A program made the position numbers and the translations under genes. Below, one piece after another: positions 1-64,000 of a DNA stretch of 64,000 bases (within the stretch, counting starts at the first letter, position 1; each line of letters opens with the position of its first letter). The notes below the pieces were generated by a model. It did not search any database and was not told where the DNA came from. It saw nothing but the letters and a program-made list of their open reading frames with translations. Location of the stretch: the NCBI GenBank assembly GCA_021796435.1, contig JAJYXM010000016.1:936625-1000624 (forward strand), written 5' to 3'. Source of the stretch: a bacterium (GTDB taxonomy: Bacteria > Patescibacteriota > Patescibacteriia > 2-12-FULL-60-25).

Positions 1-234
1 TATCGTCTTACCGTATGTCATCAGGCGTTTAGAGACCAACATGAGCGGCCCTATCTTGTCTGACTTGATGCGATTCAGACGGTTCAGCATCAGCTGGTCA
101 CGTTTGCGCTTGTCGAGCTCTTCCTTGATCGATTCGGGGTTTATGAGACGGATTTTTTTCCAATGCCGTAAAACGACCACGATGATGGTCAGAAGCGCCA
201 GGGCGGCGATTATCAGGGCTATTATGTATAGCAT
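1..234 (-). CDS. Membrane-anchored protein, 3' end outside window (partial)
   Basis: Reading the minus strand from the ATG at 234 gives an open frame of 78 codons that runs off the window edge. It starts with a hydrophobic helix (about residues 2-22, LYIIALIIAALALLTIIVVV) followed by a basic, charged segment (RHWKKIRLINPESIKEELDKR), so it looks like a single-pass protein with a cytoplasmic charged domain. It begins 10 nt after the tpiA stop and is probably the last visible gene of the frr-glyS-M16-tpiA operon. The family is not recognised. Confidence 0.7.
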   Translation of the reverse strand, partial: MLYIIALIIAALALLTIIVVVLRHWKKIRLINPESIKEELDKRKRDQLMLNRLNRIKSDKIGPLMLVSKRLMTYGKTI

Positions 235-244
235 GCGGTCTTCA

Positions 245-1000
245 TCAGGCGATGACTGCGGCGCGGCACAACAAGCCGAAGTTGCGCGGATCGAGCGAAG
301 CGCCACCTACCAGTGCGCCATCGATACCTGTAGTCGAGAGATACTCCCCGACATTACGCGCATCCACCGAACCGCCATAGATGATGCGTATGTTGTCCGC
401 CGTCTTGCCGAATTTCTTTTCCAAGATGCCGCGGATCAGGGCGTGCATGGACTTTGCGTCTTCGGGTGCGCAGGCTTTTCCGGTACCGATGGCCCAAACA
501 GGTTCATATGCGATGATGGCTGGCGCCCGGCCGTCGCCGACCAGATCCTTGAGGGCAGCCTGAAGCTGTGTGCGGACGACCTTGTTGGCTTCACCTTTCT
601 TCCGCTGTAGCGCGTTCTCACCCACGCAGATGACAGGCGAGATCCCGGCTTTCTGCAGAGCGACGGCTTTCTTGGCCACCATCTCATCGGTCTCTCCCAG
701 ATGGATGCGGCGTTCACTGTGTCCAGCCAAACCATAAGCGACTCCGAATTCGACCAGCATGGCCGGCGCTATCTCTCCGGTAAAGGGACCTTCCTCGGCC
801 CAGAAGCTGTTCTGCGAAGCTAAGGCCGGGATGGAAGCACGACCCAATGAAGCTCGAGCTGCGGCCAGCGAGATATGCGGTACGGCTATGGCGATATCCA
901 CATCCTTAGGCAGCCGTTCGCGACGGAAAGCCCTGACCCAAGCTCCGGCCTTGATGGGACCGTAGTTCATCTTCCAATTGGCGATCAAAATTTTTTTCAT
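245..1000 (-). CDS. tpiA: Triosephosphate isomerase
   Basis: Interconverts dihydroxyacetone phosphate and glyceraldehyde 3-phosphate in glycolysis. The 251 residues match the usual length of a TIM barrel. The N-terminal ANWKMN carries the substrate-binding Lys, AGHSERR carries the electrophilic His, AYEPVWAIGTG carries the catalytic Glu with loop 6, and IYGGSV is the phosphate-binding segment, so all catalytic positions are intact. The start is preceded by an A-rich stretch with no Shine-Dalgarno sequence. It lies 16 nt downstream of the M16 peptidase gene and is likely cotranscribed with it. Confidence 0.97.
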   Translation of the reverse strand: MKKILIANWKMNYGPIKAGAWVRAFRRERLPKDVDIAIAVPHISLAAARASLGRASIPALASQNSFWAEEGPFTGEIAPAMLVEFGVAYGLAGHSERRIHLGETDEMVAKKAVALQKAGISPVICVGENALQRKKGEANKVVRTQLQAALKDLVGDGRAPAIIAYEPVWAIGTGKACAPEDAKSMHALIRGILEKKFGKTADNIRIIYGGSVDARNVGEYLSTTGIDGALVGGASLDPRNFGLLCRAAVIA

Positions 1001-1016
1001 AATGCTTTTTGTTTAT

Positions 1017-2291
1017 TTACCAACGGATCATCTTCTGTACCTGATCCTTGGTCCGATATGGTCCGATGACGGCCGTCGCCATGTGAGCAGGATTGAATAT
1101 CTGCTTAGCCAGCTTCTGCACGTCTTGTTTAGTGACTTTAGCGAAACGTCGCATGCGTTCTTCGGGAGTTTCCACACGGCCGCGGAACAACCAATCCTTG
1201 CCGTACCATTCGGCCTGCGCCGCGGAATCCTCGAAAGCCAACCTGACACGGCCGCGGATATTGTCCTTGGCGCGTTTCAATTCTTCGTCAGTTATGCCGT
1301 TTTTAGCCACATCCTTAAGCTCGTGGATGATGGCTTTGATGGCTTCCGGCATGCGCGTTTTATCCAATCCAGCCAAAATAGTAAAGAGCCCGACGTCTTC
1401 CCTGGCCTGATGTCCGCTGTTTATGGAGTAACACAAGCCACGGCGCTCCCGGATCTGGATGAAAAGGCGCGATGACATCGTCCCGCCCATGATGGTCGAG
1501 AGTAGGCCGGCTGCGGGCAGCCTCGGGTCCTGCATCTTGAGACCATGGAATGACATCGCGAATTGCACCTGCTCCGTAGCTTTGTTCTGCAGTCCGGTCG
1601 CGTGACGCAATCTTTTAGGCGCCTTGAAGACGTCGAAACGCTTATCGTGACCCGCGGGTCGCGTGACCGAACCGAACGTCTTATCCAGCATCTTGAGCGC
1701 ATCCGGAGAGACTTTTCCGGCCATCACGACGGTCATGCGCCTCGGAATGTAATACGCATCACGATAGGCTATAAGTTCATCGCGCGAGACTTTGCGGATA
1801 TTCTCGCGCGGACCGGCGATGTTCCAGCCGAGCGTGGAATCAGGGAAAAGCTCCTCTTCCACCAGATCATCGACATGCATGCGCGGGTTATCCTCGTACA
1901 TGTTGATCTCCTCGATGATGACTCCCCTTTCACGTTCTATCTCGACCGGATCGTACTTGGAATGGAACAGCATGTCGTAAAGCATATCCACGGCAAGCGC
2001 AGTCTTGGCTGCGTCCATCTTGATGTAGTAGGCCGTGATATCTTTGTCGGTGTAAGCGTTATATTCAGCTCCGTAGCGGTCGAGTTCGCGGGAAATGGCT
2101 TCGGTGTTGGGACGTTTTTCCGTACCTTTGAACATCAAGTGCTCGATGAAATGCGATGCACCATTGATGGGCCGCGTCTCATAACGCGAACCGACTTTCA
2201 CTAAGACGAACAACGTCATGCTTTCCGCGCCCTTTTGCGGGACGAGGATGGCCGACATGCCGTTCTTGAGTTTGTGGACTTTTGGTTTCAT
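1017..2291 (-). CDS. M16 family zinc metallopeptidase (processing-peptidase-like)
   Basis: A 424-residue insulinase/mitochondrial-processing-peptidase type protein. The inverted zinc motif HFIEH (HxxEH) is visible near residue 47, and a downstream glutamate in the RGVIIEEINMYEDNP segment supplies the third zinc ligand, so the N-terminal active domain looks intact. The C-terminal half is the usual non-catalytic M16 domain. Bacterial members degrade peptides or process secreted proteins, but the substrate cannot be deduced. The gene sits 9 nt downstream of glyS and just before tpiA in a tightly spaced operon. Confidence 0.93.
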   Translation of the reverse strand: MKPKVHKLKNGMSAILVPQKGAESMTLFVLVKVGSRYETRPINGASHFIEHLMFKGTEKRPNTEAISRELDRYGAEYNAYTDKDITAYYIKMDAAKTALAVDMLYDMLFHSKYDPVEIERERGVIIEEINMYEDNPRMHVDDLVEEELFPDSTLGWNIAGPRENIRKVSRDELIAYRDAYYIPRRMTVVMAGKVSPDALKMLDKTFGSVTRPAGHDKRFDVFKAPKRLRHATGLQNKATEQVQFAMSFHGLKMQDPRLPAAGLLSTIMGGTMSSRLFIQIRERRGLCYSINSGHQAREDVGLFTILAGLDKTRMPEAIKAIIHELKDVAKNGITDEELKRAKDNIRGRVRLAFEDSAAQAEWYGKDWLFRGRVETPEERMRRFAKVTKQDVQKLAKQIFNPAHMATAVIGPYRTKDQVQKMIRW

Positions 2292-2300
2292 GTTTTGTGT

Positions 2301-3683
2301 TTATTTGAGTCTGTCTTTTATCCATCCTGCGACTTCTGCGATGGCGATACGTTCCTGCGTCATGGCGTCGCGGTCGCGGACCGTCACTTTTTTATCTTCC
2401 AATGATTCGAAATCAACGGTGAAACACCAAGGCGTGCCCACTTCGTCCTGCCGACGATAACGTTTGCCGATAGAACCTGATTCGTCGTATTCCACGTTGA
2501 TCCCTTCGCTGCGCAGGCTCTGGGCGAGTTCCTGGGCGATCGTCGTAAGCTCATCCTTCTTCTGCAGGGGCAGGAAGGCGGCTTTGACCGGAGCCAAACG
2601 CGGGGGCAGACGCAGGACCATGCGCGGCTCTTTATCGCCGCCCTCGGCCGTGTCGGCTTCGTCGATATCAAGATGCTCAAGCAGGGTCACGAGTACGGTC
2701 CGGCTCAAGCCCCAACTCGGTTCGATGACATAAGGCAGGATCTTTTCGCCGGTCTCCGGATCGAGCCAGCGCAGATCCTCTTTGGAGTATTCCTGATGGC
2801 GCCCAAGATCGTAATCGGTACGGTTCGCGAGACCATAGAGTTCCTTGAGGCCAAAAGGATAACGGTATTCGACATCGATGGTGCGAGCCGAATAGAAAGC
2901 CCGCTCCTCGTCCGGTATCTCATGGAAATTAAGGTTCTCGTCCTTAATGTGCAACACATCGCTCAACCATTTCTTCATCCCTTCGAGCCACAGTTCGAAA
3001 GCTTGCGGAGCCTCGGCGGGTTTCACGAAATATTCGATTTCCATCTGTTCGAACTCACGGGTGCGGAAGATGAAGTTACCCGGCGTGATTTCGTTGCGGA
3101 AAGCTTTGCCGACCTGGGCGACGCCGAACGGGAGCTTGTTACGCACGCTATCACGGATATTCTTCCAGGCGACGAACATGCCTCCGGCGGTCTCACCACG
3201 CAGATAAGCTACGTTGGATACGTCTTCAGTGACGCCGATGAAAGTCTTGAACAGCAGATTGAAGTTACGGATATCCGTCAGTTCACCGCCGCACTCCGGA
3301 CATTTGATGTCGGCTATCTCGAGCGGTTTCTCTTTGTCGTATCCCGGCTCGGCCTGCTTAGCCTCCAAGAGATGATCCGCGCGGAAGCGGCGTTTGCAGC
3401 GCTTACAATCGACCAAGGGATCGGAAAAATTCTGCAGATGACCCGAGGCCTCCCACATCTTGGGGTTCTGGATGATGGGCGCATCGAGACCGATGACATC
3501 GCCGCGGCCGCGCACGAACATGTCCCACCAAGCATCGCGGATATTGTTCTTTAGTTCGACGCCGTACGGTCCGTAATCGAAAGCATTGGCGAAACCGCCA
3601 TATATCTCTGAATCAGGATAGATAAAACCGCGTCGCTTACACAACGACACGAGCAAGTCCATCTTTTTCTCGGGAGAAATCAT
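2301..3683 (-). CDS. glyS: Glycine--tRNA ligase, single-chain class II type
   Basis: Charges tRNA-Gly. The 460-residue protein is the eukaryote/archaea-like dimeric form, not the bacterial alpha2beta2 form: it starts with LVSLCKRRGFIYPDSEIYGGFANAFDYGPYG, split here by motif 1-type sequence. The characteristic zinc-knuckle cysteines (CKRC, CPEC) lie near residues 95-145. Class II motif 2 (FRNEI...FRTREFEQME) and motif 3 (PSWGLSRT) are present, and an anticodon-binding domain forms the C terminus. The start overlaps the frr stop by 4 nt (ATGA), indicating translational coupling. No T-box is possible here because there is no leader. Confidence 0.96.
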   Translation of the reverse strand: MISPEKKMDLLVSLCKRRGFIYPDSEIYGGFANAFDYGPYGVELKNNIRDAWWDMFVRGRGDVIGLDAPIIQNPKMWEASGHLQNFSDPLVDCKRCKRRFRADHLLEAKQAEPGYDKEKPLEIADIKCPECGGELTDIRNFNLLFKTFIGVTEDVSNVAYLRGETAGGMFVAWKNIRDSVRNKLPFGVAQVGKAFRNEITPGNFIFRTREFEQMEIEYFVKPAEAPQAFELWLEGMKKWLSDVLHIKDENLNFHEIPDEERAFYSARTIDVEYRYPFGLKELYGLANRTDYDLGRHQEYSKEDLRWLDPETGEKILPYVIEPSWGLSRTVLVTLLEHLDIDEADTAEGGDKEPRMVLRLPPRLAPVKAAFLPLQKKDELTTIAQELAQSLRSEGINVEYDESGSIGKRYRRQDEVGTPWCFTVDFESLEDKKVTVRDRDAMTQERIAIAEVAGWIKDRLK

Positions 3684-4234
3684 ATGGTCATCACTTCCTT
3701 TTCCTTATCCTCGATCATCTTGCCGATCTTGTCGTTGAATTCCTTGACGACCTTGTCCAAGGCTTCGAATTGGCGGAATTTCTCGTCTTCGTTGATGACG
3801 TTAGCCTCTTCGTCTTTAGTGATCGACTGACGTACGTCCTCGCGCACGTTGCGGATGGCGATACGGGACTGTTCGCCCTTCTGTTGGACGGCTTTGACCG
3901 TGTCGCGACGCGTCTCTTCCGTCATCTGCGGCATGTTCAGACGGATGACTGTGCCAGCGACGTTAGGAGTGATGCCCAGATTCGCGGCAAGCAATGCCTT
4001 TTCCACATCTTTGACCAGACCTTTGTCCCACGGCTCGATCTGGATGGTCTTGGCGTCAGGTACAGAAATGGCTGCGACTCCCTTAAGATCCATGGTCGAT
4101 CCATAGGCTTCGACTTTGATGTCGTCCACCAAGGCTGCGTTTGCCCTTCCGGTGCGGATATTCTTCAGCTCGTTATCGAGACGCTCGATCACCTTGTTGA
4201 ATTCCGGCTTAGAACTTTCGGTATAATTGGGCAT
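3680..4234 (-). CDS. frr: Ribosome recycling factor
   Basis: Splits post-termination ribosomes together with EF-G. Its 184 residues are the normal length, with the conserved RTGRANAALVDDIKVEAYGS region, the INMPQ-like segment (IRLNMPQMTEE) and the basic helix around residues 125-145. It is the first gene of the frr-glyS-M16-tpiA operon. Directly upstream of the ATG is a TAAAAA-like hexamer 6 nt away, compatible with a very short leader, and there is no Shine-Dalgarno sequence. Confidence 0.97.
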   Translation of the reverse strand: MPNYTESSKPEFNKVIERLDNELKNIRTGRANAALVDDIKVEAYGSTMDLKGVAAISVPDAKTIQIEPWDKGLVKDVEKALLAANLGITPNVAGTVIRLNMPQMTEETRRDTVKAVQQKGEQSRIAIRNVREDVRQSITKDEEANVINEDEKFRQFEALDKVVKEFNDKIGKMIEDKEKEVMTI

Positions 4235-4346
4235 AGTGTATTTTTACGCGCTTTTTTGCGTTTTGATGATTCTAAATTTACGCTTCGTTCCGATGCGATA
4301 CCTGACTAGTTTTCCATTTTTCTGCGTTTTCGTCAACGCAGGCTGT

Positions 4347-5426
4347 CTAATTGCTCTGCGGCGGAGGCGTCGTGCCCAAATAGATCACTCCGCTGTCCTG
4401 CGGGTCGATGAGCAAAACCGAACCGACCTGGGTCGTGGGAAGCTTCTTGGGTGCCCAACTGGTTCCTCCATCACTCGAGAACTGCAAGGTACGGACGCCC
4501 GTGTAGATCAGATTCTTGTTGTTCTTCGGATCGATGGCTAATGCGTTGATCTGCACCGTGCCCGGCGGACTAGTCAGATTGAGCGCCTCCCATTTTTCTC
4601 CGCCATCAGTGGATTTCAATATTCCATACTTACACACGTCGTATATGACGTTGGCCTCCACCGGATCGAGCACGAGCTGGATGACGCGACGCCCATCCGC
4701 CAGATCATCACCGAACTGTTTCTTGATCTGTGTCCAAGTCATGCCGCCGTCGGCAGTCTTCCAGATTCCGTCGGTGCGCGTACCGAAATAGATGGAACGC
4801 GAATCATGCGGATCGACGACGATGCTCGTGATCGGCACACCGTCGATGCGTTTGATCTTCTCGTAATACGAACCGCCGTCCTGGGAGCGCAATATGTCGC
4901 CATCGGAAGTGCCGGCGTAGATGACTGTCGGATTGAACCAGTCGAGCGCGAGATGCGTGAAGGAAACGTCGGAACGTGGTTCGAAATAGACTTCTTTCCA
5001 ATCGCGTCCGCAGTTATCGGTCCGGTATATCTTATTAGCGGAAGCGACGAAGATGACGCACTTGTCTTTGGGGTTAACCGCCACGGCATTGACCTTGGTG
5101 ATGTTGGCGATCTTGTAGAGTTGCCAGGAATCACCCCCGTCCAAGCTGTAGGCCAAGCCGCTATCTCCGGTGGCGGCGTACAGCGTGTTCCTGTCCTGGG
5201 GATCCATGACCAGATCGATGATGTTGAAGCTGGCGGCACCAGCCGTGATCTTGGCGCCCTGAACCAGCGCCCGTTTATTCACCCAGGCCGTGCCTTTATC
5301 GGTCGATTTCCAGACTCCTCCGTCGGGTCCGGTCGGGCCGGTCGTAGTACTGCCGCAACCGGCGCCGAACAAAGCCACTGCGGCTAATGGGATCAAGAGA
5401 TATTGGGTGAACGTGTTCAGTTTCAT
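4347..5426 (-). CDS. BNR/Asp-box beta-propeller lipoprotein
   Basis: A 359-residue secreted protein. The start is taken at the ATG at 5426, because the longer frame begins with TTG. An N-terminal signal ends in a lipobox (FGAGC), so it should be lipidated and surface-exposed. At least six Asp-box motifs of the S/T-x-D-x-G-x-x-W type follow (for example SLDGGDSW, TADGGMTW, STDGGEKW, SSDGGTSW), typical of sortilin/photosynthesis-factor-like propellers. It lies 8 nt downstream of holB. Ligand unknown; such repeats usually bind proteins or glycans. Confidence 0.85.
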   Translation of the reverse strand: MKLNTFTQYLLIPLAAVALFGAGCGSTTTGPTGPDGGVWKSTDKGTAWVNKRALVQGAKITAGAASFNIIDLVMDPQDRNTLYAATGDSGLAYSLDGGDSWQLYKIANITKVNAVAVNPKDKCVIFVASANKIYRTDNCGRDWKEVYFEPRSDVSFTHLALDWFNPTVIYAGTSDGDILRSQDGGSYYEKIKRIDGVPITSIVVDPHDSRSIYFGTRTDGIWKTADGGMTWTQIKKQFGDDLADGRRVIQLVLDPVEANVIYDVCKYGILKSTDGGEKWEALNLTSPPGTVQINALAIDPKNNKNLIYTGVRTLQFSSDGGTSWAPKKLPTTQVGSVLLIDPQDSGVIYLGTTPPPQSN

Positions 5427-5434
5427 ATGTTTTT

Positions 5435-6385
5435 TCAATTCAAGATAGCAGGCAGAGCCTGAGGCAAATAAGACGAAAAATGTTTAGGTAATATCCGCGG
5501 CAAATCCGCTGACAGCTTGACGGCGGCAGCGTCCAACATGAGGCGCGGCGAAACCGCGGTGCCGACTTGTCTCCATGCAGCGATGATGCCCGAAGCCAGT
5601 ATGGTCGATTCGAGCGGCTTCTGCGTCCAAGTCGTAGCCAGCTCCTGCATGCCGTAATTCAATATCTCCCGCCAGGCGGATGAGATGTCTTCGGATGATT
5701 CACAGACTTGACCGACTTCATCAAGGATGACCAGACGCGCGCCTAGATTCGGAGCGTCGAGCAGACGACGGATGAAGAAATATCCCGGAGTCTTTTGCCC
5801 TTGGGCTCCAAGCGCCATGGCGGGACGACCACGCGCCGCTTTAGCCAACAAGGCCGCTTGCTCGACGGATTGCCCCTGCGCCACGAGTGCGTCTTCGATC
5901 TCCTTACCCGGGACCAAGCTGAAAGGCAGAGTCACGGAGCGGCTTTTGACCGTGGACGGGATCCTGCTCGCATCTTCGGCGACCAAGACGAAGACCGCGT
6001 CAGCCGGAGGTTCTTCGATCATCTTGAGCAATGCGTTGTTGCCTGATTCGTTCAGACGATCGGCATAAGGGATGTAAGTCACGTTGCGTAGCGATCGCAT
6101 CGGACGCAGGCTGACTTTTTCGCGCAATTCGCGTACTTGTTCCACGCTTACGGCGTTCTTCCCCTCTTCAGGTTCCAAGACTTTAAGGTCAGGGTGCGCT
6201 TTCCAGTGCGCATCATCGGCGCTAAGGCCGAGCAGTAAGCGGACGAAGCGTTCGGCGACGAAATGCTTACCCAGATCGGATTGACCGAATAAAAGATAAC
6301 ACGGCGCAGGATTCCCCAACGCCGATTCCAGGATGCGCACGATTGCGCCATGCCCGATGACTCCATCTCCCAAGCTGGATGGCAT
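5435..6385 (-). CDS. holB: DNA polymerase III delta'-like clamp-loader subunit
   Basis: About 316 residues from the ATG at 6385. The open frame extends further upstream, but that part reads through the terminator at 6410-6442 and is shadow. RFC-type AAA+ features are YLLFGQSDLGKH (degenerate P-loop with His replacing Ser/Thr, as in non-hydrolysing delta') and the SRS-like segment STVKSRSVTLPF. The zinc-binding cysteines of typical tau/delta' are not apparent. It would sit in the clamp loader with DnaE. The promoter TGTTATAAT lies 6 nt before ATG, so the mRNA is probably leaderless. Confidence 0.85.
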   Translation of the reverse strand: MPSSLGDGVIGHGAIVRILESALGNPAPCYLLFGQSDLGKHFVAERFVRLLLGLSADDAHWKAHPDLKVLEPEEGKNAVSVEQVRELREKVSLRPMRSLRNVTYIPYADRLNESGNNALLKMIEEPPADAVFVLVAEDASRIPSTVKSRSVTLPFSLVPGKEIEDALVAQGQSVEQAALLAKAARGRPAMALGAQGQKTPGYFFIRRLLDAPNLGARLVILDEVGQVCESSEDISSAWREILNYGMQELATTWTQKPLESTILASGIIAAWRQVGTAVSPRLMLDAAAVKLSADLPRILPKHFSSYLPQALPAILN

Positions 6386-6391
6386 AGGCCG

Positions 6392-6400
6392 ATTATAACA
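6392..6400 (-). promoter_or_regulatory. Extended -10 promoter of holB (leaderless)
   Basis: On the minus strand TGT-TATAAT (6400 to 6392) is followed by six bases and then the holB ATG at 6385. Initiation about 7 nt after the -10 places the start of the transcript at or next to the A of the ATG. No -35 element or Shine-Dalgarno sequence is visible; the preceding terminator hairpin occupies the upstream region. Confidence 0.7.
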
Positions 6401-6409
6401 TAAACTTAA

Positions 6410-6442
6410 GAGCGCCTCACTGCAGGTTGCAGCAAGGCGCTC
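6410..6442 (-). terminator. Intrinsic terminator of the MopE-motif lipoprotein gene
   Basis: A near-perfect palindrome of 33 nt (arms GAGCGCCT...AGGCGCTC with an inner CTGCA/TGCAG), followed on the minus strand by TTAAGTTT. It separates the accessory gene from the holB promoter, which starts within about 10 nt. Confidence 0.8.
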
Positions 6443-6470
6443 GTCGGAGGGAGACCCGGAGATCGAGGTG

Positions 6471-7466
6471 CTAGATCTGCACCACGATCTTGCAGTTCGG
6501 GTCGTCGTAGGAGGCGTCGGGGTCGGGAACGAACGAGTAGCCGACCTGGACACCGTCCACGTAGATGAGGAGAGAGCCGTTCTGGAGGGCGCCGATGACG
6601 TCCTCGCATGCCCAGATGTCTTGGCTCGGATAGCCCATGGTCCAGAGGACCACGTTGATGCGGAGCTTGGCTCCGAGAGGACGATGGACTGTGCAGTCGA
6701 GGCTGTTCGCGTTGGTCACGAAGCAGCTCTCGTTGCAGCCACAGTCCCAACCTGTTCCCCAGGCGTAGCTCTGGTCGAACTCGCTTCCGCCGCAGGATGC
6801 CGGACGCGGCATCGGGCTGTCGTTGGCGAAGAGGGCCTCGTCCATGAGCGTAATGCTCTGGAAAACCGCACTCTGCGGAGATGTGAAGACGTATCGGATG
6901 GTGCGTCCGGGCTGGTTCGAGCAGCCGAGACTGCCCACGCAGCCTTCGTCGATGATGCCATCACAGTCGTTGTCCACGCCGTCGCAAATCTCTTTCGGAG
7001 GCTCGCATGTGCCATAGGCCGAGCCATCGGGCAGGCACTGCCTTGTTCCGAAGCACCCCTGGATGATGGCGCACGCGACCGGCGGGTCGTTCGGATTGCA
7101 GACCGGCGGATTTCCGCCGGTTCCACCCGAGCCGCCAGTAGCTCCTGTGCCACCGGAAGCGGAAGATCCGCCCATACCACCCGTCGCTCCGGTTCCGCCA
7201 GTAGCTCCGGATCCTCCGGTCGCTCCGGTTCCGCCAGCCGCAGCCGAGCCGCCTTGGCCTCCAGTGCCCGCCTCGCCAGCTACTCCACCGGTTCCAGCCG
7301 TGGCACCAGAGCCGCCTTGGCCGCCGACTCCCGCTGTTCCACCGCTGCCGCCCGTCTCAACGTTGGCGCCGGCAAAGTAGTCGGGGTTGACCCTGGGCTC
7401 GTTGTCGCCGCAGGCGACGAACGAAAGGCACGCAAGCAGAAACGCTACGAATGAACTCTGGTTCAT
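6471..7466 (-). CDS. Lipoprotein with Gly-rich repeats and MopE-type metal-binding motif
   Basis: About 331 residues, starting at the ATG at 7466 after a strong GAGGAG site. The signal peptide ends in the lipobox FVAC, directly followed by GDNEP. Residues about 35-125 are a low-complexity Gly/Thr/Ala tandem repeat (GGSGGTAG, GGTGATGG and variants). Then comes EICDGVDNDCDGIIDEGC, the putative metal-binding motif typical of myxobacterial secreted proteins, and a C-terminal domain of unknown fold. Base composition is GC-richer than the neighbouring core genes. It looks like a transferred surface protein; the donor is inferred to be Myxococcota-like from motif style only. Confidence 0.8.
   Translation of the reverse strand: MNQSSFVAFLLACLSFVACGDNEPRVNPDYFAGANVETGGSGGTAGVGGQGGSGATAGTGGVAGEAGTGGQGGSAAAGGTGATGGSGATGGTGATGGMGGSSASGGTGATGGSGGTGGNPPVCNPNDPPVACAIIQGCFGTRQCLPDGSAYGTCEPPKEICDGVDNDCDGIIDEGCVGSLGCSNQPGRTIRYVFTSPQSAVFQSITLMDEALFANDSPMPRPASCGGSEFDQSYAWGTGWDCGCNESCFVTNANSLDCTVHRPLGAKLRINVVLWTMGYPSQDIWACEDVIGALQNGSLLIYVDGVQVGYSFVPDPDASYDDPNCKIVVQI
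7118..7365 (-). repeat. Tandem repeat encoding GGxG linker of the lipoprotein
   Basis: Short degenerate tandem units (ccgccagtagctccggatcc-like) that encode the GG-T/S-G-A-T-G-G array of the lipoprotein at 6471-7466. The array is prone to slippage, so copy number may vary between strains. Confidence 0.75.
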
Positions 7467-7552
7467 CGCCTCTTCTCCTCTTGGCAAAAGGTTCGCTTTT
7501 TTAGCCGTTTTTTAGCGAAAAAAGCCAACTTTCTGCACTTTTCGGATATCCA

Positions 7553-7581
7553 ACCTAATCATATATATAGAATTATGTCAA
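7553..7581 (-). promoter_or_regulatory. Promoter TTGACA-N17-TTAGGT
   Basis: -35 TTGACA (7581-7576), 17-nt spacer, -10 TTAGGT (7558-7553) on the minus strand, upstream of the lipoprotein gene at 7466. The leader of roughly 80 nt contains no obvious structure. Confidence 0.7.
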
Positions 7582-7667
7582 CAAAAGATATAAGAATGAA
7601 TAGCTCTAAGGTTCTTCTTGAACAAGAAAGCAAATCTAATGAACACACAATGTGTATATAAAGACGA

Positions 7668-7700
7668 ACTCCCCACTGCGGTGTGACCACAATGGGGAGT
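7668..7700 (-). terminator. Intrinsic terminator of the 7726-8601 lipoprotein gene
   Basis: Stem ACTCCCCA...TGGGGAGT with extended inner pairing around CTGCGGTGTGACCACA. On the minus strand it lies 25 nt after the stop and is followed by a CGTCTTTATA stretch. Confidence 0.75.
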
Positions 7701-7725
7701 CATAGAAGGCGGGAGGAGAATGCTC

Positions 7726-8601
7726 TCAGATGCCTGAGCCAAGGCTCACGCAGTTGTAGGATGACTGCGGGTTGGGCTCGGGCGCGAGGTTGGCGGCCAG
7801 CTGGGGGCTGACTGCCGCGCCGTTGCGCGTGACCGTGAAGCTCTCGCCCTGCATCAACTGCGCGGGCTTGGCGCAGGTGTAGCGCACCTGGTCGCCAGGC
7901 TGGGGGTCCGGCGATTCCATGTAACACTGGAATCGAAGGGCAGCGTCATTGGGCACGTAGACGTCGCACGAGAAGCTCCCGTCGAACGAGTCACAGCCGA
8001 AGCTGTGCCAGTACTCGAGGAACTTCACGTTGACGTCGTCGCCGTACGAGGGCTCCGTGCTCGCGCCTTCGCAGTAGATGTGCTGCGCTGAGGCGAGCAC
8101 CTCGATGTGGAACGTGTCGTAGCCGCTCGCCGGGGATCCGTACGATCCGCCGCTGCCGCTGTTGCTGCCGCCCGTGCCACTGTTCGATCCTCCGCTGCCG
8201 CCCGTGCCTCCGGAGTTGGACGGCTCGCAGCTGACCGACTGCATCATGTACGGCGTTGCCCAGAACCCGCAATAGCAGGTCAGGGTTCCAGCCGAGCCGT
8301 TGCAGGTGCTGCCCGGGGTCGAGCAGGCGCTGCCGGCGTTGCACGTCGAGGCGGGCTGGCTGCCGCTCTGGCACTGCGCGTAGGCGGCGCTGCTCTGGGC
8401 GGGCACCCAGTACCCGCAGTGGACGGTACGGTCGGCGCAGACGGCGCCTTCCGCTGCTGACGGCGAGCCGAGCGCCGGGCACTGATTGGCCGGCATGTCC
8501 GCGCCGTTCGAGCTGGCCGTCTTGGGCTCGTTGTCGCCGCAGCCGATGATACCGAGAACCGAGAGAACCACGAAAACGACGAAGCTGATGTTCTTGCTCA
8601 T
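7726..8601 (-). CDS. Cys-rich lipoprotein with Gly/Ser linker
   Basis: About 291 residues from the ATG at 8601 (AAGGA upstream). The signal peptide ends in lipobox GIIGC followed by GDNEP, the same post-lipobox pentapeptide as the lipoprotein at 6471. A Cys-rich N-terminal domain (repeated C-x-x-G-x-W-type segments such as CGYWVPAQ and CGFWATPY) is joined by a GGSNSGSGG-type linker to a second domain with further cysteines. It is probably disulfide-bonded outside the cell. It is the last gene of a run of three lipoprotein genes. No family is recognised. Confidence 0.75.
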   Translation of the reverse strand: MSKNISFVVFVVLSVLGIIGCGDNEPKTASSNGADMPANQCPALGSPSAAEGAVCADRTVHCGYWVPAQSSAAYAQCQSGSQPASTCNAGSACSTPGSTCNGSAGTLTCYCGFWATPYMMQSVSCEPSNSGGTGGSGGSNSGTGGSNSGSGGSYGSPASGYDTFHIEVLASAQHIYCEGASTEPSYGDDVNVKFLEYWHSFGCDSFDGSFSCDVYVPNDAALRFQCYMESPDPQPGDQVRYTCAKPAQLMQGESFTVTRNGAAVSPQLAANLAPEPNPQSSYNCVSLGSGI

Positions 8602-8646
8602 GACTGGAATCCTTCCCTTGTCAGCCATCTCTGGCGACTGGTTTTG

Positions 8647-9066
8647 CTACTGACCGTATCCGCAGACCTTGCCCATGGCATCCAGGGCCTCTGCCATATC
8701 CTTGACCACGGTGGAGCGGATGTGTTCGCACTCCACCAACTCGTTCTTGCACGTGTCCTGACCTTGGCCGTAGAGACCGACCTTGGCGATGTCAGCAGCG
8801 TGCGGCTGAACCGTAGCGCTACTGTCGAGCTTGCCCTCGCAGATGTTCTGCGTGGACTTGGCTCCGGAGTATGTGCGCGATGCGCTGTTGACGGTCCTGA
8901 TGCAGACCGCGAGCGCGTCCGGGCACTGGTCGTCGGGGAGCTGGGTCAAGCCCGTGTCCTCCTCGGGAGTGGCATCCTGCTTGCTCGGCGGTGCGTTTTG
9001 CGCGCAGGCGGCAGGCAGGATGATGGCGATGGCGATGAGTGCCACAAAGGCGCTACGGGCGGCCAC
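8647..9066 (-). CDS. Small secreted lipoprotein, GTG start
   Basis: 139 residues. The start is GTG at 9066, supported by GGAGG six bases upstream; it overlaps the end of the preceding lipoprotein gene by 14 nt, so they are translationally coupled. The signal peptide ends ILPAAC (lipobox). The mature part has paired cysteines (C-P-D-A-L-A-V-C, C-K-N-E-L-V-E-C) and looks like a small helical disulfide-linked domain similar in layout to the neighbour at 9053. Function unknown. Confidence 0.72.
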   Translation of the reverse strand: MAARSAFVALIAIAIILPAACAQNAPPSKQDATPEEDTGLTQLPDDQCPDALAVCIRTVNSASRTYSGAKSTQNICEGKLDSSATVQPHAADIAKVGLYGQGQDTCKNELVECEHIRSTVVKDMAEALDAMGKVCGYGQ

Positions 9067-9469
9067 AGTTGGCCTCCGCGCATGCCTTCACCAGGCGGCT
9101 CATCTCGTCCGAGATATCCAGCGCGTGCTTCCGTTCGGCCTCGCACCTTGCGGTGTCGGCCTTGCAGTCGCAGGCCTGGAGCCCGAACGTCCTTGCGTTC
9201 CGGCGAATACCTTCGGCTTCCTTGAGAAGCTCGCAGGTCCGTCCGGGGCACGCCTCGGAGCAGTTCCGCTTGATCAGCAGAGCCATCGTGCCGACGTTCG
9301 AGAGCGTCTGGTCGATGGTTGCTTTGCATGTCCGAACGTCCTCGAAGCATTGCACGCTGCAGCAGGGCTGCGGCGCGGGCGGCGCGGGCGGAGGTGGCTC
9401 GTCCTTCTTGCATGCACCGAGAGCCAACACGACTATAACCAACAGCAACAGTGTGAACCTCGAATGCAT
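9053..9469 (-). CDS. Small Cys-rich lipoprotein
   Basis: 138 residues, ATG at 9469 preceded by AAGGAG. The hydrophobic signal LLLLVIVVLALGAC has a clear lipobox, followed by a basic and proline-rich tether (KKDEPPPPAPPAP). The mature domain is helical with many cysteines in CxxxC pairs (CCSVQC, CSEAC, CDC, CEAERK). It is probably exported and disulfide-bonded. It is the first of three linked lipoprotein genes; no separate TTGACA promoter is visible ahead of it, so it may depend on the 10914 promoter. Function unknown. Confidence 0.72.
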   Translation of the reverse strand: MHSRFTLLLLVIVVLALGACKKDEPPPPAPPAPQPCCSVQCFEDVRTCKATIDQTLSNVGTMALLIKRNCSEACPGRTCELLKEAEGIRRNARTFGLQACDCKADTARCEAERKHALDISDEMSRLVKACAEANCGRP

Positions 9470-9557
9470 GATGCATTCTCCTTATGTGAAAGACCGTGCG
9501 CTCGTCCAACACCCCGGATGGGTGGGACCAGCGCTCACATGAAACGGCTTCCTTTTT

Positions 9558-9582
9558 GTCATCCCGGACTTGATCCGGGATC
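9558..9582. repeat. REP-like palindrome (copy 1)
   Basis: gtcatcccgga...tccgggatc, a 25-nt palindrome of the same type as copies at 34729, 34790, 43068 and 44307. It lies between the outer-membrane-like gene and the lipoprotein cluster. Confidence 0.75.
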
Positions 9583-9640
9583 TAGAACCCATCTCGTGTG
9601 AAGCTCGGAGACAGAGGGTGTCTCACGAGCTTGGTTGAGG

Positions 9641-9659
9641 GACCCCGTCAGACGGGGTC
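9641..9659 (-). terminator. GACCCCGT hairpin after the outer-membrane-like gene
   Basis: Perfect stem GACCCCGT/ACGGGGTC with a 3-nt loop, 11 nt downstream of the stop at 9670 on the minus strand. No T-run follows, so it may attenuate or stabilise rather than fully terminate; the downstream lipoprotein genes have no obvious promoter of their own. Confidence 0.55.
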
Positions 9660-9669
9660 GGTTGAAGAA

Positions 9670-10914
9670 TCAGAAGTTGGTGACCACGCCGGAGAGCGAC
9701 AGGAAGCCGCCGCCGGTGAGACCCTTGTCGTATGCGACTTCTCCGGGTCCGGGGAAGTAGTCGGTGTGCGGGGAACCGCCGAGGTAGCCGCCGAGTCCGA
9801 CGCAGGCTGCGGCGCTGAAGCAGTGCCGCAACTGGAGCCGGCCGTCGATTTCCTGTCCCATCCCCTTGTCCTGGAGCACACTCTGGTAGCCCGCGCTGTG
9901 CGTTGAGATGTACTGCCGGAACATGGGTCCCAGGTCAATGGATGTCCGCTCCTCGCTGCCGAGGTACTGGCGGATGGCGACCGTCTCGGACACCGTGTAC
10001 TGGGTGCCCGTGTCCTTGTCGCCGATGATGCCGACTCCGACGTCACCGATGACTGAGGTCGAGGTTCCCGAGATCCGGACCTCGCCTTCGACGTAGCCCT
10101 CGACGCCGCCAGCCGCACCAGCGCTGGGCCGGTGCATGAGCAGACCGCGGGCACCGAGCGACACGTCGACTCGCGAACCCTTGCCATGCTTGGCTGCATA
10201 CTCGCAGCGGCACTTGAGGTCGTTGACGTCACAGGACTGGACCGCCGGGCAGAGCGCACCGACAGCCTGGTCGTGCATCAGCATCCACGGCTGAAGCGTA
10301 TTCTTGATCCAGGCGTCGATCTCGGCGATTTTTGCGAGCTTCGCCTCGGTCGAGTCGACCCAGGTGAACAGGTTGCCGTAGGTCGAGCTGAATGCCGGTC
10401 CTGGCTGGCCAATCAGATTCGTCAGGTTACGGACCATCTCCAGATACCGGTTGTACTCGGTCAAGTCGGGGACCCGGCCGTTCAACGCGTTGAGATCCCT
10501 GCGCAACCCCGCGATGTACAGGTACACCTGGACGCTCGCAACGCAGATCCACCGGCCTCCGTGCCATACTGCATAGGAGTCTGGCGCTGACTCCTGCGGT
10601 CCGCCACCGTTGCCGCAAGTGGGCGGCGGCGGAAGCTTGACCGGCGTCGGGGCGGGAACCGTCTTCTTGAGGTTGCCCTGGCACGTCGCGAGCGCGGCGA
10701 CCAGGTTGGCCGACGACGTCGTGGCCGTCGCGAGATCCGACCGACACTGCGCCAGCGCGGCGTTGCACGCCGCGTCTCCGCCGCAGGGATTGCCCGCGGG
10801 AGCGGACGCCGGGCCGGTGACCGTGATGGTCGACCCACCGTCGGGGGCGTTCTGTGCCTGCGCGACACCCGTCACGAAGCAAGAAGCGATGAAACAAACG
10901 AGAGCCTTCTTCAT
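9670..10914 (-). CDS. Exported coiled/beta-rich protein with outer-membrane-like C terminus
   Basis: About 414 residues from the ATG at 10914 (GGAGG five bases upstream). The signal peptide is MKKALVCFIASCFVTGVAQA with an AQA|Q type cleavage site, not a lipobox. The middle is helical with several cysteines. The last 150 residues alternate like amphipathic beta strands and end SLSGVVTNF, with the terminal Phe typical of outer-membrane barrels. Such a protein is unexpected in a CPR cell, which is thought to lack a conventional outer membrane. It may be transferred. High GC, own promoter and a long structured leader. Confidence 0.65.
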   Translation of the reverse strand: MKKALVCFIASCFVTGVAQAQNAPDGGSTITVTGPASAPAGNPCGGDAACNAALAQCRSDLATATTSSANLVAALATCQGNLKKTVPAPTPVKLPPPPTCGNGGGPQESAPDSYAVWHGGRWICVASVQVYLYIAGLRRDLNALNGRVPDLTEYNRYLEMVRNLTNLIGQPGPAFSSTYGNLFTWVDSTEAKLAKIAEIDAWIKNTLQPWMLMHDQAVGALCPAVQSCDVNDLKCRCEYAAKHGKGSRVDVSLGARGLLMHRPSAGAAGGVEGYVEGEVRISGTSTSVIGDVGVGIIGDKDTGTQYTVSETVAIRQYLGSEERTSIDLGPMFRQYISTHSAGYQSVLQDKGMGQEIDGRLQLRHCFSAAACVGLGGYLGGSPHTDYFPGPGEVAYDKGLTGGGFLSLSGVVTNF

Positions 10915-11184
10915 GGTGGTCCTCCGCGGCCAACGTGGCCGCACGTTAGAGAAACGCGCGCCACGTGGCGCCTTGAGCCTGTAACCAACTCAGCGACTGT
11001 TGACTGCAGCCATCCGAGCATTGTTTCTGATTCTTGATTGTAAGGTTCAACCTAAGCGATATGCTTAAGCCCCTGGACTCGCGTCCTGGGGCCGTCCCGG
11101 GTTGATTTGGAGGAGGAGGAAAACCCCCAAATCGCTTCGGAACGGCCTCAAAACGCGGACTTTCTATGCTTCAATGAACGTATG
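10915..11184 (-). promoter_or_regulatory. Long structured 5' leader of the 9670-10914 gene
   Basis: About 260 nt lie between the predicted start of transcription (about 11178) and the ATG, with no ORF. Two strong structures are visible: a hairpin at 11069-11092 (gcccctggac/gtcctggggc, one mismatch) and a nested stem at 11090-11147 (ggccgt/acggcc outer, gatttgg/ccaaatc inner). The two overlap at 11090-11092, so they could be alternative folds. The class of element is not recognised. Confidence 0.5.
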
Positions 11185-11213
11185 AAATTATCATAAATAG
11201 GCTTTTTTGTCAA
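11185..11213 (-). promoter_or_regulatory. Promoter TTGACA-N17-TAATTT
   Basis: -35 TTGACA (11213-11208), 17-nt spacer, -10 TAATTT (11190-11185), driving the structured leader and the gene at 10914. Confidence 0.75.
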
Positions 11214-11303
11214 GGAAGTAAGTCCTACCGGGATAACCCCCTTTGTCCCCCTAATCCTAAGGGGGAAATATGCAGTTGATTCACACATTAAACGTTCGGC
11301 ATC

Positions 11304-11333
11304 GGTTGGGTTTACAAGCATCTAAACCCAACC
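11304..11333. repeat. Perfect GGTTGGGTTTA hairpin
   Basis: Eleven-base perfect inverted repeat (ggttgggttta/taaacccaacc) around an 8-nt loop, downstream of the small lipoprotein gene at 11380. It sits beyond the ACGGCAAGT hairpin and could be a second transcript-end structure; no long T-run on either strand. Confidence 0.6.
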
Positions 11334-11339
11334 AGTGGG

Positions 11340-11368
11340 AACGGGCAAGTTTGAGGTAACTTGCCGTT
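11340..11368 (-). terminator. Hairpin after the small lipoprotein gene
   Basis: Stem aacggcaagt/acttgcccgtt (one bulge) 12 nt downstream of the stop at 11380 on the minus strand. It is probably the transcript end of this single-gene unit, although the T-run is poor. Confidence 0.55.
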
Positions 11369-11379
11369 ATTTGAGGGGG

Positions 11380-11613
11380 CTAGCGGTAGCAGTTGGCCAT
11401 GCGCGTCTCGCATGACTCGAGACTGAATAGAACCAGCGGAGCCACGCGCGATTGACGCTCGCGGCGGCAGTTCTCGCGGGTCTTGAGCAGGCATTGCGCC
11501 TGATCCTTCGTGAGATGCCTCGAGGCGACCGTAGCCGGACTGCGGTTGACCGCGGGAAGCGAGCAACCCGTGAAAAGAACCAAGAACAGACCCAACAGCG
11601 CGAAATTGCGCAT
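11380..11613 (-). CDS. Small lipoprotein, 77 residues
   Basis: The start is the ATG at 11613 (MRNFALLGLFLVLFTGC), preceded by AGGA nine bases upstream; the longer frame is not supported. The lipobox is LFTGC. The mature part is basic with three further cysteines (CLLKTRENC, C-E-T-R, C-Y-R), in the style of the other small Cys-rich lipoproteins of this island. It is a single-gene unit with its own promoter and hairpin. Function unknown. Confidence 0.7.
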   Translation of the reverse strand: MRNFALLGLFLVLFTGCSLPAVNRSPATVASRHLTKDQAQCLLKTRENCRRERQSRVAPLVLFSLESCETRMANCYR

Positions 11614-11714
11614 TTTCGTTGTCCTTTCTGGAACATCTGCTCCCGAAAAACTAGTCTTTTTGGCGTTTTTCGGCAACAGACGTTAGATGAGAAAAATACA
11701 GTTTTTAACTAACA

Positions 11715-11743
11715 AATATAGCACAAAACTACAAATTTGTCAA
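11715..11743 (-). promoter_or_regulatory. Promoter TTGACA-N17-TATATT
   Basis: -35 TTGACA (11743-11738), 17-nt spacer with TGC just before the -10, and -10 TATATT (11720-11715). It is the best match to the sigma-70 consensus among the accessory units. Confidence 0.8.
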
Positions 11744-11773
11744 GAGTATGGTTTACAAAATTATCAACTCATC

Positions 11774-11804
11774 TGTCATCCCGGAATTTAACTGGAATCT
11801 CGGG
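11774..11804. repeat. Degenerate REP-like palindrome (copy 2)
   Basis: tgtcatcccggaattt...ggaatctcggg, an imperfect relative of the gatcccggg-type palindromes. The surrounding 11744-11907 stretch has no gene; a second ccggctcgaaggccgg palindrome lies at about 11864-11879. Confidence 0.5.
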
Positions 11805-11907
11805 CTTATTGATTCCTACCTCCGCGCGAATGACTAAAACCGGATTAAAGGCAAAACAAGATACCGGCTCGAAGGCCGGGAAGACATGAAAAATCCATTT
11901 AGTTTGA

Positions 11908-12516
11908 CTACTCTACCCTCTTGGGTCGCCCCAGCACCCAGACCGAACCAAGCAATAATCCGACGACTGCACCGACCGGAATATTACGGGTCAGATCGGG
12001 TTTAGCGAAGAACCGCGAGGGCAGCGGGTCGTCGATGATCTGAACACGCACGGAATAGCCGAAGTAATTGGGGACGACTTCCTGCAATTGCTGCGCCACG
12101 TCGACGGCAAGTTCGGTCGCCTGATCGCGATTCGGATGATAAGCGATGATGGAGACGACACCAGTGTTAGGCGTTATGACCGTTTCGATCGTATCTTTCC
12201 ATTTCTTGCGTTTAGAAATCTCATCTTGGGGAAAATATGAAGCGTCAACTTTGCCCTGTGCCATCACCGAATTGAAGAAGCTGCTGGTGTAGATTATCTC
12301 GGAAAGATTCTGTGCGATGCGTTCGGTCGATTTGATGGCGGTGTATGGATCGAGACCGGTGGCATTAGTCTGGATGATCAGCACGCGTACCGTCGATGAA
12401 TAGCGCCAGGTCTGAGCGAACGAAAAGCCCAAGGCCAGTAAAGCGCCGATGAGCGTCAACAACGCCAAAGTCTTCCAATTGCGTGTATACAGCCTGACTA
12501 CATTATTCGTCGCCAT
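11908..12516 (-). CDS. Wzz-type chain-length determinant / polysaccharide co-polymerase-like protein
   Basis: 202 residues with an N-terminal membrane helix (about 16-35), an external domain and a C-terminal helix (about 180-196, PVGAVVGLLLGSVWVLG). This is the topology of Wzz/CapA proteins, which control the length of exported polysaccharides. The region PSRFFAKPDLTRN just before the second helix matches the conserved Pro-rich juxtamembrane motif. No kinase domain is attached. It lies 3 nt downstream of the HtrA-like gene and is likely cotranscribed with it. Confidence 0.75.
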   Translation of the reverse strand: MATNNVVRLYTRNWKTLALLTLIGALLALGFSFAQTWRYSSTVRVLIIQTNATGLDPYTAIKSTERIAQNLSEIIYTSSFFNSVMAQGKVDASYFPQDEISKRKKWKDTIETVITPNTGVVSIIAYHPNRDQATELAVDVAQQLQEVVPNYFGYSVRVQIIDDPLPSRFFAKPDLTRNIPVGAVVGLLLGSVWVLGRPKRVE

Positions 12517-12519
12517 AAA

Positions 12520-13704
12520 TCATTTTAAGGTTTCGCTCGTGACGGTCGAACCAAGGCTTACTTTTACATCCAGATCCTGCTTGTCACGCAAGACGCGTAG
12601 AGTGACATCCGAACCCGGTTTGTATTCGGAGAGTATCTCCCCTAAGTCCGTCGTACCATCAAGGATATCACGTTCGACGCGCAAAATCACGTCACCATCC
12701 TTGAGCCCTGCCTTAGCTGCGGGCGAATCTTTGGCGACACCTAACTTGTTGTTCTTCTTGTCGTCCGAAATCAATGCACCGGACTGGCCTTCATCTGCCG
12801 CTACATCCAACCTCTTGGCGTTAGCCAGATCCAGAGTGACGACACCTAGATACGCGTGCTTGATCTGCCCGTCCGTCAGCAGCGTGGGCAAAGATGATGC
12901 GATGAGTGACGCCGGCACCAAGCGCAGCTGCTCCCCTGCTTTACTTTCGATGATACCGACCAACTGACCCTCGTCATTCCAGACCGGAGCACCCCTATCG
13001 CCCGCGAAAGCCGCGCCACTGATGCCGATGCGCCGAGCGGAAGCTTCGCTGGAGACATAACTGTTCGGCGCTAGGTTGAAGTTCAGGTCCGTGGCGACAG
13101 AGGGGGCATATTCCGACGGTCGCTTTTCACTCCAAAGTTCTGCGCCAGCGGCCAAATCCTGGACGCGGGAAAATGAATACACCGGAACATCCGTCGCATT
13201 TATCTTGATGAAAACTACACCGTCCAAGTTATCTACGATGCCCTTCTCTATGGGATAAGTCTTGTGCCCGAACCAAAGGACCGCATCGGACAATTTCAGA
13301 TCCGCCAAGGTTGCTGCCGGGGTCACGAACCACCCATCTGAAGTCAAGGCTACGGACTGACCGAGCAACGCCGTATCATCAAGCAAAGCACCAGCGGCCT
13401 TGCCGGTCGGCACATGGTAGACGCTAGCCACGGCAGAAGTCCCGCGTTTTACGAAGATGGATGGCACGATGGTGGAAAGTGCGGGTCTTTCGACTTTTAT
13501 CACCGAAACCGTCGATGTGGCGTTCCTGGATTCCAGGCTGTTCTTGATCTGTTGTTCCAAATTACTCGTCCTGCCGTAATCGAACGTCGACGCATAAAAG
13601 CCGGCAGCACCGCCAGCGAGTCCGCCGCATGCTGCGGCGATAATGATCAACAGGATACTGCGTCCAAGACCTAAAAAAATTTCTTTATGTAAGACGTCCC
13701 GCAT
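12520..13704 (-). CDS. HtrA-like trypsin-fold protein with PDZ domain, catalytic residues lost
   Basis: 394 residues: N-terminal membrane anchor (about 12-33), trypsin-like domain (about 75-285), PDZ domain (about 285-390, LGVVTLDL...GLKDGDVILRVE). The fold is clear, but the HtrA active-site His region (usually TNNHV) reads TPAATL, and the GNSGG active-site Ser loop reads GDRGAPV with Arg in place of Ser. DGVVFIKI may retain the Asp. So it is probably a pseudoprotease acting as a membrane-anchored chaperone, scaffold or peptide sensor. Next to a Wzz-like gene. That the family is HtrA is well supported; loss of activity is inference from alignment by eye. Confidence 0.85.
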   Translation of the reverse strand: MRDVLHKEIFLGLGRSILLIIIAAACGGLAGGAAGFYASTFDYGRTSNLEQQIKNSLESRNATSTVSVIKVERPALSTIVPSIFVKRGTSAVASVYHVPTGKAAGALLDDTALLGQSVALTSDGWFVTPAATLADLKLSDAVLWFGHKTYPIEKGIVDNLDGVVFIKINATDVPVYSFSRVQDLAAGAELWSEKRPSEYAPSVATDLNFNLAPNSYVSSEASARRIGISGAAFAGDRGAPVWNDEGQLVGIIESKAGEQLRLVPASLIASSLPTLLTDGQIKHAYLGVVTLDLANAKRLDVAADEGQSGALISDDKKNNKLGVAKDSPAAKAGLKDGDVILRVERDILDGTTDLGEILSEYKPGSDVTLRVLRDKQDLDVKVSLGSTVTSETLK

Positions 13705-13776
13705 AAATATCGCGTTGGGTCAGTTTACTATGTTTGGTCTTTTGCCACAAATTATCACTCTTGACCAGGTGCGAGA

Positions 13777-14538
13777 CTAGAGCCATTTGGCACTGCCCAG
13801 GGTAATCGCCAGAGCCGACAAACCCAGCGAGACTTCTATCCAGGCGGTGCGGATCGATGGTTTCGGGTCATACAGATAGCGTCTTACCCTCAAGACACCA
13901 CAGAAGATTATGGCTGCGACAAGTCCCTGGACTTGGGTGCTGGTGGGTAAAAGCAGGCCGAGCAGACCGACCTCAAGACCCATGACGCCTCCCACGATCA
14001 TCCAGACATAATTCTGCTGTGACGTTGCGCCTGGATGCCCGGTCGTCCTGAAGATGAGTACGCCCAGGACGAATGCTCCGATGACGTGCCAGACGCCGCT
14101 CGAATGGAGAAAGATCATCAATCCCGTCGATGTCGATGCGGCATACCAGACTATAAGCGGGACATAAGCGAGGTTGACGTGCGACAGACCGTTGACCGGA
14201 TAGGCTTGCGGATTCCTCGCGTAATTGAACAACAACTCCAATGAGATATATGTCGCGAAGCCGGCTAAAGAGATCAAAAAAATGACTTGGCCGCGTCCTT
14301 CGGCAAGCAATAAAGCGAAACCTAGTACGGCCAAAAGGATGTAGGTCGGCGACATCTTCTCCAGCAGATCACGCATCTTGACCTGCCGACCGGCGATGAC
14401 CGAAGAGGCAATCGGTACAGCCGCAAACGCAGCCAACACAAGATAAGGGTAGCTTCCAGGAAAAGTGGATTGCCACCAAAACAAGAACACTTCCAGTGCA
14501 CCCACGGCCAAAGGCAGCAATCTGATGATCAAAATCAT
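13777..14538 (-). CDS. Polytopic membrane protein (about 8 helices), unknown
   Basis: 253 residues, almost entirely hydrophobic segments separated by short charged loops (RQVKMRDLLEKMS, RVRRYLYDPKPSIR). There are no recognisable catalytic motifs. It is the most distal of a group of envelope genes running 16790 to 13777 on the minus strand. Family not recognised. Confidence 0.7.
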   Translation of the reverse strand: MILIIRLLPLAVGALEVFLFWWQSTFPGSYPYLVLAAFAAVPIASSVIAGRQVKMRDLLEKMSPTYILLAVLGFALLLAEGRGQVIFLISLAGFATYISLELLFNYARNPQAYPVNGLSHVNLAYVPLIVWYAASTSTGLMIFLHSSGVWHVIGAFVLGVLIFRTTGHPGATSQQNYVWMIVGGVMGLEVGLLGLLLPTSTQVQGLVAAIIFCGVLRVRRYLYDPKPSIRTAWIEVSLGLSALAITLGSAKWL

Positions 14539-14581
14539 TCTGACCCTGCCATTTTGTCTGATGCGCCGGATTGTTACAAGA

Positions 14582-15349
14582 CTACTTCAGCTGATTGACG
14601 AAAATCTCAAGATAACCGTCATGCATGACGATGTTGTCGATCCGCAGACTGCCGAAAGTCAGGGTCCAGGTACCGAGATCGCGACCAAAATAATATGCCG
14701 CCAAAGTCTGGGCGATCGGTACAGGCAGACTATAATCCCCCACCTGGATGGACTGCACATCAAAGCGGACCGACCCTGATTCGAGTATCGGCTTCATCAC
14801 GATGAGCACCTCAAGTTTGAATGCGCCGCGGGAAAAGCGTGAAAAATATTCGAGCCCATCTTCGCGCACGACGATCTGCGCCTTATCCACGTTCCATTTT
14901 GAATCGCGCAGCGCTCCGGGCAGTGCGCTGTACAAAGCACCGGAGATCTCCCTTTCCGTGATGACTGCGTGGAACGGGGGTACCTGCGAAATCGCATAAG
15001 ACTGTTTCAGCCTGGAATCCAGATAGCCGACGAAATCCACTGCCGATATGGGCTCGACTATAAGCTGGCGCGTCGGCAGAGGTCCGTGATAAAGACGCGA
15101 AAGCAGGGTGAGCTCTATGATTCCTGTCTTGGCGACCAAGATACCCACGAGCAACAAGACGGAAAAAAGCGCCAAAGCCAGTACGCCGATGAACAGCATG
15201 GCGTTTTTACCGAACTTCGGTTTGATACGAGGAATTTTTTTAGGTGGCTGCTCGGGTCGCACCTGGGTATTCGTCGGCGGCGGAGCCTGGGGACTTGATA
15301 CGGTGTTTTGGTTTGACGTCGGTGTCGTCTGATTTGCGTTTTCAGGCAT
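14582..15349 (-). CDS. Membrane-anchored protein with Pro-rich cytoplasmic tail
   Basis: 255 residues. An N-terminal Pro/Thr/Gln-rich tail (about 1-45) is followed by one membrane helix (about 50-72, AMLFIGVLALALFSVLLLVGILV) and an extracytoplasmic mixed alpha/beta domain of about 180 residues. No motif recognised. It starts 3 nt downstream of the preceding gene, so it is in the same operon as the AI-2E transporter. Confidence 0.7.
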   Translation of the reverse strand: MPENANQTTPTSNQNTVSSPQAPPPTNTQVRPEQPPKKIPRIKPKFGKNAMLFIGVLALALFSVLLLVGILVAKTGIIELTLLSRLYHGPLPTRQLIVEPISAVDFVGYLDSRLKQSYAISQVPPFHAVITEREISGALYSALPGALRDSKWNVDKAQIVVREDGLEYFSRFSRGAFKLEVLIVMKPILESGSVRFDVQSIQVGDYSLPVPIAQTLAAYYFGRDLGTWTLTFGSLRIDNIVMHDGYLEIFVNQLK

Positions 15350-15352
15350 AAA

Positions 15353-15736
15353 TTATTCCAATGAACCAAGAATTGACTCTATCTTTCCGAAAGCTGCCAC
15401 ATCTCCACGCTCCATATCGCCCAGCAACAAGACCAACTGCAGATGCGTGTCGCGATCAGACCCTGCGACGCGCAAAGCCAAGACCTTGTCTCGCATCTTG
15501 TCTATATCCGCTGGCGAAGTAGAGGCTGATAAATCCGACAGAATTGACCTGATATCACTCATCCAAGCCGTGTGGAGATCATGGCTTGCGGATGCTTGAG
15601 AAGACGAGACCGATTGATCCGTAGGCTGAGGCAACCTTAAATACATAAGGACAAAAATACCTCCGACCAAGATAAAGATTACCAGGATAGAACTAAGTAT
15701 CCTTATCGATGAACAACATTCGGCTTCATTGCTCAT
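15353..15736 (-). CDS. Small single-pass membrane protein
   Basis: 127 residues, start taken at the ATG at 15736, which overlaps the end of the AI-2E transporter gene by 11 nt (the upstream ATG at 15766 would overlap by 41 nt). One membrane helix (about 10-35, ILSSILVIFILVGGIFVLMYL), then a helical extracytoplasmic domain rich in Asp/Ser. Family not recognised. Confidence 0.65.
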   Translation of the reverse strand: MSNEAECCSSIRILSSILVIFILVGGIFVLMYLRLPQPTDQSVSSSQASASHDLHTAWMSDIRSILSDLSASTSPADIDKMRDKVLALRVAGSDRDTHLQLVLLLGDMERGDVAAFGKIESILGSLE

Positions 15737-16790
15737 AGGGCTTATTAGAGGCTTGACGGAAGGCATCGCGTTGCCGGTATAGTTCGGACAAGATAGCAGA
15801 CACCGCCGTCGCGACAGGGATGGCGAAGAGAGCTCCCATCAACCCAAAAAGCTCGGCTCCGACAAGCAATGCCACAATGCTGACGATGGGGTTCAAGCCA
15901 ACCGCCTTCTGCATCACCTTGGGGACTATGATATGCCCTTCAGACTGCTGGATCACGATGATGACGATGAAAGTCAAAAGCGCTTTGAACGGAGAATCAG
16001 ACAAAGCCAAGATGACAGGAGGAATGGCACCTAAAATGGCTCCCAGATAAGGGATGAACTCCATGAAACCGCCAAATACCGCGAAGACGAGCGCACCTTT
16101 AGTACCGACCAACAGCAGGCCGATGTAATACATCACACCAATAATGAGACACAGGGAAATCTGCCCGATGAGCCAGCGGCCTATCTTGTCTTGGACGTGT
16201 TTGAGGATGGAAGCGATCGCCTCTTGGTATTCTTCGGGAACGAAGTTATGGAACACGCGGCGAGCATCTTTTTCGTTCACTACCATGTAATAAGCCATGA
16301 CCATGACAGCGATTAGACCGACGATGGCTGATAAGACATCACTGACTTTATCCACAATACCCCCAGCCAGACCCGCAAGTTGATCCTGCAGGGATTGCAG
16401 ACCGGCTGCCAGATTGTCGTTCAGGCCGTAACGCGTGGAGATGTCCTGCAGCCAATGCACGCCTCCGGACAGAGTCTCCCAGGATCGTCCGAAAGATTCC
16501 AAGATATGCGAGCTTTGGTCGATGAATACAGGCAGCAACAGGCTTACCGTCAAGATGCCGAGACCGAGCAACAAGGCGTAAATCGCTATGACGGTAACGC
16601 CCTTGGGTATCTTTTTTCGTGACAAGAATTCAGCAGCCGGGTGGATCAATGCAGCCAAAAACAAGGCCGCTAAGATCAAGGCTACGATGCTCCTGACCAG
16701 ATACAAAAAGCCGATGATCGCAAAAATAGCCAGTACTTTAAGTATGGACCAAGTATCCAAAACTATCTTCACCTCTGACCTTTCCGGCAT
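15726..16790 (-). CDS. AI-2E family transporter
   Basis: About 354 residues from the ATG at 16790. The PF01594 pattern is clear: paired N-terminal helices (FAIIGFLYLVRSIVALILAALFLAALIHP), a long periplasmic loop with amphipathic helices, and the C-terminal conserved GLNPIVSIVALLVGAELFGLMGALFAIPVATAVSAIL segment, quoted here by its parts GLNPIVS and FGLMGALFAIPVA. The family exports small solutes, with AI-2 or Na+/H+ exchange reported for some members; the substrate here is unknown. First gene of the envelope operon. Confidence 0.9.
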   Translation of the reverse strand: MPERSEVKIVLDTWSILKVLAIFAIIGFLYLVRSIVALILAALFLAALIHPAAEFLSRKKIPKGVTVIAIYALLLGLGILTVSLLLPVFIDQSSHILESFGRSWETLSGGVHWLQDISTRYGLNDNLAAGLQSLQDQLAGLAGGIVDKVSDVLSAIVGLIAVMVMAYYMVVNEKDARRVFHNFVPEEYQEAIASILKHVQDKIGRWLIGQISLCLIIGVMYYIGLLLVGTKGALVFAVFGGFMEFIPYLGAILGAIPPVILALSDSPFKALLTFIVIIVIQQSEGHIIVPKVMQKAVGLNPIVSIVALLVGAELFGLMGALFAIPVATAVSAILSELYRQRDAFRQASNKPYEQ

Positions 16791-16839
16791 GTGGTTCAAG
16801 GATAGCACGGGTCGCAGCAATTGGCATTATCAACAATAA

Positions 16840-16865
16840 GCCGCCACGAGGAGTATCGTGGCGGC
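16840..16865 (-). terminator. Intrinsic terminator GCCGCCACGA hairpin
   Basis: Perfect 10-bp stem with a 6-nt loop, followed on the minus strand by TTATTGTT, 25 nt after the stop of the gene at 16891. Confidence 0.85.
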
Positions 16866-16890
16866 GTTCTGGTGGTAGCATGGAGACCTA

Positions 16891-17334
16891 TCAGCTCGCT
16901 GAAGCTCGTAGCTCCGGCGGTGACAGCGGTCCTCCTGGCCCCTTGGGCACATCGAGAGGCAGCAGCGACTGGTGATAGAACAGCACCCCGCAGTCGGCGT
17001 AGTCCACCAAGCTTCTCTTGCGTCCGCGGCGCAGCAGACTGGAAAGATAGGCATGGAACCGTTTCCGCTCCAGGATCAACGCACGGAAGGTGCGGGACCG
17101 GCATTCCACTACCCTCACGCAGCGCGCCGGAATCGGCAGTTTATGTTCCTTGAACCAGCGTTTGTTGTATACGATCGCAGTCGGGTTTCCGGCCTCTCCG
17201 CCGAAAATCACGACAAACTCCGCCCAGACGGCGTGCTGGCCCGAGCGATCACGCGCCACGGCAAGCGCGTCATCAAGACGCCTTGTCCTGATTCTCGCCT
17301 CAAGCTTGGCTACGGCACTCTGTTTCTTTCCCAT
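16891..17334 (-). CDS. Basic protein of unknown function, accessory unit
   Basis: About 147 residues from the ATG at 17334, preceded by GAGGAGGATCCG (a strong Shine-Dalgarno sequence). It is rich in Arg/Lys with a RKRFHAYLSSLLRRGRKRS stretch, and has no signal peptide or membrane helix. The C-terminal tail is Pro/Gly/Ala-rich. No family recognised; nucleic-acid binding is possible from charge alone. A single-gene unit with its own promoter and terminator. Confidence 0.65.
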   Translation of the reverse strand: MGKKQSAVAKLEARIRTRRLDDALAVARDRSGQHAVWAEFVVIFGGEAGNPTAIVYNKRWFKEHKLPIPARCVRVVECRSRTFRALILERKRFHAYLSSLLRRGRKRSLVDYADCGVLFYHQSLLPLDVPKGPGGPLSPPELRASAS

Positions 17335-17364
17335 CGGATCCTCCTCGAATGAAAGTACGTGGGT

Positions 17365-17393
17365 CATTTAAACAGACAAGAAGGAATAGTCAA
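17365..17393 (-). promoter_or_regulatory. Promoter TTGACT-N17-TAAATG
   Basis: -35 TTGACT (17393-17388), 17-nt spacer, -10 TAAATG (17370-17365); leader of about 24 nt to the ATG at 17334. It overlaps the downstream side of the previous unit's terminator region. Confidence 0.7.
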
Positions 17394-17403
17394 ATTACTG
17401 AAA

Positions 17404-17447
17404 CACCCGCCATCCGAGGTCGCGTTGAATGCGCTGGATGACGGGTG
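17404..17447 (-). terminator. Terminator hairpin of the receiver-domain gene
   Basis: Long stem CACCCGTCATCC/GGATGGCGGGTG (one mismatch) with an inner GCGC/GCGC pairing, 13 nt after the stop at 17460 and followed on the minus strand by TTTCAGTAATTT. Confidence 0.75.
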
Positions 17448-17459
17448 CCAAGTAAGGAG

Positions 17460-18419
17460 CTAGAGGCTTGAGATGATCCGGCGTAGCAAGTAGACATTCC
17501 TACCCTTGTCGTAGTTGTCGTAAACGCCGACTGACTCCAGCTCGTCACCCGCTCCGCCTGTATTGCCTACGAAGCGGATCCGGCAGCCGGGTTGCTGACG
17601 TCGGATTTCGGTGATGACCTCGGTACCACAGATAGGCATCAGACCCTCCTCCATCAGCACGATGTCGGGCTTCCAAGTGATGACCTGTCTAGCCGTGTCC
17701 TCGACCAGCTTCTGGTACCTCGGATCACTCGATTGCAGCTCGTCTTCATCACCTACTGTATAAAAGTAGAGGTACTCGATGGCTACATCCGGATAGCCGG
17801 CCAACGGGCGAGCTGACCAGGCCAGGGCCAGACTGTCGTCATCAACCAAGAGCACCGTCAGTGGTCTTGAAGGAGGCTTAGCCTCTGCAGAATGCACGAC
17901 GGTGTGCTGCGAGTAATCCGGACGGACTGCAGGCTGACCAAGGTCAAGCAGTTCATGGTTCAGCCTCGCCATGTACTCCCTGAGCCACTCGGACCGCTGG
18001 TGCAACGGCCAGGCCGCAACCTCGCGCTCAACTGTAGCGCGCACCTTCTTTGCCGTTTCTTCCATAGGTATCTCAGCCATCATGTTGACGCCGCCGTAGT
18101 GGCCCTGGATCCACGTCCGGACAAGAGCGTTCACTTTAGCTTCATTGACGCCACGTAGATGTTTGGGGCGAGCTCGCCTGAGCGTCTCCACCTCGAGGCC
18201 AGGGACGGGCATACCGTGCGCGTGCAGGATTGCGCTGAGATCCTCAATGACCTGAAGACGCATATCGCAGATGGTTTCCTGCCTATGTCTCGTTTGGCGC
18301 TTCTCAGACCTGAGAAACGGCAAGTCGAGAAGTTCAGCCAGATCCTGCGCAACTTTCAGGTCACTACCGAGCTTTGCCTGGACCTGCTTGACATACCAGC
18401 CGTAGCTGAAAGAACTCAT
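17460..18419 (-). CDS. Receiver-domain protein with Glu at the phospho-acceptor site
   Basis: About 319 residues. The start is chosen at the second of two ATGs (18419), which puts AAGGAG at a normal 6-nt spacing. Residues 1-185 are helical and unrecognised. Residues about 190-315 look like a CheY-type receiver: acidic pair in VLLVDDDS, then PDIVLMEEGLMPICG where the usual Asp after VLM is Glu, and a Lys in NYDKG. The Thr/Ser switch position is Asn (FVGNTGG). Glu often mimics phospho-Asp, so a constitutively active or phosphorylation-independent state is plausible. No DNA-binding output domain is obvious. A single-gene accessory unit. Confidence 0.72.
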   Translation of the reverse strand: MSSFSYGWYVKQVQAKLGSDLKVAQDLAELLDLPFLRSEKRQTRHRQETICDMRLQVIEDLSAILHAHGMPVPGLEVETLRRARPKHLRGVNEAKVNALVRTWIQGHYGGVNMMAEIPMEETAKKVRATVEREVAAWPLHQRSEWLREYMARLNHELLDLGQPAVRPDYSQHTVVHSAEAKPPSRPLTVLLVDDDSLALAWSARPLAGYPDVAIEYLYFYTVGDEDELQSSDPRYQKLVEDTARQVITWKPDIVLMEEGLMPICGTEVITEIRRQQPGCRIRFVGNTGGAGDELESVGVYDNYDKGRNVYLLRRIISSL

Positions 18420-18466
18420 CATCAGCTCCTTGTGAAGTCGTCCGAAAGAGCAACGAAACAAAAATT

Positions 18467-18495
18467 TAATTACTGCTTTTTTAGGGATTTGTCAA
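18467..18495 (-). promoter_or_regulatory. Promoter TTGACA-N17-TAATTA
   Basis: -35 TTGACA (18495-18490), 17-nt spacer, -10 TAATTA (18472-18467). It is back to back with smpB on the other strand, whose own likely -35 (TTGTCA) overlaps this one. Confidence 0.75.
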
Positions 18496-18530
18496 CCAAT
18501 CGGGGCTAAAGTATGCTGTGCTGGAATCAG

Positions 18531-19001
18531 ATGAAACAGGTGGCGCCAAAAAATTTTACGGAGAACCGTAAAGCCAGACACGACTATGAAAGCTTGGAGA
18601 AATACCAGGCAGGGTTGGTCTTGACCGGCGGAGAGACGAAATCCATACGCGAGGGTGGAGCAAAGCTCGAAGGTTCGCATCTTGTCCTGCACGGAGGTGA
18701 ATTGTGGCTACTTGGCACGCATATCAAGCCTTACAGCAAAGCCGGGAGGATCGAGGGGTATGACCCGACGCGTAGCCGTAAAGTACTGATCCACAAGAAA
18801 GAACTACGCTATTTAGCAGGTAAAATCCAAGAAAAAGGCTTGACATTGGTGCCTTTTTCGCTGTATGCTTCTGGCCGTCAGATCAAGCTGTCTTTTGGCT
18901 TATGCCGAGGACGAAAAGCCCATGACAAGCGCGAACACATCAAATCGCGCGAGCTCGACCGCCAAGCCCACCGTGTCATGCGAGGCGAGGACGTCGAATA
19001 A
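18531..19001 (+). CDS. smpB: SsrA-binding protein
   Basis: About 156 residues from the ATG at 18531 (MKQVAPKNFTENRKARHDY). It binds tmRNA and delivers it to stalled ribosomes. The conserved GLVLTGGETKSIR, GSHLVLHGGELWL, and HKKELRYLAGKIQEKGLTLVP segments (shown by parts) match the SmpB OB-fold, and the tail is basic (HIKSRELDRQAHRVMRG). The stop codon abuts the first base of the tmRNA gene, so both come from one transcript. Confidence 0.96.
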   Translation: MKQVAPKNFTENRKARHDYESLEKYQAGLVLTGGETKSIREGGAKLEGSHLVLHGGELWLLGTHIKPYSKAGRIEGYDPTRSRKVLIHKKELRYLAGKIQEKGLTLVPFSLYASGRQIKLSFGLCRGRKAHDKREHIKSRELDRQAHRVMRGEDVE

Positions 19002-19400
19002 GGGGATGACGAGCTTTGACGGACGGTACCTTTGACAGTCTGCAGGCTGAGCTGGGACGACTCACAAAACCATCCCAAATGAGATAACTGCCAATGTTAT
19101 TTCGAAGGTGAAGACCGCGATCGCTTCGGCGTTCCGCGTCTCTTCCCCTGCAATGGCCCTCGCCTAAACCGCGAACGGCCCGCTCCCCCTCCGTGCGCCC
19201 GACATAGAGGATGTGAGCGCCATACTTCGGGATATAGACGGAACGCCGACAGGCCGTTCCGTCCGAAACTGGCGTCTGTCTAGATCCATCGGTCTTGTCC
19301 GTTTTACCCGATAGGTCGAAATACCGAACGGAATAAGCCTGTGCATGAAGACGTTGAAGTCCCGCTTCGGACGGGGGTGCGACTCCCCCCATCTCCACCA
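19002..19400 (+). ncRNA. ssrA: Transfer-messenger RNA
   Basis: The 5' end GGGGATG pairs with the 3' CATCTCC (one G-U), followed by encoded ACCA at 19397-19400. The T-arm GGGGGTGCGACTCCCCCC is present just before it. A tag reading frame ending in TAA at about 19168 encodes a peptide that can be read as starting ANVISKVKTA and ending SSPAMALA, with GCC as resume codon after ATAACT; the last residues are MALA rather than the usual LAA. No gap separates it from smpB. Confidence 0.93.
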
Positions 19401-19420
19401 AACTTAAATCAATGTCCAGA

Positions 19421-19500
19421 TACGAATTACGAATCACGGATTGTGGCCTAGCCGAAAGCAAGGTCCAGAATTTGGCATTCGGCATTCGTAACTAATTTTC
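19421..19500. repeat. AATTACGAAT-type degenerate repeat tract
   Basis: atacgaattacgaatcacgga followed by ggcattcggcattcgtaactaattt (quoted in part): AT-rich heptamer-like units also found at 25083-25117 next to thrS. It lies between ssrA and infC; no gene. Confidence 0.55.
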
Positions 19501-19507
19501 GACTTCA

Positions 19508-20062
19508 ATGCGCATCCATTATAAACGTAGGAATTTCATCAAACCGATCGGCCAGGAATATCGCGCCAACGAGCAGATCCGCGTACCCGAAGTCAGGGTC
19601 ATCGACGAGAACGGAAAATTCTTGGGCGTACTCAAGACATTCGATGCGTTGAAGTTGGCTCGTGAACGTGAACACGATCTGGTCGAAGTCTCGCCGAAAG
19701 AAAATCCCCCAGTCTGCAAATTCCTGGATTACGGAACTTTCAAATACCAGAAGGCCAAGGAACAGCGTGCACAGAAAGCTCATGCCAAGAAAGTCGAGGT
19801 CAAAGGCATCAGACTCTCCGTCAAGATGGGCGCGCACGATATCGACGTAAGGAAGAAGCAGGCACTCAAATTCCTTGAGGATGGCGATAAACTGAAGATC
19901 GAGATCATTTTACGCGGTCGTGAGAAGGCTCATGGCGAGCTGGCGGAACAAAGGATACGGGATTTCGCTGCAGCCATCACCGAGACTTATGAGCTCTTTA
20001 TTGAGCAGCCAGTCATGCGCCAGGGCGGGCTGGTTTCGACCATTGTAGGCCGAAAATCTTGA
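19508..20062 (+). CDS. infC: Translation initiation factor IF-3
   Basis: 184 residues with both IF-3 domains: N-terminal YRANEQIRVPEVRVIDENG and C-terminal KGIRLSVKMGAHDIDVRKKQALKFL, quoted by their first residues, plus a KIEIILRGREKAHGELA segment. It starts with a standard ATG at 19508, not the AUU used in enterobacteria. Followed by rpmI and rplT in the classic infC-rpmI-rplT order. Confidence 0.97.
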   Translation: MRIHYKRRNFIKPIGQEYRANEQIRVPEVRVIDENGKFLGVLKTFDALKLAREREHDLVEVSPKENPPVCKFLDYGTFKYQKAKEQRAQKAHAKKVEVKGIRLSVKMGAHDIDVRKKQALKFLEDGDKLKIEIILRGREKAHGELAEQRIRDFAAAITETYELFIEQPVMRQGGLVSTIVGRKS

Positions 20063-20178
20063 TTTTTTCGCCTTTACCGGCTGATACTTAGTCGTTATCC
20101 TTGCTTTTTCCGTAAAGGCATGATAAAAACCCGTAACCGATAGGAAAACCATAAATTTCTACATCCACAAATCACGCT
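20063..20178 (+). promoter_or_regulatory. infC-rpmI intergenic leader, possible L20 control element
   Basis: 116 nt without an ORF. GCCTTTACCGG near 20070 can pair with CCGTAAAGGC near 20119, enclosing about 35 nt. In other bacteria L20 represses this operon by binding an mRNA structure around rpmI; a similar role here is inference from position only. Confidence 0.4.
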
Positions 20179-20358
20179 ATGAAAACGAGAAAAATGATGG
20201 CCAAGCGCGTCAAGATCACCAAGAACGGCAAGATCCTGAAGCGTAAGGGCGGCCAAGACCATTTCAATACCCGTGAAAGCGGTAAAGTTACGCGTAACAA
20301 ACGGCGTGATTTTACGATGGGTGAGACTTTCGCGAAGGCCCTAAAACAGCAAGCCTAG
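20179..20358 (+). CDS. rpmI: 50S ribosomal protein L35
   Basis: 59 residues beginning MKTRKMMAKRVKITKNGK, very basic, with the L35 pattern of a KRKGGQDHFN segment and the RNKRRDF motif. Short but in the expected infC-rpmI-rplT position and in an open frame without overlap. Confidence 0.93.
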   Translation: MKTRKMMAKRVKITKNGKILKRKGGQDHFNTRESGKVTRNKRRDFTMGETFAKALKQQA

Positions 20359-20413
20359 AAGATCCATAAACTAGGGCGTGGTGAACCTCGCCCCTACGAC
20401 TGAACTAAACGAT

Positions 20414-20752
20414 ATGCCTAGAATCAAACGTGGAACACATCATGTAAAACGCCGCAAAAACATCCTAGCCCGTACCAAGGGCATGATGTGGGGCCGCAAA
20501 TCCAAACTTAAGCTGGCCAAAACGGCTGCGTCCAAATCTGGCGTCAATGCCTACGTCGGCCGCAAGCTTAAGAAGCGCAATAACCGCAGGCTGCAGCAGA
20601 CGCGCATCGGTGCAGCAGCGAAGGCATTGGGCACCAAATATAGCGCCATCATAGGCGATCTCAAGAAAAAGAACGTCATTCTAGACAGGAAATCCTTGTC
20701 AGAAATCGCACGTCTCTATCCGGCAGTTTTCGAGAAAATCGTAAAAGCTTAA
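20414..20752 (+). CDS. rplT: 50S ribosomal protein L20
   Basis: 112 residues from the ATG at 20414 (MPRIKRGTHHVKRRKNILA). Conserved GMMWGRKSKLKLAKTA and the RRLQQTRIGAAAKALG region identify L20, which is needed for early 50S assembly. The frame extends upstream, but the start at MPRIKRG matches the family. Confidence 0.97.
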   Translation: MPRIKRGTHHVKRRKNILARTKGMMWGRKSKLKLAKTAASKSGVNAYVGRKLKKRNNRRLQQTRIGAAAKALGTKYSAIIGDLKKKNVILDRKSLSEIARLYPAVFEKIVKA

Positions 20753-20770
20753 AGTAAAGTTATCAACAAC

Positions 20771-20804
20771 ACAAAAGCTCCGCTGGGTTAAGCGGAGCTT
20801 TTGT
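20771..20804 (+). terminator. Intrinsic terminator of the infC-rpmI-rplT operon
   Basis: 14-bp stem ACAAAAGCTCCGCT/AGCGGAGCTTTTGT with a 6-nt loop. The following TGTGCTATAAT is the promoter of the next gene, so terminator and promoter are fused. Confidence 0.9.
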
Positions 20805-20812
20805 GCTATAAT
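20804..20812 (+). promoter_or_regulatory. Extended -10 promoter TGCTATAAT
   Basis: Perfect extended -10 immediately after the rplT terminator stem; predicted start of transcription about 20819, giving a leader of about 16 nt before the ATG at 20835. Confidence 0.75.
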
Positions 20813-20834
20813 CTTGTCGAACATAATTTTATAT

Positions 20835-23234
20835 ATGGCTAAAAATAAATACGAAGGTGGCGCGACTGGCGCTGCACAAGAGCGAGTACCCCAACCCGGA
20901 CGCGGTACGGACGGCGCGTCGTCCATCGGGATAGACAAAAAGCACCTCGCTGCCATGCAGCGTAGCGACGAAAAGGAAGCTGCAGCCGCATTACGCAAAA
21001 TAAAGCAGGACATCGGCATACAGTCGACTTTGAGCAACCCGGAAGCGATGGTCATGACACTGGAGAGCGTAGATTACGACCAGCTCAGCCGTGTCCACGA
21101 AGATCTGGAGGCTCTGGCGGAAGCTTACGCGAAAAGGCTGGCGAACGAGACTGACCCAGACAAGATCGCGGCGATAGAGAACAATAAAGCCAACACCGAA
21201 AGGGTCTTGAAGACTGTTTCCGAGGTCATGCACGAGGCAGTCAAAAAAGACAAGGTCTATGACGCACAAATGTTGGGGCAGATGTTGCAGGAGAAACTCG
21301 CCGAGGGCGCAGCAAGCCCGGCCGAGTCAGCCAACAAGGCCTTAAAAAATCTGCAATCCGAATTCCAGAAGAGGGAAAAAGAACACAACCAGCTTTCGAG
21401 CCGCATAGAACAACTGACTGGCAAAGATATCAGCGAAGTCGCTTCTGAAACAGGACTGCGCAGATGGTGGCGCAGAGGACAGTCGGCCTACGCTGGAGCA
21501 GTCAATGCCTGGAGAGGTTACTTCGGTAAGATTTCTGGCAACACCCCATCACACTATGACAATGCAGGATCGCTCATGGATCGTTGGGACTCGGTAGGCG
21601 TAAGGCTGAACCAATTGGAAGATACGATCAGTGATTTAAGCGTCCATGAACCAGCTAAACTCAAGGAAAAGACCGGAAAAGATCTGGAACGCGAAATGCT
21701 GGGCGAAGAGATGGTCGGACCAGAACAGATCGCTAAAGCCGAAGAGGCACCAAAATTGTCAGCTCTGGACAGGTTTACGAGGATCAAATGGCTTGAGAAA
21801 CAAATAGCCGAAAGAACAGGAACAGCTGAAGATAGCGACTATAAAGCGCGGATGAGACTGCTCAAATACCAAATGGGTGAAGGCTTGAGCCCGGCGGAAG
21901 CTAGTGAATTCGCGATGGAGAAAGAACTTGAGCAGTTGAAGAAAGAGGACGAACTAGACATGGCTGCAAGACGTGAAAGCAGCGCAATGGAAGCGAAGAA
22001 GCGTGAAGAGGCCAAGCTATCGGAACAATGGAAACAAAGTCAGAAAGAAGCGGAGGCTGCACGTAAAGCAGAGGCGGCGGAGGCTGCCAAGAAAGAAGCT
22101 GAAGCGAAAGAGGCACGCGAGATGCAGGAGAAAATCGCGTGGTCTGCACAGATATTGGGACAAGGACAAGCATTCAACATGACGGAAGACATCCTGGGGC
22201 AATATGGCGTCCGAACGACAAAACTCGAGACCACAGCGCCTGACGGCAGCAAACAAGAATACTACTCGGCCTGGCCGAATGCCACAAAAGAACAACGTGA
22301 TAACGCTTTAGCCGTAATCTTCAAGAGCGCAGAGGTCCAGGCCGCCTTACCCTCCGGCGATCAGAAAGAGATAGAACGACTCAAGAAAGAACTGCAGAAA
22401 CTGGAGAAGGCCACCGGTTTGAGACGCTCTCCCCTGCTTGAACCAGCAGGTAAAGCCGGCGTGGGGGTCACTCTGGAATCGGGCAGAGAAGAATCACGCA
22501 GGACCGCGGGTCGCGCTACCGGCGAAGTCGGAGGTGCGCGTGGACGCTCGAAAGCAAGAAGAGCGGAAAACATCCAACCAGCCATCGAAGGACAGCTTAT
22601 CCAAGAAGACATGGGCAAGACTGCGGAAGAAGCGGCTGCGGAGAAGAGGCGCCGTGATCAGGAAGAAGCAGAATCGGTAGACGTAGATTTGAGCGACCTG
22701 GAAGAAGAAACTCCAGAGATGTCAGTCGACGTTGACTTAAGTGATTTAGAGCCTAAGAAGATCAATCTTCGCGAGAGGTTGGGCGTCAAAGGCAAGAAGA
22801 GAATCAATCCCGAGGAGGTTATGGACCTCGCCCGCACCCAAGCCGAACAGGTCTTATCAAAAACCCTGAACCCAGCTGCATACAGGAGCGAAAGACTGCA
22901 CAATAAAGCCTTAGAGATCATCCTGAAACCGATGAGTAAGGAACAGGCCTTGGACGTACTGAATATACCGGATTTAGGCTTGCTGAACGAAGACTTGGCG
23001 GTAAGAATGGCTAAATTCCTTGAGGCTGAACAAGATGGTGCGGAAGCATCCATCATAAACATGCTCAAGACTTACGCGTTAGACAAAGCCAAGGAATCAG
23101 GGCTTGAGAGCAACGCCAAAGTCCAAGAAGTCCTGCTCGGCACGCGAGGGAGGAAGTTCGGCAAAGCTGCAGGCAGGGTCTCAAGAGGCGCAGAACGCAA
23201 CGAGAAGATGCGCAGAGAAGTCAGAGGCCTATAA
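20835..23234 (+). CDS. Large charged coiled-coil protein, unknown
   Basis: 799 residues from the ATG at 20835; the upstream ATG at 20814 would lie inside the promoter. No signal or membrane helix, so cytoplasmic. Long stretches of Glu/Lys/Ala heptads (for example around residues 380-450) predict coiled coil. Near residue 615-640 an acidic motif VDVDLSDLE occurs twice with 7 residues between, and a related YDVDVSELQ occurs in the protein at 59947. The C terminus (from about 650) looks helical and folded. A scaffolding role is guesswork; the family is not recognised. Confidence 0.75.
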   Translation: MAKNKYEGGATGAAQERVPQPGRGTDGASSIGIDKKHLAAMQRSDEKEAAAALRKIKQDIGIQSTLSNPEAMVMTLESVDYDQLSRVHEDLEALAEAYAKRLANETDPDKIAAIENNKANTERVLKTVSEVMHEAVKKDKVYDAQMLGQMLQEKLAEGAASPAESANKALKNLQSEFQKREKEHNQLSSRIEQLTGKDISEVASETGLRRWWRRGQSAYAGAVNAWRGYFGKISGNTPSHYDNAGSLMDRWDSVGVRLNQLEDTISDLSVHEPAKLKEKTGKDLEREMLGEEMVGPEQIAKAEEAPKLSALDRFTRIKWLEKQIAERTGTAEDSDYKARMRLLKYQMGEGLSPAEASEFAMEKELEQLKKEDELDMAARRESSAMEAKKREEAKLSEQWKQSQKEAEAARKAEAAEAAKKEAEAKEAREMQEKIAWSAQILGQGQAFNMTEDILGQYGVRTTKLETTAPDGSKQEYYSAWPNATKEQRDNALAVIFKSAEVQAALPSGDQKEIERLKKELQKLEKATGLRRSPLLEPAGKAGVGVTLESGREESRRTAGRATGEVGGARGRSKARRAENIQPAIEGQLIQEDMGKTAEEAAAEKRRRDQEEAESVDVDLSDLEEETPEMSVDVDLSDLEPKKINLRERLGVKGKKRINPEEVMDLARTQAEQVLSKTLNPAAYRSERLHNKALEIILKPMSKEQALDVLNIPDLGLLNEDLAVRMAKFLEAEQDGAEASIINMLKTYALDKAKESGLESNAKVQEVLLGTRGRKFGKAAGRVSRGAERNEKMRREVRGL

Positions 23235-23250
23235 ATCAAAACAAAAGCAA

Positions 23251-23276
23251 AACCCCGGGTTGAGCCGGGGTTTTTG
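23251..23276. terminator. Bidirectional intrinsic terminator between the coiled-coil gene and thrS
   Basis: AACCCCGG/CCGGGGTT stem with a 6-nt loop and T5 on the plus strand and a matching A-rich side for the minus strand. It serves the convergent genes. Confidence 0.9.
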
Positions 23277-23292
23277 ATTGACTTATCGCAGA

Positions 23293-25077
23293 CTAAGCCC
23301 TTTTCTCCACTTCATCCTGCAGCTTGGAGATGAATTCCGCCTTAGCCATCTCCACCTGGTCTTTCTCCCCTCTCCGTCGTACGGTGAGATTGCCGCTTTC
23401 CATCTCCTTATCGCCAACCACGAGGCTGATCGGCATTTTTTTGGTCTCGGCGTTGCGGATTTTCTTGCCGACGGATTCGGTCGTCTCATCAACCTCGGCC
23501 CGCAGACCCGCATCCTTGAACTCTTCAGCCAATTTCCTGGCGAAATCCACATGCCTGTCGGCCACGGGCAAGATAGCCACCTGGACCGGTGAAAGCCATA
23601 ACGGGAAAGCACCGGCGTAATGCTCTATCGCGATGGAAAGGAAGCGCTCTATGGAACCCATGATGGCGGCATGGATCATGACGATCGTCTCCTGTGTACC
23701 CTCTTCGTTGACGCAGACCAAGCCGAAACGTTCCGGCATGTTCATGTCTAGCTGGATGGTAGCGACTTGCCATTCACGACCCAGGGAATCCTTAGCCATG
23801 AAGTCAAGTTTCGGACCGTAGAACGCAGCTTCGCCTAAACCATCGATCGATTCGACGCCTTTTTCGGCGATTATATCCTTGAGCATGCCTTCAGCGATCA
23901 CCCATTTCTCAGGATCACCGAGGTATTTATCCGGCGTCGCTGGATCATGTCGGCTCAACCTGACCTGCAGTTTGAATCCGAAGACCGCGTAAAATTCGTG
24001 GATTATGTCCCAGATCTTGAGGAATTCATCTTTCGTCTGCGTCATGCGGCAGAATACATGGGCGTCATCTTGCGTGAAACTGCGGACGCGCGACAGACCG
24101 GAAAGCTCACCGGACTGCTCATCGCGATAACACATGGTCGTATTCGCATAACGTTGCGGAAGTTCGCGGTAGCTCCAGAGTTTGCGCGCGTAGATCTGCG
24201 TGTGATGCGGGCAATTCATGGGCTTCATGGCGAATTCGTGGCCTTCGCGCGTCTTTATCTTGAACAGGTCATTCTGGTATTTTTCCCAATGGCCACTGAC
24301 CTCATACAGCTCTTTCTTGGTGATGTGCGGGATCTCTACGCGTTCGTAGCCGCGCATCGAGCGCAGAGACCAGACGAATTCATCCAAAAGGTTGCGGAGG
24401 ATGGTCCCTTTGGGGGTCCAAAGGGGCAGGCCCGGTCCGACCAAATCAGAGAAAGTGAACAGATCGAGAGCCGGACCGAGTATCTTATGGTCACGCTTCT
24501 TGGCCTCCTCCATCATCTTGAGATATGTATCGAGCTCTTCCTGGGTAGCGAAATCAAGGCCATAGATGCGTTGCAGCTGGGGATTGGTCTCTTTTCCGCG
24601 CCAGTAGACACCGGCGATACGGAAAAGCTTGAACGCACCGATTTCGGCCGCATGGTCAACGTGTGGGCCACGACACAGATCAGTGAAGTCGCCCGTCTTA
24701 TACACGCTGACGGTTTCGACATTGGCTGCATCCACATCGCCAGCTTCATCGGCGGAGATTTTGGTCGTGCCGCGTTCCTTCAGGTCTTTGAGAAGTTCTA
24801 CTTTGTACGTCTGACCCATCTCACCGAACATACTTATTGCGTCATCCAGAGGCATCTCTTCGCGGATGAACTCAGGGTTTTCCGCTACGATCTTACCCAT
24901 TTCATCCTGGATCTTCTCCAGATCCTCCGGGGTCAGCGCCCGTCCGATATCGATATCGTAATAAAATCCGTTCTCTATGACAGGACCGACGCCGAATTTC
25001 GCCTGTGGGAACAGACGTTTGACTGCGGCAGCCATGACGTGTGCCGCGCTGTGGCGGCGTGTTTCGATAGGTAGCAT
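23293..25077 (-). CDS. thrS: Threonine--tRNA ligase, lacking the TGS domain
   Basis: 594 residues from the ATG at 25077 (the frame's TTG at 25083 is not needed). It begins directly in the editing domain (HSAAHVMAAAVKRLFP with the HxxxH motif), so the N-terminal TGS domain of about 60 residues found in E. coli ThrRS is absent. The catalytic core has the zinc-binding Cys in MNCPHH, class II motif 2 (YRDEQSG...RVRSFTQDDAH) and motif 3 (GSIERF), followed by the anticodon-binding domain. Expression is probably controlled by the T-box leader at 25121-25278. Confidence 0.96.
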   Translation of the reverse strand: MLPIETRRHSAAHVMAAAVKRLFPQAKFGVGPVIENGFYYDIDIGRALTPEDLEKIQDEMGKIVAENPEFIREEMPLDDAISMFGEMGQTYKVELLKDLKERGTTKISADEAGDVDAANVETVSVYKTGDFTDLCRGPHVDHAAEIGAFKLFRIAGVYWRGKETNPQLQRIYGLDFATQEELDTYLKMMEEAKKRDHKILGPALDLFTFSDLVGPGLPLWTPKGTILRNLLDEFVWSLRSMRGYERVEIPHITKKELYEVSGHWEKYQNDLFKIKTREGHEFAMKPMNCPHHTQIYARKLWSYRELPQRYANTTMCYRDEQSGELSGLSRVRSFTQDDAHVFCRMTQTKDEFLKIWDIIHEFYAVFGFKLQVRLSRHDPATPDKYLGDPEKWVIAEGMLKDIIAEKGVESIDGLGEAAFYGPKLDFMAKDSLGREWQVATIQLDMNMPERFGLVCVNEEGTQETIVMIHAAIMGSIERFLSIAIEHYAGAFPLWLSPVQVAILPVADRHVDFARKLAEEFKDAGLRAEVDETTESVGKKIRNAETKKMPISLVVGDKEMESGNLTVRRRGEKDQVEMAKAEFISKLQDEVEKRA

Positions 25078-25082
25078 AGTCA

Positions 25083-25117
25083 ATTACAAATTACGAATGA
25101 CTAATTACGAATTAGTT
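25083..25117. repeat. AATTACGAAT-type repeat tract at the thrS start
   Basis: aattacaaattacgaatgac followed by taattacgaattag: three to four degenerate units between the T-box terminator and the thrS start codon. Similar to the tract at 19421-19500. Confidence 0.6.
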
Positions 25118-25120
25118 CGG

Positions 25121-25278
25121 AAAAAAAATACCGACGAATCCGCCAAACGGACGCGTCGGGACCCCACTTAGCCGAGGCTTAGGGGGTGGTTCCACCCAAC
25201 TTTCCCGATGTTCATCGGGACACTTTTCGCTTTGTTGTCGGACAGATGGGAATCCATCCACCGGTTGGTTAGTCCGGT
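25121..25278 (-). promoter_or_regulatory. T-box riboswitch (transcription attenuator) of thrS
   Basis: Reading the minus strand: a stem III hairpin (TCCCGATG/CATCGGGA, 25220-25203), then a canonical T-box antiterminator in which UUGGG and CCCGA pair around the bulge UGGAACC and an ACCCC/GGGGT helix (25199-25156), then an intrinsic terminator CCGACG...CGTCGG followed by T8 (25159-25121). The CCCGA strand is shared, so antiterminator and terminator exclude each other. The bulge UGGA would pair with a tRNA ending UCCA. Stem I must fit in about 58 nt if the promoter call is right, so it would be short; ACC triplets lie in GACTAACCAACCGG, but the specifier is not assigned. Confidence 0.85.
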
Positions 25279-25284
25279 TGATTT

Positions 25285-25313
25285 AGGTTACGCCACGGAG
25301 CTGAACGCGTCAA
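25285..25313 (-). promoter_or_regulatory. Possible thrS leader promoter TTGACG-N17-TAACCT
   Basis: -35 TTGACG (25313-25308), 17-nt spacer, -10 TAACCT (25290-25285), which is a weak -10. It would start the transcript near 25278, just before the T-box structures. Confidence 0.4.
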
Positions 25314-25338
25314 ATGACTTTAGACATCATCGCCCATA

Positions 25339-26508
25339 CTATTGGATTACCATCTCTATCTTATCCTTCATGTTCGGCAATTTGCCGATCCAGGATGGTT
25401 TTATCTGGATATCCACTTTCTCGACTCCGTCCACATCATTCAACTTCTTTTCGGCGTCCTGTATCGAAAGCCCGGCGATCGCATCTTTCGAGAGGGCGGG
25501 GCTGTTCTCGGTCAAACGCGTCGAGGATTTAGCGGAGATGGAGATCTTCGCCGTCTCATTCGCGACGTCAAATTGATCCAACTTATAGACGACCAGGGAC
25601 GGATCGAAATTCACGATTTCGCGGCCATCCGGCAAGCCGTCCTTAAGGCGCTCTCGGACCAAGGCCTCCATGTCTTGTTTCGGATAGAAAACCGCTGCGA
25701 CGTCCATCTTGACCGAAGCAAGGAACTGGTCAGACTGCTGGCCTGGGTTCACGTTAGTCTTCTTTTCCACCATTTTCTTTGAGTAGATAGCATCCCAGTC
25801 ATCAGGCACACCGGCCTCCGTGCGCAGTGCCTGCTTGGCCTGTTCGAAGACAGCGTCTTCCAGGGCTTTCTGGGCTTCGCTCACGTCCAAAGTGGTCACG
25901 ATCTTCGCCGATTGTTCACCACCGCTGAAACCACTGACCGATTCGGCATAGATGTATTTCTGCAGATCTATCCACAGGCCAGGGATGGTGAATTTAGTTC
26001 CTGCCGGAAGGATGTATTCCTTGCCGTTCTTGTCGGAATAAGCAGGTACGGTCACGGATTGCCCAGCAGGTACGGTCACGGATTTATCGATCCGATAAAG
26101 GCGCCCGTCAGATGTGAGCAAGCGGGTCGTCTTGACCAAAGCCTGCTCTTTAGAATAGTTGTTGATGATCTTTACCGTACCTCTGACTTGGACATCATCG
26201 GGAATCTGGACCGTGGCATCTTCTTTTACCGCGAACTCCTGTATTTTCTCGAAGCTTTTCTGCACCACGCGACCCTGAAGCTGCCCTTGCTCTGGAGTTT
26301 TCGCGACCTCTACGGCTCCTTGCAGTTGTTTGACGTCGTATCTGACTTTTACCGTGACCCTTGCCCTGACCGAAGATACCCACAACACACCAACGACTAT
26401 AAGGCAGGTCAAAACCAGAAAAGATATGCCGATATTGCGATAAAGATGGCTGGAAGGGGTGGCCGGAAAAGTGTCGTGAAAAGAAGGTCTGGATTGACGT
26501 ATGGGCAT
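25339..26508 (-). CDS. Single-pass exported protein, unknown (CPR-type)
   Basis: 389 residues: cytoplasmic N-terminal tail, one membrane helix (about 25-47, IGISFLVLTCLIVVGVLWVSSV), then a large external part rich in beta strands (TVKVRYDVKQLQG, repeated VTVPAGQSVTVPAYSD type segments). The layout recalls baseplate-J-like proteins annotated in CPR genomes, but no decisive motif was seen. It lies just upstream of the thrS leader in the same direction. Confidence 0.65.
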   Translation of the reverse strand: MPIRQSRPSFHDTFPATPSSHLYRNIGISFLVLTCLIVVGVLWVSSVRARVTVKVRYDVKQLQGAVEVAKTPEQGQLQGRVVQKSFEKIQEFAVKEDATVQIPDDVQVRGTVKIINNYSKEQALVKTTRLLTSDGRLYRIDKSVTVPAGQSVTVPAYSDKNGKEYILPAGTKFTIPGLWIDLQKYIYAESVSGFSGGEQSAKIVTTLDVSEAQKALEDAVFEQAKQALRTEAGVPDDWDAIYSKKMVEKKTNVNPGQQSDQFLASVKMDVAAVFYPKQDMEALVRERLKDGLPDGREIVNFDPSLVVYKLDQFDVANETAKISISAKSSTRLTENSPALSKDAIAGLSIQDAEKKLNDVDGVEKVDIQIKPSWIGKLPNMKDKIEMVIQ

Positions 26509-26556
26509 AAGCTTAATTAACAGGAATATACCACATTTTCACGGAACGTGGGAGTG

Positions 26557-28962
26557 TCAACTCAAGGCTTTTATCTGCTGGCGCAGATTCCGCAGCTCAT
26601 CCATCTCCTGTCTGCTCGATTCCAACTGTTTTTTGAGCGAAACGACACGTTCATGCTCCTCCCCCAGCTCATCCAGTCTCTCGGCTAGAGACGATTCCAG
26701 CTCTTCGATATAGATTTGGTTCAAGGTCATGCGTAATTCATATTCCATGGCGCGTTCCAAGGACTCCCCCATCTGGAATTCCTCTTTGCCCTTCTTCTGC
26801 AGCTCTTGTTTGACGAACGGGATGATCTCTTGCGTCACCAGATCCTTGACCGAGGCTTCGGCGGACTGCAACTTGGGCAGCCATTCGGCGATCTTGGCCT
26901 TACCGGCTGACCCGAAGATGGCTTTTTCCGAATACGCGGTCAGGATCTGTAGATTCATCTGGCGAGCTGATTTCTGGTCTTCCGGGGCGTTAAGCGCAGC
27001 CAAGGAGCGGTTGAGCAGGAAGACGAAACGTTCGACGTTCTTGCCGGATTCGATCTGCGTATCGGCGACACGCGCCAAATAATCAGCGAGTTTCTGTTGG
27101 ACTTGGCGCTCAGTCGCGTCCCTAGGCATCTCAATGCCTTTACTTTTAAGGAAATCTTCGAACTCCTGTCGTGATGGCGCGATTGAGATGCCGACGTTGA
27201 ACTGCAAGCCTTCCGGGGCGAACGTCGTCAATGCTCCTTCATAAGCCGGTATAGGACCGACTTCAGCTTGGGCATCGCGGATGATCGCGACAGCTTCGTT
27301 GATCACATCCTTATCGGCACTACCGATGGTCAAGGCGAATTCATCTCCGCCTACACGACTAGCCTCCGCATCTATGCCTTTTTTCTTCAGTTCGCGTTTG
27401 ACGTGATCCAAGATGCGCGCCGCGGTACGGATGGCTTCATTGCCGACCAGAGTGCCACCCTCCTTGTCGAAATATTTGAGGAAAGCCATGTCGATCGAGA
27501 TGATGGAGACCGGTTCGTCGTTCTCGAATTTGGATTCGATGTTCTTGTAGAAAACACCGCGTAAAGACAGGCCTGTCAAAGTATCGCGTTTAGCCTTCTC
27601 GATGGATAGCTCAAGCTCGGCCTTGCGCTTTTCCGCTTGGCTTTTTTCATCCGGTCCGAATTCACGGTCCACTCCAGAGGCAAGTACCTTAAGTCTTTCT
27701 TCGCCTTCGGTCTCACCGAGGAACGCACTCCGCTGCCCAAAAAGCTCGATTGCCTTCTCTTGCGCTTCCCCGATTTCGGTGAACCCGGCGAAATCCGCCT
27801 GTGTTTCTATCTGTAAGGTAGAGACGCCTACCTCCTGACCAGCCTTGGTCAGATCCTCCAACATCAGCTCCAAGAACCTTTGGGCGTTCTCGCGGTTTCC
27901 CGTGTTACGCGAAAGATATTGGTTTATGGCAGATTCCGCGGCTTTGTTGAAGACTACTTTGCGCCACGCTACGGGATCACCATCAAGTGCTCCAGCGGCA
28001 GTGATCTCTTTGACGAAGGTATCGAAGTCCAAGCCCTTGCCTTCACCGCTGCCGAATGCGTTGCCCAGGGACTTCTGCAGGAATTTATCATATAAAGTCC
28101 GTGCATCGATGCTCCCCCCGGGTTGCCTGATCTTCTCCACGATGCGCGTAAAGCGGTTCCTGACTTTATTGAAGTCATTGATGGTCTGCAGTTTTTCATG
28201 CAGGAGCGAGATGATGAACGTCGAACGGTCCATCTTCGGCGGTTTGAATTCAGCCAGGCGGCCATAGACTTCGGTCATGGCCGACATGGACAGCATATCT
28301 ACGGTCAGCGGCGCCGAGTCTTCGCCTGGCTTGAGCCTATCCACTGATATAGGTTCCTCGGCGATAGCATTTTGGATGCGCTTAGCCGTCTCTGCATCCA
28401 GATCCTTGAGAATGACCGAGAAGTCGTTCCCGGCGGTACGGAAAACTTCGAACTTGGATAAGACCGCGTTCTCGCCCTGTTCCGCCAATTCCGGCTGCGT
28501 TTCCAGGATGATGTTGCGGCAAGTATCGTTGATCCTGGCGACAGCCAATTCAAGCGCGCGATCGCCCAATGCATGCTCCCCTGTCTCGTTCAGACGATCG
28601 AGCTCGCCCATGTTGACCATGAGGATATGGGAGCGCCGGAGTTCCTGGCTGAACTCGAGTTCTTTGGTCTTAGGGTTCTCTTTGGCCTGCGAATCCAAGG
28701 CGTCCCTCAAAGTCGAGCCGAACCTGTCCCCTTTCCAGGCTCCCGTCGTGTCATGCTGCCAAAGGTATAGATCCTTCTCGCGGCGCAGGTTCTCGGTCTT
28801 GATATCCAGGAACTCCAATTCCTCTTTGCTTTTCCCTGATGCTTTCGCCTCTTCAAACTCATCCTCGGCGACTTTGATCCGTGCATCAAAATCCCTTGCG
28901 GCGATGCGCATGCTTTCGGTCTCGGTGATGCGGAGCTTTTCCGCTGTCTCGCGTGTCGGCAT
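26557..28962 (-). CDS. Soluble protein with two GGDEF-type domains, one degenerate
   Basis: 801 residues, no membrane segment. The second domain (about 455-605) has all diguanylate-cyclase hallmarks: DTLTGLSLRGVF start, Asp in SIISIDMAFLKYFD and the active signature SRVGGDEFAL near residue 540; an RxxD inhibitory site is not evident. The first (about 105-215) resembles a GGDEF fold, but the signature reads RTAGNDFSV, so it is probably a non-catalytic sensor. The N and C termini are charged coiled coils. Cyclic-di-GMP signalling is uncommon in CPR genomes; no EAL or PilZ gene is in this window. Confidence 0.85.
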   Translation of the reverse strand: MPTRETAEKLRITETESMRIAARDFDARIKVAEDEFEEAKASGKSKEELEFLDIKTENLRREKDLYLWQHDTTGAWKGDRFGSTLRDALDSQAKENPKTKELEFSQELRRSHILMVNMGELDRLNETGEHALGDRALELAVARINDTCRNIILETQPELAEQGENAVLSKFEVFRTAGNDFSVILKDLDAETAKRIQNAIAEEPISVDRLKPGEDSAPLTVDMLSMSAMTEVYGRLAEFKPPKMDRSTFIISLLHEKLQTINDFNKVRNRFTRIVEKIRQPGGSIDARTLYDKFLQKSLGNAFGSGEGKGLDFDTFVKEITAAGALDGDPVAWRKVVFNKAAESAINQYLSRNTGNRENAQRFLELMLEDLTKAGQEVGVSTLQIETQADFAGFTEIGEAQEKAIELFGQRSAFLGETEGEERLKVLASGVDREFGPDEKSQAEKRKAELELSIEKAKRDTLTGLSLRGVFYKNIESKFENDEPVSIISIDMAFLKYFDKEGGTLVGNEAIRTAARILDHVKRELKKKGIDAEASRVGGDEFALTIGSADKDVINEAVAIIRDAQAEVGPIPAYEGALTTFAPEGLQFNVGISIAPSRQEFEDFLKSKGIEMPRDATERQVQQKLADYLARVADTQIESGKNVERFVFLLNRSLAALNAPEDQKSARQMNLQILTAYSEKAIFGSAGKAKIAEWLPKLQSAEASVKDLVTQEIIPFVKQELQKKGKEEFQMGESLERAMEYELRMTLNQIYIEELESSLAERLDELGEEHERVVSLKKQLESSRQEMDELRNLRQQIKALS

Positions 28963-29017
28963 AGTGGGGGTATTTTATCCGTAATCAACTAAAAAAACAA
29001 AGGGCTCAAAACGATAA

Positions 29018-29045
29018 GACCTCCGACTTGAGGATGTCGGAGGTC
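29018..29045 (-). terminator. Terminator hairpin GACCTCCGAC
   Basis: 10-bp stem GACCTCCGAC/GTCGGAGGTC around TTGAGGAT; on the minus strand followed by TTATCGTTTTG. It closes the 81-residue unit at 29088. Confidence 0.8.
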
Positions 29046-29087
29046 GATCAGTCCGGTTGGACGGACGAGGTGGTGCGCCATGATCAG

Positions 29088-29333
29088 CTAGAGGCTCAAG
29101 CCCATGTCGACGCTCGGCTGCTCGCCCCAGAGCGTCGGAATGATCCGCAGGGCCGCCTGCGCAGTCGAGTCGTCCAGATCCAGCAGATCATGGACACTCC
29201 TGAGTTCCCCGGCATAGCCGGAGGTCCTGCGCAGCTCATTCCCGAGCTGCGCAAGCAAAGTCGAGACGTCGAACGAGTTGGGTCGACGCGCTCGCAGCTT
29301 GAACTCACTCTTGGCTTGCTCTTGGATCGTCAT
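29088..29333 (-). CDS. Small acidic/helical protein, accessory unit
   Basis: 81 residues, ATG at 29333 with GAGGTGA upstream. No signal or membrane helix. Mostly helical sequence (LLAQLGNELRRTSGY, LRSVHDLLDLDDSTAQAALR). Family not recognised. Its promoter begins immediately beside the dnaE stop, so the unit fits exactly between the core genes dnaE and the GGDEF gene. Confidence 0.6.
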   Translation of the reverse strand: MTIQEQAKSEFKLRARRPNSFDVSTLLAQLGNELRRTSGYAGELRSVHDLLDLDDSTAQAALRIIPTLWGEQPSVDMGLSL

Positions 29334-29359
29334 AGCGTCACCTCAATGTGCTTAATCAG

Positions 29360-29388
29360 AGATTTGCATGTTTGTCCTGTTTTGTCAA
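29360..29388 (-). promoter_or_regulatory. Promoter TTGACA-N17-AAATCT
   Basis: -35 TTGACA (29388-29383), 17-nt spacer, -10 AAATCT (29365-29360), 6 nt from the dnaE stop codon. Confidence 0.75.
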
Positions 29389-29393
29389 GATAT

Positions 29394-32300
29394 TCAGGTT
29401 ATCTTGACAGTGCCGGGGCCTAAAATGGCTTCGATCTGCTTCACGACTTCCTCGCTCCAGGCTATCTTGGCGGATGATTTTATGCGGCGCTGGCCGTCCA
29501 CGTCGTCGATGAGGAAATAGACCTGGTAAACGCCGACATACTCATCGAAAACGCGGCGCAGCTTGAGGATCACCGACTCCGGAAGGGTGGCGCGGACATG
29601 GAGGGAGATGGAACGGACTTCGTCCAGCGTACCGCGTACCTCGTACTGCGTACTAAACGCATCAGGATTGTGAGGGCTGGATGGCGATGCTTCCGTTGTA
29701 CGCGGTACGTCGTACGCGGTACGACTCTCCTCTCCCGCTATCTCATCGATATTCTGCTGCGTTATCTCATAGGCCGTCTCGACCAAGACCTTCATCTGAC
29801 CGTCCTTATCCTGCGGACGGCCCGAGACCACGAGGACGCGATCGATATCCCAACACGCGATGGTTTCGTTCAGGACGCGTGGGAAGACTATGGCCTCGCA
29901 CTTGCCTGTCAAATCCTCGATCTCGGCGAACAGCATGTTCTCGTTGTTCTTGGTGCGGATCTTCTTGGCCTGCGTCACGACGCCGGCGATGCGCACCTTC
30001 TTATCTTTGATGAAATCCCCGACATTGACGACCGGCGTCACCACTCCGGCCAGACGTGAAGCATATTCGCGATACGGGTGGCCCGAGATGTACAGGCCGA
30101 GGAGCTCTTTTTCCCACATCAGCATCTCGCGGCGATCGGCCGGAGGCGATGGTTTGAGCTGCAACGACGGCATCACGGAAGCGGAGGCGGAGGGCATGGC
30201 AAAGAGGTTGTATTGGCCGGAGGCGGCTTCGCGTTCCTGGTTCTTGTGGAATTCGAGCAAAGTCTCGATGTTGAACAAGAGCTGATTACGATCGCCGAAG
30301 CGGTCCAAAGCGCCGGAGCGGATCAAAGACTCGAGCGATTTACGGTTGATGATCTTACCCTTGAGACGGGACAGGAAATCCACCAGGTCGACGTACTTTC
30401 CGTTAGTCTTGCGTTCGTGGATTATCTGCTCCACGACATCCGCACCCAGGCCCTTGATGGCGACCAGGCCGAAGCGGATGGTCGGCTTGACGCCTGGCTG
30501 CGGATTCCTGACGCTGTCTTTGACGACGGAGAACCCGGGGAAAGATTCGTTGACGTCCGGCGGCAGCACTACCATGTCCATGCGGCGACATTCTTCGACC
30601 TCGATGGTGATGCGATCCAGGTTGTTGGTGTCAGAATTCATCAAGGCCGCCATGAAACATTCAGGCCAATGCGCTTTGAGGTATGCCGTCTGGTATGCGA
30701 TCAAGGCGTAACAAGCCGCATGCGATTTATTGAAACCATAAGCCGCGAATTCCTCGAACTGCTGGAAGATGGCTTCGGCCGTCTCACGCGGCACGCCGTT
30801 TCCGACCGAACCATCCACGAATTTGACTCGCATCTCGGCCATGAGTTTGGCGATCTTCTTGCCCATGGCTTTGCGCAACGTATCGGCCTGGCCGCCCGTG
30901 AAGCCGGCCATGTCTTTGGACACCTGCATGACCTGCTCCTGATAGACCGGGATGCCATAGGTGTTCGATAAAGCGTTCTTGAGCAGCGGATGCATGTAAG
31001 AGATCTTCTCGCGGCCGTGTTTACGCGCGATGAAGGAATCGATGAATTGCATCGGACCAGGACGATAGAGCGCGACCATGGCGATGATGTCTTCGATGAC
31101 CGACGGCTTAAGTTCTTTGATGTAGCGCTTCATGCCGTCGGATTCAAGCTGGAACACGCCGGTAGTCTCTCCTTTACCCAAGAGATCGTACGTCTGCACG
31201 TCATCCAAAGGCAACGAATCCATATCGACATGCACGTCGTGGACCGCTTCCATGATCTCCAAACATTCGCGGATGATGGTCAGGTTGGACAGACCGAGGA
31301 AGTCCATCTTGAGCAGGCCGACGACTTCGACGGGATGCAGGGAATATTGGATGACCTGATCGACGTCGCCGCCTTGGGCCTTCTGCAGCGGCGCGAACTC
31401 GACGAGCGGCGACGGTGCGATGACGATGCCGCAAGCATGCTGCGAAGCGTGTCGTGCAGTGCCTTCAAGCTTGATGGCCAAATCGATCAACTCGTGCACG
31501 CGCGGATCGGCTTCGTACATGGCCTTGAGCTCCGGTACTTCGACCACGGATTTGGCCAGCGGGATATGCCTACCCTGCACCGGCGGCGGGATGACTTTGG
31601 CCACCTGATCGACCTCCTGGAAAGTCAGACCAAGGACGCGCCCCACATCGCGGACAGCGGCGCGTGCCGCCATGGTCCCGAAGGTGATGATGCCGGCGAC
31701 GCGGTCCTGGCCGTATTTCTGCGTCACGTACTGGATGACGTCTTTGCGCTTGACGTCATCGAAGTCCATGTCGATATCAGGCATGGAGATACGGTCAGGG
31801 TTGAGGAAACGTTCGAAGAGCAAACCGTACGACAGCGGATCAAGGTTGGTAATCCTCAAGGCATAAGCGACGATCGAGCCGGCGGCTGAGCCGCGTCCAG
31901 GACCGACGATGACGCCGTTCTCCTTGGCCCAGTTGACGTAATCATGCACGATCAAGAAATACGCCGCGAATCCCATGCGCTCGATGGTCTCGAGTTCGAA
32001 CTCGAGACGTTCCTTGGCTTCGGTCGGTATGCCCGAGGTATAACGCTCCACCAAGCCTTCTTCGCACAATTTCCGCAGTTGCGAATCCGGCGTCATGCCT
32101 TCCGGAACCTCAAAGACTGGCAAATGGTTCTTACCCAGCTCGATGACCACATTACAGCGGTCGGCGATGCGACGCGTATTGGCGATGGCTTCCGGCGTTT
32201 CCACGAACGCCTCGACCATCTCTTGCGCTGTCGTCATCGAATGGTCGATGTTGGAGATGGTATAACGATTGTTGTCGGCGAGGAGTTTACCGTCATGGAT

Positions 32301-33008
32301 GCACTGCAACGCATCCTGAGCCTCCGTATAATCAGGATCCAGATAATGGACGTCCTTGGTCGCGACCAACGGCACAGCGAGCTTGTGCGCCAATTCGATC
32401 AGGCGGAAGTTGATGTCGTTCTGCGTGGCGGATTCCGGATGATGGACGAGCTCGATGAAGAAATTGTCCTTACCGAAGATGTCGAGATATTCGTGCACCA
32501 ATTCCTCGGCCTTATCCATATCGTGCGCTTGGGCGGCCTTGGGTATCTCCCCTTTCATGCAGCCGGAGAGCGCGATGAGACCATGGTGCATCTCGCGCAG
32601 GATGGATTTGTCCATACGCGGTTTGTAGTAGAAACCTTCGAGGAACGACGTAGAGACGAGCTTCAACAGGTTCTGATAGCCCTCGTTCGTCTCGGCCAGC
32701 AGAGTCAGATGGGAAAAATGGTCGTCGATGCGCGCACGCTTGTCGGTCAGCTTATTAGGCGCGAGATATGCCTCGACGCCGATGATCGGCTTGATCCCGG
32801 CCTTGGTCGCGGCTTCATAGAATTCGATCGTACCGTAAAGCGCCGCATGATCGGTGATCGCGATGGCGTCATAACCGAGCTCCTTGGCTTTCGCGACGAC
32901 TTCGGTCGCATCCCCTATCGCGTCCAACAGCGAATACATGGAGTGGACATGAAGATGGACGAACGGAGATTTGAGAGCTTCTTGTTCGCGATTTTCATCA
33001 TTCGTCAT
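29394..33008 (-). CDS. dnaE: DNA polymerase III alpha subunit
   Basis: 1204 residues. Replicative polymerase: N-terminal PHP domain (FVHLHVHSMYSLLDA, then AITDHAALYG), palm with PDIDMDFDD, fingers, helix-hairpin-helix region (GLVAIKGLG), OB fold (VRIAGVVTQAKKIR) and a C-terminal domain. Between the OB fold and the C-terminal domain (about residues 1094-1127) there is a linker encoded by GTACGCG-type repeats (SRTAYDVPRTTE, STQYEVRGTLDEVRS), apparently inserted in frame. The start overlaps the stop of the upstream AT-rich gene by 4 nt. Confidence 0.97.
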   Translation of the reverse strand: MTNDENREQEALKSPFVHLHVHSMYSLLDAIGDATEVVAKAKELGYDAIAITDHAALYGTIEFYEAATKAGIKPIIGVEAYLAPNKLTDKRARIDDHFSHLTLLAETNEGYQNLLKLVSTSFLEGFYYKPRMDKSILREMHHGLIALSGCMKGEIPKAAQAHDMDKAEELVHEYLDIFGKDNFFIELVHHPESATQNDINFRLIELAHKLAVPLVATKDVHYLDPDYTEAQDALQCIHDGKLLADNNRYTISNIDHSMTTAQEMVEAFVETPEAIANTRRIADRCNVVIELGKNHLPVFEVPEGMTPDSQLRKLCEEGLVERYTSGIPTEAKERLEFELETIERMGFAAYFLIVHDYVNWAKENGVIVGPGRGSAAGSIVAYALRITNLDPLSYGLLFERFLNPDRISMPDIDMDFDDVKRKDVIQYVTQKYGQDRVAGIITFGTMAARAAVRDVGRVLGLTFQEVDQVAKVIPPPVQGRHIPLAKSVVEVPELKAMYEADPRVHELIDLAIKLEGTARHASQHACGIVIAPSPLVEFAPLQKAQGGDVDQVIQYSLHPVEVVGLLKMDFLGLSNLTIIRECLEIMEAVHDVHVDMDSLPLDDVQTYDLLGKGETTGVFQLESDGMKRYIKELKPSVIEDIIAMVALYRPGPMQFIDSFIARKHGREKISYMHPLLKNALSNTYGIPVYQEQVMQVSKDMAGFTGGQADTLRKAMGKKIAKLMAEMRVKFVDGSVGNGVPRETAEAIFQQFEEFAAYGFNKSHAACYALIAYQTAYLKAHWPECFMAALMNSDTNNLDRITIEVEECRRMDMVVLPPDVNESFPGFSVVKDSVRNPQPGVKPTIRFGLVAIKGLGADVVEQIIHERKTNGKYVDLVDFLSRLKGKIINRKSLESLIRSGALDRFGDRNQLLFNIETLLEFHKNQEREAASGQYNLFAMPSASASVMPSLQLKPSPPADRREMLMWEKELLGLYISGHPYREYASRLAGVVTPVVNVGDFIKDKKVRIAGVVTQAKKIRTKNNENMLFAEIEDLTGKCEAIVFPRVLNETIACWDIDRVLVVSGRPQDKDGQMKVLVETAYEITQQNIDEIAGEESRTAYDVPRTTEASPSSPHNPDAFSTQYEVRGTLDEVRSISLHVRATLPESVILKLRRVFDEYVGVYQVYFLIDDVDGQRRIKSSAKIAWSEEVVKQIEAILGPGTVKIT
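29628..29654. repeat. GTAC-rich repeat array inside dnaE (a)
   Basis: cgtaccgcgtacctcgtact-type array of about 27 nt, three GTAC cores 8-11 nt apart, encoding QYEVRGTLDEV on the minus strand. Confidence 0.8.
29698..29725. repeat. GTAC-rich repeat array inside dnaE (b)
   Basis: gtacgcggtac twice, separated by gtc; encodes SRTAYDVPRTT on the minus strand. In frame and without a stop. Confidence 0.8.
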
Positions 33009-33871
33009 ATGCTATGCCCCCTTCTGTTAGATAATTCAAATCCTTTTGAAATACAGTCAACTATCCTATTTAAATTATCGCGATTCATTGCTTCTGTTGA
33101 AAAAATAAAAAAACCCTTTCCGTAGCCCACGCCCACGAACCGGCTGTATTTAATTCCATTATCAATATGCAGTTTTTGATCAAAATTAATCATTCTGTCT
33201 TCAAGTGAAAAACGGCGGCCAAATGATTCGTTATCTAAACTTCCCTTAATTTGAACAAAAAACTTTGATGCCGTGACGGAGAAGTCGAAGAACCTATTAA
33301 ACCCTTTCGACTCAGCAAAATTAAGGGGCGTTATATCAACCCTTCTATGCAGAGACCTATCGAACGCGAAATAAAAAGGTATATCAGAAACATTGATATA
33401 CACCCCTCCTTTATTTACATAAGAGAATATTTTTTCTAGTGAGACGAGCTTCCCTGCATCCACTTCCGGATAAACCCCGCCATAAGGGTTCAGACATATG
33501 GGAAACAAATCAAGTAAATAATCGGTTTTAATTCTGCAAAAATGTATCCCCCTGTCTTTCAAGAGTTTTTTTATTTCACTTATAGTCAGTTCGACCCAAG
33601 AAGAATTGAAGTTGTCGATTTCATGTGGAGCAAATATTGCCACAACCTTGCGCCAACGAAAAAAAATCTTAAGCATCAGTGTAAGCGCTCTGGGGAAAAG
33701 TGCCAGAATGCCAGCACCGATTAAGGTTAGTACAACTGCAACAACTATTTGTTTTTCAAAAGAAAAATTCCATTTTTTAAAGAGTTCAACTCCAGCAATG
33801 CTAAAAATCGCACCAGCCGTCAAAAGGCAAACTTCTCTTGCCCTCAGTTTTATGGATTGCCAATATCTCAT
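33005..33871 (-). CDS. AT-rich two-helix membrane protein, unknown
   Basis: 288 residues from the ATG at 33871 (the longer frame starts with TTG). Two N-terminal membrane helices (about 9-55: LLTAGAIFSIAGVELFKKW, IVVAVVLTLIGAGILALFP) and a cytoplasmic alpha/beta domain of about 220 residues. Base composition is clearly AT-richer than dnaE or pheT, suggesting recent acquisition together with its neighbour at 33885. It overlaps the dnaE start by 4 nt. Family not recognised. Confidence 0.65.
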   Translation of the reverse strand: MRYWQSIKLRAREVCLLTAGAIFSIAGVELFKKWNFSFEKQIVVAVVLTLIGAGILALFPRALTLMLKIFFRWRKVVAIFAPHEIDNFNSSWVELTISEIKKLLKDRGIHFCRIKTDYLLDLFPICLNPYGGVYPEVDAGKLVSLEKIFSYVNKGGVYINVSDIPFYFAFDRSLHRRVDITPLNFAESKGFNRFFDFSVTASKFFVQIKGSLDNESFGRRFSLEDRMINFDQKLHIDNGIKYSRFVGVGYGKGFFIFSTEAMNRDNLNRIVDCISKGFELSNRRGHSI

Positions 33872-33884
33872 AAAAAACAAAAGA

Positions 33885-34631
33885 TTAGAAATACTTGTAA
33901 TTCAAAAGGAAGAAAATATATAGGAATACAACTAATGGCAACAGAAAATTTAGTATAAAAAATGTTTTCTTACTAATCCATTTGAAAGCGCGCAAAAGAT
34001 TAGTAAGTAAAATTAATACTGGAATTAAATAGAATTGTGGATCAAATATTAAAGCTTGACTAAATTGAAAAATGCCAAGCAAAAATAGAGAGAGGTAAAG
34101 TAATACTACCCAAAGTATCTCCTTGATCGTTATAAACAACGTAACATTTTTTGTATTTGTTTCAATCCATCCCGGTATCCATCTAGAAAGGTCTAACCAA
34201 TACAACCACATCAAGACTACAAAACCGACGTTGAGTTTGGAGTACAAATATAAAATTTGATCATAAAAATTGTTTAGCATGAACCTCACAAGATTGTAGT
34301 CAAATAATGCAATGACAAAACCTACTACATACCCAAAAAAAATGTTATTTTTAATCGAATTTTCTAGTTTTACTGTCAACCAAAACCACAAATTTAAAGT
34401 TAGATAAATCAACAATAATGAAAAAACTAGCAACAATATCGTCTGTACCATCCTCAACCATTGGTCATCAAAATGAGCTATTTGAAGAAAAAGTGCGGTA
34501 ATCATTCCTTCAAACGCAACAATCTCAAAAAAATTTTTCTTTTTAACCCAATAGTTTCTAAAAAAAATCGAAAATGACCATGAAGAATTGCCTTTTCTTG
34601 ATTCTTTTGAGGATTTACTAGATTCTTTCAT
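33885..34631 (-). CDS. AT-rich polytopic membrane protein, unknown
   Basis: 248 residues, about six membrane helices after a basic, Ser/Lys-rich N terminus (KESSKSSKESRKGNSS). Strongly AT-rich codon use. It ends 13 nt before the start of the gene at 33871, so the two form a unit. Function unknown; no family motif was seen. Confidence 0.65.
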   Translation of the reverse strand: MKESSKSSKESRKGNSSWSFSIFFRNYWVKKKNFFEIVAFEGMITALFLQIAHFDDQWLRMVQTILLLVFSLLLIYLTLNLWFWLTVKLENSIKNNIFFGYVVGFVIALFDYNLVRFMLNNFYDQILYLYSKLNVGFVVLMWLYWLDLSRWIPGWIETNTKNVTLFITIKEILWVVLLYLSLFLLGIFQFSQALIFDPQFYLIPVLILLTNLLRAFKWISKKTFFILNFLLPLVVFLYIFFLLNYKYF

Positions 34632-34728
34632 ATATTCTCAATTCCGCTGACGGCGTAAAGCCTGCGGGTTGATTGGATTTGTGCCTATCTTAAACGGCGG
34701 GGACGAGAAGAGCAAATCATGAAAAGCA

Positions 34729-34755
34729 GATCCCGGCTCGTAGTCCGGGATGACA
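34729..34755. repeat. REP-like palindrome (copy 3)
   Basis: gatcccgg ctcgtagt ccgggatgaca, in the gene-free stretch 34632-34870 between the AT-rich pair and the next gene. Confidence 0.75.
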
Positions 34756-34789
34756 ACAACATGGGGACGGATGAGGCAAACATCAAACA

Positions 34790-34835
34790 GATCCCGGGTC
34801 AAGCCCGGCCTGCCTGCCGGCAGACAGGGATGACA
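34790..34835. repeat. REP-like palindrome (copy 4) with nested palindrome
   Basis: gatcccgggtcaagcccgg interrupted by cctgcctgccggcagacag before the final ggatgaca. A second palindromic family (cctgcctgccggcag) seems inserted in the first; the same second motif recurs at about 35749-35768. Confidence 0.7.
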
Positions 34836-34870
34836 GAGATGGGACTGGAATGATGAAGACGAAAAGCGTC

Positions 34871-35326
34871 CTAGCTGCGGCGCGATGCGAACCAGCTTCC
34901 GGCGACGAGACCCAGGAACGGGCTGACCAGGAGCAACAGAAGGCTCATGAGCGAACTGCGCGAAAAATCATCAGTGAAGATTATCGGTGCCAAAGCGATC
35001 AAAAGAAGCACGACAATAGTGCCGGCGACGATGCCGCCACGCAACGCGTTGTGCTTCAATGTCTTCAGGGTGTTGTCAGAGATGTACGCCTCGATCACGA
35101 ACAAGAGCGAGGCGATAGCGATCCAAGCTGGTACCAGCGGGGAGAATGAACTGTCGATCGAGTTGCTGAAATCAGGCCGGAACGTGATCAGCGCCGGCAA
35201 AGCGAGGCTGACCATGATCAAGAACAGGATCACATAGCTCGACAATCCGAGGATGCTCGCATAGACGATAGGTATGGCTATTTCAGACGCCTTGAACGTG
35301 GGTTCGACGGGTTTGGGGATGTCCAT
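34871..35326 (-). CDS. Four-helix membrane protein, unknown
   Basis: About 151 residues from the ATG at 35326 (MDIPKPVEPTF), chosen because it avoids overlap with the upstream gene. Four membrane helices, ending LGLVAGSWFASRRS. It lies 1 nt after the stop of the 35328 gene, so both are in one operon. Family not recognised. Confidence 0.65.
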   Translation of the reverse strand: MDIPKPVEPTFKASEIAIPIVYASILGLSSYVILFLIMVSLALPALITFRPDFSNSIDSSFSPLVPAWIAIASLLFVIEAYISDNTLKTLKHNALRGGIVAGTIVVLLLIALAPIIFTDDFSRSSLMSLLLLLVSPFLGLVAGSWFASRRS

Positions 35327-35327
35327 A

Positions 35328-35666
35328 TCAGAGATCGTCCTCATCATCTTCGTCTTCCGCAGACTTCTTCTTGCGTGACGATTTCTTGGCGCGGCGCTCT
35401 TCGCGTTTGTTGAACAGGGTCAAAAGGGATTTTCCGCCTTCCGCCAACATGCCGAGATAACCGACGGAAGATTCGAGGCGTTCCTTGATGGCCAGGATAG
35501 TCTTCTCTACGCGATTAAGCTTATCGCGCGTCTCCGTGACGACAGCATTGGCCTGGTGCAGCATCTTGGCGATTTCGTATAAGGCCCAACAGACGAAAAC
35601 CGCGACCCAGCCTGTCGCGATGGCGAGGACCAAGAAAAAAATATCTTGCGTTGAATCGAGCGTCAT
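35328..35666 (-). CDS. Small membrane-anchored coiled-coil protein
   Basis: 112 residues: one N-terminal membrane helix (about 9-30, IFFLVLAIATGWVAVFVCWALY), an amphipathic coiled segment (VTETRDKLNRVEKTILAIKERLE) and a highly charged tail with KKKSAEDEDDEDDL. It resembles DUF948-like or YtxH-like stress proteins in layout only. Operon partner of the gene at 34871. Confidence 0.65.
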   Translation of the reverse strand: MTLDSTQDIFFLVLAIATGWVAVFVCWALYEIAKMLHQANAVVTETRDKLNRVEKTILAIKERLESSVGYLGMLAEGGKSLLTLFNKREERRAKKSSRKKKSAEDEDDEDDL

Positions 35667-35689
35667 AAATTTATTGCATGACTTTCATG

Positions 35690-35812
35690 TTTGGATGCAG
35701 AACAAGGAAAAGCCGAGAAGCGGAGCGACGCGTACTTGAGCGTACCTGTCTGCCGACAGGCAGGCGCAGAGCGAGCAGCGCAGGCTTTGACGAAGTTATG
35801 CGCCAAAGATGG
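35690..35812. repeat. Intergenic element with nested GTAC and cctgtctgccgacagg palindromes
   Basis: No gene in 35667-35879. The stretch contains cgcgtacttgagcgtac, the palindrome cctgtctgccgacaggcagg and gcagagcgagcagcgcaggc. It would be in the leader of the 35666 gene if the promoter at 35824-35832 is right. It may be a composite mobile or repeated element. Confidence 0.45.
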
Positions 35813-35823
35813 AAGTCATATTC

Positions 35824-35832
35824 ATTATAGCA
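35824..35832 (-). promoter_or_regulatory. Extended -10 promoter TGCTATAAT
   Basis: On the minus strand TGC-TATAAT directly follows the Nudix terminator, the same terminator-promoter fusion as after rplT. It would drive the 35666-34871 operon with a leader of about 150 nt. Confidence 0.65.
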
Positions 35833-35833
35833 C

Positions 35834-35858
35834 AAGACAGGTCGCGCAGACCTGTCTT
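35834..35858 (-). terminator. Intrinsic terminator of the Nudix gene
   Basis: Perfect 9-bp stem AAGACAGGT/ACCTGTCTT with a 7-nt loop, 22 nt after the Nudix stop. Confidence 0.85.
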
Positions 35859-35879
35859 AGACATTGGAGGGTGGATTGT

Positions 35880-36380
35880 TCAGTGCTTGTAGCGCTGAAT
35901 GAGCGGCCACAGAGTGTGGTGGCAATTGCTTTCGTCGAGCCTCGCGGGGTCGACCCACTCGATCTTCAGGATTTCGGCGGGATCGGGAGGAACTGGCAGC
36001 GGCTTCCTCGAGATGTCTTCGAGCGCCTGGGCATCGAACACGTAGATCAAGGAATGCATGAACTCGTTCGCCCACTGGTCATAGAAAGCGTACTCACCGA
36101 AGAAAATCGGCGCGTCAGCTTGCAACTGGATGTCGAAACCTAGCTCTTCGCGGCACTCCCGATGCAAGGCGTCGGGTGTGGATTCGTGCGTTTCGATGCC
36201 GCCTCCCGGCAGACCCCAGGTGTCAGGGGTGCAGCGCGGCTTCACCATGAGGAGCCAACCACTCACGTTGATCAGCGCATAGGCAGACGGCCGCCAAACC
36301 ACGGGCGCACCCTCCGGCTTGCGCACCGCCCTGCCCAGATGATCGTAAAACACTTCGCAGCCAGTATTGAACTCGAACAT
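35880..36380 (-). CDS. Nudix hydrolase
   Basis: 166 residues with a complete Nudix box: GGIETHE then STPDALH then RECREELGF fits G-x5-E-x7-R-E-U-x-E-E-x-G-U, so metal-dependent pyrophosphohydrolase activity on a nucleoside diphosphate derivative is expected. An N-terminal region with VWRPSAYALINVSGWLLMVKPR precedes it. ATG at 36380 with TAGGAGT upstream. A single-gene accessory unit, divergent from the unit at 36516. Substrate not predictable. Confidence 0.9.
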   Translation of the reverse strand: MFEFNTGCEVFYDHLGRAVRKPEGAPVVWRPSAYALINVSGWLLMVKPRCTPDTWGLPGGGIETHESTPDALHRECREELGFDIQLQADAPIFFGEYAFYDQWANEFMHSLIYVFDAQALEDISRKPLPVPPDPAEILKIEWVDPARLDESNCHHTLWPLIQRYKH

Positions 36381-36408
36381 CCGTGACTCCTAGGAAAAGG
36401 ACTGAAAA

Positions 36409-36437
36409 GACTTAACATGAATAAGCCGAATAATCAA
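36409..36437 (-). promoter_or_regulatory. Possible Nudix promoter TTGATT-N17-TAAGTC
   Basis: -35 TTGATT (36437-36432), 17-nt spacer, -10 TAAGTC preceded by TGT. Weaker than the other accessory promoters. Confidence 0.5.
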
Positions 36438-36455
36438 GACTTCCGGTACCGAATC

Positions 36456-36484
36456 TTGACAAGCGGGCTTTTTCGTGTCAGATT
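36456..36484 (+). promoter_or_regulatory. Promoter TTGACA-N17-CAGATT
   Basis: -35 TTGACA (36456-36461), 17-nt spacer, -10 CAGATT (36479-36484), upstream of the small gene at 36516. This is the only plus-strand member of the accessory promoter set. Confidence 0.65.
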
Positions 36485-36515
36485 GATCAATCATCGTTTG
36501 ATTTGGAGGACTCAG

Positions 36516-36704
36516 ATGCGTAAGTTGACCAGTCATGAATCGCACATGCTCGATCAAGCGCTCGGCACGACCTGGATCGGCGTCATCGCTTCCCAGCGGA
36601 TTGAGGGTGAGGAGGTTCCGATGGATACTCCGCGGCCCGAAGTCGAACTGGACGAGGGTGGACGCTACAGGCTGGCACAGGCATTCGGCATCATCCGTGG
36701 CTGA
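36516..36704 (+). CDS. Small protein of unknown function, accessory unit
   Basis: 62 residues starting MRKLTSHESHMLDQALG, ATG at 36516 six bases after GGAGGA. No signal or membrane helix. It ends RLAQAFGIIRG. It is flanked by its own promoter and an ideal terminator (36737-36760), so it is very probably expressed. Family not recognised. Confidence 0.65.
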   Translation: MRKLTSHESHMLDQALGTTWIGVIASQRIEGEEVPMDTPRPEVELDEGGRYRLAQAFGIIRG

Positions 36705-36736
36705 AGGCCGTCCAGAGCGCCGCCACACTACACCAA

Positions 36737-36760
36737 CAAGCACCCATCCCTGGGTGCTTG
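36737..36760 (+). terminator. Intrinsic terminator of the 36516 gene
   Basis: Perfect stem CAAGCACCCA/TGGGTGCTTG with a short loop, followed by AGCTTTTTATTT. Confidence 0.9.
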
Positions 36761-36786
36761 AGCTTTTTATTTAAACCATCCCGCTT

Positions 36787-37257
36787 CTAGGGCTTGGTCC
36801 TCTCCTTAAGGCTACGGGCCACGCCTCCTACGAGAAGTTGGAATCCACCGAACAATCCGATGAACAAGTAAGAAACCCAAATCGTCTTGAGCGGATCGGA
36901 TATGAAATCCCCTGCAACGGCATCGCCCTTACTGCCTCGATAGACGAAGGCTGAGCCGATCAAAAGCAAGGGCAGGAACAGCGGCAGGATCAAGCCTCCC
37001 AGCCACGCTTGCGACCTCAATGGCGCAAGGCTCCGATAGCCTGTCCTGACCATGAAGACGGATAAGACGATCCATACAGAGGTTGCGGCGACGCCGGCGA
37101 AGGTGGCGTTGGAGATGAAAGACTGCTTCAGCGCTAATTCATTGATCAAGCCAAGCGCTAACGCCACGATCCCGCCGATTATGATCACCTTAAAGAAAGT
37201 CACCGCCGCATCTCGGATGGCCTGCGACAGGATATTAGTGAAAAGCTTGGTATCCAT
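36787..37257 (-). CDS. Membrane protein downstream of pheT
   Basis: About 156 residues from the ATG at 37257 (MDTKLFTNILSQ), 2 nt after the pheT stop; the longer frame overlaps pheT. Four membrane helices with short loops, ending VARSLKERTKP. Family not recognised; probably cotranscribed with pheS-pheT. Confidence 0.65.
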   Translation of the reverse strand: MDTKLFTNILSQAIRDAAVTFFKVIIIGGIVALALGLINELALKQSFISNATFAGVAATSVWIVLSVFMVRTGYRSLAPLRSQAWLGGLILPLFLPLLLIGSAFVYRGSKGDAVAGDFISDPLKTIWVSYLFIGLFGGFQLLVGGVARSLKERTKP

Positions 37258-37259
37258 AT

Positions 37260-39749
37260 CTATCCCCTCATCTCGGCCTTGAACTTTTCCTTGAGCGCCA
37301 AAGTCACATTCTCCATCAAAGCATCGACTTCGGCGGATTCCAGCGTACGTTCCGATGAAGAGAACGTGATATGCATGGCGACCGATTTCTTGTCCGACGG
37401 AAGCTTCTCTCCGCGATAGGTGTCGAACCATTCGACGTCGCTGACCAAAGGATCAAGGGAAGCGATCACTTTGGCGATATCATCGTATTCGACGCGGAAA
37501 TCGACGACGACCGAAAGATCGCGCTTCGCCTCAGGGAAGGAAGTCACGGGTCGATATGGACGTATTTCCGCCGCCAGGCCGACGATGTCCTCGAAAGGGA
37601 TATCGACCAAGCCCACCGGCGATTCGAATTTGAAGTTCTTGGCGATCTTAGGCGACAATTCACCCAACGTGGCGACAAGTTTTTCTTTGACGAAAGCCTG
37701 GACGGAATGGCCGGGATGCCAGAATGAATCGTTATCAAGCCGTTTCCATGTGATGTTATCGAGGCCCATCTCATCCAAAAGATGCTCGACCGCTCCTTTT
37801 GCCGCCCGCCAAGGTTCAGGCATGCCCAGGAAGAGCATACCGACCTCCAGCTGCTCATCGGGGAGATTGGACCAGGGGGTATCCGTACCGCGTACCGCGT
37901 ACCGCGTACCGCCTGACGCCGGATAATAGACGTTAGCGATCTCGAAAAGCCGCTGCTCAGGGAAACGTTCGGTGTTTTCGGCGGCGACCTGAAGCAGGGA
38001 GGGCAAAAGGCTGGTGCGCATGACCTCGAACTCTGCCGTCAAAGGATTCTGTACATGGAGCATGCCCTTGGCGTCGTAATCGGCTTTCGCAAGGAGATCC
38101 TTGGAGACGAAGGAGTATGAATAGACCTCGGATAGACCGGCACCTTTCAGGATGTCGCGCGAACGCTTTTCCCAGACGAGTTCCGCGTCCATGGGCCGCG
38201 GCTGCAGACCGAACGGGATGATGCCCGGTATGTTGGCGTAGCCCTCGATGCGCGCGATCTCCTCGACCAGATCCCGGCCCAGCTCGATGTCATGATCACG
38301 CCACCACGGCACTTCGGCCTTGATCGACTTGCCCGTGGCCTGGACCTTGAAACCCAGGCGCCGTAGGCGGCTCACCATCTCGGTCTTGGGGATCTTCACG
38401 CCGATCAGAGAGTCGACTTCGTCCACGGTCGTGGAGAAAGAAAGAGGCCTGTATTTGGTCTGACCCACGTCGGTGATCCCGCCTTCGAGTTTCCCGCCGG
38501 CGAGTTCGAGTACGAGTTCGATGGTGCGCGTCATGGCGATCGGCGGAGCTTCGGTCGACAGACCTTTCTCGAAACGCTGTTGGGCGTCTGACTGGAGATT
38601 TATCTTGCGGGCGCCGCGGCGGATGCATACTGGCTCGAAAGTCGCGGCTTCGATGATGACGTCCGTCGTATTCAATGTGACGCCAGTCTGTTCGCCGCCC
38701 ATGACGCCGGCGATGGCTATGGGTTTAGCGTCATCGGCGATCAACAGGATCGTATCGTCGAGCTCATATGTCTTACCGTCCAAAGCTTGGATCTTCTCCC
38801 CTACACGTGAAAGCCGCACATCGATCCCGCCTTCCAAAGTGGCGGCATCGAAGATGTGCGTCGGTTGCGCTAATTCGAGCATCACATAGTTGGAGATGTC
38901 CACGATATTGTTGATCGGACGCAGACCCGCGGAGAGCAGACGGCGTTTGAGCCACCATGGCGATGGACCGACCTTGACGCCAGAGATCTTGGCGGCCATG
39001 TAACGCGGGCATTCTTTTTTGGCGGAGATCTTGACGGGGACTGCGTACCGCGTACCGCGTACCGCGTTCTTGGGCAGCGTTGGCTCTTTCCAGGTGAACT
39101 CACGATCAAGAATGGCCGAAGCTTCGCGAGCCATACCGACCATGCCCATGCAATCCACGCGGTTGGATGTGACTTCGATATCCAGGCCGACATCATCGCT
39201 TCCGCCAAGCACGTCAGCCAAAGGCGTACCGAGTTTCGGGATCTTGACTTTGGTTTTCGTATCATCCCAGCCTAATTCAAACCCCAGATCCAGGATCATG
39301 CGATCGGAATTAGGGAACGCTTCGCCTAATCCGATTTCACCAGAAGCGCAAATCATACCCTCGCTCTTGACCCCGCGAATTTCAGCCGGTTCCAGCACTA
39401 TCGGTTCGCCCTCGCCGTGCCAACGGACCTTTGCGCCGAGCAGCGCTACGGCGACATATTGTCCGAGTTCTAGGTTGGATCCGCCGCAGACGATGGACAA
39501 AGGCTCCGCGTTCCGCGCACCGCGTACATCGCCGACATCGACGGAGACGAGCTTGAGCTTGTCGGCGTTCGGATGCTTGTCGAGCTTCAGTATCTTGCCG
39601 ATGACGACTTTGTCGTCGAGTTCGGAGTTGAACTTGAGGATCTTCTCGACCGCAGGTCCGGAAAGCGAAATGCGCGCCGCGAACTGTTCGGGTGTTTCCT
39701 TGAGCTTGACGTATTGTTTAAGCCAGTCGTAAGAGACAATAGTGTTCAT
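37260..39749 (-). CDS. pheT: Phenylalanine--tRNA ligase beta subunit
   Basis: 829 residues: N-terminal tRNA-binding EMAP-like domain (about 40-155), B3/B4 editing domain (about 210-400), B5, catalytic-like core and C-terminal FDX-ACB anticodon-binding domain (about 735-829, YRPVTSFPEAKRDLSVVVD). Three in-frame insertions carry GTACGCG-like repeats: DVRGARNAEP near residue 75, NAVRGTRYAVPV near 230 and GGTRYAVRGTDTP near 615. Otherwise the domain order is normal. Follows pheS. Confidence 0.97.
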   Translation of the reverse strand: MNTIVSYDWLKQYVKLKETPEQFAARISLSGPAVEKILKFNSELDDKVVIGKILKLDKHPNADKLKLVSVDVGDVRGARNAEPLSIVCGGSNLELGQYVAVALLGAKVRWHGEGEPIVLEPAEIRGVKSEGMICASGEIGLGEAFPNSDRMILDLGFELGWDDTKTKVKIPKLGTPLADVLGGSDDVGLDIEVTSNRVDCMGMVGMAREASAILDREFTWKEPTLPKNAVRGTRYAVPVKISAKKECPRYMAAKISGVKVGPSPWWLKRRLLSAGLRPINNIVDISNYVMLELAQPTHIFDAATLEGGIDVRLSRVGEKIQALDGKTYELDDTILLIADDAKPIAIAGVMGGEQTGVTLNTTDVIIEAATFEPVCIRRGARKINLQSDAQQRFEKGLSTEAPPIAMTRTIELVLELAGGKLEGGITDVGQTKYRPLSFSTTVDEVDSLIGVKIPKTEMVSRLRRLGFKVQATGKSIKAEVPWWRDHDIELGRDLVEEIARIEGYANIPGIIPFGLQPRPMDAELVWEKRSRDILKGAGLSEVYSYSFVSKDLLAKADYDAKGMLHVQNPLTAEFEVMRTSLLPSLLQVAAENTERFPEQRLFEIANVYYPASGGTRYAVRGTDTPWSNLPDEQLEVGMLFLGMPEPWRAAKGAVEHLLDEMGLDNITWKRLDNDSFWHPGHSVQAFVKEKLVATLGELSPKIAKNFKFESPVGLVDIPFEDIVGLAAEIRPYRPVTSFPEAKRDLSVVVDFRVEYDDIAKVIASLDPLVSDVEWFDTYRGEKLPSDKKSVAMHITFSSSERTLESAEVDALMENVTLALKEKFKAEMRG
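37883..37912. repeat. GTAC repeat array in pheT (C-terminal insertion)
   Basis: Four copies of the CGTACCG unit in tandem (period 7 nt), encoding GTRYAVRGT on the minus strand. Confidence 0.85.
39042..39067. repeat. GTAC repeat array in pheT (editing-domain insertion)
   Basis: Three tandem CGTACCG units, encoding NAVRGTRYAVP on the minus strand. Confidence 0.85.
39507..39530. repeat. Degenerate GTAC repeat in pheT (tRNA-binding domain)
   Basis: cgcgttccgcgcaccgcgta, a decayed copy of the CGTACCG array, encoding VRGARNAE on the minus strand. Confidence 0.65.
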
Positions 39750-39762
39750 AGATATTGACGGT

Positions 39763-40821
39763 TTAAAACTGTTTCAAGAACCTCAAGTCGTTCTTGTAGA
39801 GGATGCGGATGTCGTCGAGGTTGAGGCCACCTTTCATCGAATAGGTTCGCTCGACCCCCCAACCGAAGGCGAAGCCTGAATACTTCTTGGGATCGACTCC
39901 CCCGGCCTTGAGCACGTTCGGATGGACCATGCCGGCGCCACCAAGCTCCAGCCAACCGCGCTTGCACATCTTGCATTTCTGTTTTTCGGCCGAGATGCCC
40001 GTGCCGTTACACACGCCGCAGGTGATATCGATCTCGAAAGACGGCTCGGTGAAACGGAAATGATAAGGGCGCAGACGCGTCTTGCGTTCAGGGCCGAAGA
40101 ATTCACGGGCGAAATAATCCAACACGCCACGCAGGTGTGCGATCGATACGCCTTGGTCGACAAACAATCCCTCGAACTGATGGAACATCGGGACATGCGT
40201 CGCATCTATCTGACGGCGATAACACTTTGCGATATTGATCATGCGCACCGGGAATTCACCTCGCTCCAATTCTCGGACTTGGGAGTTGGAAGTGTGCGGC
40301 GTAAGCACCATCTTGCCTTTCTTTGAGACCGGAGCGTCCATGAAGAAAGTTTCCCACTCATCCCGCGCAGGATGGTCTTTAGGCATGTTCAACGATTCGA
40401 AAGCATAATAATCCCAATCGACTTCGGGATAGCGGGTGCGCACGAATCCGATGCGCTCGAAGATCTCCGTGATCTCGTTGATCGCCTTGGTCATGGGATG
40501 GAGATGCCCTTCGGGTGGGCGGCTTCCCGGTTCGGTGACATCGACACGCTCCGTCTCGGAGAGTTTGGAGTACTGCTCTTCCTCGAGCTGTCTGCGGCGT
40601 GAAGCCAACATGACCTCGAGTTGGCGCTTGATGTCGTTCGCCAAAGCACCGAGCTTGGGACGTTCTTCGGCCGATACACCGGAGAGCATCTTGAGCATGT
40701 CGGTCAGACGACCTTTTCGACCTAGGTATTTTACTTCGGTCTCTTCAAGATCTGCCGGAGTTTTCGCGAGGGAAATGGCGTTTTCCGCCTCCAGGCGTAA
40801 GGCGTTCAGTTGGTCTTGCAT
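39763..40821 (-). CDS. pheS: Phenylalanine--tRNA ligase alpha subunit
   Basis: About 352 residues from the ATG at 40821 (MQDQLNALRLEAENA). Class II motifs: motif 1 region PEGHLHPMTKAINEI, motif 2 with FHQFEG, motif 3 GFAFGWGVERT. Between these, in place of the short loop before WLELGGAGMVHP, there is a zinc-ribbon-like segment CGVCNGTG...CKMCKRG with two CxxC pairs. Upstream sequence in the frame overlaps the accessory operon and is shadow. Followed 13 nt later by pheT. Confidence 0.96.
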   Translation of the reverse strand: MQDQLNALRLEAENAISLAKTPADLEETEVKYLGRKGRLTDMLKMLSGVSAEERPKLGALANDIKRQLEVMLASRRRQLEEEQYSKLSETERVDVTEPGSRPPEGHLHPMTKAINEITEIFERIGFVRTRYPEVDWDYYAFESLNMPKDHPARDEWETFFMDAPVSKKGKMVLTPHTSNSQVRELERGEFPVRMINIAKCYRRQIDATHVPMFHQFEGLFVDQGVSIAHLRGVLDYFAREFFGPERKTRLRPYHFRFTEPSFEIDITCGVCNGTGISAEKQKCKMCKRGWLELGGAGMVHPNVLKAGGVDPKKYSGFAFGWGVERTYSMKGGLNLDDIRILYKNDLRFLKQF

Positions 40822-40870
40822 AGAAGTGATGTACAAATGAATGTAGCAAAATTGCGTAAAAAAATGAAGC

Positions 40871-40894
40871 GCCCCGGTCGGAGTGGACCGGGGC
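40871..40894 (-). terminator. Intrinsic terminator of the accessory operon 41838-40920
   Basis: 9-bp stem GCCCCGGTC/GACCGGGGC, followed on the minus strand by GCGCTTCATTTTTTT. It insulates pheS. Confidence 0.9.
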
Positions 40895-40919
40895 ACGAGA
40901 TGAGCGCCGAACTGGGCGG

Positions 40920-41054
40920 CTAGGGGGTGTCGCGACGCGCAAGCTCGTACGCGACGTGGCGCGAAAGGACGTTCAGCATGATCGCGCCACAGATGCCTGC
41001 GGCGACGACGAGCGGGAACGTGGCGATCGTGACGATCTTCTCGCTGAATTTCAT
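40920..41054 (-). CDS. Small membrane protein, 44 residues
   Basis: MKFSEKIVTIATFPLVVAAG start, ATG at 41054 six bases after GAGGAGAAG. One membrane helix (about 8-28), then a basic tail ending RHVAYELARRDTP. Too short for homology; the strong ribosome-binding site and operon position support it. Last gene of the four-gene accessory operon. Confidence 0.6.
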   Translation of the reverse strand: MKFSEKIVTIATFPLVVAAGICGAIMLNVLSRHVAYELARRDTP

Positions 41055-41066
41055 CGCTTCTCCTCG

Positions 41067-41180
41067 TCATCTGATAAACGAATAGAGCCAAAGCAGGATG
41101 AACCCAAGGACCAGTACTCCGAGCCAGCAGGAGGCTACGATGTACACCAGAGGGACGCCTGAAAGATATCGCCGGAGCAT
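41067..41180 (-). CDS. Small membrane peptide, 37 residues
   Basis: MLRRYLSGVPLVYIVASCWL start; one long membrane helix (about 10-34, with SCWLGVLVLGFILLWLYSF), ends IR. The ATG at 41180 overlaps the previous stop (TGATG), so it is translationally coupled. Followed 12 nt later by another small membrane protein. Confidence 0.55.
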   Translation of the reverse strand: MLRRYLSGVPLVYIVASCWLGVLVLGFILLWLYSFIR

Positions 41181-41392
41181 CAGTTGATCCCCTCGGGCCC
41201 GCGCAGCGGATAGCCATGCTTCTTGTGATCACGGCCGAGACCACACACCTTCAGGACCAGCCGGGTCTGCCACGAAAGCCGTCGGGGCGGCAGCGGCGCC
41301 GTCAGCATCGGCACCCACCAGTGCCTGTAGAGCAGGTCACCGAGGAAGTCGTAGCCGACCTTGGCGACGCGGTCCTTCACTTGCCTGAACAT
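41180..41392 (-). CDS. Small basic protein, 70 residues
   Basis: MFRQVKDRVAKVGYDFLGDL start; the ATG at 41392 is preceded by a perfect AAGGAGG inside the end of the upstream gene (16-nt overlap). A hydrophobic patch (LLYRHWWVPMLTAPL) and a basic tail (LGRDHKKHGYPLRG). Family not recognised. Confidence 0.55.
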   Translation of the reverse strand: MFRQVKDRVAKVGYDFLGDLLYRHWWVPMLTAPLPPRRLSWQTRLVLKVCGLGRDHKKHGYPLRGPEGIN

Positions 41393-41838
41393 AGCACCCT
41401 CCTTTGCTCGACGAAGGCTGCAGCAATCTCGTCGATGCGGTCGAAGCGGATGACCGACGGCCAATGAAGAAGACTGTTGGCCGGGTTCGCGGCATACATC
41501 GCCTCGTGGTACTTGAGCGACACTCCGTTGCGGAGAGCCATGGTCGTGGGCTTGCCCAGACCAGCGAAGTAGCCGGCTTCCCAGCCACGTCCATCGCTGC
41601 CATCACGGCTGTCGTAGAGAGCGATGAGTCCGTCGCATTCCTGCATCAGCCCCAGCATCAGACGTACAGCTTCCGCCTTGGACATACAGTCAGGATCCCC
41701 GTGCTGGATGTCTTCGAGAAGGGTGTACAAACGAAGCCCGTGTCGTGCGAAAGTCGCACGAAGGAGCAGAAGCCCCATCCTGAGCTTTTCCCTGTCTGCA
41801 CCGGTGAAACGATACGCTAGCCAGATCTTCAATGCCAT
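41377..41838 (-). CDS. Nucleoside 2-deoxyribosyltransferase-like protein
   Basis: 153 residues, ATG at 41838 with GGAGG upstream. The fold signature of the NDT superfamily is visible: an N-terminal beta-strand (LKIWLAYRF), an ECDGLIALYDSRDGSDGRG segment and GWEAGYFAGLGKPTTMAL, where the Glu-x-Gly and Gly-Lys-Pro correspond to the family's nucleoside-binding core. Members act on nucleosides, NMP glycosidic bonds or nucleotide-derived signals. First of four coupled genes with three tiny partners, two of them membrane peptides. Confidence 0.6.
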   Translation of the reverse strand: MALKIWLAYRFTGADREKLRMGLLLLRATFARHGLRLYTLLEDIQHGDPDCMSKAEAVRLMLGLMQECDGLIALYDSRDGSDGRGWEAGYFAGLGKPTTMALRNGVSLKYHEAMYAANPANSLLHWPSVIRFDRIDEIAAAFVEQRRVLCSGK

Positions 41839-41856
41839 GGTTCGACCTCCATCAGG

Positions 41857-41885
41857 AATGAACCATGATTTTACTCTTTTGTCAA
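41857..41885 (-). promoter_or_regulatory. Promoter TTGACA-N17-TTCATT
   Basis: -35 TTGACA (41885-41880), 17-nt spacer, -10 TTCATT (41862-41857), upstream of the four-gene accessory operon. Confidence 0.7.
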
Positions 41886-41892
41886 CGATTAA

Positions 41893-41915
41893 GCCCTCCG
41901 ATGAGTGTCGGAGGG
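41893..41915 (-). terminator. GCCCTCCGA terminator hairpin (paralogue 1)
   Basis: Stem GCCCTCCGA/TCGGAGGGC, loop TGAGT-like; closes the gene at 41958. Nearly identical hairpins close paralogues 2 and 3. Confidence 0.8.
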
Positions 41916-41957
41916 CCGTGGTGTGACGAAGGGTTGTTACCGCAGTGTCGGAGAGAT

Positions 41958-43007
41958 TCAGCAGCTGCGAGGAAGCAGTTGCGTGCCGCGGGAGATGTTC
42001 GGATCCTTGAGCGCCGAGCGCCGGACAAAGATTGCCTGTCCGAAGGCTCCGAAGTCTGATATCGAGTCTTTGCAGGACACGATGGAGAGAGGCTTTGCCT
42101 CCTTGGCAAGTCTCCGGATCAAGCTCTCGAGGTTGCGACGCCTTGTGAAGAATCTCCGCTCCGTGTCGTAGAACATCTGTTCTAGCGTCGAATACGTCAG
42201 GCGGATGCGTGCAGCCACAGGCATGTCCCGATCCTGACCGGGATCGAACGACGCACCCTTGAATCTCTCACCCGGGAAGAGCTCAGCGATGACTTTGCCG
42301 TCCAAGATATCCCAGACGACAACCAGGTTTACGCAGAAGGCCCACGGTCCGTGGACGCAACCATTCTCCTCGAAGAGACAGGCGATCGTCGTCTTGTCGA
42401 AGTCGTTGCTCCACCCGAGACATTGCTGCCGGATCGCCGCACTGCATGCGAGGCAGATGAACTCACGTGCCTCGAATCGCAGCTCACAATCCGGCGTGTT
42501 CCAGGCGCGCAGCACAGTCGCCTCGAGGAGTGAACGCAGGTCGTCCGTATCGAGAGTCCTTTCACCCCAGACGACGCGTTTGTAGTATGAGTCGCTGATG
42601 TATAACAACGTGTCCGCGACGTCGCGTGGGATGACGTAGTAGTTAAAGTGGCTACCGACTTGGGCCGCCTCGTAGACTTGGGCTTTCCCCGGATCCATGA
42701 GTGAGACGAGGAGACGTCGTGCGCCCCGCAGCTCTTGTGACGAATCGACGGGCAGCCTGAAACCGAACCGGTGGAGCAGCTCTGCCCATTGAAAATCTTC
42801 GGGCTGCAAGACCTTGAAGAACAACAGAGCATGCCAGCGCTCGAGGTCAGGAGTATCGGCCAACAGCTGCTTCGCGAGCCAGACCAGCGGCTCCTCCATG
42901 CCGAAAGCCTCTCGGCACTTCAACCTGATATAACTATCTCGTTGGGCGCTAGCGGTTACGGCGCTTGTATGGGCACCCATCTCGGCATCCATGTCAGTCT
43001 GTGTCAT
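41958..43007 (-). CDS. Unknown protein, tandem paralogue 1
   Basis: 349 residues, soluble. It shares with its two neighbours the C-terminal layout ELFPGERF... then a TERRFFTRRR...IRRLAKEAK...-type segment and a closing VRRSALKD. The N terminus (IRLKCREAFGMEEPLVWLAKQ) corresponds to the AALEKKFGVKDPERWI box of the others but is the most diverged. A mid-protein VLRAWNT...EAREFICLACSAAI region matches the ICGIYAKAIEDAA region of paralogue 2. No known domain recognised. Confidence 0.7.
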   Translation of the reverse strand: MTQTDMDAEMGAHTSAVTASAQRDSYIRLKCREAFGMEEPLVWLAKQLLADTPDLERWHALLFFKVLQPEDFQWAELLHRFGFRLPVDSSQELRGARRLLVSLMDPGKAQVYEAAQVGSHFNYYVIPRDVADTLLYISDSYYKRVVWGERTLDTDDLRSLLEATVLRAWNTPDCELRFEAREFICLACSAAIRQQCLGWSNDFDKTTIACLFEENGCVHGPWAFCVNLVVVWDILDGKVIAELFPGERFKGASFDPGQDRDMPVAARIRLTYSTLEQMFYDTERRFFTRRRNLESLIRRLAKEAKPLSIVSCKDSISDFGAFGQAIFVRRSALKDPNISRGTQLLPRSC

Positions 43008-43036
43008 GTCCCCTGCCTTTCTGAAGGTACGCCGGA

Positions 43037-43065
43037 ATCTAAGCGGAAAAATGGAGGTGAGTCAA
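43037..43065 (-). promoter_or_regulatory. Promoter TTGACT-N17-TTAGAT (paralogue 1)
   Basis: -35 TTGACT (43065-43060), 17-nt spacer, -10 TTAGAT (43042-43037). Confidence 0.75.
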
Positions 43066-43067
43066 CA

Positions 43068-43093
43068 GATCCCGGGTCAAGCCCGGGATGACA
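43068..43093. repeat. REP-like palindrome (copy 5)
   Basis: gatcccgggtcaagcccggg atgaca. It is part of a longer block repeated at 44307-44403. Confidence 0.85.
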
Positions 43094-43124
43094 AAAGGCG
43101 AACAGAGATGACGAATACGACGAA

Positions 43125-43148
43125 GCCCTCCGAGGAGTGTCGGAGGGC
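43125..43148 (-). terminator. GCCCTCCG terminator hairpin (paralogue 2)
   Basis: Stem GCCCTCCG/CGGAGGGC with loop aggagtgt; a second hairpin (ggcaggc/gcctgcc) lies at about 43162-43182, between the stop and this stem. Confidence 0.8.
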
Positions 43149-43192
43149 CGTGGTGTTGGAGTAGAGGCAGGCCTTGTGCCTGCCCAAGCGGA

Positions 43193-44245
43193 TCACGCAG
43201 TCGGAGACAGGATGGGTTCGCCGGTCGGCATCGTGCCTTTGAGTGCGGTGCGGTCGGCAAGGAGGATGTTAATCGGGATATCATTCTCCTTGACCGTGAC
43301 GAAACACAACTTCTTACCCTTCTTCGCAGCATCGCGGATTGTGTGGTCCAGGATCCGGCGCTTGAAGATGAAGCGCCGCTCGGTGCCGCGAAGGAAATCA
43401 TCGAGCCTGCATCTTGAAAGATCTATGAGGTGCACCTCCACGTCGCGGAACGATTCCGGGGTGAACCTGTCACCAGAGAAAAGCTCGGCCGTGATGACGC
43501 CCTTGTCGTTCTCGTAGACGACAGTAAAGAGGGCCTGACGAAACAATCTCGTCTCTTCAACCGAAGCGACGGCCGTTGCCGGACCGAGGTCGACTTTGCC
43601 CTGGGCGATGAGCGAGCGCTCGTAGTCTTCCTCGGCCTCATGTGCCGCGTCTTCGATGGCCTTGGCGTAGATCCCGCAGATGTACGCCCGCGCCTCGGCG
43701 GCCTTCTCGCGGTCAGTTCCGCGCCAAGCCCAAAAGATCGATGCGTCAATCAATCCGTAATATTCTGCGGGCGTGAACTCGGCCGTCGAATACACGTGGC
43801 AACGAGTACCATTATCCCTGGGCCCTTGATGCAGCTTATACAGCCGATCCTGGCCGGGAATGACCAAGTAGTAACCGTCGCCAGCATCGAACAGCTCCAC
43901 TTCCGTTAGAATGAGCAGCTTGACCATCGTGTAGGTTACGCTCTGTGGCTCAAGGATGTCGGGGGGCGTTAGGCGTTTACAGTATTTTCGCAATAGCCAG
44001 ATGCATCTGCCGACATCAAGAGCCAACGGCTGTGGACATTTGTGCCAGACGTTAGACCAATTACTTGTACTGCGATTTACAGCTGCAGGCTCATCCGCTT
44101 CTGACTGCGCCACGATCCACCGCTCTGGATCCTTGACGCCGAACTTCTTCTCGAGTGCAGCGCGGATGAACAACTCACGATTGCTCGGCTTGACCGAGCC
44201 ATGATCACCAACTACTTCGCTTTGAAGCTGGATGTTTTGTGTCAT
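43193..44245 (-). CDS. Unknown protein, tandem paralogue 2
   Basis: 350 residues, ATG at 44245 after AAGGAGAG. It shares with paralogue 3 the N-terminal box VKPSNRELFIRAALEKKFGVKDPERW (paralogue 3: SSREEFIRAELEKKFGVKDPQRW, shown by parts), a central ICGIYAKAIEDAAHEAEEDYERS segment and the C-terminal ELFSGDRFTPESF...LDDFLRGTERRFIFKRR. No membrane helix or signal peptide. Domain not recognised. Confidence 0.75.
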   Translation of the reverse strand: MTQNIQLQSEVVGDHGSVKPSNRELFIRAALEKKFGVKDPERWIVAQSEADEPAAVNRSTSNWSNVWHKCPQPLALDVGRCIWLLRKYCKRLTPPDILEPQSVTYTMVKLLILTEVELFDAGDGYYLVIPGQDRLYKLHQGPRDNGTRCHVYSTAEFTPAEYYGLIDASIFWAWRGTDREKAAEARAYICGIYAKAIEDAAHEAEEDYERSLIAQGKVDLGPATAVASVEETRLFRQALFTVVYENDKGVITAELFSGDRFTPESFRDVEVHLIDLSRCRLDDFLRGTERRFIFKRRILDHTIRDAAKKGKKLCFVTVKENDIPINILLADRTALKGTMPTGEPILSPTA

Positions 44246-44275
44246 CGTAACTCTCCTTGCCGAAGGAACAAAGGA

Positions 44276-44304
44276 ATCTAATCGGAATAAACCGGTGAAG
44301 TCAA
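44276..44304 (-). promoter_or_regulatory. Promoter TTGACT-N17-TTAGAT (paralogue 2)
   Basis: -35 TTGACT (44304-44299), 17-nt spacer, -10 TTAGAT (44281-44276); hexamers identical to those of paralogues 1 and 3. Confidence 0.8.
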
Positions 44305-44306
44305 CA

Positions 44307-44332
44307 GATCCCAGGTCAAGCCCAGGATGACA
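44307..44332. repeat. REP-like palindrome (copy 6)
   Basis: gatcccaggtcaagcccagg atgaca; a compensated change (ccc-agg against cct...) keeps the hairpin relative to copy 5. Confidence 0.85.
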
Positions 44333-44394
44333 AAAGGCGAACAGAGATGACGAATACGACGAAGCCCTCCGAGGAGTGTCGGAGGGCCGTGGTG
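44333..44394. repeat. Direct duplicate of 43094-43155 (REP-terminator block)
   Basis: The stretch from aaaggcgaacagagatgacg through the terminator to gtggtgttggagtag is identical in both places as far as I can read. It marks a recent tandem duplication of a REP + terminator + gene + promoter unit. Confidence 0.85.
44365..44388 (-). terminator. GCCCTCCG terminator hairpin (paralogue 3)
   Basis: Same stem and loop as 43125-43148. A second hairpin (aggcgca/tgcgcct) sits next to the stop codon. Confidence 0.8.
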
Positions 44395-44430
44395 TTGGAG
44401 TAGGCGCAGACCTTGCGCCTGCCCTTAGAT

Positions 44431-45465
44431 TCAGAGGAGCTGATCGCCGCCGGAGGGGAGCTGACCTCGTATGCGGCTTTTCTGTATGAACAGGATCTCT
44501 TCGTCTGGCTGGGGAGGTTCACCGCGCTTGGACATGGTGCACCTGAGGATGTTCGGCGGCAGGTTCATCTTCCACAGATGCTTGAGCATTTCGAGCAGGT
44601 GACGCGTCTGGAAGATCCAGACGCCGGTACTGCCATACAGGAACTCTTCGACGTTCAGCTCCGTCATCTCCGTCCTTTCGGGCGTGCAGTTGATGAAGGA
44701 ATCAGGAGTAAACTCTTCTCCCTTGAAGCGCCAGGCATGGTAAACGCCTTTGTCGCAGGTCCAGACCACGACATGCGGGATCGCCAGGGCGGCTCGCATT
44801 TCGGTACCGACGTCGGTCAGACTGTGCCTGACCTTCCAGCCTACGATCGTCGCCCGCCCGTACTGTTCATCGGCCTCATGCGCCGCGGCTTCGATCGCCT
44901 TGGCGTAGGGCTCGCAGACGAAGGAGCACGCCTGCTCGTCCAACTCTCCGCCAGCTTCCCAAACCGGAAAAATGGTGGACTCGAGCAGCGCGACCCCCTC
45001 TTCGATATCCGTGAGATCTATTTCGCCATAGCGGCGGAATTTGGCCGATGACGATTCAGCTGTGCGGAATCGCAGAAGCCTCCCTTGTTCGGAAGTTACC
45101 AGATAATACCCTCCTTTCCCGGCATACAGCTCCACGTCCAACCGATCCAGAAGTGAAGCGACCAGATAAAAAGCTGATGACTGGGCAGGATCAGGGGGAT
45201 AATGCACTCGTTCACCGAACCGGCGGAACAAAGCGATACAAAACGCTTCATCCGGCAGACGAATCCTGAAGTCGGCGCGCAAGACCATACGCCAGCTTTC
45301 GACATCAGGTCGCTCAGCTTCTTTTTGCACCGCGATCCAGCGTTGGGGATCCTTGACGCCGAACTTTTTCTCGAGCTCGGCGCGGATGAATTCTTCGCGA
45401 CTGCTCGGCTTGACGGGTGAGCGGTTTTGGCCGTCATCGCGATATGTCAAAGCGTCTTGGGACAT
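44431..45465 (-). CDS. Unknown protein, tandem paralogue 3
   Basis: 344 residues, ATG at 45465 preceded by AAGGAGAATG. Closely related to paralogue 2 at the N terminus (VKPSSREEFIRAELEKKFG) and in the region FVCEPYAKAIEAAAHEADEQY. A further common element is LFAGDGYYLV-like text (here LYAGKGGYYLVTSEQGRLL). It is soluble, with no signal. Because gene body and flanks match, this and paralogue 2 arose by tandem duplication. Domain not recognised. Confidence 0.75.
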   Translation of the reverse strand: MSQDALTYRDDGQNRSPVKPSSREEFIRAELEKKFGVKDPQRWIAVQKEAERPDVESWRMVLRADFRIRLPDEAFCIALFRRFGERVHYPPDPAQSSAFYLVASLLDRLDVELYAGKGGYYLVTSEQGRLLRFRTAESSSAKFRRYGEIDLTDIEEGVALLESTIFPVWEAGGELDEQACSFVCEPYAKAIEAAAHEADEQYGRATIVGWKVRHSLTDVGTEMRAALAIPHVVVWTCDKGVYHAWRFKGEEFTPDSFINCTPERTEMTELNVEEFLYGSTGVWIFQTRHLLEMLKHLWKMNLPPNILRCTMSKRGEPPQPDEEILFIQKSRIRGQLPSGGDQLL

Positions 45466-45496
45466 CGCACATTCTCCTTGCCGAAGGAACGAGGGA

Positions 45497-45525
45497 ATCT
45501 AAATCGAAAAAGAGGCGGAAGTCAA
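45497..45525 (-). promoter_or_regulatory. Promoter TTGACT-N17-TTAGAT (paralogue 3)
   Basis: -35 TTGACT (45525-45520), 17-nt spacer, -10 TTAGAT (45502-45497). It lies next to the M50 protease stop. Confidence 0.8.
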
Positions 45526-45558
45526 ACCTCCACACCTCTTTTCTCGATTCGATGTTGT

Positions 45559-46713
45559 TTACATCCCGACCAATCCTCTGACTCCGCTCCAGATCGTGCC
45601 GCTGTAGCGGAACAGATCGCGAGCCGTGATCAGGATGATGAGAGCGATCAAAAGGATGAAGACGATGTTGTTCATGCCGACTTCGAGCTTGCGGCTGAGC
45701 GGTCTGCGGCGGATCTTCTCGATGGCAAGGAAGACAGCGCGACCTCCGTCGAGCGCCGGGATGGGCAAGAAGTTGATGACCGCCAGGTTGATGGAAAGGA
45801 TGGCGGCGAACTGGAGCAGGACCACGATGCCCTGACGCGCAGCTTGCCCCGTCATGATCGCTATACCGACAGGACCGGAAAGATCCTGCGTGACCTTGCG
45901 CTCGACGATCAGGTCCTTGAACAATCCACCGAATGCGAAAACGACCTCTTTGGTCATGAAAGCGGTCACGACCACGGATTGAGATATGGCCTGCAAAGGC
46001 CCGAGTTTAACCGTACCAGCGTCAGCCAAGCCGACGCCGATGCCGTAATATCCCAGCTCATCGATCAGCCGCGGATGGAGTTCGAATACTTTTTCCCCTT
46101 CGAATGTCTTGGCCGTGATCTTGAAAGTCCGGTCACCTTCATCCTTGATCATCTCACGCAGCTTCGACTCGTTCTGGACGACGGTATCGTCCAGCTTGAG
46201 GACCTGGTCGCCCATCTTGAGACCGGCTTCTTCGGCTGGCGAACCGGCCAATACCGTGGTGATGACGATGGATTTATCGGTGACCGTCGCTCCGGCCGGA
46301 AGATCCTCCAGCGCAGTCGGGACACCTAGCATGAAAACGACGGAAAACAACACTACCGCCAAGATCCAGTTCATGCTCACGCCGGCCGCCATCACGATGA
46401 GGCGCTGCCAGATAGGTTTGGCGATGAGCGAATCCTTGTCGTTCTCGCCATCCGCTTCCTCCCCTTTCAATTTGACGAAACCGCCGAAAGGCAACCAGTT
46501 GATGGACCAGATGGTGCGCTTGTATTCGGTCTGGTCGCGCGAGCTGACCTTCTTCCACTTCCCCTTCTCCTTGACCATGCCGATGGCGCGCGGCGGGAAC
46601 CCAAGGCCGAATTCCAAGGCTTTGACGCCGAAAGCGCGCGCCGCCAAAAAATGCCCGAGTTCGTGGATGAGCACGAGCACGGACAGCACGATGATGAAGA
46701 TTATCAGGGTCAT
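45559..46713 (-). CDS. M50 site-2 protease (RseP/MmpA family)
   Basis: 384 residues. Intramembrane zinc metalloprotease: HELGHFLAARAFGVKALEFGLGFPPR near residue 18 carries HExxH, then a PDZ domain (about 125-215, VLAGSPAEEAGLKMGDQVLKL) and the second active-site segment NFLPIPALDGGR. Four membrane segments. It cleaves membrane-bound substrates, classically anti-sigma factors or leftover signal peptides. No anti-sigma gene is adjacent; it stands alone between accessory units. Confidence 0.95.
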   Translation of the reverse strand: MTLIIFIIVLSVLVLIHELGHFLAARAFGVKALEFGLGFPPRAIGMVKEKGKWKKVSSRDQTEYKRTIWSINWLPFGGFVKLKGEEADGENDKDSLIAKPIWQRLIVMAAGVSMNWILAVVLFSVVFMLGVPTALEDLPAGATVTDKSIVITTVLAGSPAEEAGLKMGDQVLKLDDTVVQNESKLREMIKDEGDRTFKITAKTFEGEKVFELHPRLIDELGYYGIGVGLADAGTVKLGPLQAISQSVVVTAFMTKEVVFAFGGLFKDLIVERKVTQDLSGPVGIAIMTGQAARQGIVVLLQFAAILSINLAVINFLPIPALDGGRAVFLAIEKIRRRPLSRKLEVGMNNIVFILLIALIILITARDLFRYSGTIWSGVRGLVGM

Positions 46714-46797
46714 GGATGAGAGGGTAGCGGAAATTCAACGTTCTGTCATTACCATATTAGAATCCTTTTTTTCACAGTGTTCGTCATTCCATTTATT

Positions 46798-46823
46798 GTC
46801 ATTCCCGCGCAGGCGGGAATCCA
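46798..46823. repeat. GTCATTCCCGC palindrome (copy 7, left flank of GIY-YIG gene)
   Basis: gtcattcccgcgc aggcgggaatcca; a palindrome of a second REP-like family, 7 nt beyond the stop of the GIY-YIG gene. Confidence 0.85.
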
Positions 46824-46829
46824 GTAGTC

Positions 46830-47108
46830 CTAGAGTTCATCGAATAGATCCTTCCAGACAGGATTGGTTTCTTCGATCAACCGTATTTTCCACGCTCTGT
46901 TCCACTTCTTCAATTGTTTTTCCCGAAGAATTGCACCTTCAACCGATTCAGTAGATTCAAAGTACACTAGATCATGGACGCCGTATTTATCAGAAAAACC
47001 CGATACCGCGTCCGTCCTATGCTCGTACACCCGCCGCTTCAAATCGTTCGTCACGCCGATATACAGCGTGCCGTTTCTCGAACTTGAAAGTATGTAAACG
47101 TAGTACAT
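46830..47108 (-). CDS. GIY-YIG family endonuclease-like protein
   Basis: 92 residues from the ATG at 47108 (MYYVYILSSSRNGTLYIGVT). The GIY-YIG core is intact: YVYIL, then LYIGVTNDLKRRVYEHR with the catalytic Arg, and Glu in the REKQLKKW region. This is the short stand-alone class (YhbQ/UvrC-N-like). It is bounded on both sides by inverted gtcattcccgc-type palindromes, suggesting a nuclease that may mobilise or maintain these elements. Confidence 0.9.
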   Translation of the reverse strand: MYYVYILSSSRNGTLYIGVTNDLKRRVYEHRTDAVSGFSDKYGVHDLVYFESTESVEGAILREKQLKKWNRAWKIRLIEETNPVWKDLFDEL

Positions 47109-47113
47109 GAGCC

Positions 47114-47161
47114 TGGATTCCCGCCGGGGTTTATCCTCGCGTGGGCGGGGACGGGAATGAC
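47114..47161. repeat. GTCATTCCCGC palindrome (copy 8, right flank of GIY-YIG gene)
   Basis: tggattcccgccgg... gggcggggacgggaatgac, an extended and partly decayed copy of the 46798 palindrome, just upstream of the GIY-YIG start. Confidence 0.75.
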
Positions 47162-47178
47162 GAAAGGATGAACAAGAA

Positions 47179-47694
47179 CTAATCAAAGCGTTTTGACTTG
47201 TTTTTTCTGTAGTGTCTCTTTTTTGAGATAACAAATATTCCGACTGATATTAAGATGTAGAAAAGCGGCGAAAAAAATAACCAACAGATGAACCGAACAG
47301 TTGTGTCAGCATGGATAAAAAGAAAAGCGTAATAAATAGTAGACAGAAAAGCCACAGAAGTAAAAAACGCAAATGCACGAGGAACGTCGACCATTTGTTC
47401 ACCAAGAAACTCCGAGAATACACAAGGACGCGAAACCACCGGGATTTCTCCGCGCGAACCTTTGTAATCATGCACTATGGCACCGGTAACCACGTACTCA
47501 CCATAAGCATCAACCTCCGGAGCATGGCAGACGTATCTTTTATCATTAGTTGGTGCATGCTTAAAAACCTCTTCAAAGGTTTCCCGTTCCAACAGCATTG
47601 AAGTAACCAGCAGCCAGACGCTGATCGACATGCATACGCTCAGCCACACAAAAATACCCAACAGCACTGGTTTAAGGATTTCTCGCAACTGCAT
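47179..47694 (-). CDS. Membrane protein, unknown
   Basis: About 171 residues from the ATG at 47694 (MQLREILKPVLLGIFVWLS). Three membrane helices: N-terminal, about 105-130 and about 138-160, with an external segment containing two cysteines (VCHAPE, RPCVF). Basic C terminus (KKRHYRKNKSKRFD). AT-rich like the 33-34.6 kb pair. It lies between two REP-like copies. Family not recognised. Confidence 0.65.
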   Translation of the reverse strand: MQLREILKPVLLGIFVWLSVCMSISVWLLVTSMLLERETFEEVFKHAPTNDKRYVCHAPEVDAYGEYVVTGAIVHDYKGSRGEIPVVSRPCVFSEFLGEQMVDVPRAFAFFTSVAFLSTIYYAFLFIHADTTVRFICWLFFSPLFYILISVGIFVISKKRHYRKNKSKRFD

Positions 47695-47763
47695 GTTTTT
47701 CTTAATACCACATAAAACGCATCGTTGCCAAAACAAGTTATGGCGCGAACGCAAACATGGGCC

Positions 47764-47790
47764 TGGATTCCCGCCTGCGCGGGAATGACA
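47764..47790. repeat. GTCATTCCCGC palindrome (copy 9)
   Basis: tggattcccgcctgcgcggg aatgaca; upstream of the gene at 47694 and 25 nt from the murD stop. Confidence 0.85.
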
Positions 47791-47814
47791 AAAGGTAACA
47801 AGGAAGGAGGAAGC

Positions 47815-49047
47815 CTACCCAGAACCCAACTCTTTAACCCACCTCACGAACTCGTCACCTTTCTCCTCGAAATTCTTCCAGAGCGAATAGCTCGGCGAGG
47901 CGGTGGAAAGCAGGCAGACCTTGCCTGGCTCCGTCTTGGCATAAGCGAACTCCACGGCTTCCTGCATGCTGGAAGTGTGCAGGATATCCAGATCTTCATC
48001 GCCGAATTTTTGCAAAGCCTGTTCGATGCGCTTACCGGTGTCTGGAAAGAGGACGACATTCCTGATGCCGCTGTTGCCGATGGCACGCGCCAGACCGGAA
48101 AAATCATAGCCGCGGTCAGTGCCGCCGAGGAAAATTGTATCGACATCTTTCAGGGTCTGGATGGCGAAGATCGTGGGCTCCGGTGCAGTCGCGATGGCAT
48201 CATCGTAGAATTTGATGCCTTTGAACTGGCCCACGAAGGTCAGACGATGTGGCAATGGCTGGAATTTTTCGACGGCGCTCCGTGAGACATCTTCCGGGAC
48301 TCCCAACAGACCGGCCACAGTCAAAGCGCCACGGATGTTCTCCTGGTTGTGCGCACCTTCCAGCTTGATGCGGGACGCATCGAAAGGGAGAGCGTCGATG
48401 AACGGCACTGCCCGGGCTTTGGTCCGCGAAGCAAGCTCGGCCAACTCCGGATAAGCCGGGTTGAAGACATAGAAGTCATCCGCCTTCGCCTTATCCAAGA
48501 TCCTGGCCTTGGCTTCGAAATACGCCTCAAAACTGCCGTGATGATCCAAATGCTCATGGAAAATGCTGGTGATCACCGATATGTGCGGAGAATAATCAAT
48601 ATCCTCCAACTGATAGCTCGAAAGTTCCATGATGAAAATCTCTTCGGGATCGATATCTTCGAGCAACACGTCCAGGGCCGGTTTACCGATATTTCCGATG
48701 AGACGTGATTTGACGCCTGCTTCCTGAAGGATGGCATAGATGAGGGAAGAAGTGGTGCTCTTGCCCTTGGATCCGGTGACGCCAATAACCTGATTGCTGA
48801 TGTTACCGAAAAAAAGATTGGTCGCGGATGTGTGGGGCGCCGTGATATCCCTGAGCGGGATGCCTGGGGTCTTGATCACGATATCGCAATCTTTCTGCTT
48901 AGACAGATAATCCGGACCGTCAGCCTGATCGGCGATCACGATTTCCGGGTCTTTGAGTTTGGCGCGCAGGACTTTTTCGGTCGACTTGCCTTCTTTACCG
49001 TATCCCAAGATGAGGATCTTTTTTCCTTCAAGTTCTTCGAAGCGCAT
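47815..49047 (-). CDS. murD: UDP-N-acetylmuramoyl-L-alanine--glutamate ligase
   Basis: 410 residues. Mur ligase with an N-terminal Rossmann-like domain (KKILILGYGKEGKST), central ATP-binding P-loop GVTGSKGKSTTSSL and the C-terminal ligase domain (YDDAIATAPEPTI, FLGGTDRGYD). It adds glutamate to UDP-MurNAc-L-Ala in the cytoplasm. It lies next to murL, so it could be the MurD2 type that adds L-Glu rather than D-Glu; this is inference from context, not from residues. Confidence 0.93.
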   Translation of the reverse strand: MRFEELEGKKILILGYGKEGKSTEKVLRAKLKDPEIVIADQADGPDYLSKQKDCDIVIKTPGIPLRDITAPHTSATNLFFGNISNQVIGVTGSKGKSTTSSLIYAILQEAGVKSRLIGNIGKPALDVLLEDIDPEEIFIMELSSYQLEDIDYSPHISVITSIFHEHLDHHGSFEAYFEAKARILDKAKADDFYVFNPAYPELAELASRTKARAVPFIDALPFDASRIKLEGAHNQENIRGALTVAGLLGVPEDVSRSAVEKFQPLPHRLTFVGQFKGIKFYDDAIATAPEPTIFAIQTLKDVDTIFLGGTDRGYDFSGLARAIGNSGIRNVVLFPDTGKRIEQALQKFGDEDLDILHTSSMQEAVEFAYAKTEPGKVCLLSTASPSYSLWKNFEEKGDEFVRWVKELGSG

Positions 49048-49098
49048 ATGTTACTTGGCCGATTTGGTGTGTAAAAAGAGTAGACACGTTTCCTTTTG

Positions 49099-49200
49099 TC
49101 ATCCTCCGACTCCCGCCCGCAACGCCTTGCTTGCATGGCGGGCGCGGTGATCGGGGGATCCGGATTCCAGATTCCCCGGTTAAACCGTGGAATGACATCA
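49099..49200. repeat. Composite palindromic region between murD and murL
   Basis: gtcatcctccgactcccgcc ... ggcgggcgcgg and gattccccggttaaaccgtggaatgacatc-like text (in parts): two or more decayed REP-like units. No gene in 49048-49224. Confidence 0.6.
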
Positions 49201-49224
49201 GAAAAAAAGTATCGCATTTCATAT

Positions 49225-50586
49225 TTAGATCTCAAGATACAATTTCCTGAATTCTTTCGGAAGTCTATCCACATCCACGGCTTCTAGGAGCTCGCGTTCA
49301 AGCTTCGCGAAATTCGGGACCGTCTTTTCGACTTGATAGGTGAAATATTCCATGACGACTTCGCCGTCGTAGGAACCAGTGAGGTGGGCGCGACGCATGG
49401 CGACTTTCATCTCTTCCGGAGTGCCGACGCATTCGAACGGTTTGAAATCCTCCAGACCTAAAAGTTGCTTGAAGAGCGGCAACAGTTCCTGCCTTGAGTA
49501 CAAATCTTGTCCGAAGATGGAAATGAGCTCTGATCTTGAGAGCCAGGCCGAGAGCATGGCGAACACGAAAGCGCATTTGGGGCAGGCACAGCACCAATAG
49601 GCTCCGCGCTCAGAGATGGGCTGGTCGGACGCAACGACGAAATTCCGGTTGCAGCTGGAGAAGTCCTTGAAGTATTTTTTCTCGACGGCGAAACGTCTGA
49701 CGACTTCGAACTCGGTCAATGGCCGCAGGAGGGAAAAAGGCGTGACGCTAGGCGTAACGTATCGTTTTACGTAGGCTTGGACCATCCTTTCGAATTCTTC
49801 CGATTTGCTCCACTGATGATTGATGACGTTGCCGTAATATTCTACGTTGCCCTCTTCGGCACTCCGTTCGTTGGAAAAGACTATCCATCTATAATCGTAG
49901 ACCAAGGCAGCCAAGACACCCACGAAAGAATAGATCATGGAGATCGGGACATGTCCGTTGTAGACCTCGCTCCGCTTCGTCAGGTCGAGCATCGCCTGAT
50001 CGAGTTTGCGGTGGATGACCAAAGTCTCCATCCCGGCGGCCTGCGCCATCTGTTTTTGAACAAAGGAAGTACCCAACGAAATAAGCTTAAGTTCATAGCC
50101 TCCACGCCGCAACATCTCGAGACTGACAGCCGAATCTTTGCCGCCTCCGATAGGCACGAAGCAACGATCCTGCCTTTGGAGTTCGACGGCGTTCGGCGAG
50201 GCCATATCCGAAGACGGAAAATTGACCAGTCCTCGGTAATCTATCTGGTTGCGGAAAAAGAACTCCCCCAGCCCCTTGGTGTAAACGACGTTCCAGAATT
50301 CAGCCTGCTCCGGCGTAAGGAAATATCCTTCGATGCGGATGCGCTTGGCACAATGCATCTTCCAATAGCTGACGCCTAAAGCCAGGTGCAACGCTTGGAG
50401 GACCGATTGTTTCAGCAGCTCCGGGATGGCATGCCATACGTCGACATCAAAATCAGGCAGGATCAAAGATTCGCTGAAGTCGCGTCTATCCCCTGCACCG
50501 AGTTCCACGGTGTAACGGAACGTAAAGATACCCGCTGTCTCATCGACTTCGTAAGAGGTAAATGCGAATTGGTTAGCTTTGATCAT
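49225..50586 (-). CDS. murL: UDP-MurNAc-L-Ala-L-Glu epimerase (MurL-like)
   Basis: About 453 residues from the ATG at 50586 (MIKANQFAFTSYEVD); the longer frame overlaps the upstream gene. A PP-loop ATP-binding motif, FVPIGGGKDSAVSLEML, lies near residue 145; further on are SNERSAEEGN and a cysteine cluster YWCCACPKCAFVF, all matching my recollection of the MurL family. MurL converts the terminal L-Glu of UDP-MurNAc-L-Ala-L-Glu to D-Glu using ATP, replacing glutamate racemase. Adjacent to murD, which strengthens the call. Confidence 0.75.
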   Translation of the reverse strand: MIKANQFAFTSYEVDETAGIFTFRYTVELGAGDRRDFSESLILPDFDVDVWHAIPELLKQSVLQALHLALGVSYWKMHCAKRIRIEGYFLTPEQAEFWNVVYTKGLGEFFFRNQIDYRGLVNFPSSDMASPNAVELQRQDRCFVPIGGGKDSAVSLEMLRRGGYELKLISLGTSFVQKQMAQAAGMETLVIHRKLDQAMLDLTKRSEVYNGHVPISMIYSFVGVLAALVYDYRWIVFSNERSAEEGNVEYYGNVINHQWSKSEEFERMVQAYVKRYVTPSVTPFSLLRPLTEFEVVRRFAVEKKYFKDFSSCNRNFVVASDQPISERGAYWCCACPKCAFVFAMLSAWLSRSELISIFGQDLYSRQELLPLFKQLLGLEDFKPFECVGTPEEMKVAMRRAHLTGSYDGEVVMEYFTYQVEKTVPNFAKLERELLEAVDVDRLPKEFRKLYLEI

Positions 50587-50591
50587 AATCT

Positions 50592-51074
50592 TCAGAATCC
50601 GGTCGCCCATTCGGCGTAGCCCTCTCGGCAATGCAGGCCGACTGTTTTGGGTACCGCATCCAGATTGACGCCTGCCACATAGGCGTTCTGCCCGACTTCA
50701 TATATCACACCAGGCTTGATGACAGCAACCTGCTGGTCGTATGAGGTTGATGGTTTGTCAGAAGTATTGAAACGGAGTTGGTCGACCAAAATCCTATTCT
50801 TGTCGAAAGTCATGTTGCATGAAGTGAGGTCCATGTCGACGAATGACCTTAGTTTGACCAGGAAACCGTTGGGTTCGAGCCATGTGGTCCACGAAGTGCC
50901 ACTCCACATGATGTCGAGCGTACCGGTAGTAGAATCATGCCAATCGCCCGGCACGGTCTGCCAAGTCCCCGGAGTAACGGTATATGAGCCGAAAAAGCGG
51001 TCTTTGGCGAATAATGCAAGGACTACAAGGGCAAAAAGCGTGCCTGACCAGAAAAATATCTTAAGCACCAACAT
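50592..51074 (-). CDS. Exported single-helix protein, unknown
   Basis: 160 residues: N-terminal anchor (about 3-23, LKIFFWSGTLFALVVLALFA) and an external beta-rich domain of about 130 residues with two cysteines (DLTSCNM, GLHCREGY) that could form a disulfide. The start overlaps the phosphomannomutase stop by 14 nt. Family not recognised. Confidence 0.65.
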   Translation of the reverse strand: MLVLKIFFWSGTLFALVVLALFAKDRFFGSYTVTPGTWQTVPGDWHDSTTGTLDIMWSGTSWTTWLEPNGFLVKLRSFVDMDLTSCNMTFDKNRILVDQLRFNTSDKPSTSYDQQVAVIKPGVIYEVGQNAYVAGVNLDAVPKTVGLHCREGYAEWATGF

Positions 51075-52464
51075 AGGCGGCCAAGAATTCCTTCAGTTCA
51101 GCTGTGCGGCGGCTCAAGACCTCGTCGGTCTTGGCTTCAACCACCAAACGCAGAAGCGGCTCGGTATTGGAAGCACGCACGTTGAACCACCAATCTTCCT
51201 GTGGATTGGTCTTGTCCCTGAACTCCAACCTTACCCCGTCCAGCTCTGACTTGAAGGAGGCCTGCGCCGAGTATTTTTCGCTTAATGCCTTGATGGCCTC
51301 TGCCTTAGCGCTCAATTTGAAATTGATTTCACCGCTATTCTTGTAACGCAGTAGCGGCCGGATCAGTTCGGATAAGGTTTGGCCGGTCGTCGCCATCCGG
51401 CGCAAGACCAAAAGCATGGCCAGGTCGCTGCATTCGCAGTTCCATAGTTCGTGGAAATACATGTGCATCGAAATCTCACCGGCGAAAACAGCGCCCGTCT
51501 CACGCATCTGTTTCTTGATCAAGGCGTGTCCGACGCGGCTGAACTCGAACACTCCGCCCGCTTCTTTGACTGCTTCTTGGGCTGCCCATGAAGCGCGGAT
51601 GTCGATCAAGACCTTGCCGCCCGGATGTCCTTTCAGGATCTCTTGAGCCAAAAAAGCCGTCATCAAGTCACCCGGGATCGGCTCGCCATTCTCATCAATG
51701 AAACCGACTCGATCCGCATCGCCATCGAAAGACACCCCGAGATGACATTTTTCCTGCTTGACCTTGGCGATAAGTTCTTTAAGATTCTCTATCTTCAACG
51801 GGTTGGCTTCATGGTTAGGGAAAGTACCGTCGGGGATGAAATACATGGGCAAGGCTTCGAGCCAAGGCAAGCGCTCCAAGAGTCGCGGCAAGACGCTGCC
51901 GGCCATACCGTTGCCCGCGTCTATCGCGACCTTGAACTGCGGCATATCCGAGGGAAGCTTCGCGGAACGGATCACGAGTTCGATGTATTTATCGAGCGAC
52001 CCCGGTTCATCGACGGCCGTACCCGGATGATCCGCCTTAATCTGATCGCCGCGCTGGAAAGCGTCACGCAATTCCTCCATGTCGTTACCCTGGCCGACCG
52101 GCAGGCAGTCGCCATGGATGATCTTGAGGCCGTTGTAGATGCCTGGATTATGCGAAGCGGTCACCATGACGCCTAAATCGAAAGGCTCGAGTGATTGGGC
52201 AAGGCCTGTCAGGTTGTAGAACATGGGGGTCGAACATAATCCTATGCGGACGACGTCGACGCCTGATTCGGTCAGACCCTGGATGAGCATACTCTCCAAT
52301 ACTGGGGAGGTAGTACGCATATCGCGCCCGACCAGCACACGCTTGGGCTTGAAGTGGGCGGCTATGGAAAGCCCTAATCTTTTAGCGAATTCGCCATTCA
52401 ATTCTTCGGGCGAAAGACCGCGGATATCATAGGCTTTGAAGACTTTGGATAGATCCTTGCTCAT
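51061..52464 (-). CDS. manB: Phosphomannomutase/phosphoglucomutase
   Basis: About 467 residues from the ATG at 52464 (MSKDLSKVFKAYDIRG). Alpha-D-phosphohexomutase: active-site phosphoserine loop VTASHNPGIYNG, metal loop SFDGDADRVGF, sugar-specificity loop GEISMHMYF and C-terminal phosphate-binding RASNTEPLLRL. It interconverts hexose 6- and 1-phosphates for nucleotide-sugar synthesis. Promoter region divergent from lemA. The symbol is for the family; manB versus pgm specificity is not resolved. Confidence 0.93.
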   Translation of the reverse strand: MSKDLSKVFKAYDIRGLSPEELNGEFAKRLGLSIAAHFKPKRVLVGRDMRTTSPVLESMLIQGLTESGVDVVRIGLCSTPMFYNLTGLAQSLEPFDLGVMVTASHNPGIYNGLKIIHGDCLPVGQGNDMEELRDAFQRGDQIKADHPGTAVDEPGSLDKYIELVIRSAKLPSDMPQFKVAIDAGNGMAGSVLPRLLERLPWLEALPMYFIPDGTFPNHEANPLKIENLKELIAKVKQEKCHLGVSFDGDADRVGFIDENGEPIPGDLMTAFLAQEILKGHPGGKVLIDIRASWAAQEAVKEAGGVFEFSRVGHALIKKQMRETGAVFAGEISMHMYFHELWNCECSDLAMLLVLRRMATTGQTLSELIRPLLRYKNSGEINFKLSAKAEAIKALSEKYSAQASFKSELDGVRLEFRDKTNPQEDWWFNVRASNTEPLLRLVVEAKTDEVLSRRTAELKEFLAAYVGA

Positions 52465-52488
52465 AACTGGACGTTTTAGGTTATTTTC

Positions 52489-52494
52489 GCTATA
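52489..52494 (+). promoter_or_regulatory. Possible lemA -10 (TATATT)
   Basis: cgc-TATATT in the 84-nt divergent region between phosphomannomutase and lemA; leader of about 48 nt. No clear -35. Confidence 0.35.
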
Positions 52495-52548
52495 TTTTGT
52501 ACAGGATAACATCATTACTCACTAACCTAAAGCGCAAATAAAAAACAT

Positions 52549-53094
52549 ATGTTCATGTGGATATTAATAGTAATCGCCGTGGTCGTAGTCTGGGCCATCT
52601 TCACCTACAACGGCTTGATCACCCTAAAGAACAGGACCGACGAAGCTTGGTCGGATATCGACGTTCAGCTGAAACGCCGTTATGACCTTATCCCCAACTT
52701 GGTCGAGACGGTCAAAGGCTACGCAGCCCACGAGTCAGGAACATTCGAAAAAGTCGTGCAGGCACGTAATGCAGCCATGAATGCCCAAGGCGTGGAGAAC
52801 AAAGCTGCGGCCGAGAACGCATTGTCGCAGACCTTGAAGAGCATCTTCGCATTATCCGAAGCTTACCCGGAACTGAAAGCTAACCAGAATTTCCTACAGT
52901 TGCAGAAGGACCTGACCGACACTGAAGACAAGATCCAGGCCTCTCGCCGCTTCTACAACGGCAATGTCCGTGACTTCAACACCAAGTTGCAGGTCTTCCC
53001 GACCAACATGATCGGCAACATGCTTGGTTTCAAGAAATATGCTTTCTTCGAAATAGCGGAGGCAGAGAAAGCAGCACCGCAAGTCAAGTTCTAA
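52549..53094 (+). CDS. lemA: LemA family membrane protein
   Basis: 181 residues: short N-terminal membrane helix (about 2-20), then the conserved LemA helical core with LKNRTDEAWSDIDVQLKRRYDLIPNLVETVKGYA (by parts) and a C-terminal AEKAAPQVKF. Function is not known biochemically; it is often next to htpX, as here. First gene of lemA-htpX-clpC. Confidence 0.95.
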   Translation: MFMWILIVIAVVVVWAIFTYNGLITLKNRTDEAWSDIDVQLKRRYDLIPNLVETVKGYAAHESGTFEKVVQARNAAMNAQGVENKAAAENALSQTLKSIFALSEAYPELKANQNFLQLQKDLTDTEDKIQASRRFYNGNVRDFNTKLQVFPTNMIGNMLGFKKYAFFEIAEAEKAAPQVKF

Positions 53095-53099
53095 TAAAA

Positions 53100-53172
53100 A
53101 TCGTACCGCGTACTTCGTACCACGTACCAAAGCCTGTCGCGCAAGCGCACGAAGTACGCGGTACCAGGTACG
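53100..53172. repeat. Inverted GTAC repeat arrays between lemA and htpX
   Basis: cgtaccgcgtacttcgtacc on the left and gaagtacgcggtaccaggta on the right form two opposed arrays around agcctgtcgcgcaagcgc. This is the intergenic form of the arrays in pheT and dnaE and can fold into a long hairpin. Confidence 0.85.
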
Positions 53173-53178
53173 AAAACC

Positions 53179-54066
53179 ATGTATTCCCAGATCGACAGCA
53201 ACCGGCGGAAATCCTGGCTCTTGATTTTCGTCTTCATCGGCTTACTGGCTTTCGCCGGGTGGGTTTACGGTTATGTGGTGACGGATTATGGCTCGGGCGG
53301 ATTGATCCTGGCGCTGACCATCTCCATCGTCATGACGCTCATCTCCTGGTTCGCAGGAGATAAGATAGCGCTTTCCTCCAGCGGCGCGGTCGAGCTCACC
53401 GACCGTGCACAATTCCCTACCCTGTGGAATGTCGTCGAGAACCTCTCGATAACGGCGGGCACCCCCATGCCGCGCGTCTACATCATCGAAGACGATTCGC
53501 CGAATGCATTCGCGACCGGTCGCGATCCGGAACATGCTTCCGTAGCAGTGACTACAGGCTTATTGCTGCGCCTGGAGCGGCCGGAACTTGAAGGCGTACT
53601 TTCGCATGAACTCAGCCACATAAAAAATTACGATATACGCCTGATGATGCTGGTCGTGGTACTGGTTGGTACGTTGACCTTGATCGGCGACAAATTCATC
53701 CGCTTCGGTTTCGGCGGCAGACGGCGCAGGGACAGCGGCAACATACTCGCCATCGTCGGCATCGTATTCCTCGTCCTCTCCCCGCTCATCGGGCAACTGA
53801 TAAAACTCGCCATCTCACGGCGCCGCGAATACCTGGCGGACGCATCAGGCGCTTTGCTCACCCGCTATCCCGAAGGCTTGGCCAGGGCGTTGGAGAAGAT
53901 ACGCGATGCCGCGATTCCGATGCAGAAGACCTCCGTGGCGACCAACCATCTATGGATCTCGGAACCTACCGGCGGCGCGCGGGCGAAAGTAGCAGGCCTG
54001 TTCTCGACCCATCCGCCGATCGACGACCGGATAATGCGCCTGCGCCAAATGATCGATAACCGATAG
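53179..54066 (+). CDS. htpX: HtpX-like membrane zinc protease (M48)
   Basis: 295 residues. Two N-terminal membrane helices, the zinc motif LSHELSHIKNYD (HExxH) near residue 139, further helices (about 160-215) and a Glu in the ADASGALLTRYPEG segment as third ligand. Degrades misfolded membrane proteins. The start follows the GTAC repeat arrays directly; the usual ribosome-binding site is absent. Confidence 0.95.
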   Translation: MYSQIDSNRRKSWLLIFVFIGLLAFAGWVYGYVVTDYGSGGLILALTISIVMTLISWFAGDKIALSSSGAVELTDRAQFPTLWNVVENLSITAGTPMPRVYIIEDDSPNAFATGRDPEHASVAVTTGLLLRLERPELEGVLSHELSHIKNYDIRLMMLVVVLVGTLTLIGDKFIRFGFGGRRRRDSGNILAIVGIVFLVLSPLIGQLIKLAISRRREYLADASGALLTRYPEGLARALEKIRDAAIPMQKTSVATNHLWISEPTGGARAKVAGLFSTHPPIDDRIMRLRQMIDNR

Positions 54067-54078
54067 ACACATACGACT

Positions 54079-56538
54079 ATGCTTCTTCCCGAACTCTTCG
54101 ACCGTTTCACCACACATCTCAAGGAAGCGCTGCAGAAAGCGCTGGCTTTCGCGATCAACAACGGGCGCGATCAGCTCGAACCTGGAGACGTATTGGTCGG
54201 TCTGCTCTTGGAGAAGGGTTCGATCGCAGCGGAAGTCCTCAACAAGTCCGGACTGAAGGCCGAAAAAGCCAAAGAAGCCTTCTGCGGCAAACCGTCGAAG
54301 AAAACGGACCTGGCGACACCCGACCTCTCCCCTGCAGTAAAACGGCTGCTGGAGAAATGCGTATTGACCGCACACCTGAATGAGCACAAATACGTGGGCA
54401 CCGAACATCTGCTGCATGCTTTGATGGAAAGCGAATTCCCTGAAGTCACGTCATTCATCACCGGATCCGGAGCCGACATGCGTGCGCTGAAAGAGCATGT
54501 CAACGAAGTCCTGCGGTCCGCTTCACGCTTCCCGGAGCTGTTGCCGCAAGACGAGCACGAAGCGAACGAGATCCATCAGGAATTCCAGCGCCAGGATATG
54601 CCGCGCCAGGCCAGAGCTTCGGCTTTGGATGCTTTTACGCGTGACCTGACGCAGCATGAAAACACGGAAAAACTCGATCCGCTCATCGGACGCGACCGGG
54701 AACTCGATCGCGTCATCCAGATACTCTGCCGACGTACCAAGAACAATCCCGTACTGCTCGGGGATCCAGGCGTAGGCAAAACGGCTATCGTCGAAGGCCT
54801 GGCACAGCGCTTGGCTTCGGGTGACGTGCCTGATGCGTTGCACGGAAAGCGTCTGCTCTCCCTTGATCTGGCGTTGACCGTAGCAGGGACGATGTATCGC
54901 GGAGAATTCGAGGCAAGGTTGAAGCAGATCCTGGATGAAGCCAAGAACGATAAGGATGCGATCCTGTTCATCGACGAGATCCACAACATAGTCGGCGCAG
55001 GCTCGACAACAGGCTCGCTGGATGCGGCCAACATGCTCAAACCTGCCTTGGCCCGCGGTGAAATCCGTTGCATCGGCGCCACGACCTGGGCTGAATATAA
55101 AAAACATTTCGAACCTGATGCAGCGCTTGAGCGGCGTTTCCAACCCATCGCCGTGGAGGAGCCGGATGCGGAACAGACTTTGGGCATACTCCAAGGTCTG
55201 CAGAAGCAGTACGCCGAGTATCACCACGTCAGTTACTCAAGCGAGGCTCTGCGTGAGGCGGTCAGATTGTCCGAGAGATACATGACGGATCGGCTTTTCC
55301 CGGACAAAGCCATAGACCTGATGGACGAGGCGGCGGCACACGTCATATCGCGCCGAAAATCGACCGAACACATGGAGCGCTTGCGCTCGTTGGAAGTCGC
55401 TATCGCCGCCATGGAAGAGAACAAGGCCGAAGCGATAAGCAAAGGCGACATGGAAGAGGCCGAGAAGAACGCGGTGCGGGCCGAGGAACTACGCGAGAAT
55501 CTGCGCAGCCTGCGCGTCGGTCATGATAAGGAACAGCAAAAAGTCATGCCGGTCGTGGGACCGGAAGATGTGGCACGTGTCGTGGCCACAGCGACCGGCG
55601 TACCGCTTTCCACCATCCTCGCGAGCGAGAGGGAGAAGCTGGCTCTCTTGGAGAGCAAGCTGAAAGAGCACATTGTGGGACAGGAAAAAGCGCTCAAAGA
55701 AATCGCTCAGGTCGTATTGCGCTCCAGGCTTGGGCTAAGCTCTCCCACCAGGCCGAAATCATCCCTGCTCCTGGCCGGACCTTCAGGCACGGGAAAGACC
55801 GAAAGCGCCAGACAGCTCGCCAAACTTATTTTCGGACGCGAAGATGCGCTGATAAAGATAGACATGACGGAATTCTCCGAGGGGCATTCGCTCTCCAAAC
55901 TCATGGGCGCGCCGGCAGGATACGTAGGCTATCGGGATGCGAACAAACTGACGGATTCGATCAAGAAACGACCACACTCCGTCGTGTTGTTCGACGAGTT
56001 CGAGAAAGCGCATCCGGATGTGCAGAACGTCTTGCTGCAACTCCTGGAAGACGGCAAATTGACGGATTCGACCGGCAGGCCGGTGACGTTCCGTCATGCG
56101 TATGTGGTGCTGACCACGAATTTGGGCACCAACAGACTCACGCAGAAAGGCCTAGGATTCTCGGCTGATGGCGAGGATTTCGAGAAGACCGTCCGCGAAG
56201 AACTGAAGAGCATGATGCGGCCGGAACTCCTGAACCGTCTGGACATGATCGCGGTATTCAAACCCTTGGAACGTGACGACCTGAAAGTCATCCTCAAGCG
56301 CGAAATCGACGATGTGCTCGCCCGTGTGACCGAAGCCCAACAAGTCGCCTGCCTCATGAGCGACGACGTCATCGACTGGTTGCTCGACAAGCCTATGCCG
56401 CAAGAAGAAGGCGCAAGAGCGATCCGCCGCGTGATCGATCGGGAAATCGCCGCCTTGATAACCAAACTGGTCACCGACAAGCCGGGAAAGAAGAAAATCA
56501 CCATCAGGACTTCGAAAACCGGCCTGAAGATAGTCTGA
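54079..56538 (+). CDS. clpC: ClpC/ClpA-type AAA+ unfoldase
   Basis: 819 residues: two Clp-N repeats (about 1-145), AAA1 with GDPGVGKTA near 228 and Walker B ILFIDEIHN, a middle coiled segment (about 435-475), AAA2 with GPSGTGKTE near 566 and VVLFDEFEKAHPDV, and a D2-small domain. The IGL/F-type ClpP loop was not located by eye, so ClpP partnering is not certain. It starts 12 nt after htpX, giving a membrane/protein quality-control operon. Confidence 0.92.
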   Translation: MLLPELFDRFTTHLKEALQKALAFAINNGRDQLEPGDVLVGLLLEKGSIAAEVLNKSGLKAEKAKEAFCGKPSKKTDLATPDLSPAVKRLLEKCVLTAHLNEHKYVGTEHLLHALMESEFPEVTSFITGSGADMRALKEHVNEVLRSASRFPELLPQDEHEANEIHQEFQRQDMPRQARASALDAFTRDLTQHENTEKLDPLIGRDRELDRVIQILCRRTKNNPVLLGDPGVGKTAIVEGLAQRLASGDVPDALHGKRLLSLDLALTVAGTMYRGEFEARLKQILDEAKNDKDAILFIDEIHNIVGAGSTTGSLDAANMLKPALARGEIRCIGATTWAEYKKHFEPDAALERRFQPIAVEEPDAEQTLGILQGLQKQYAEYHHVSYSSEALREAVRLSERYMTDRLFPDKAIDLMDEAAAHVISRRKSTEHMERLRSLEVAIAAMEENKAEAISKGDMEEAEKNAVRAEELRENLRSLRVGHDKEQQKVMPVVGPEDVARVVATATGVPLSTILASEREKLALLESKLKEHIVGQEKALKEIAQVVLRSRLGLSSPTRPKSSLLLAGPSGTGKTESARQLAKLIFGREDALIKIDMTEFSEGHSLSKLMGAPAGYVGYRDANKLTDSIKKRPHSVVLFDEFEKAHPDVQNVLLQLLEDGKLTDSTGRPVTFRHAYVVLTTNLGTNRLTQKGLGFSADGEDFEKTVREELKSMMRPELLNRLDMIAVFKPLERDDLKVILKREIDDVLARVTEAQQVACLMSDDVIDWLLDKPMPQEEGARAIRRVIDREIAALITKLVTDKPGKKKITIRTSKTGLKIV

Positions 56539-56561
56539 GATTTCGACTAACCAGTCGAGAC

Positions 56562-59500
56562 TCAAAATGCGCGCAGCGGAATCTCGAACCAGAAAGTACT
56601 TCCTACCCCTTCCTTGCTGCGGAAACCTATATCACCAGAATGCTGCGTGATGAAATGTTTGGCCATGTAGAGGTCCAGACCGAAAGAATCCGGCTGCATG
56701 GCAGAGGCGTTGGATGCCCTGAAGAATCGTTCGAATACATGATGACGCTCGAGCGAGGGTATGCCTACGCCAGTATCTTCGACCTCGAAGTGCGCTCGAC
56801 TCCCTTTCTTCGAGAGTCTAATAGTTATTTTCCCGCCCTTGTTGGAATAAACCACGGCGTTATCCATCATCTTCTGGATCACGAACCTCAATTTTTCCCC
56901 GTCCCCTTTTATTTCGGGTAATGCGGTCTTAGGCTTGTCATACGTCAACTCCAATCCCTTCGCCAGCGCATGGGCTTTCATGTCATCCATAACCGCTACG
57001 ACCATGGAGTCAAGAGAAACGTCTTCGACCTTCACCAACTCTCGGCCTTCTTCCACGTCAATGGCCATCAGCAGGTCGTTGAGCCGATTGTTTATGTTCC
57101 CGCTGGATTCGTACGTATGACGCAAAAATTTTTCCTGCGCTTTGCTCAATTTACCCAGATGTCCGGTCAATAAAGTCTCTAGGTTCCAGATAACTGAAGC
57201 CAAAGGCGTGCGCAGTTGATGCGAAATAATATCCAAAAACCGACTACGGACCTCGCCGAGTTCCGCAATCTTCAATTCAGTTTCCTTTTTCCGCGTGATG
57301 TCCTGTGCCGTGCCGCGAAGACCCCAAATCTTTCCCGTGGAATCACGCTTGGCTTCGCCGCGCGCCACGATCCAGCGCGTAGAGGCTGTAGGCTTAGCCA
57401 GTTCCAGATCAAGTTCATAAGGCTCACCGGTCTCCATAGCCAACTTGACCGCGGCGTCAAGCCGTTTAGCGCTTTCCGCGGTATAAGCCTTCAGATGTTC
57501 GACGTAATTGGGCGGCGCTGTTTTAGGATCGAAACCGAAAATCCGATAATATTCATCGGACCAGAAAATGACGTCTTTCAAGGCATCCCAATCCCAATTA
57601 CCGATACGGGCGATTTCTTGGGCTTCTTTCAGGTGATGTTCGCTGGTCTGCAACGCCTTCATGACACGCTCAGTCTCAGTCACATCGACCCCGAATGAGA
57701 TGGTGGATATCTCCCTGTCAGGTGACGTAACCGTACTGTTCTGCCACGAAATAAACCTCTCCTCCCCCGATTTAGTCAGGATGGGATTTTCGAAGTTCAT
57801 GGGCATGCCGGCTTTTCCTTGTTGGAAAGACTCAAACGTCTCCCAGACCGAAGGAAACCTGTCTTTGGGTACAACCTTCTCGAACCACTCGACACCCAAC
57901 AACTCGTTACGGGTGTAGCCTGTAACCTTTTCCGCCGCTGCGTTGAAGAGCCTGACTTTTCCGGCAATATCCAGCCCGACTATCATGACATTCGCTGACG
58001 CGATCAATCTCTCCAGATATTCATGGGTCCTACGCAGCTCCGTCTCCATGCGTTTGCGCACCGTTATATCAGTCGCCACGCTCAACAGAAGATCGGTATC
58101 CCCCACTCTTATCGGCTCCATCGACAGCACGACCGTCACAATCTCACCATTCGGTCTCCGCAGGTCAGCCTCAACGTCACGTGCCGATCCCTGTTCCCTG
58201 ATCTGCTTGATCACTTCCTGCCTCTGCCCTGGCTTGGCCCAAATCTTCAGTTCCGCAGTCGTATGGCCGATGCACTCTTCCTGCCGATAACCGATCACGG
58301 CGCAATAGGCATCGTTTATCTCTACTATGCGGCCTTCTTTCAGTGTCGTGATGGCCATCAGATTAGGTGACGAATAGAATGCCTTCGCGAATTTATCTTC
58401 GCTGAACTTGGTCTTTGCTTCAGCCGTCTTCTTCTCGTGTCTTGCCCTAAGCGCCGTGATCCCATAGGAGAGATCGTCGGACAACTCTGTCAGGAGATCC
58501 ATCTCGTCCTGTCCGAACGCCTCGACTTCAGCCGAGTATATACAGAAAACACCGATTATCTGCTCATCGAGCGACAACGGTATCGCGACCATGGACTTGC
58601 AGCCTTGCTTGATCGCCACCTTGCGCCAGGAGCTGAAACTACGGTCAGCCAAGATGTCACGGATCATTACGGTTTCGCCGGTGCGTATCGCGCTACCTTC
58701 CGGGCCATACCCTCTTTCGTCCTCTGACCATGAAAATCCGGCTGGAGCTGCGGCAGCATCCAGTTTGACGCCTGCTTGTGCTGCCGGAAGGATACTTTTA
58801 TGTTCATCGTTTTCGGCATATCCGAACCAGGCAGACAGGTACCCTCCGACATTCACCACGACATCGCAGACATCCTGCAAAAGCTCCTTCTCGTCGCCAG
58901 AATAAACCAAAGCCTGGTTACAACCGCTGATCACCTTCAGGGCCCTATTGGCTTTCTTAAGCTCGTCCTCGCTCCTTCTGACCTCCGAATATGGTTCGGC
59001 GATGGAAGAGATGAATATGGCTTTATAGATGAGATAAAAGGCCGCGATCTTGAAGATGTGCCCAAGCAGGTTAAACGTGTCGTATGCGCTCGCATATAGC
59101 GTGAACGCGAGCTCACTGAAGATGCTCAAGATGAACGCCTGCATGCATAGGACCGAGATCTCGTCCTTCTCCCGTGTGTATCGGAAATAAAAAGCGACCA
59201 ATGCCAAGAGGAGCAGGCTGATTATGGTGTATTCAAAAAATATCTTGAGCGGAGTGAGCCCCGCCACCTCGATGAACATCAAAGGTATCTGATCCTGATA
59301 CCTAAGGACGAAAAAAGACACCAGGATCGAGATGAAGACGGACGGCAGCAGCAATGCGTACCTTGGGATCTTTCTTGACGACCTGGCCGAAGAAATGAAG
59401 GCACCAATCAAGAAAGACGCAGCGAAAAGCAACCGTGCCAGGATCCAGAATTGGATCCCTCGATTGGTCGTGCCGGGAAAAACTATTCCGGGCATGCCGG

Positions 59501-59810
59501 GGAAGCTCATGGCGTGCATGAAATCCAGGACACCGACACCCAACAACATCACACCGATGAAAAGCGTGAAGTTGTTTTTGGATTGCCTATAAGAGAACCA
59601 CCCGACACTGAAAACGGACAATGAAACGACGATAGTCAGAAATTCCACGACGTTGTGGAAAGGTAGATAGGTTGAGGCATCCAATACGAAATACAGCTGG
59701 CCACGAAAAACCTCCACCACGGCATACAAAAAGCCGGCCACAAAAGTCACAGACGCGAGCTGATAAAACAAAGAGTGCTTCAGGAGACTATTCTTGAACA
59801 GATTCTCCAT
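56562..59810 (-). CDS. Multi-PAS sensor histidine kinase with 7-helix membrane domain
   Basis: 1082 residues: N-terminal membrane domain of about seven helices (MASE3-like, residues 1-275), GAF (about 300-460), three PAS domains (about 475-595, 605-725, 735-850), HisKA with DIISHQLRTPLAS carrying the phosphorylated His (about 880), and HATPase_c with DNAVVYSNKGG and DTGVGIP. It ends in IPLRAF. No response regulator is adjacent, so it is an orphan kinase. The signal is unknown; MASE3 and GAF suggest a small ligand. Confidence 0.9.
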   Translation of the reverse strand: MENLFKNSLLKHSLFYQLASVTFVAGFLYAVVEVFRGQLYFVLDASTYLPFHNVVEFLTIVVSLSVFSVGWFSYRQSKNNFTLFIGVMLLGVGVLDFMHAMSFPGMPGIVFPGTTNRGIQFWILARLLFAASFLIGAFISSARSSRKIPRYALLLPSVFISILVSFFVLRYQDQIPLMFIEVAGLTPLKIFFEYTIISLLLLALVAFYFRYTREKDEISVLCMQAFILSIFSELAFTLYASAYDTFNLLGHIFKIAAFYLIYKAIFISSIAEPYSEVRRSEDELKKANRALKVISGCNQALVYSGDEKELLQDVCDVVVNVGGYLSAWFGYAENDEHKSILPAAQAGVKLDAAAAPAGFSWSEDERGYGPEGSAIRTGETVMIRDILADRSFSSWRKVAIKQGCKSMVAIPLSLDEQIIGVFCIYSAEVEAFGQDEMDLLTELSDDLSYGITALRARHEKKTAEAKTKFSEDKFAKAFYSSPNLMAITTLKEGRIVEINDAYCAVIGYRQEECIGHTTAELKIWAKPGQRQEVIKQIREQGSARDVEADLRRPNGEIVTVVLSMEPIRVGDTDLLLSVATDITVRKRMETELRRTHEYLERLIASANVMIVGLDIAGKVRLFNAAAEKVTGYTRNELLGVEWFEKVVPKDRFPSVWETFESFQQGKAGMPMNFENPILTKSGEERFISWQNSTVTSPDREISTISFGVDVTETERVMKALQTSEHHLKEAQEIARIGNWDWDALKDVIFWSDEYYRIFGFDPKTAPPNYVEHLKAYTAESAKRLDAAVKLAMETGEPYELDLELAKPTASTRWIVARGEAKRDSTGKIWGLRGTAQDITRKKETELKIAELGEVRSRFLDIISHQLRTPLASVIWNLETLLTGHLGKLSKAQEKFLRHTYESSGNINNRLNDLLMAIDVEEGRELVKVEDVSLDSMVVAVMDDMKAHALAKGLELTYDKPKTALPEIKGDGEKLRFVIQKMMDNAVVYSNKGGKITIRLSKKGSRAHFEVEDTGVGIPSLERHHVFERFFRASNASAMQPDSFGLDLYMAKHFITQHSGDIGFRSKEGVGSTFWFEIPLRAF

Positions 59811-59934
59811 ACTTTCATGAGCATTATGTCACATCCTGGGCAATAACTGAAAAAGTCGTTTCAATCGAGTCGCATGTGGCGACGTCCTGCTCCAAGGGAA
59901 ACGCATAAGTCATGCAATAAAAGGCGAATTCCGG

Positions 59935-59940
59935 TATAAT
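59935..59940 (+). promoter_or_regulatory. TATAAT -10 of the 59947 gene (leaderless)
   Basis: Consensus TATAAT exactly six bases before the ATG at 59947; transcription should begin at the start codon. Same geometry as holB. Confidence 0.7.
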
Positions 59941-59946
59941 AGTCAC

Positions 59947-62766
59947 ATGCCAAGCGTTACCGATCTAAATCGCTTCCATGCGGACGCCGATAATTATGTT
60001 AGGCGTCTCGATGGCATCGTAGATCAGTACGGTTCGCGCGGCGGAAGACGCGGCGATCCGGCAAAGCTCAAATCCGAATTGCAGGCCTTGGCGCGCGATT
60101 TACAGGGACAAGCGAACATAAATCGCGACAACTATCAGTACGCCGAACTGAACGATATCCTGGGGCCTTTGATCGCCAAGAGCGAAACCAAACAAGGTTC
60201 CGTGAATTTCGCGTTGGTCAGATATAACAAGTGGAAGAATGAACGTAACCGTAAACTAGAAGAAAAAGTCCAGGAGCAGGAAGATGCAGAAAGAGCAGAA
60301 CGTGAAGGAACGGAAGCGCGCGAAAAGAAAGCTAAGGAGGCAAAGGCAAAAAAGGCCGCAGAAGCCAAAGCCGTAAAGACAGTCCAAGACAAGACCGTCG
60401 GCGTGAAGGCCGAAGAAGAAGAGACCGAAACGGAAGAACCAAAAGAAAAACCCGAGGAGAAAGAGGAAGCCGAACTGGAATCCGCGGAAACGAAGGAACG
60501 CGTCGCGCGCGAAAAGGCCGAAAGCCCGATTGCGACGGCGTCAGCAGCTGCTGCGGTAACTGCACCTGCAGCGAATCTCGCCTCGACAGCCACACCTACG
60601 CCCAATCTTGCGCAGCGCCGAGTGCTGACCCCAGAAGAACAAGCGGCAGTCAGTGCTGCAGCAGAACGCCAAAGGGCGGGCAGAGAGGCTGGGCCGGTGA
60701 GTCCAGAGCAACAGCAGCGTTGGCAAGAGATGCAGGCCGCTCGACAGGACCGAGGAGTCACACCAGAGGAGGCCCGAAGGCAGGCTGAAGGATATGGGCG
60801 TGCGTTGTCAGGAGCCGGCAGGCGAACCCTTACCCCGGCAGAACAGGAAGCTATAGGAAAAATCGCAGCTGAACGGACGGGTAAACCGACGCAAGCGACT
60901 ACAGGCAAGAGCGAGGCAGCAGTCTCCGTCAGCGCTGCGCAGGCTCCGGCGTCTGCGCCTTCCGCCATGGGTGAAGTCGAGGTCACAGCTGAAGCGAAGG
61001 CAAGCCCCGCCACAGCGACCAGAGCAGTTCCTTCTGGGATCGAGGTGACCGCGACAGTACAGACGCAGGGCGCAGCCCAACCGGTAGGCGGGCAAATTTC
61101 CGTTTCTGCACAAAGTAAAGTAGAACGCGCGGCAACTGAACGCGGTATTCCAGCCGGAGCGGAAGCTTTGATCTTCGCCACTCCGGCCGAGGCAGCCGCG
61201 ATATATGCGAGCATAGCCACGCCGATGCAGAACCAGATCGGCAAACTTGATACATACATCAAAGGGACGAGCCGCAACTTCGATCCTAAGGAATTCAGCG
61301 CGGAAATAAAGACCGCCAGCAATGACATAAACCGGCTGCAGAAGGACATAAAGTCGATGCCGGCAGCGCAGAAAAAAACCGCAGAGTACAAGAACCTGAC
61401 GCAACAAATCGGCGCAGCCAGTAAACAACTCAATGATTTCAGCGCTTTACCGCAGGTCAGGAACATCGAAAAAGATGCTTCACCGGAAGCATTGCGCGGC
61501 GTTGCGCCTACCCTACCGGCGTTAAGCCAGGCCATAGCGGCTCCGTCGGCTCCGGCTGGCGCAGCTTTGCAGGCGCCTTCAACAACAAGCAACGCTGCGG
61601 CGGCTTTGGGTGAGCTCGGAAAAGGCATGGAGGCGGCGAAGCAGGCCTTGCAGGAAGAGCGTAATCGTCTAGCGGTTGGCGGAGAAATTCCGGAGGCTGC
61701 AGGCGAGACGCCGAAACTTCCGAAAGGGACATCGCTGAAGAGGCAGCCTCTGCGCATGCCTAGCGTCGAACCCACGCAACGCCCTGGGACGTCGGGCGCA
61801 ACTTCAGAACGGGCGCAGACTTTACGCGGAGATACGCCGGTGACGGATCAGAGTATCGGGTTGGGAGGCGACGAACAACGCACTCCGGTCATCGAACTCC
61901 CCGCTCGCTCGACCACCGAAGGCCAAGTCTTCCATGCCGGTGCGCCAATGTATGGCGAACAGGAAGAAGAGGGCGAGGAATTAGGCGGCGGCCTGATGAT
62001 AGAAGAAGCGATGGAGCTACAACGTTCCCAGGCACGGGCACGCAGGATGCAGGCCACGGCCGGTGCATTCGCCCCTGGTGCTGCCGCACTCGGCGCTGGC
62101 CTCGCTCAGGCACCTGGCCAGGAAGAGTCATACGACGTAGACGTAAGCGAACTGCAAGGCGAAGAAGAAGAGGAAGGCGAAGGACCGGAAGAGATGGCAC
62201 CCGGCGGACAAAGCGCCGTCGATCAGGCGTTACAGATGGCTAAAGACAAGGTGATGGAAAAGGCCAAGCAGAAGGTCAAGGATGAAGCGATGAAACAACT
62301 CGAGAAAGCCGGGATGAAAGTCGCCTCAAAAAGCGCAGGCGCGACAGTCCGCGTCGGGACAGAGGCGGCAGAAGCAGGGACGGCACCTGAATCGATCGGC
62401 ATCACGCTGCTGATCCTGATCGCCCAACTCAACCTGCAGTTAGTCCTGAAATACATATTCAAATCCTTCGGTACCGTCGCTTCATCCATGGGCGTCGGCA
62501 CACCGGGGCAAGAACTGGGTGAAGCGACGGGTTTCAGCGCAGAATCGGAGAAAGCCGAAAGCTGTGTCCGCGGCTTCGCCGAACAATCTTTCGCCGAAGA
62601 TGTGCTGACCGTATTCTTGGATTGCCTCATGTGCAGCAATTTCTTGTTCATGCCGCCTTTTTGCTTCTGTACGATAATCATCATCGTCATCATCGCCGGC
62701 ATCGGAGTCGTCGGGTCGGTCGTTGGCCTGGACAAGATCGTAGGCGCCATAAGCAATCTCTTCTGA
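59947..62766 (+). CDS. Large low-complexity membrane protein of a secretion-like locus
   Basis: 939 residues. N-terminal coiled coil (about 1-175, rich in Lys/Glu/Ala), an Ala/Pro/Thr-rich disordered middle (about 190-700), an acidic motif YDVDVSELQGEEEEEG near 720 resembling VDVDLSDLE of the protein at 20835, and two membrane regions at the C terminus (SIGITLLILIAQLNLQLVLKY, and a Cys-rich helix CTIIIIVIIAGIGVVGSVVG). It abuts a VirB2-like gene, so probably a structural component of the type IV-like apparatus. Family not recognised. Confidence 0.7.
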   Translation: MPSVTDLNRFHADADNYVRRLDGIVDQYGSRGGRRGDPAKLKSELQALARDLQGQANINRDNYQYAELNDILGPLIAKSETKQGSVNFALVRYNKWKNERNRKLEEKVQEQEDAERAEREGTEAREKKAKEAKAKKAAEAKAVKTVQDKTVGVKAEEEETETEEPKEKPEEKEEAELESAETKERVAREKAESPIATASAAAAVTAPAANLASTATPTPNLAQRRVLTPEEQAAVSAAAERQRAGREAGPVSPEQQQRWQEMQAARQDRGVTPEEARRQAEGYGRALSGAGRRTLTPAEQEAIGKIAAERTGKPTQATTGKSEAAVSVSAAQAPASAPSAMGEVEVTAEAKASPATATRAVPSGIEVTATVQTQGAAQPVGGQISVSAQSKVERAATERGIPAGAEALIFATPAEAAAIYASIATPMQNQIGKLDTYIKGTSRNFDPKEFSAEIKTASNDINRLQKDIKSMPAAQKKTAEYKNLTQQIGAASKQLNDFSALPQVRNIEKDASPEALRGVAPTLPALSQAIAAPSAPAGAALQAPSTTSNAAAALGELGKGMEAAKQALQEERNRLAVGGEIPEAAGETPKLPKGTSLKRQPLRMPSVEPTQRPGTSGATSERAQTLRGDTPVTDQSIGLGGDEQRTPVIELPARSTTEGQVFHAGAPMYGEQEEEGEELGGGLMIEEAMELQRSQARARRMQATAGAFAPGAAALGAGLAQAPGQEESYDVDVSELQGEEEEEGEGPEEMAPGGQSAVDQALQMAKDKVMEKAKQKVKDEAMKQLEKAGMKVASKSAGATVRVGTEAAEAGTAPESIGITLLILIAQLNLQLVLKYIFKSFGTVASSMGVGTPGQELGEATGFSAESEKAESCVRGFAEQSFAEDVLTVFLDCLMCSNFLFMPPFCFCTIIIIVIIAGIGVVGSVVGLDKIVGAISNLF

Positions 62767-62767
62767 T

Positions 62768-64000
62768 ATGGACACTATCCTCAAACGTTGCAGAAGATGG
62801 TTTTCGCTGGCGGCCGCGATAACTACAGTCAGCCCGTTCGTTTTCCCGAGTATCGTCCTAGCCGCTCCGATCGACGCCTGTCTGGCGCCACTGCCTCAAA
62901 TAAGCGTCAGCGTCGCGGGCTATACGGTCGGCGCGCCATACGCCTCTTTCCATCCGGACGAGTGCGCCATCGCTTGTGTAGGTTCGTTGAGCGGCGATCT
63001 CCCTGCGTCAACCCTGGCTAACGTCTGCGCACAGTGCGGAACCATCTCGGCCATCGTAGCAGCCTCACCGCAGCTCAAAGACAAAGCCATCGGCGCGTCC
63101 TTAGGAGCCTATATCACGACGACGTGTGCTGCCGAAGCGGCAGCCAGAGCAGCCCAATCAGCTAAAGAACTGGTCTGCGACAAAGGGCCGCTGGGCTGTT
63201 GCATAAGCACAGTCAAGGAAGGCGGCGCGGACGGTAACGGAAAAATCGAGAAGGAAGAGTGTTATCGCAAACCACCCGTGTATTACGGCGATTGCTATTG
63301 TCTGGTGAAAGACACCGTCTCTCCCCCGACCCCGAAGACGACATATAAGACTTGCGACCAGAAATGCACAGACTTGGGCGGACAAGTGGATTTCACGCAA
63401 GGCATCGGTAGGTATAAAGCCGAAAGCGAAGGCGCGCCGGATCAACCGACATACATAAACCAACTCTGCTTCAAACCCGAAGATTGCGCCGATGCCGGAG
63501 GTAGTTTCAAGGGCATAGATACGGCCTGTCCGGCTAACCAAGGCAAATGCCTGGCGCCCGAACCGACCATCCTCTTGGGTACGCCGATATTGAACAATAC
63601 GCAGGTCACCGGCATCAGGGATTATGTCAGGGTCGCGTTGCAGTACGCTTTGATAATTTCCCTCATCGCCTCTTCCATATTCCTGATCTGGGGAGGTTTC
63701 AAATACATCCTTGGTTCCAGCATCTTCGACATCAAGACCGGAAAACAGACCATGATCGACGCGATCGTGGGGCTTATCCTGACCTTCATCGGAATCACGT
63801 TGCTGAATTTCGTGAATCCTGCGACGACTACGATGGATAAGCTGGACGTGCTCATGGTCAACAAGCTGCAGTATTCCGCCTTCAATTGGTGCAGTGACTA
63901 TAAGCCAGCCAAGCCGAGCAAGGACCTGATGTTCGGCTATGCCGGAGACATCGCGGGACAGACGCCTTATGACAAAGCGACCTTCGACAAAAAAGTGGAA
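62768..64000 (+). CDS. Exported Cys-rich protein with TrbC/VirB2-like pilin segment (partial)
   Basis: 411 codons in the window; continues beyond 64000. ATG 1 nt after the previous stop. Signal peptide (FSLAAAITTVSPFVFPSIVLAAP), then a Cys-rich external domain with an EF-hand-like DGNGKIEKEECY, then two membrane helices YVRVALQYALIISLIASSIFLIWGG and IDAIVGLILTFIGITLLNFV (by parts) separated by FKYILGSSIFDIKTGKQT, the classic TrbC/VirB2 pilin layout. This points to a type IV secretion or conjugative pilus-like system, common in CPR genomes. Confidence 0.75.
   Translation, partial: MDTILKRCRRWFSLAAAITTVSPFVFPSIVLAAPIDACLAPLPQISVSVAGYTVGAPYASFHPDECAIACVGSLSGDLPASTLANVCAQCGTISAIVAASPQLKDKAIGASLGAYITTTCAAEAAARAAQSAKELVCDKGPLGCCISTVKEGGADGNGKIEKEECYRKPPVYYGDCYCLVKDTVSPPTPKTTYKTCDQKCTDLGGQVDFTQGIGRYKAESEGAPDQPTYINQLCFKPEDCADAGGSFKGIDTACPANQGKCLAPEPTILLGTPILNNTQVTGIRDYVRVALQYALIISLIASSIFLIWGGFKYILGSSIFDIKTGKQTMIDAIVGLILTFIGITLLNFVNPATTTMDKLDVLMVNKLQYSAFNWCSDYKPAKPSKDLMFGYAGDIAGQTPYDKATFDKKVE

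Follow-up and report, generated by a model that had tools for sequence, protein, structure and literature searches.

The window analysed here is the whole 64,000-nt stretch G000:C1:936625-1000624 of a 1.63-Mb Uhrbacteria genome (G000). It contains pheT, whose identity is supported by the NCBIfam equivalog TIGR00472 (score 684.7 bits, cut-off 402.65) and by solved PheRS homologues. Three short arrays of a 7-nt repeat lie within this gene, and two more elements of the same family are found elsewhere in the window.

37260-39749, minus strand: pheT, phenylalanine--tRNA ligase beta subunit, an ORF of 829 aa hosting three arrays
37884-37912, minus strand: array C, 4.1 units of GTACGCG (read as CGTACCG on the plus strand), all perfect
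39043-39067, minus strand: array B, 3.6 perfect GTACGCG units
39506-39531, minus strand: array A, degenerate, about 3 units (CGTTCCG CGCACCG CGTACAT)
29614-29654 (minus strand) and 29694-29724 (plus strand): inverted pair in dnaE, 39-nt spacer, in frame
53101-53174: intergenic inverted pair, 20-nt spacer, 6 nt past one ORF and 5 nt ahead of the next

The CGTACCG-type 7-nt repeats that the original prediction placed at three sites in pheT do exist, and counts in the window exclude chance as their source. The 14-mer CGTACCGCGTACCG has 32 matches at 3 mismatches or fewer, against 5.0 +/- 2.1 in shuffles, which excludes chance for repeats of this type. Seven arrays in the window score at least 33, against 27 for the best of 30 Markov resamples. 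Two of the three pheT sites are perfect tandem arrays; array A is weakly repetitive when taken alone, yet it belongs to the same family. The proposed unit, CGTACCG or GTACGCG, is likewise present, but the true unit is GTACGNR, in which GTACG is followed by two variable bases.

The arrays are translated within PheT. The minus-strand translation contains GGTRYAVRGT, NAVRGTRYAV and VRGARNAE, bearing out the RYAVRGT-like text that had been described. In an AlphaFold model of PheT, all three arrays are predicted to lie in coil with structured elements on either side: array A (residues ~75-82) between strands 66-71 and 84-88, array B (~228-237) between helix 203-214 and strand 239-241, and array C (~613-622) between strands 599-609 and 631-641. 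Three segments of the model have pLDDT below 50, and two of the three are arrays (613-624 in array C and 78-80 in array A). In an alignment of 31 PheT sequences, length varies in only a few loops, and all three array positions belong to them. The claim that the repeats occupy linkers or surface loops is thus upheld, with the added DNA in loops of variable length.

Comparison with relatives indicates what has been added at each site. The closest relative, Ess09-17 (L009/G001), has a PheT that is 90% identical, and aligning the two had been proposed as a way to see whether the segments are absent. At two sites the relative is shorter. Array C is 21 nt longer in G000, exactly 3 units, leaving Ess09-17 with 7 fewer residues at 37884, and array A is 18 nt longer, leaving it with 6 fewer at 39506. 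At 39043 the relative has residues and repeat alike; its array B is of equal length, with the repeat present but mutated. The refuting case set out beforehand, a close relative with equal residues but no nucleotide repeat, does not appear at any of the three sites in this relative. At the same position, G002 and G003 are shorter and carry unrelated sequence. Net length differences from relatives are 6, 18, 21, 27 or 36 nt rather than a constant insert, and no relative showed a cleanly empty site with sharp boundaries, the nearest being already ~10% diverged in PheT. Another repeat family is apparent in the PheT of a different relative (L016:3001-5517), where two loops carry one and the same segment (..GDxPRRKGGLPSAPT..), longer and not built of heptamers.

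Although the repeats were first presented as a pattern of pheT, the family is genome-wide and genus-level, as the window elements at 29614-29724 and 53101-53174 already illustrate. Exact 14-mer doublets number 26 in G000, 17 in G002, 1 in G001 and 0 in G003, with 0 for the reversed-pattern control. The 18-mer TACGNRGTACGNRGTACG, with one mismatch allowed, has 59 matches in G000, 42 in G001, 65 in G002, 0 in G003 and 12 in G028, against 0-2 for reversed controls in the same genomes. G001, G002 and G003 are congeners of G000, and G028 belongs to a different genus of the same family. Arrays are therefore abundant in three of the four species of the genus and sparse in G028, and a phylum sample of 287 genomes yields one exact match each in only 2 of the 286 other genomes. 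The GTACGNR family is largely confined to one Uhrbacteria genus. Its unit also varies by species, being mainly the CG variant in G000 and G002 and a mixture of AG, AA, CG and CA in G001. The reversed pattern GCATGRNGCATGRNGCAT is near zero almost everywhere in the phylum sample; the exception, the unrelated genome G198, has 14+6 matches, which suggests that a family with another heptamer unit is dispersed there. Two scans of IMG/VR viral contigs returned six rare matches (L221-L226), each with one or two GTACG arrays. Some of these contigs are possibly host DNA, and no phage record similar to them was found.

Local replication slippage has been proposed in general as the origin of heptanucleotide repeats in prokaryotes. 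Applied to GTACGNR, slippage would have expanded every array in place from a chance heptamer, an account that gains from the whole-unit difference in copy number between relatives at one pheT site and from the lead of period 7 among short tandem repeats in other Uhrbacteria as well. However, the GTACGNR sites number in the dozens, are unlinked, lie on either strand and in either orientation to genes, and are nearly restricted to one genus, so independent local growth alone is insufficient. Single units outside arrays are near the Markov expectation (39 copies of GTACGCG in 268 kb, where 32.1 are expected), leaving no surplus of seeds from which slippage could start. Slippage is accordingly a quite improbable source of the family.

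The arrays share a characteristic size and, when close together, a characteristic arrangement. Across G000, G001 and G002 the median length is 29 nt (IQR 27-32, n=91), or about 4 units. Arrays occur as single copies and as inverted pairs, the singles being commoner. Among 19 neighbouring pairs no more than 60 nt apart, 18 share one inverted orientation (left CGTACC.., right ..GTACG); their spacers measure 3-39 nt, and every one of these pairs is predicted to form a hairpin (-29 to -58 kcal/mol). The intergenic pair at 53101-53174 has a predicted hairpin of -30.5 kcal/mol. The dnaE pair, near the C-terminus of DnaE (ORF 29394-33008, minus strand; identified by NF005298), has one of -58.3 kcal/mol; it is common to G001 and absent from that place in G002. 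The G002 dnaE gene holds an independent inverted pair at another position (L121:718-803).

Such pairs invite comparison with a mobile palindromic element of the REPIN or Rickettsia type, in which the inverted pair would move via a transposase acting in trans and singles such as those in pheT would be decayed half-elements. The near-uniform inverted orientation, the short spacers and the predicted hairpins favour this explanation, but the spacers are unrelated to one another in sequence and length, singles are more frequent than pairs, and pheT itself has two perfect, undecayed singles. Nor do the arms co-evolve: complementarity between the two arms of a pair does not exceed that between arms taken from different pairs (permutation p 0.59). 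A PF01797 profile search found no match in G001, G003 or G028; the only Y1 matches are IS200-type fragments at contig ends in G000 and G002, with no arrays nearby, and G001 has arrays without a Y1 match. A link to RAYT is rejected on these grounds, and a mobile palindromic element as a whole seems unlikely. Several G002 contig ends (L202, L204, L205, L206) bear IS200-type TnpA fragments, and the IS therefore probably breaks the G002 assembly.

A survey of CGTACCG-type arrays and their frame across the genome, also proposed at the outset, finds dozens of copies, most of them genic. Arrays within ORFs number 34 of 40 in G000, 13 of 17 in G001 and 24 of 34 in G002 (71 of 91 in total; ORFs account for 90% of the DNA sampled, and the ORF calls are simple, with a few wrong). 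At least one such case, L064:3989, upstream of rnhB, is counted as an ORF array and really lies in a leader. Array-bearing segments were fused into a single query to retrieve orthologues, which were then aligned at the codon level. For 28 ORF-borne arrays in G000 the frame agrees with orthologues on both flanks, and one further array (L074) is in frame in a glycosyltransferase gene. The host proteins include DnaE, ValS, TyrS, IleS, LeuS, SecA, TsaD, TruB, RsmA, MutM, two UvrD-family helicases, a NifS-type desulfurase and an EpmA-type ligase. In orthologues from relatives, the array loops are often shorter or filled with unrelated sequence; the TruB and TsaD arrays are common to G000, G001 and G002. 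The relatives' loops in L094 (ValS), L104, L085 (LeuS) and L116 (MutM) resemble what we take to be other interspersed repeats (AVIPVEAGIQ, DPSTALRFVQDD, VGATHASPAARHALP, GAHAMRPGRVAHARTE). About 9 of the 34 ORF-borne arrays in G000 lie in aminoacyl-tRNA synthetases and their relatives (three in PheT, one each in ValS, TyrS, IleS and LeuS, two in EpmA; loci L057, L067, L068, L070 and the window pheT), a share far above the coding-DNA share of these genes, roughly estimated at 3%.

Two further explanations meet difficulties with this distribution. The arrays could be a functional DNA or RNA motif (an uptake sequence, a protein-binding site or a terminator) under selection or biased uptake. Intergenic pairs often lie close to gene ends, several beginning within 10 nt of a predicted end, and their hairpin potential speaks for such a role, but about three quarters of arrays lie in ORFs, in both orientations, and single units near the Markov expectation are unlike uptake sequences. 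A DNA uptake sequence is rejected because single heptamers outside arrays are not enriched, and a functional motif of any kind appears very unlikely. Alternatively, RYAVRGT could be an ordinary conserved protein motif in which the DNA repeat is incidental. Arrays in TsaD, TruB and DnaE are indeed common to species of the genus. However, array DNA is read in varied frames and on both strands, so that RYAVRGT-type and RTAYRVP-type stretches appear in proteins unrelated to one another, arrays occur between genes too, and there are relatives without them. The data already contradict the protein-motif reading, which retains next to no credibility.

For the reading frame of the genic copies, the original prediction offered two answers, a mechanism that keeps frame or strong selection, and the second is favoured. 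ORF-borne array lengths fall into the classes 0, 1 and 2 modulo 3 in 16, 24 and 31 cases, and intergenic arrays are much alike. Frame-keeping by element length is rejected, since lengths occur in all three classes; with no frame-keeping length present, purifying selection on the total change in length is enough. GTACGCG and GTACGAG have zero stop codons in all six frames, a property of about half of all heptamers. Thus, frame in genic arrays appears to be kept by selection, helped by a stop-free unit. No frame-broken array copies were seen, which fits selection and would equally fit a frame-keeping mechanism.

Taken together, the PheT segments are probably (at about 0.62) copies of a genus-specific dispersed repeat of roughly four GTACGNR units (28-32 nt) that is near-neutral or selfish and whose frame is held by selection. 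Under this explanation, arrays would be copied, singly or as inverted pairs, to dozens of sites. Because the main units are stop-free on both strands, a copy can stay within a gene wherever a loop tolerates it and the overall change in length comes to a multiple of three. The three pheT copies do lie in loops of this sort, and the only copy-number change visible there is a frame-keeping step (21 nt, 3 units). Frame-breaking copies and copy-number changes would arise too and then be purged by purifying selection. Frame-keeping machinery would not be required.

Dispersed heptamer repeats have been described in Xanthomonas (GGGAATC) and Nostoc (GGGGA(C/T)T) (PMC4692102). GTACGNR resembles the Xanthomonas repeat in its 7-nt unit with two variable positions, and both published families in that arrays mostly hold four units, are dispersed on both strands and form many close inverted pairs. 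Xanthomonas arrays are 89-93% intergenic, and their four-unit length has been tied to G-quadruplexes (PMC4692102). In contrast, about three quarters of GTACGNR arrays (71 of 91) lie in ORFs, in frame, and the mostly intergenic placement is not shared. GTACGNR has no G-tract, so quadruplexes are not a general reason for four units. TAACTGA direct repeats in Beggiatoaceae occur particularly upstream of start codons (PMC4679880). They too are dispersed heptamer arrays (of 2-6 units) limited to some lineages, but TAACTGA has stop codons in one orientation, whereas GTACGCG and GTACGAG are free of them in both orientations.

Rickettsia palindromic elements are ~150 bp long and encode a conserved peptide (reviewed in PMC10969869). 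The kinship to them that had been suggested holds only loosely, in that GTACGNR looks selfish, sits in frame in unrelated protein genes, core ones included, and forms inverted hairpin pairs at other sites. In pheT itself the arrays are single, direct rather than palindromic, and ~25-29 nt long, and the ~29-nt heptamer arrays in general vary in frame and in the peptide encoded. REPINs and REP doublets are extragenic and RAYT-associated (PMC3116915). A subset of the GTACGNR arrays, the 18 pairs, shares their inverted doublets, variable spacers and hairpin potential; tests for extragenic location and for a Y1/RAYT gene flanked by the repeat both gave a negative outcome. In Borg amino-acid tandem repeats, units within ORFs always have a length divisible by three, and almost every sequence is unique (PMC9879509). 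As in Borgs, tandem repeats add disordered protein segments with the frame unbroken; unlike in Borgs, the unit here measures 7 nt and a single sequence has been dispersed. Phase-variable simple sequence repeats change in copy number inside a population and thereby switch expression; for GTACGNR, the copy-number change seen is a step of 3 units between species, at one pheT site. GTACGNR is a dispersed heptamer-array family that differs from published ones by sitting mainly in frame within core protein genes. A literature search in which few subscription papers were covered found no description of such arrays in Patescibacteria.

Other heptamers occur in other Uhrbacteria. Within 230 kb around pheT, exact tandem repeats (period 4-21, self-match over at least 13 further bases) have period 7 in 10 cases, period 14 in 5 and any other period in 2. 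The heptamers, by locus, are as follows.

L012: AAAAGTC, CGCTCAC
L018: AAATTCC
L021: TCGAAGC
L024: CACTCGG, AATTTCC
L026: GACGAGC

All 8 coding cases lie in pheT, several in loops also used by GTACGNR, and array length is mostly 20-32 nt irrespective of the unit. TCGAAGC doublets are dispersed in the L021 genome, with 20 matches there and at most 1 in each of seven other genomes; the reversed-pattern control is uninformative for this count, because the reversed word is a shifted copy of TCGAAGC. The L021 arrays are mostly ~31 nt long and in frame in ORFs. The most intriguing point is that an array length of ~30 nt recurs whatever the sequence, with few cases behind it.

These observations allow a broader and tentative proposal: Uhrbacteria, and perhaps bacteria more widely, may have a so far unrecognised process that takes any heptamer, builds it into arrays of roughly four units (28-32 nt) and spreads these, often as inverted pairs; each lineage would have its own dialect, and in Uhrbacteria the arrays would come to rest, frame intact, in core-protein loops. 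If true, GTACGNR would be the dialect here and TCGAAGC, AAAAGTC, AATTTCC, CACTCGG and GACGAGC dialects elsewhere, and the Xanthomonas and Nostoc repeats would be further cases of one process rather than of quadruplex selection. Since the heptamer varies by lineage and array length is similar, comparison of strains could reveal the copying mechanism directly. Dispersed heptamer arrays have so far been described as mainly intergenic. The same architecture of four units and inverted pairs is found here with units that are not G-rich, which removes quadruplex formation as its general reason, and inside essential genes of streamlined genomes, where it shows a way for short repeats to extend protein loops with the reading frame intact.
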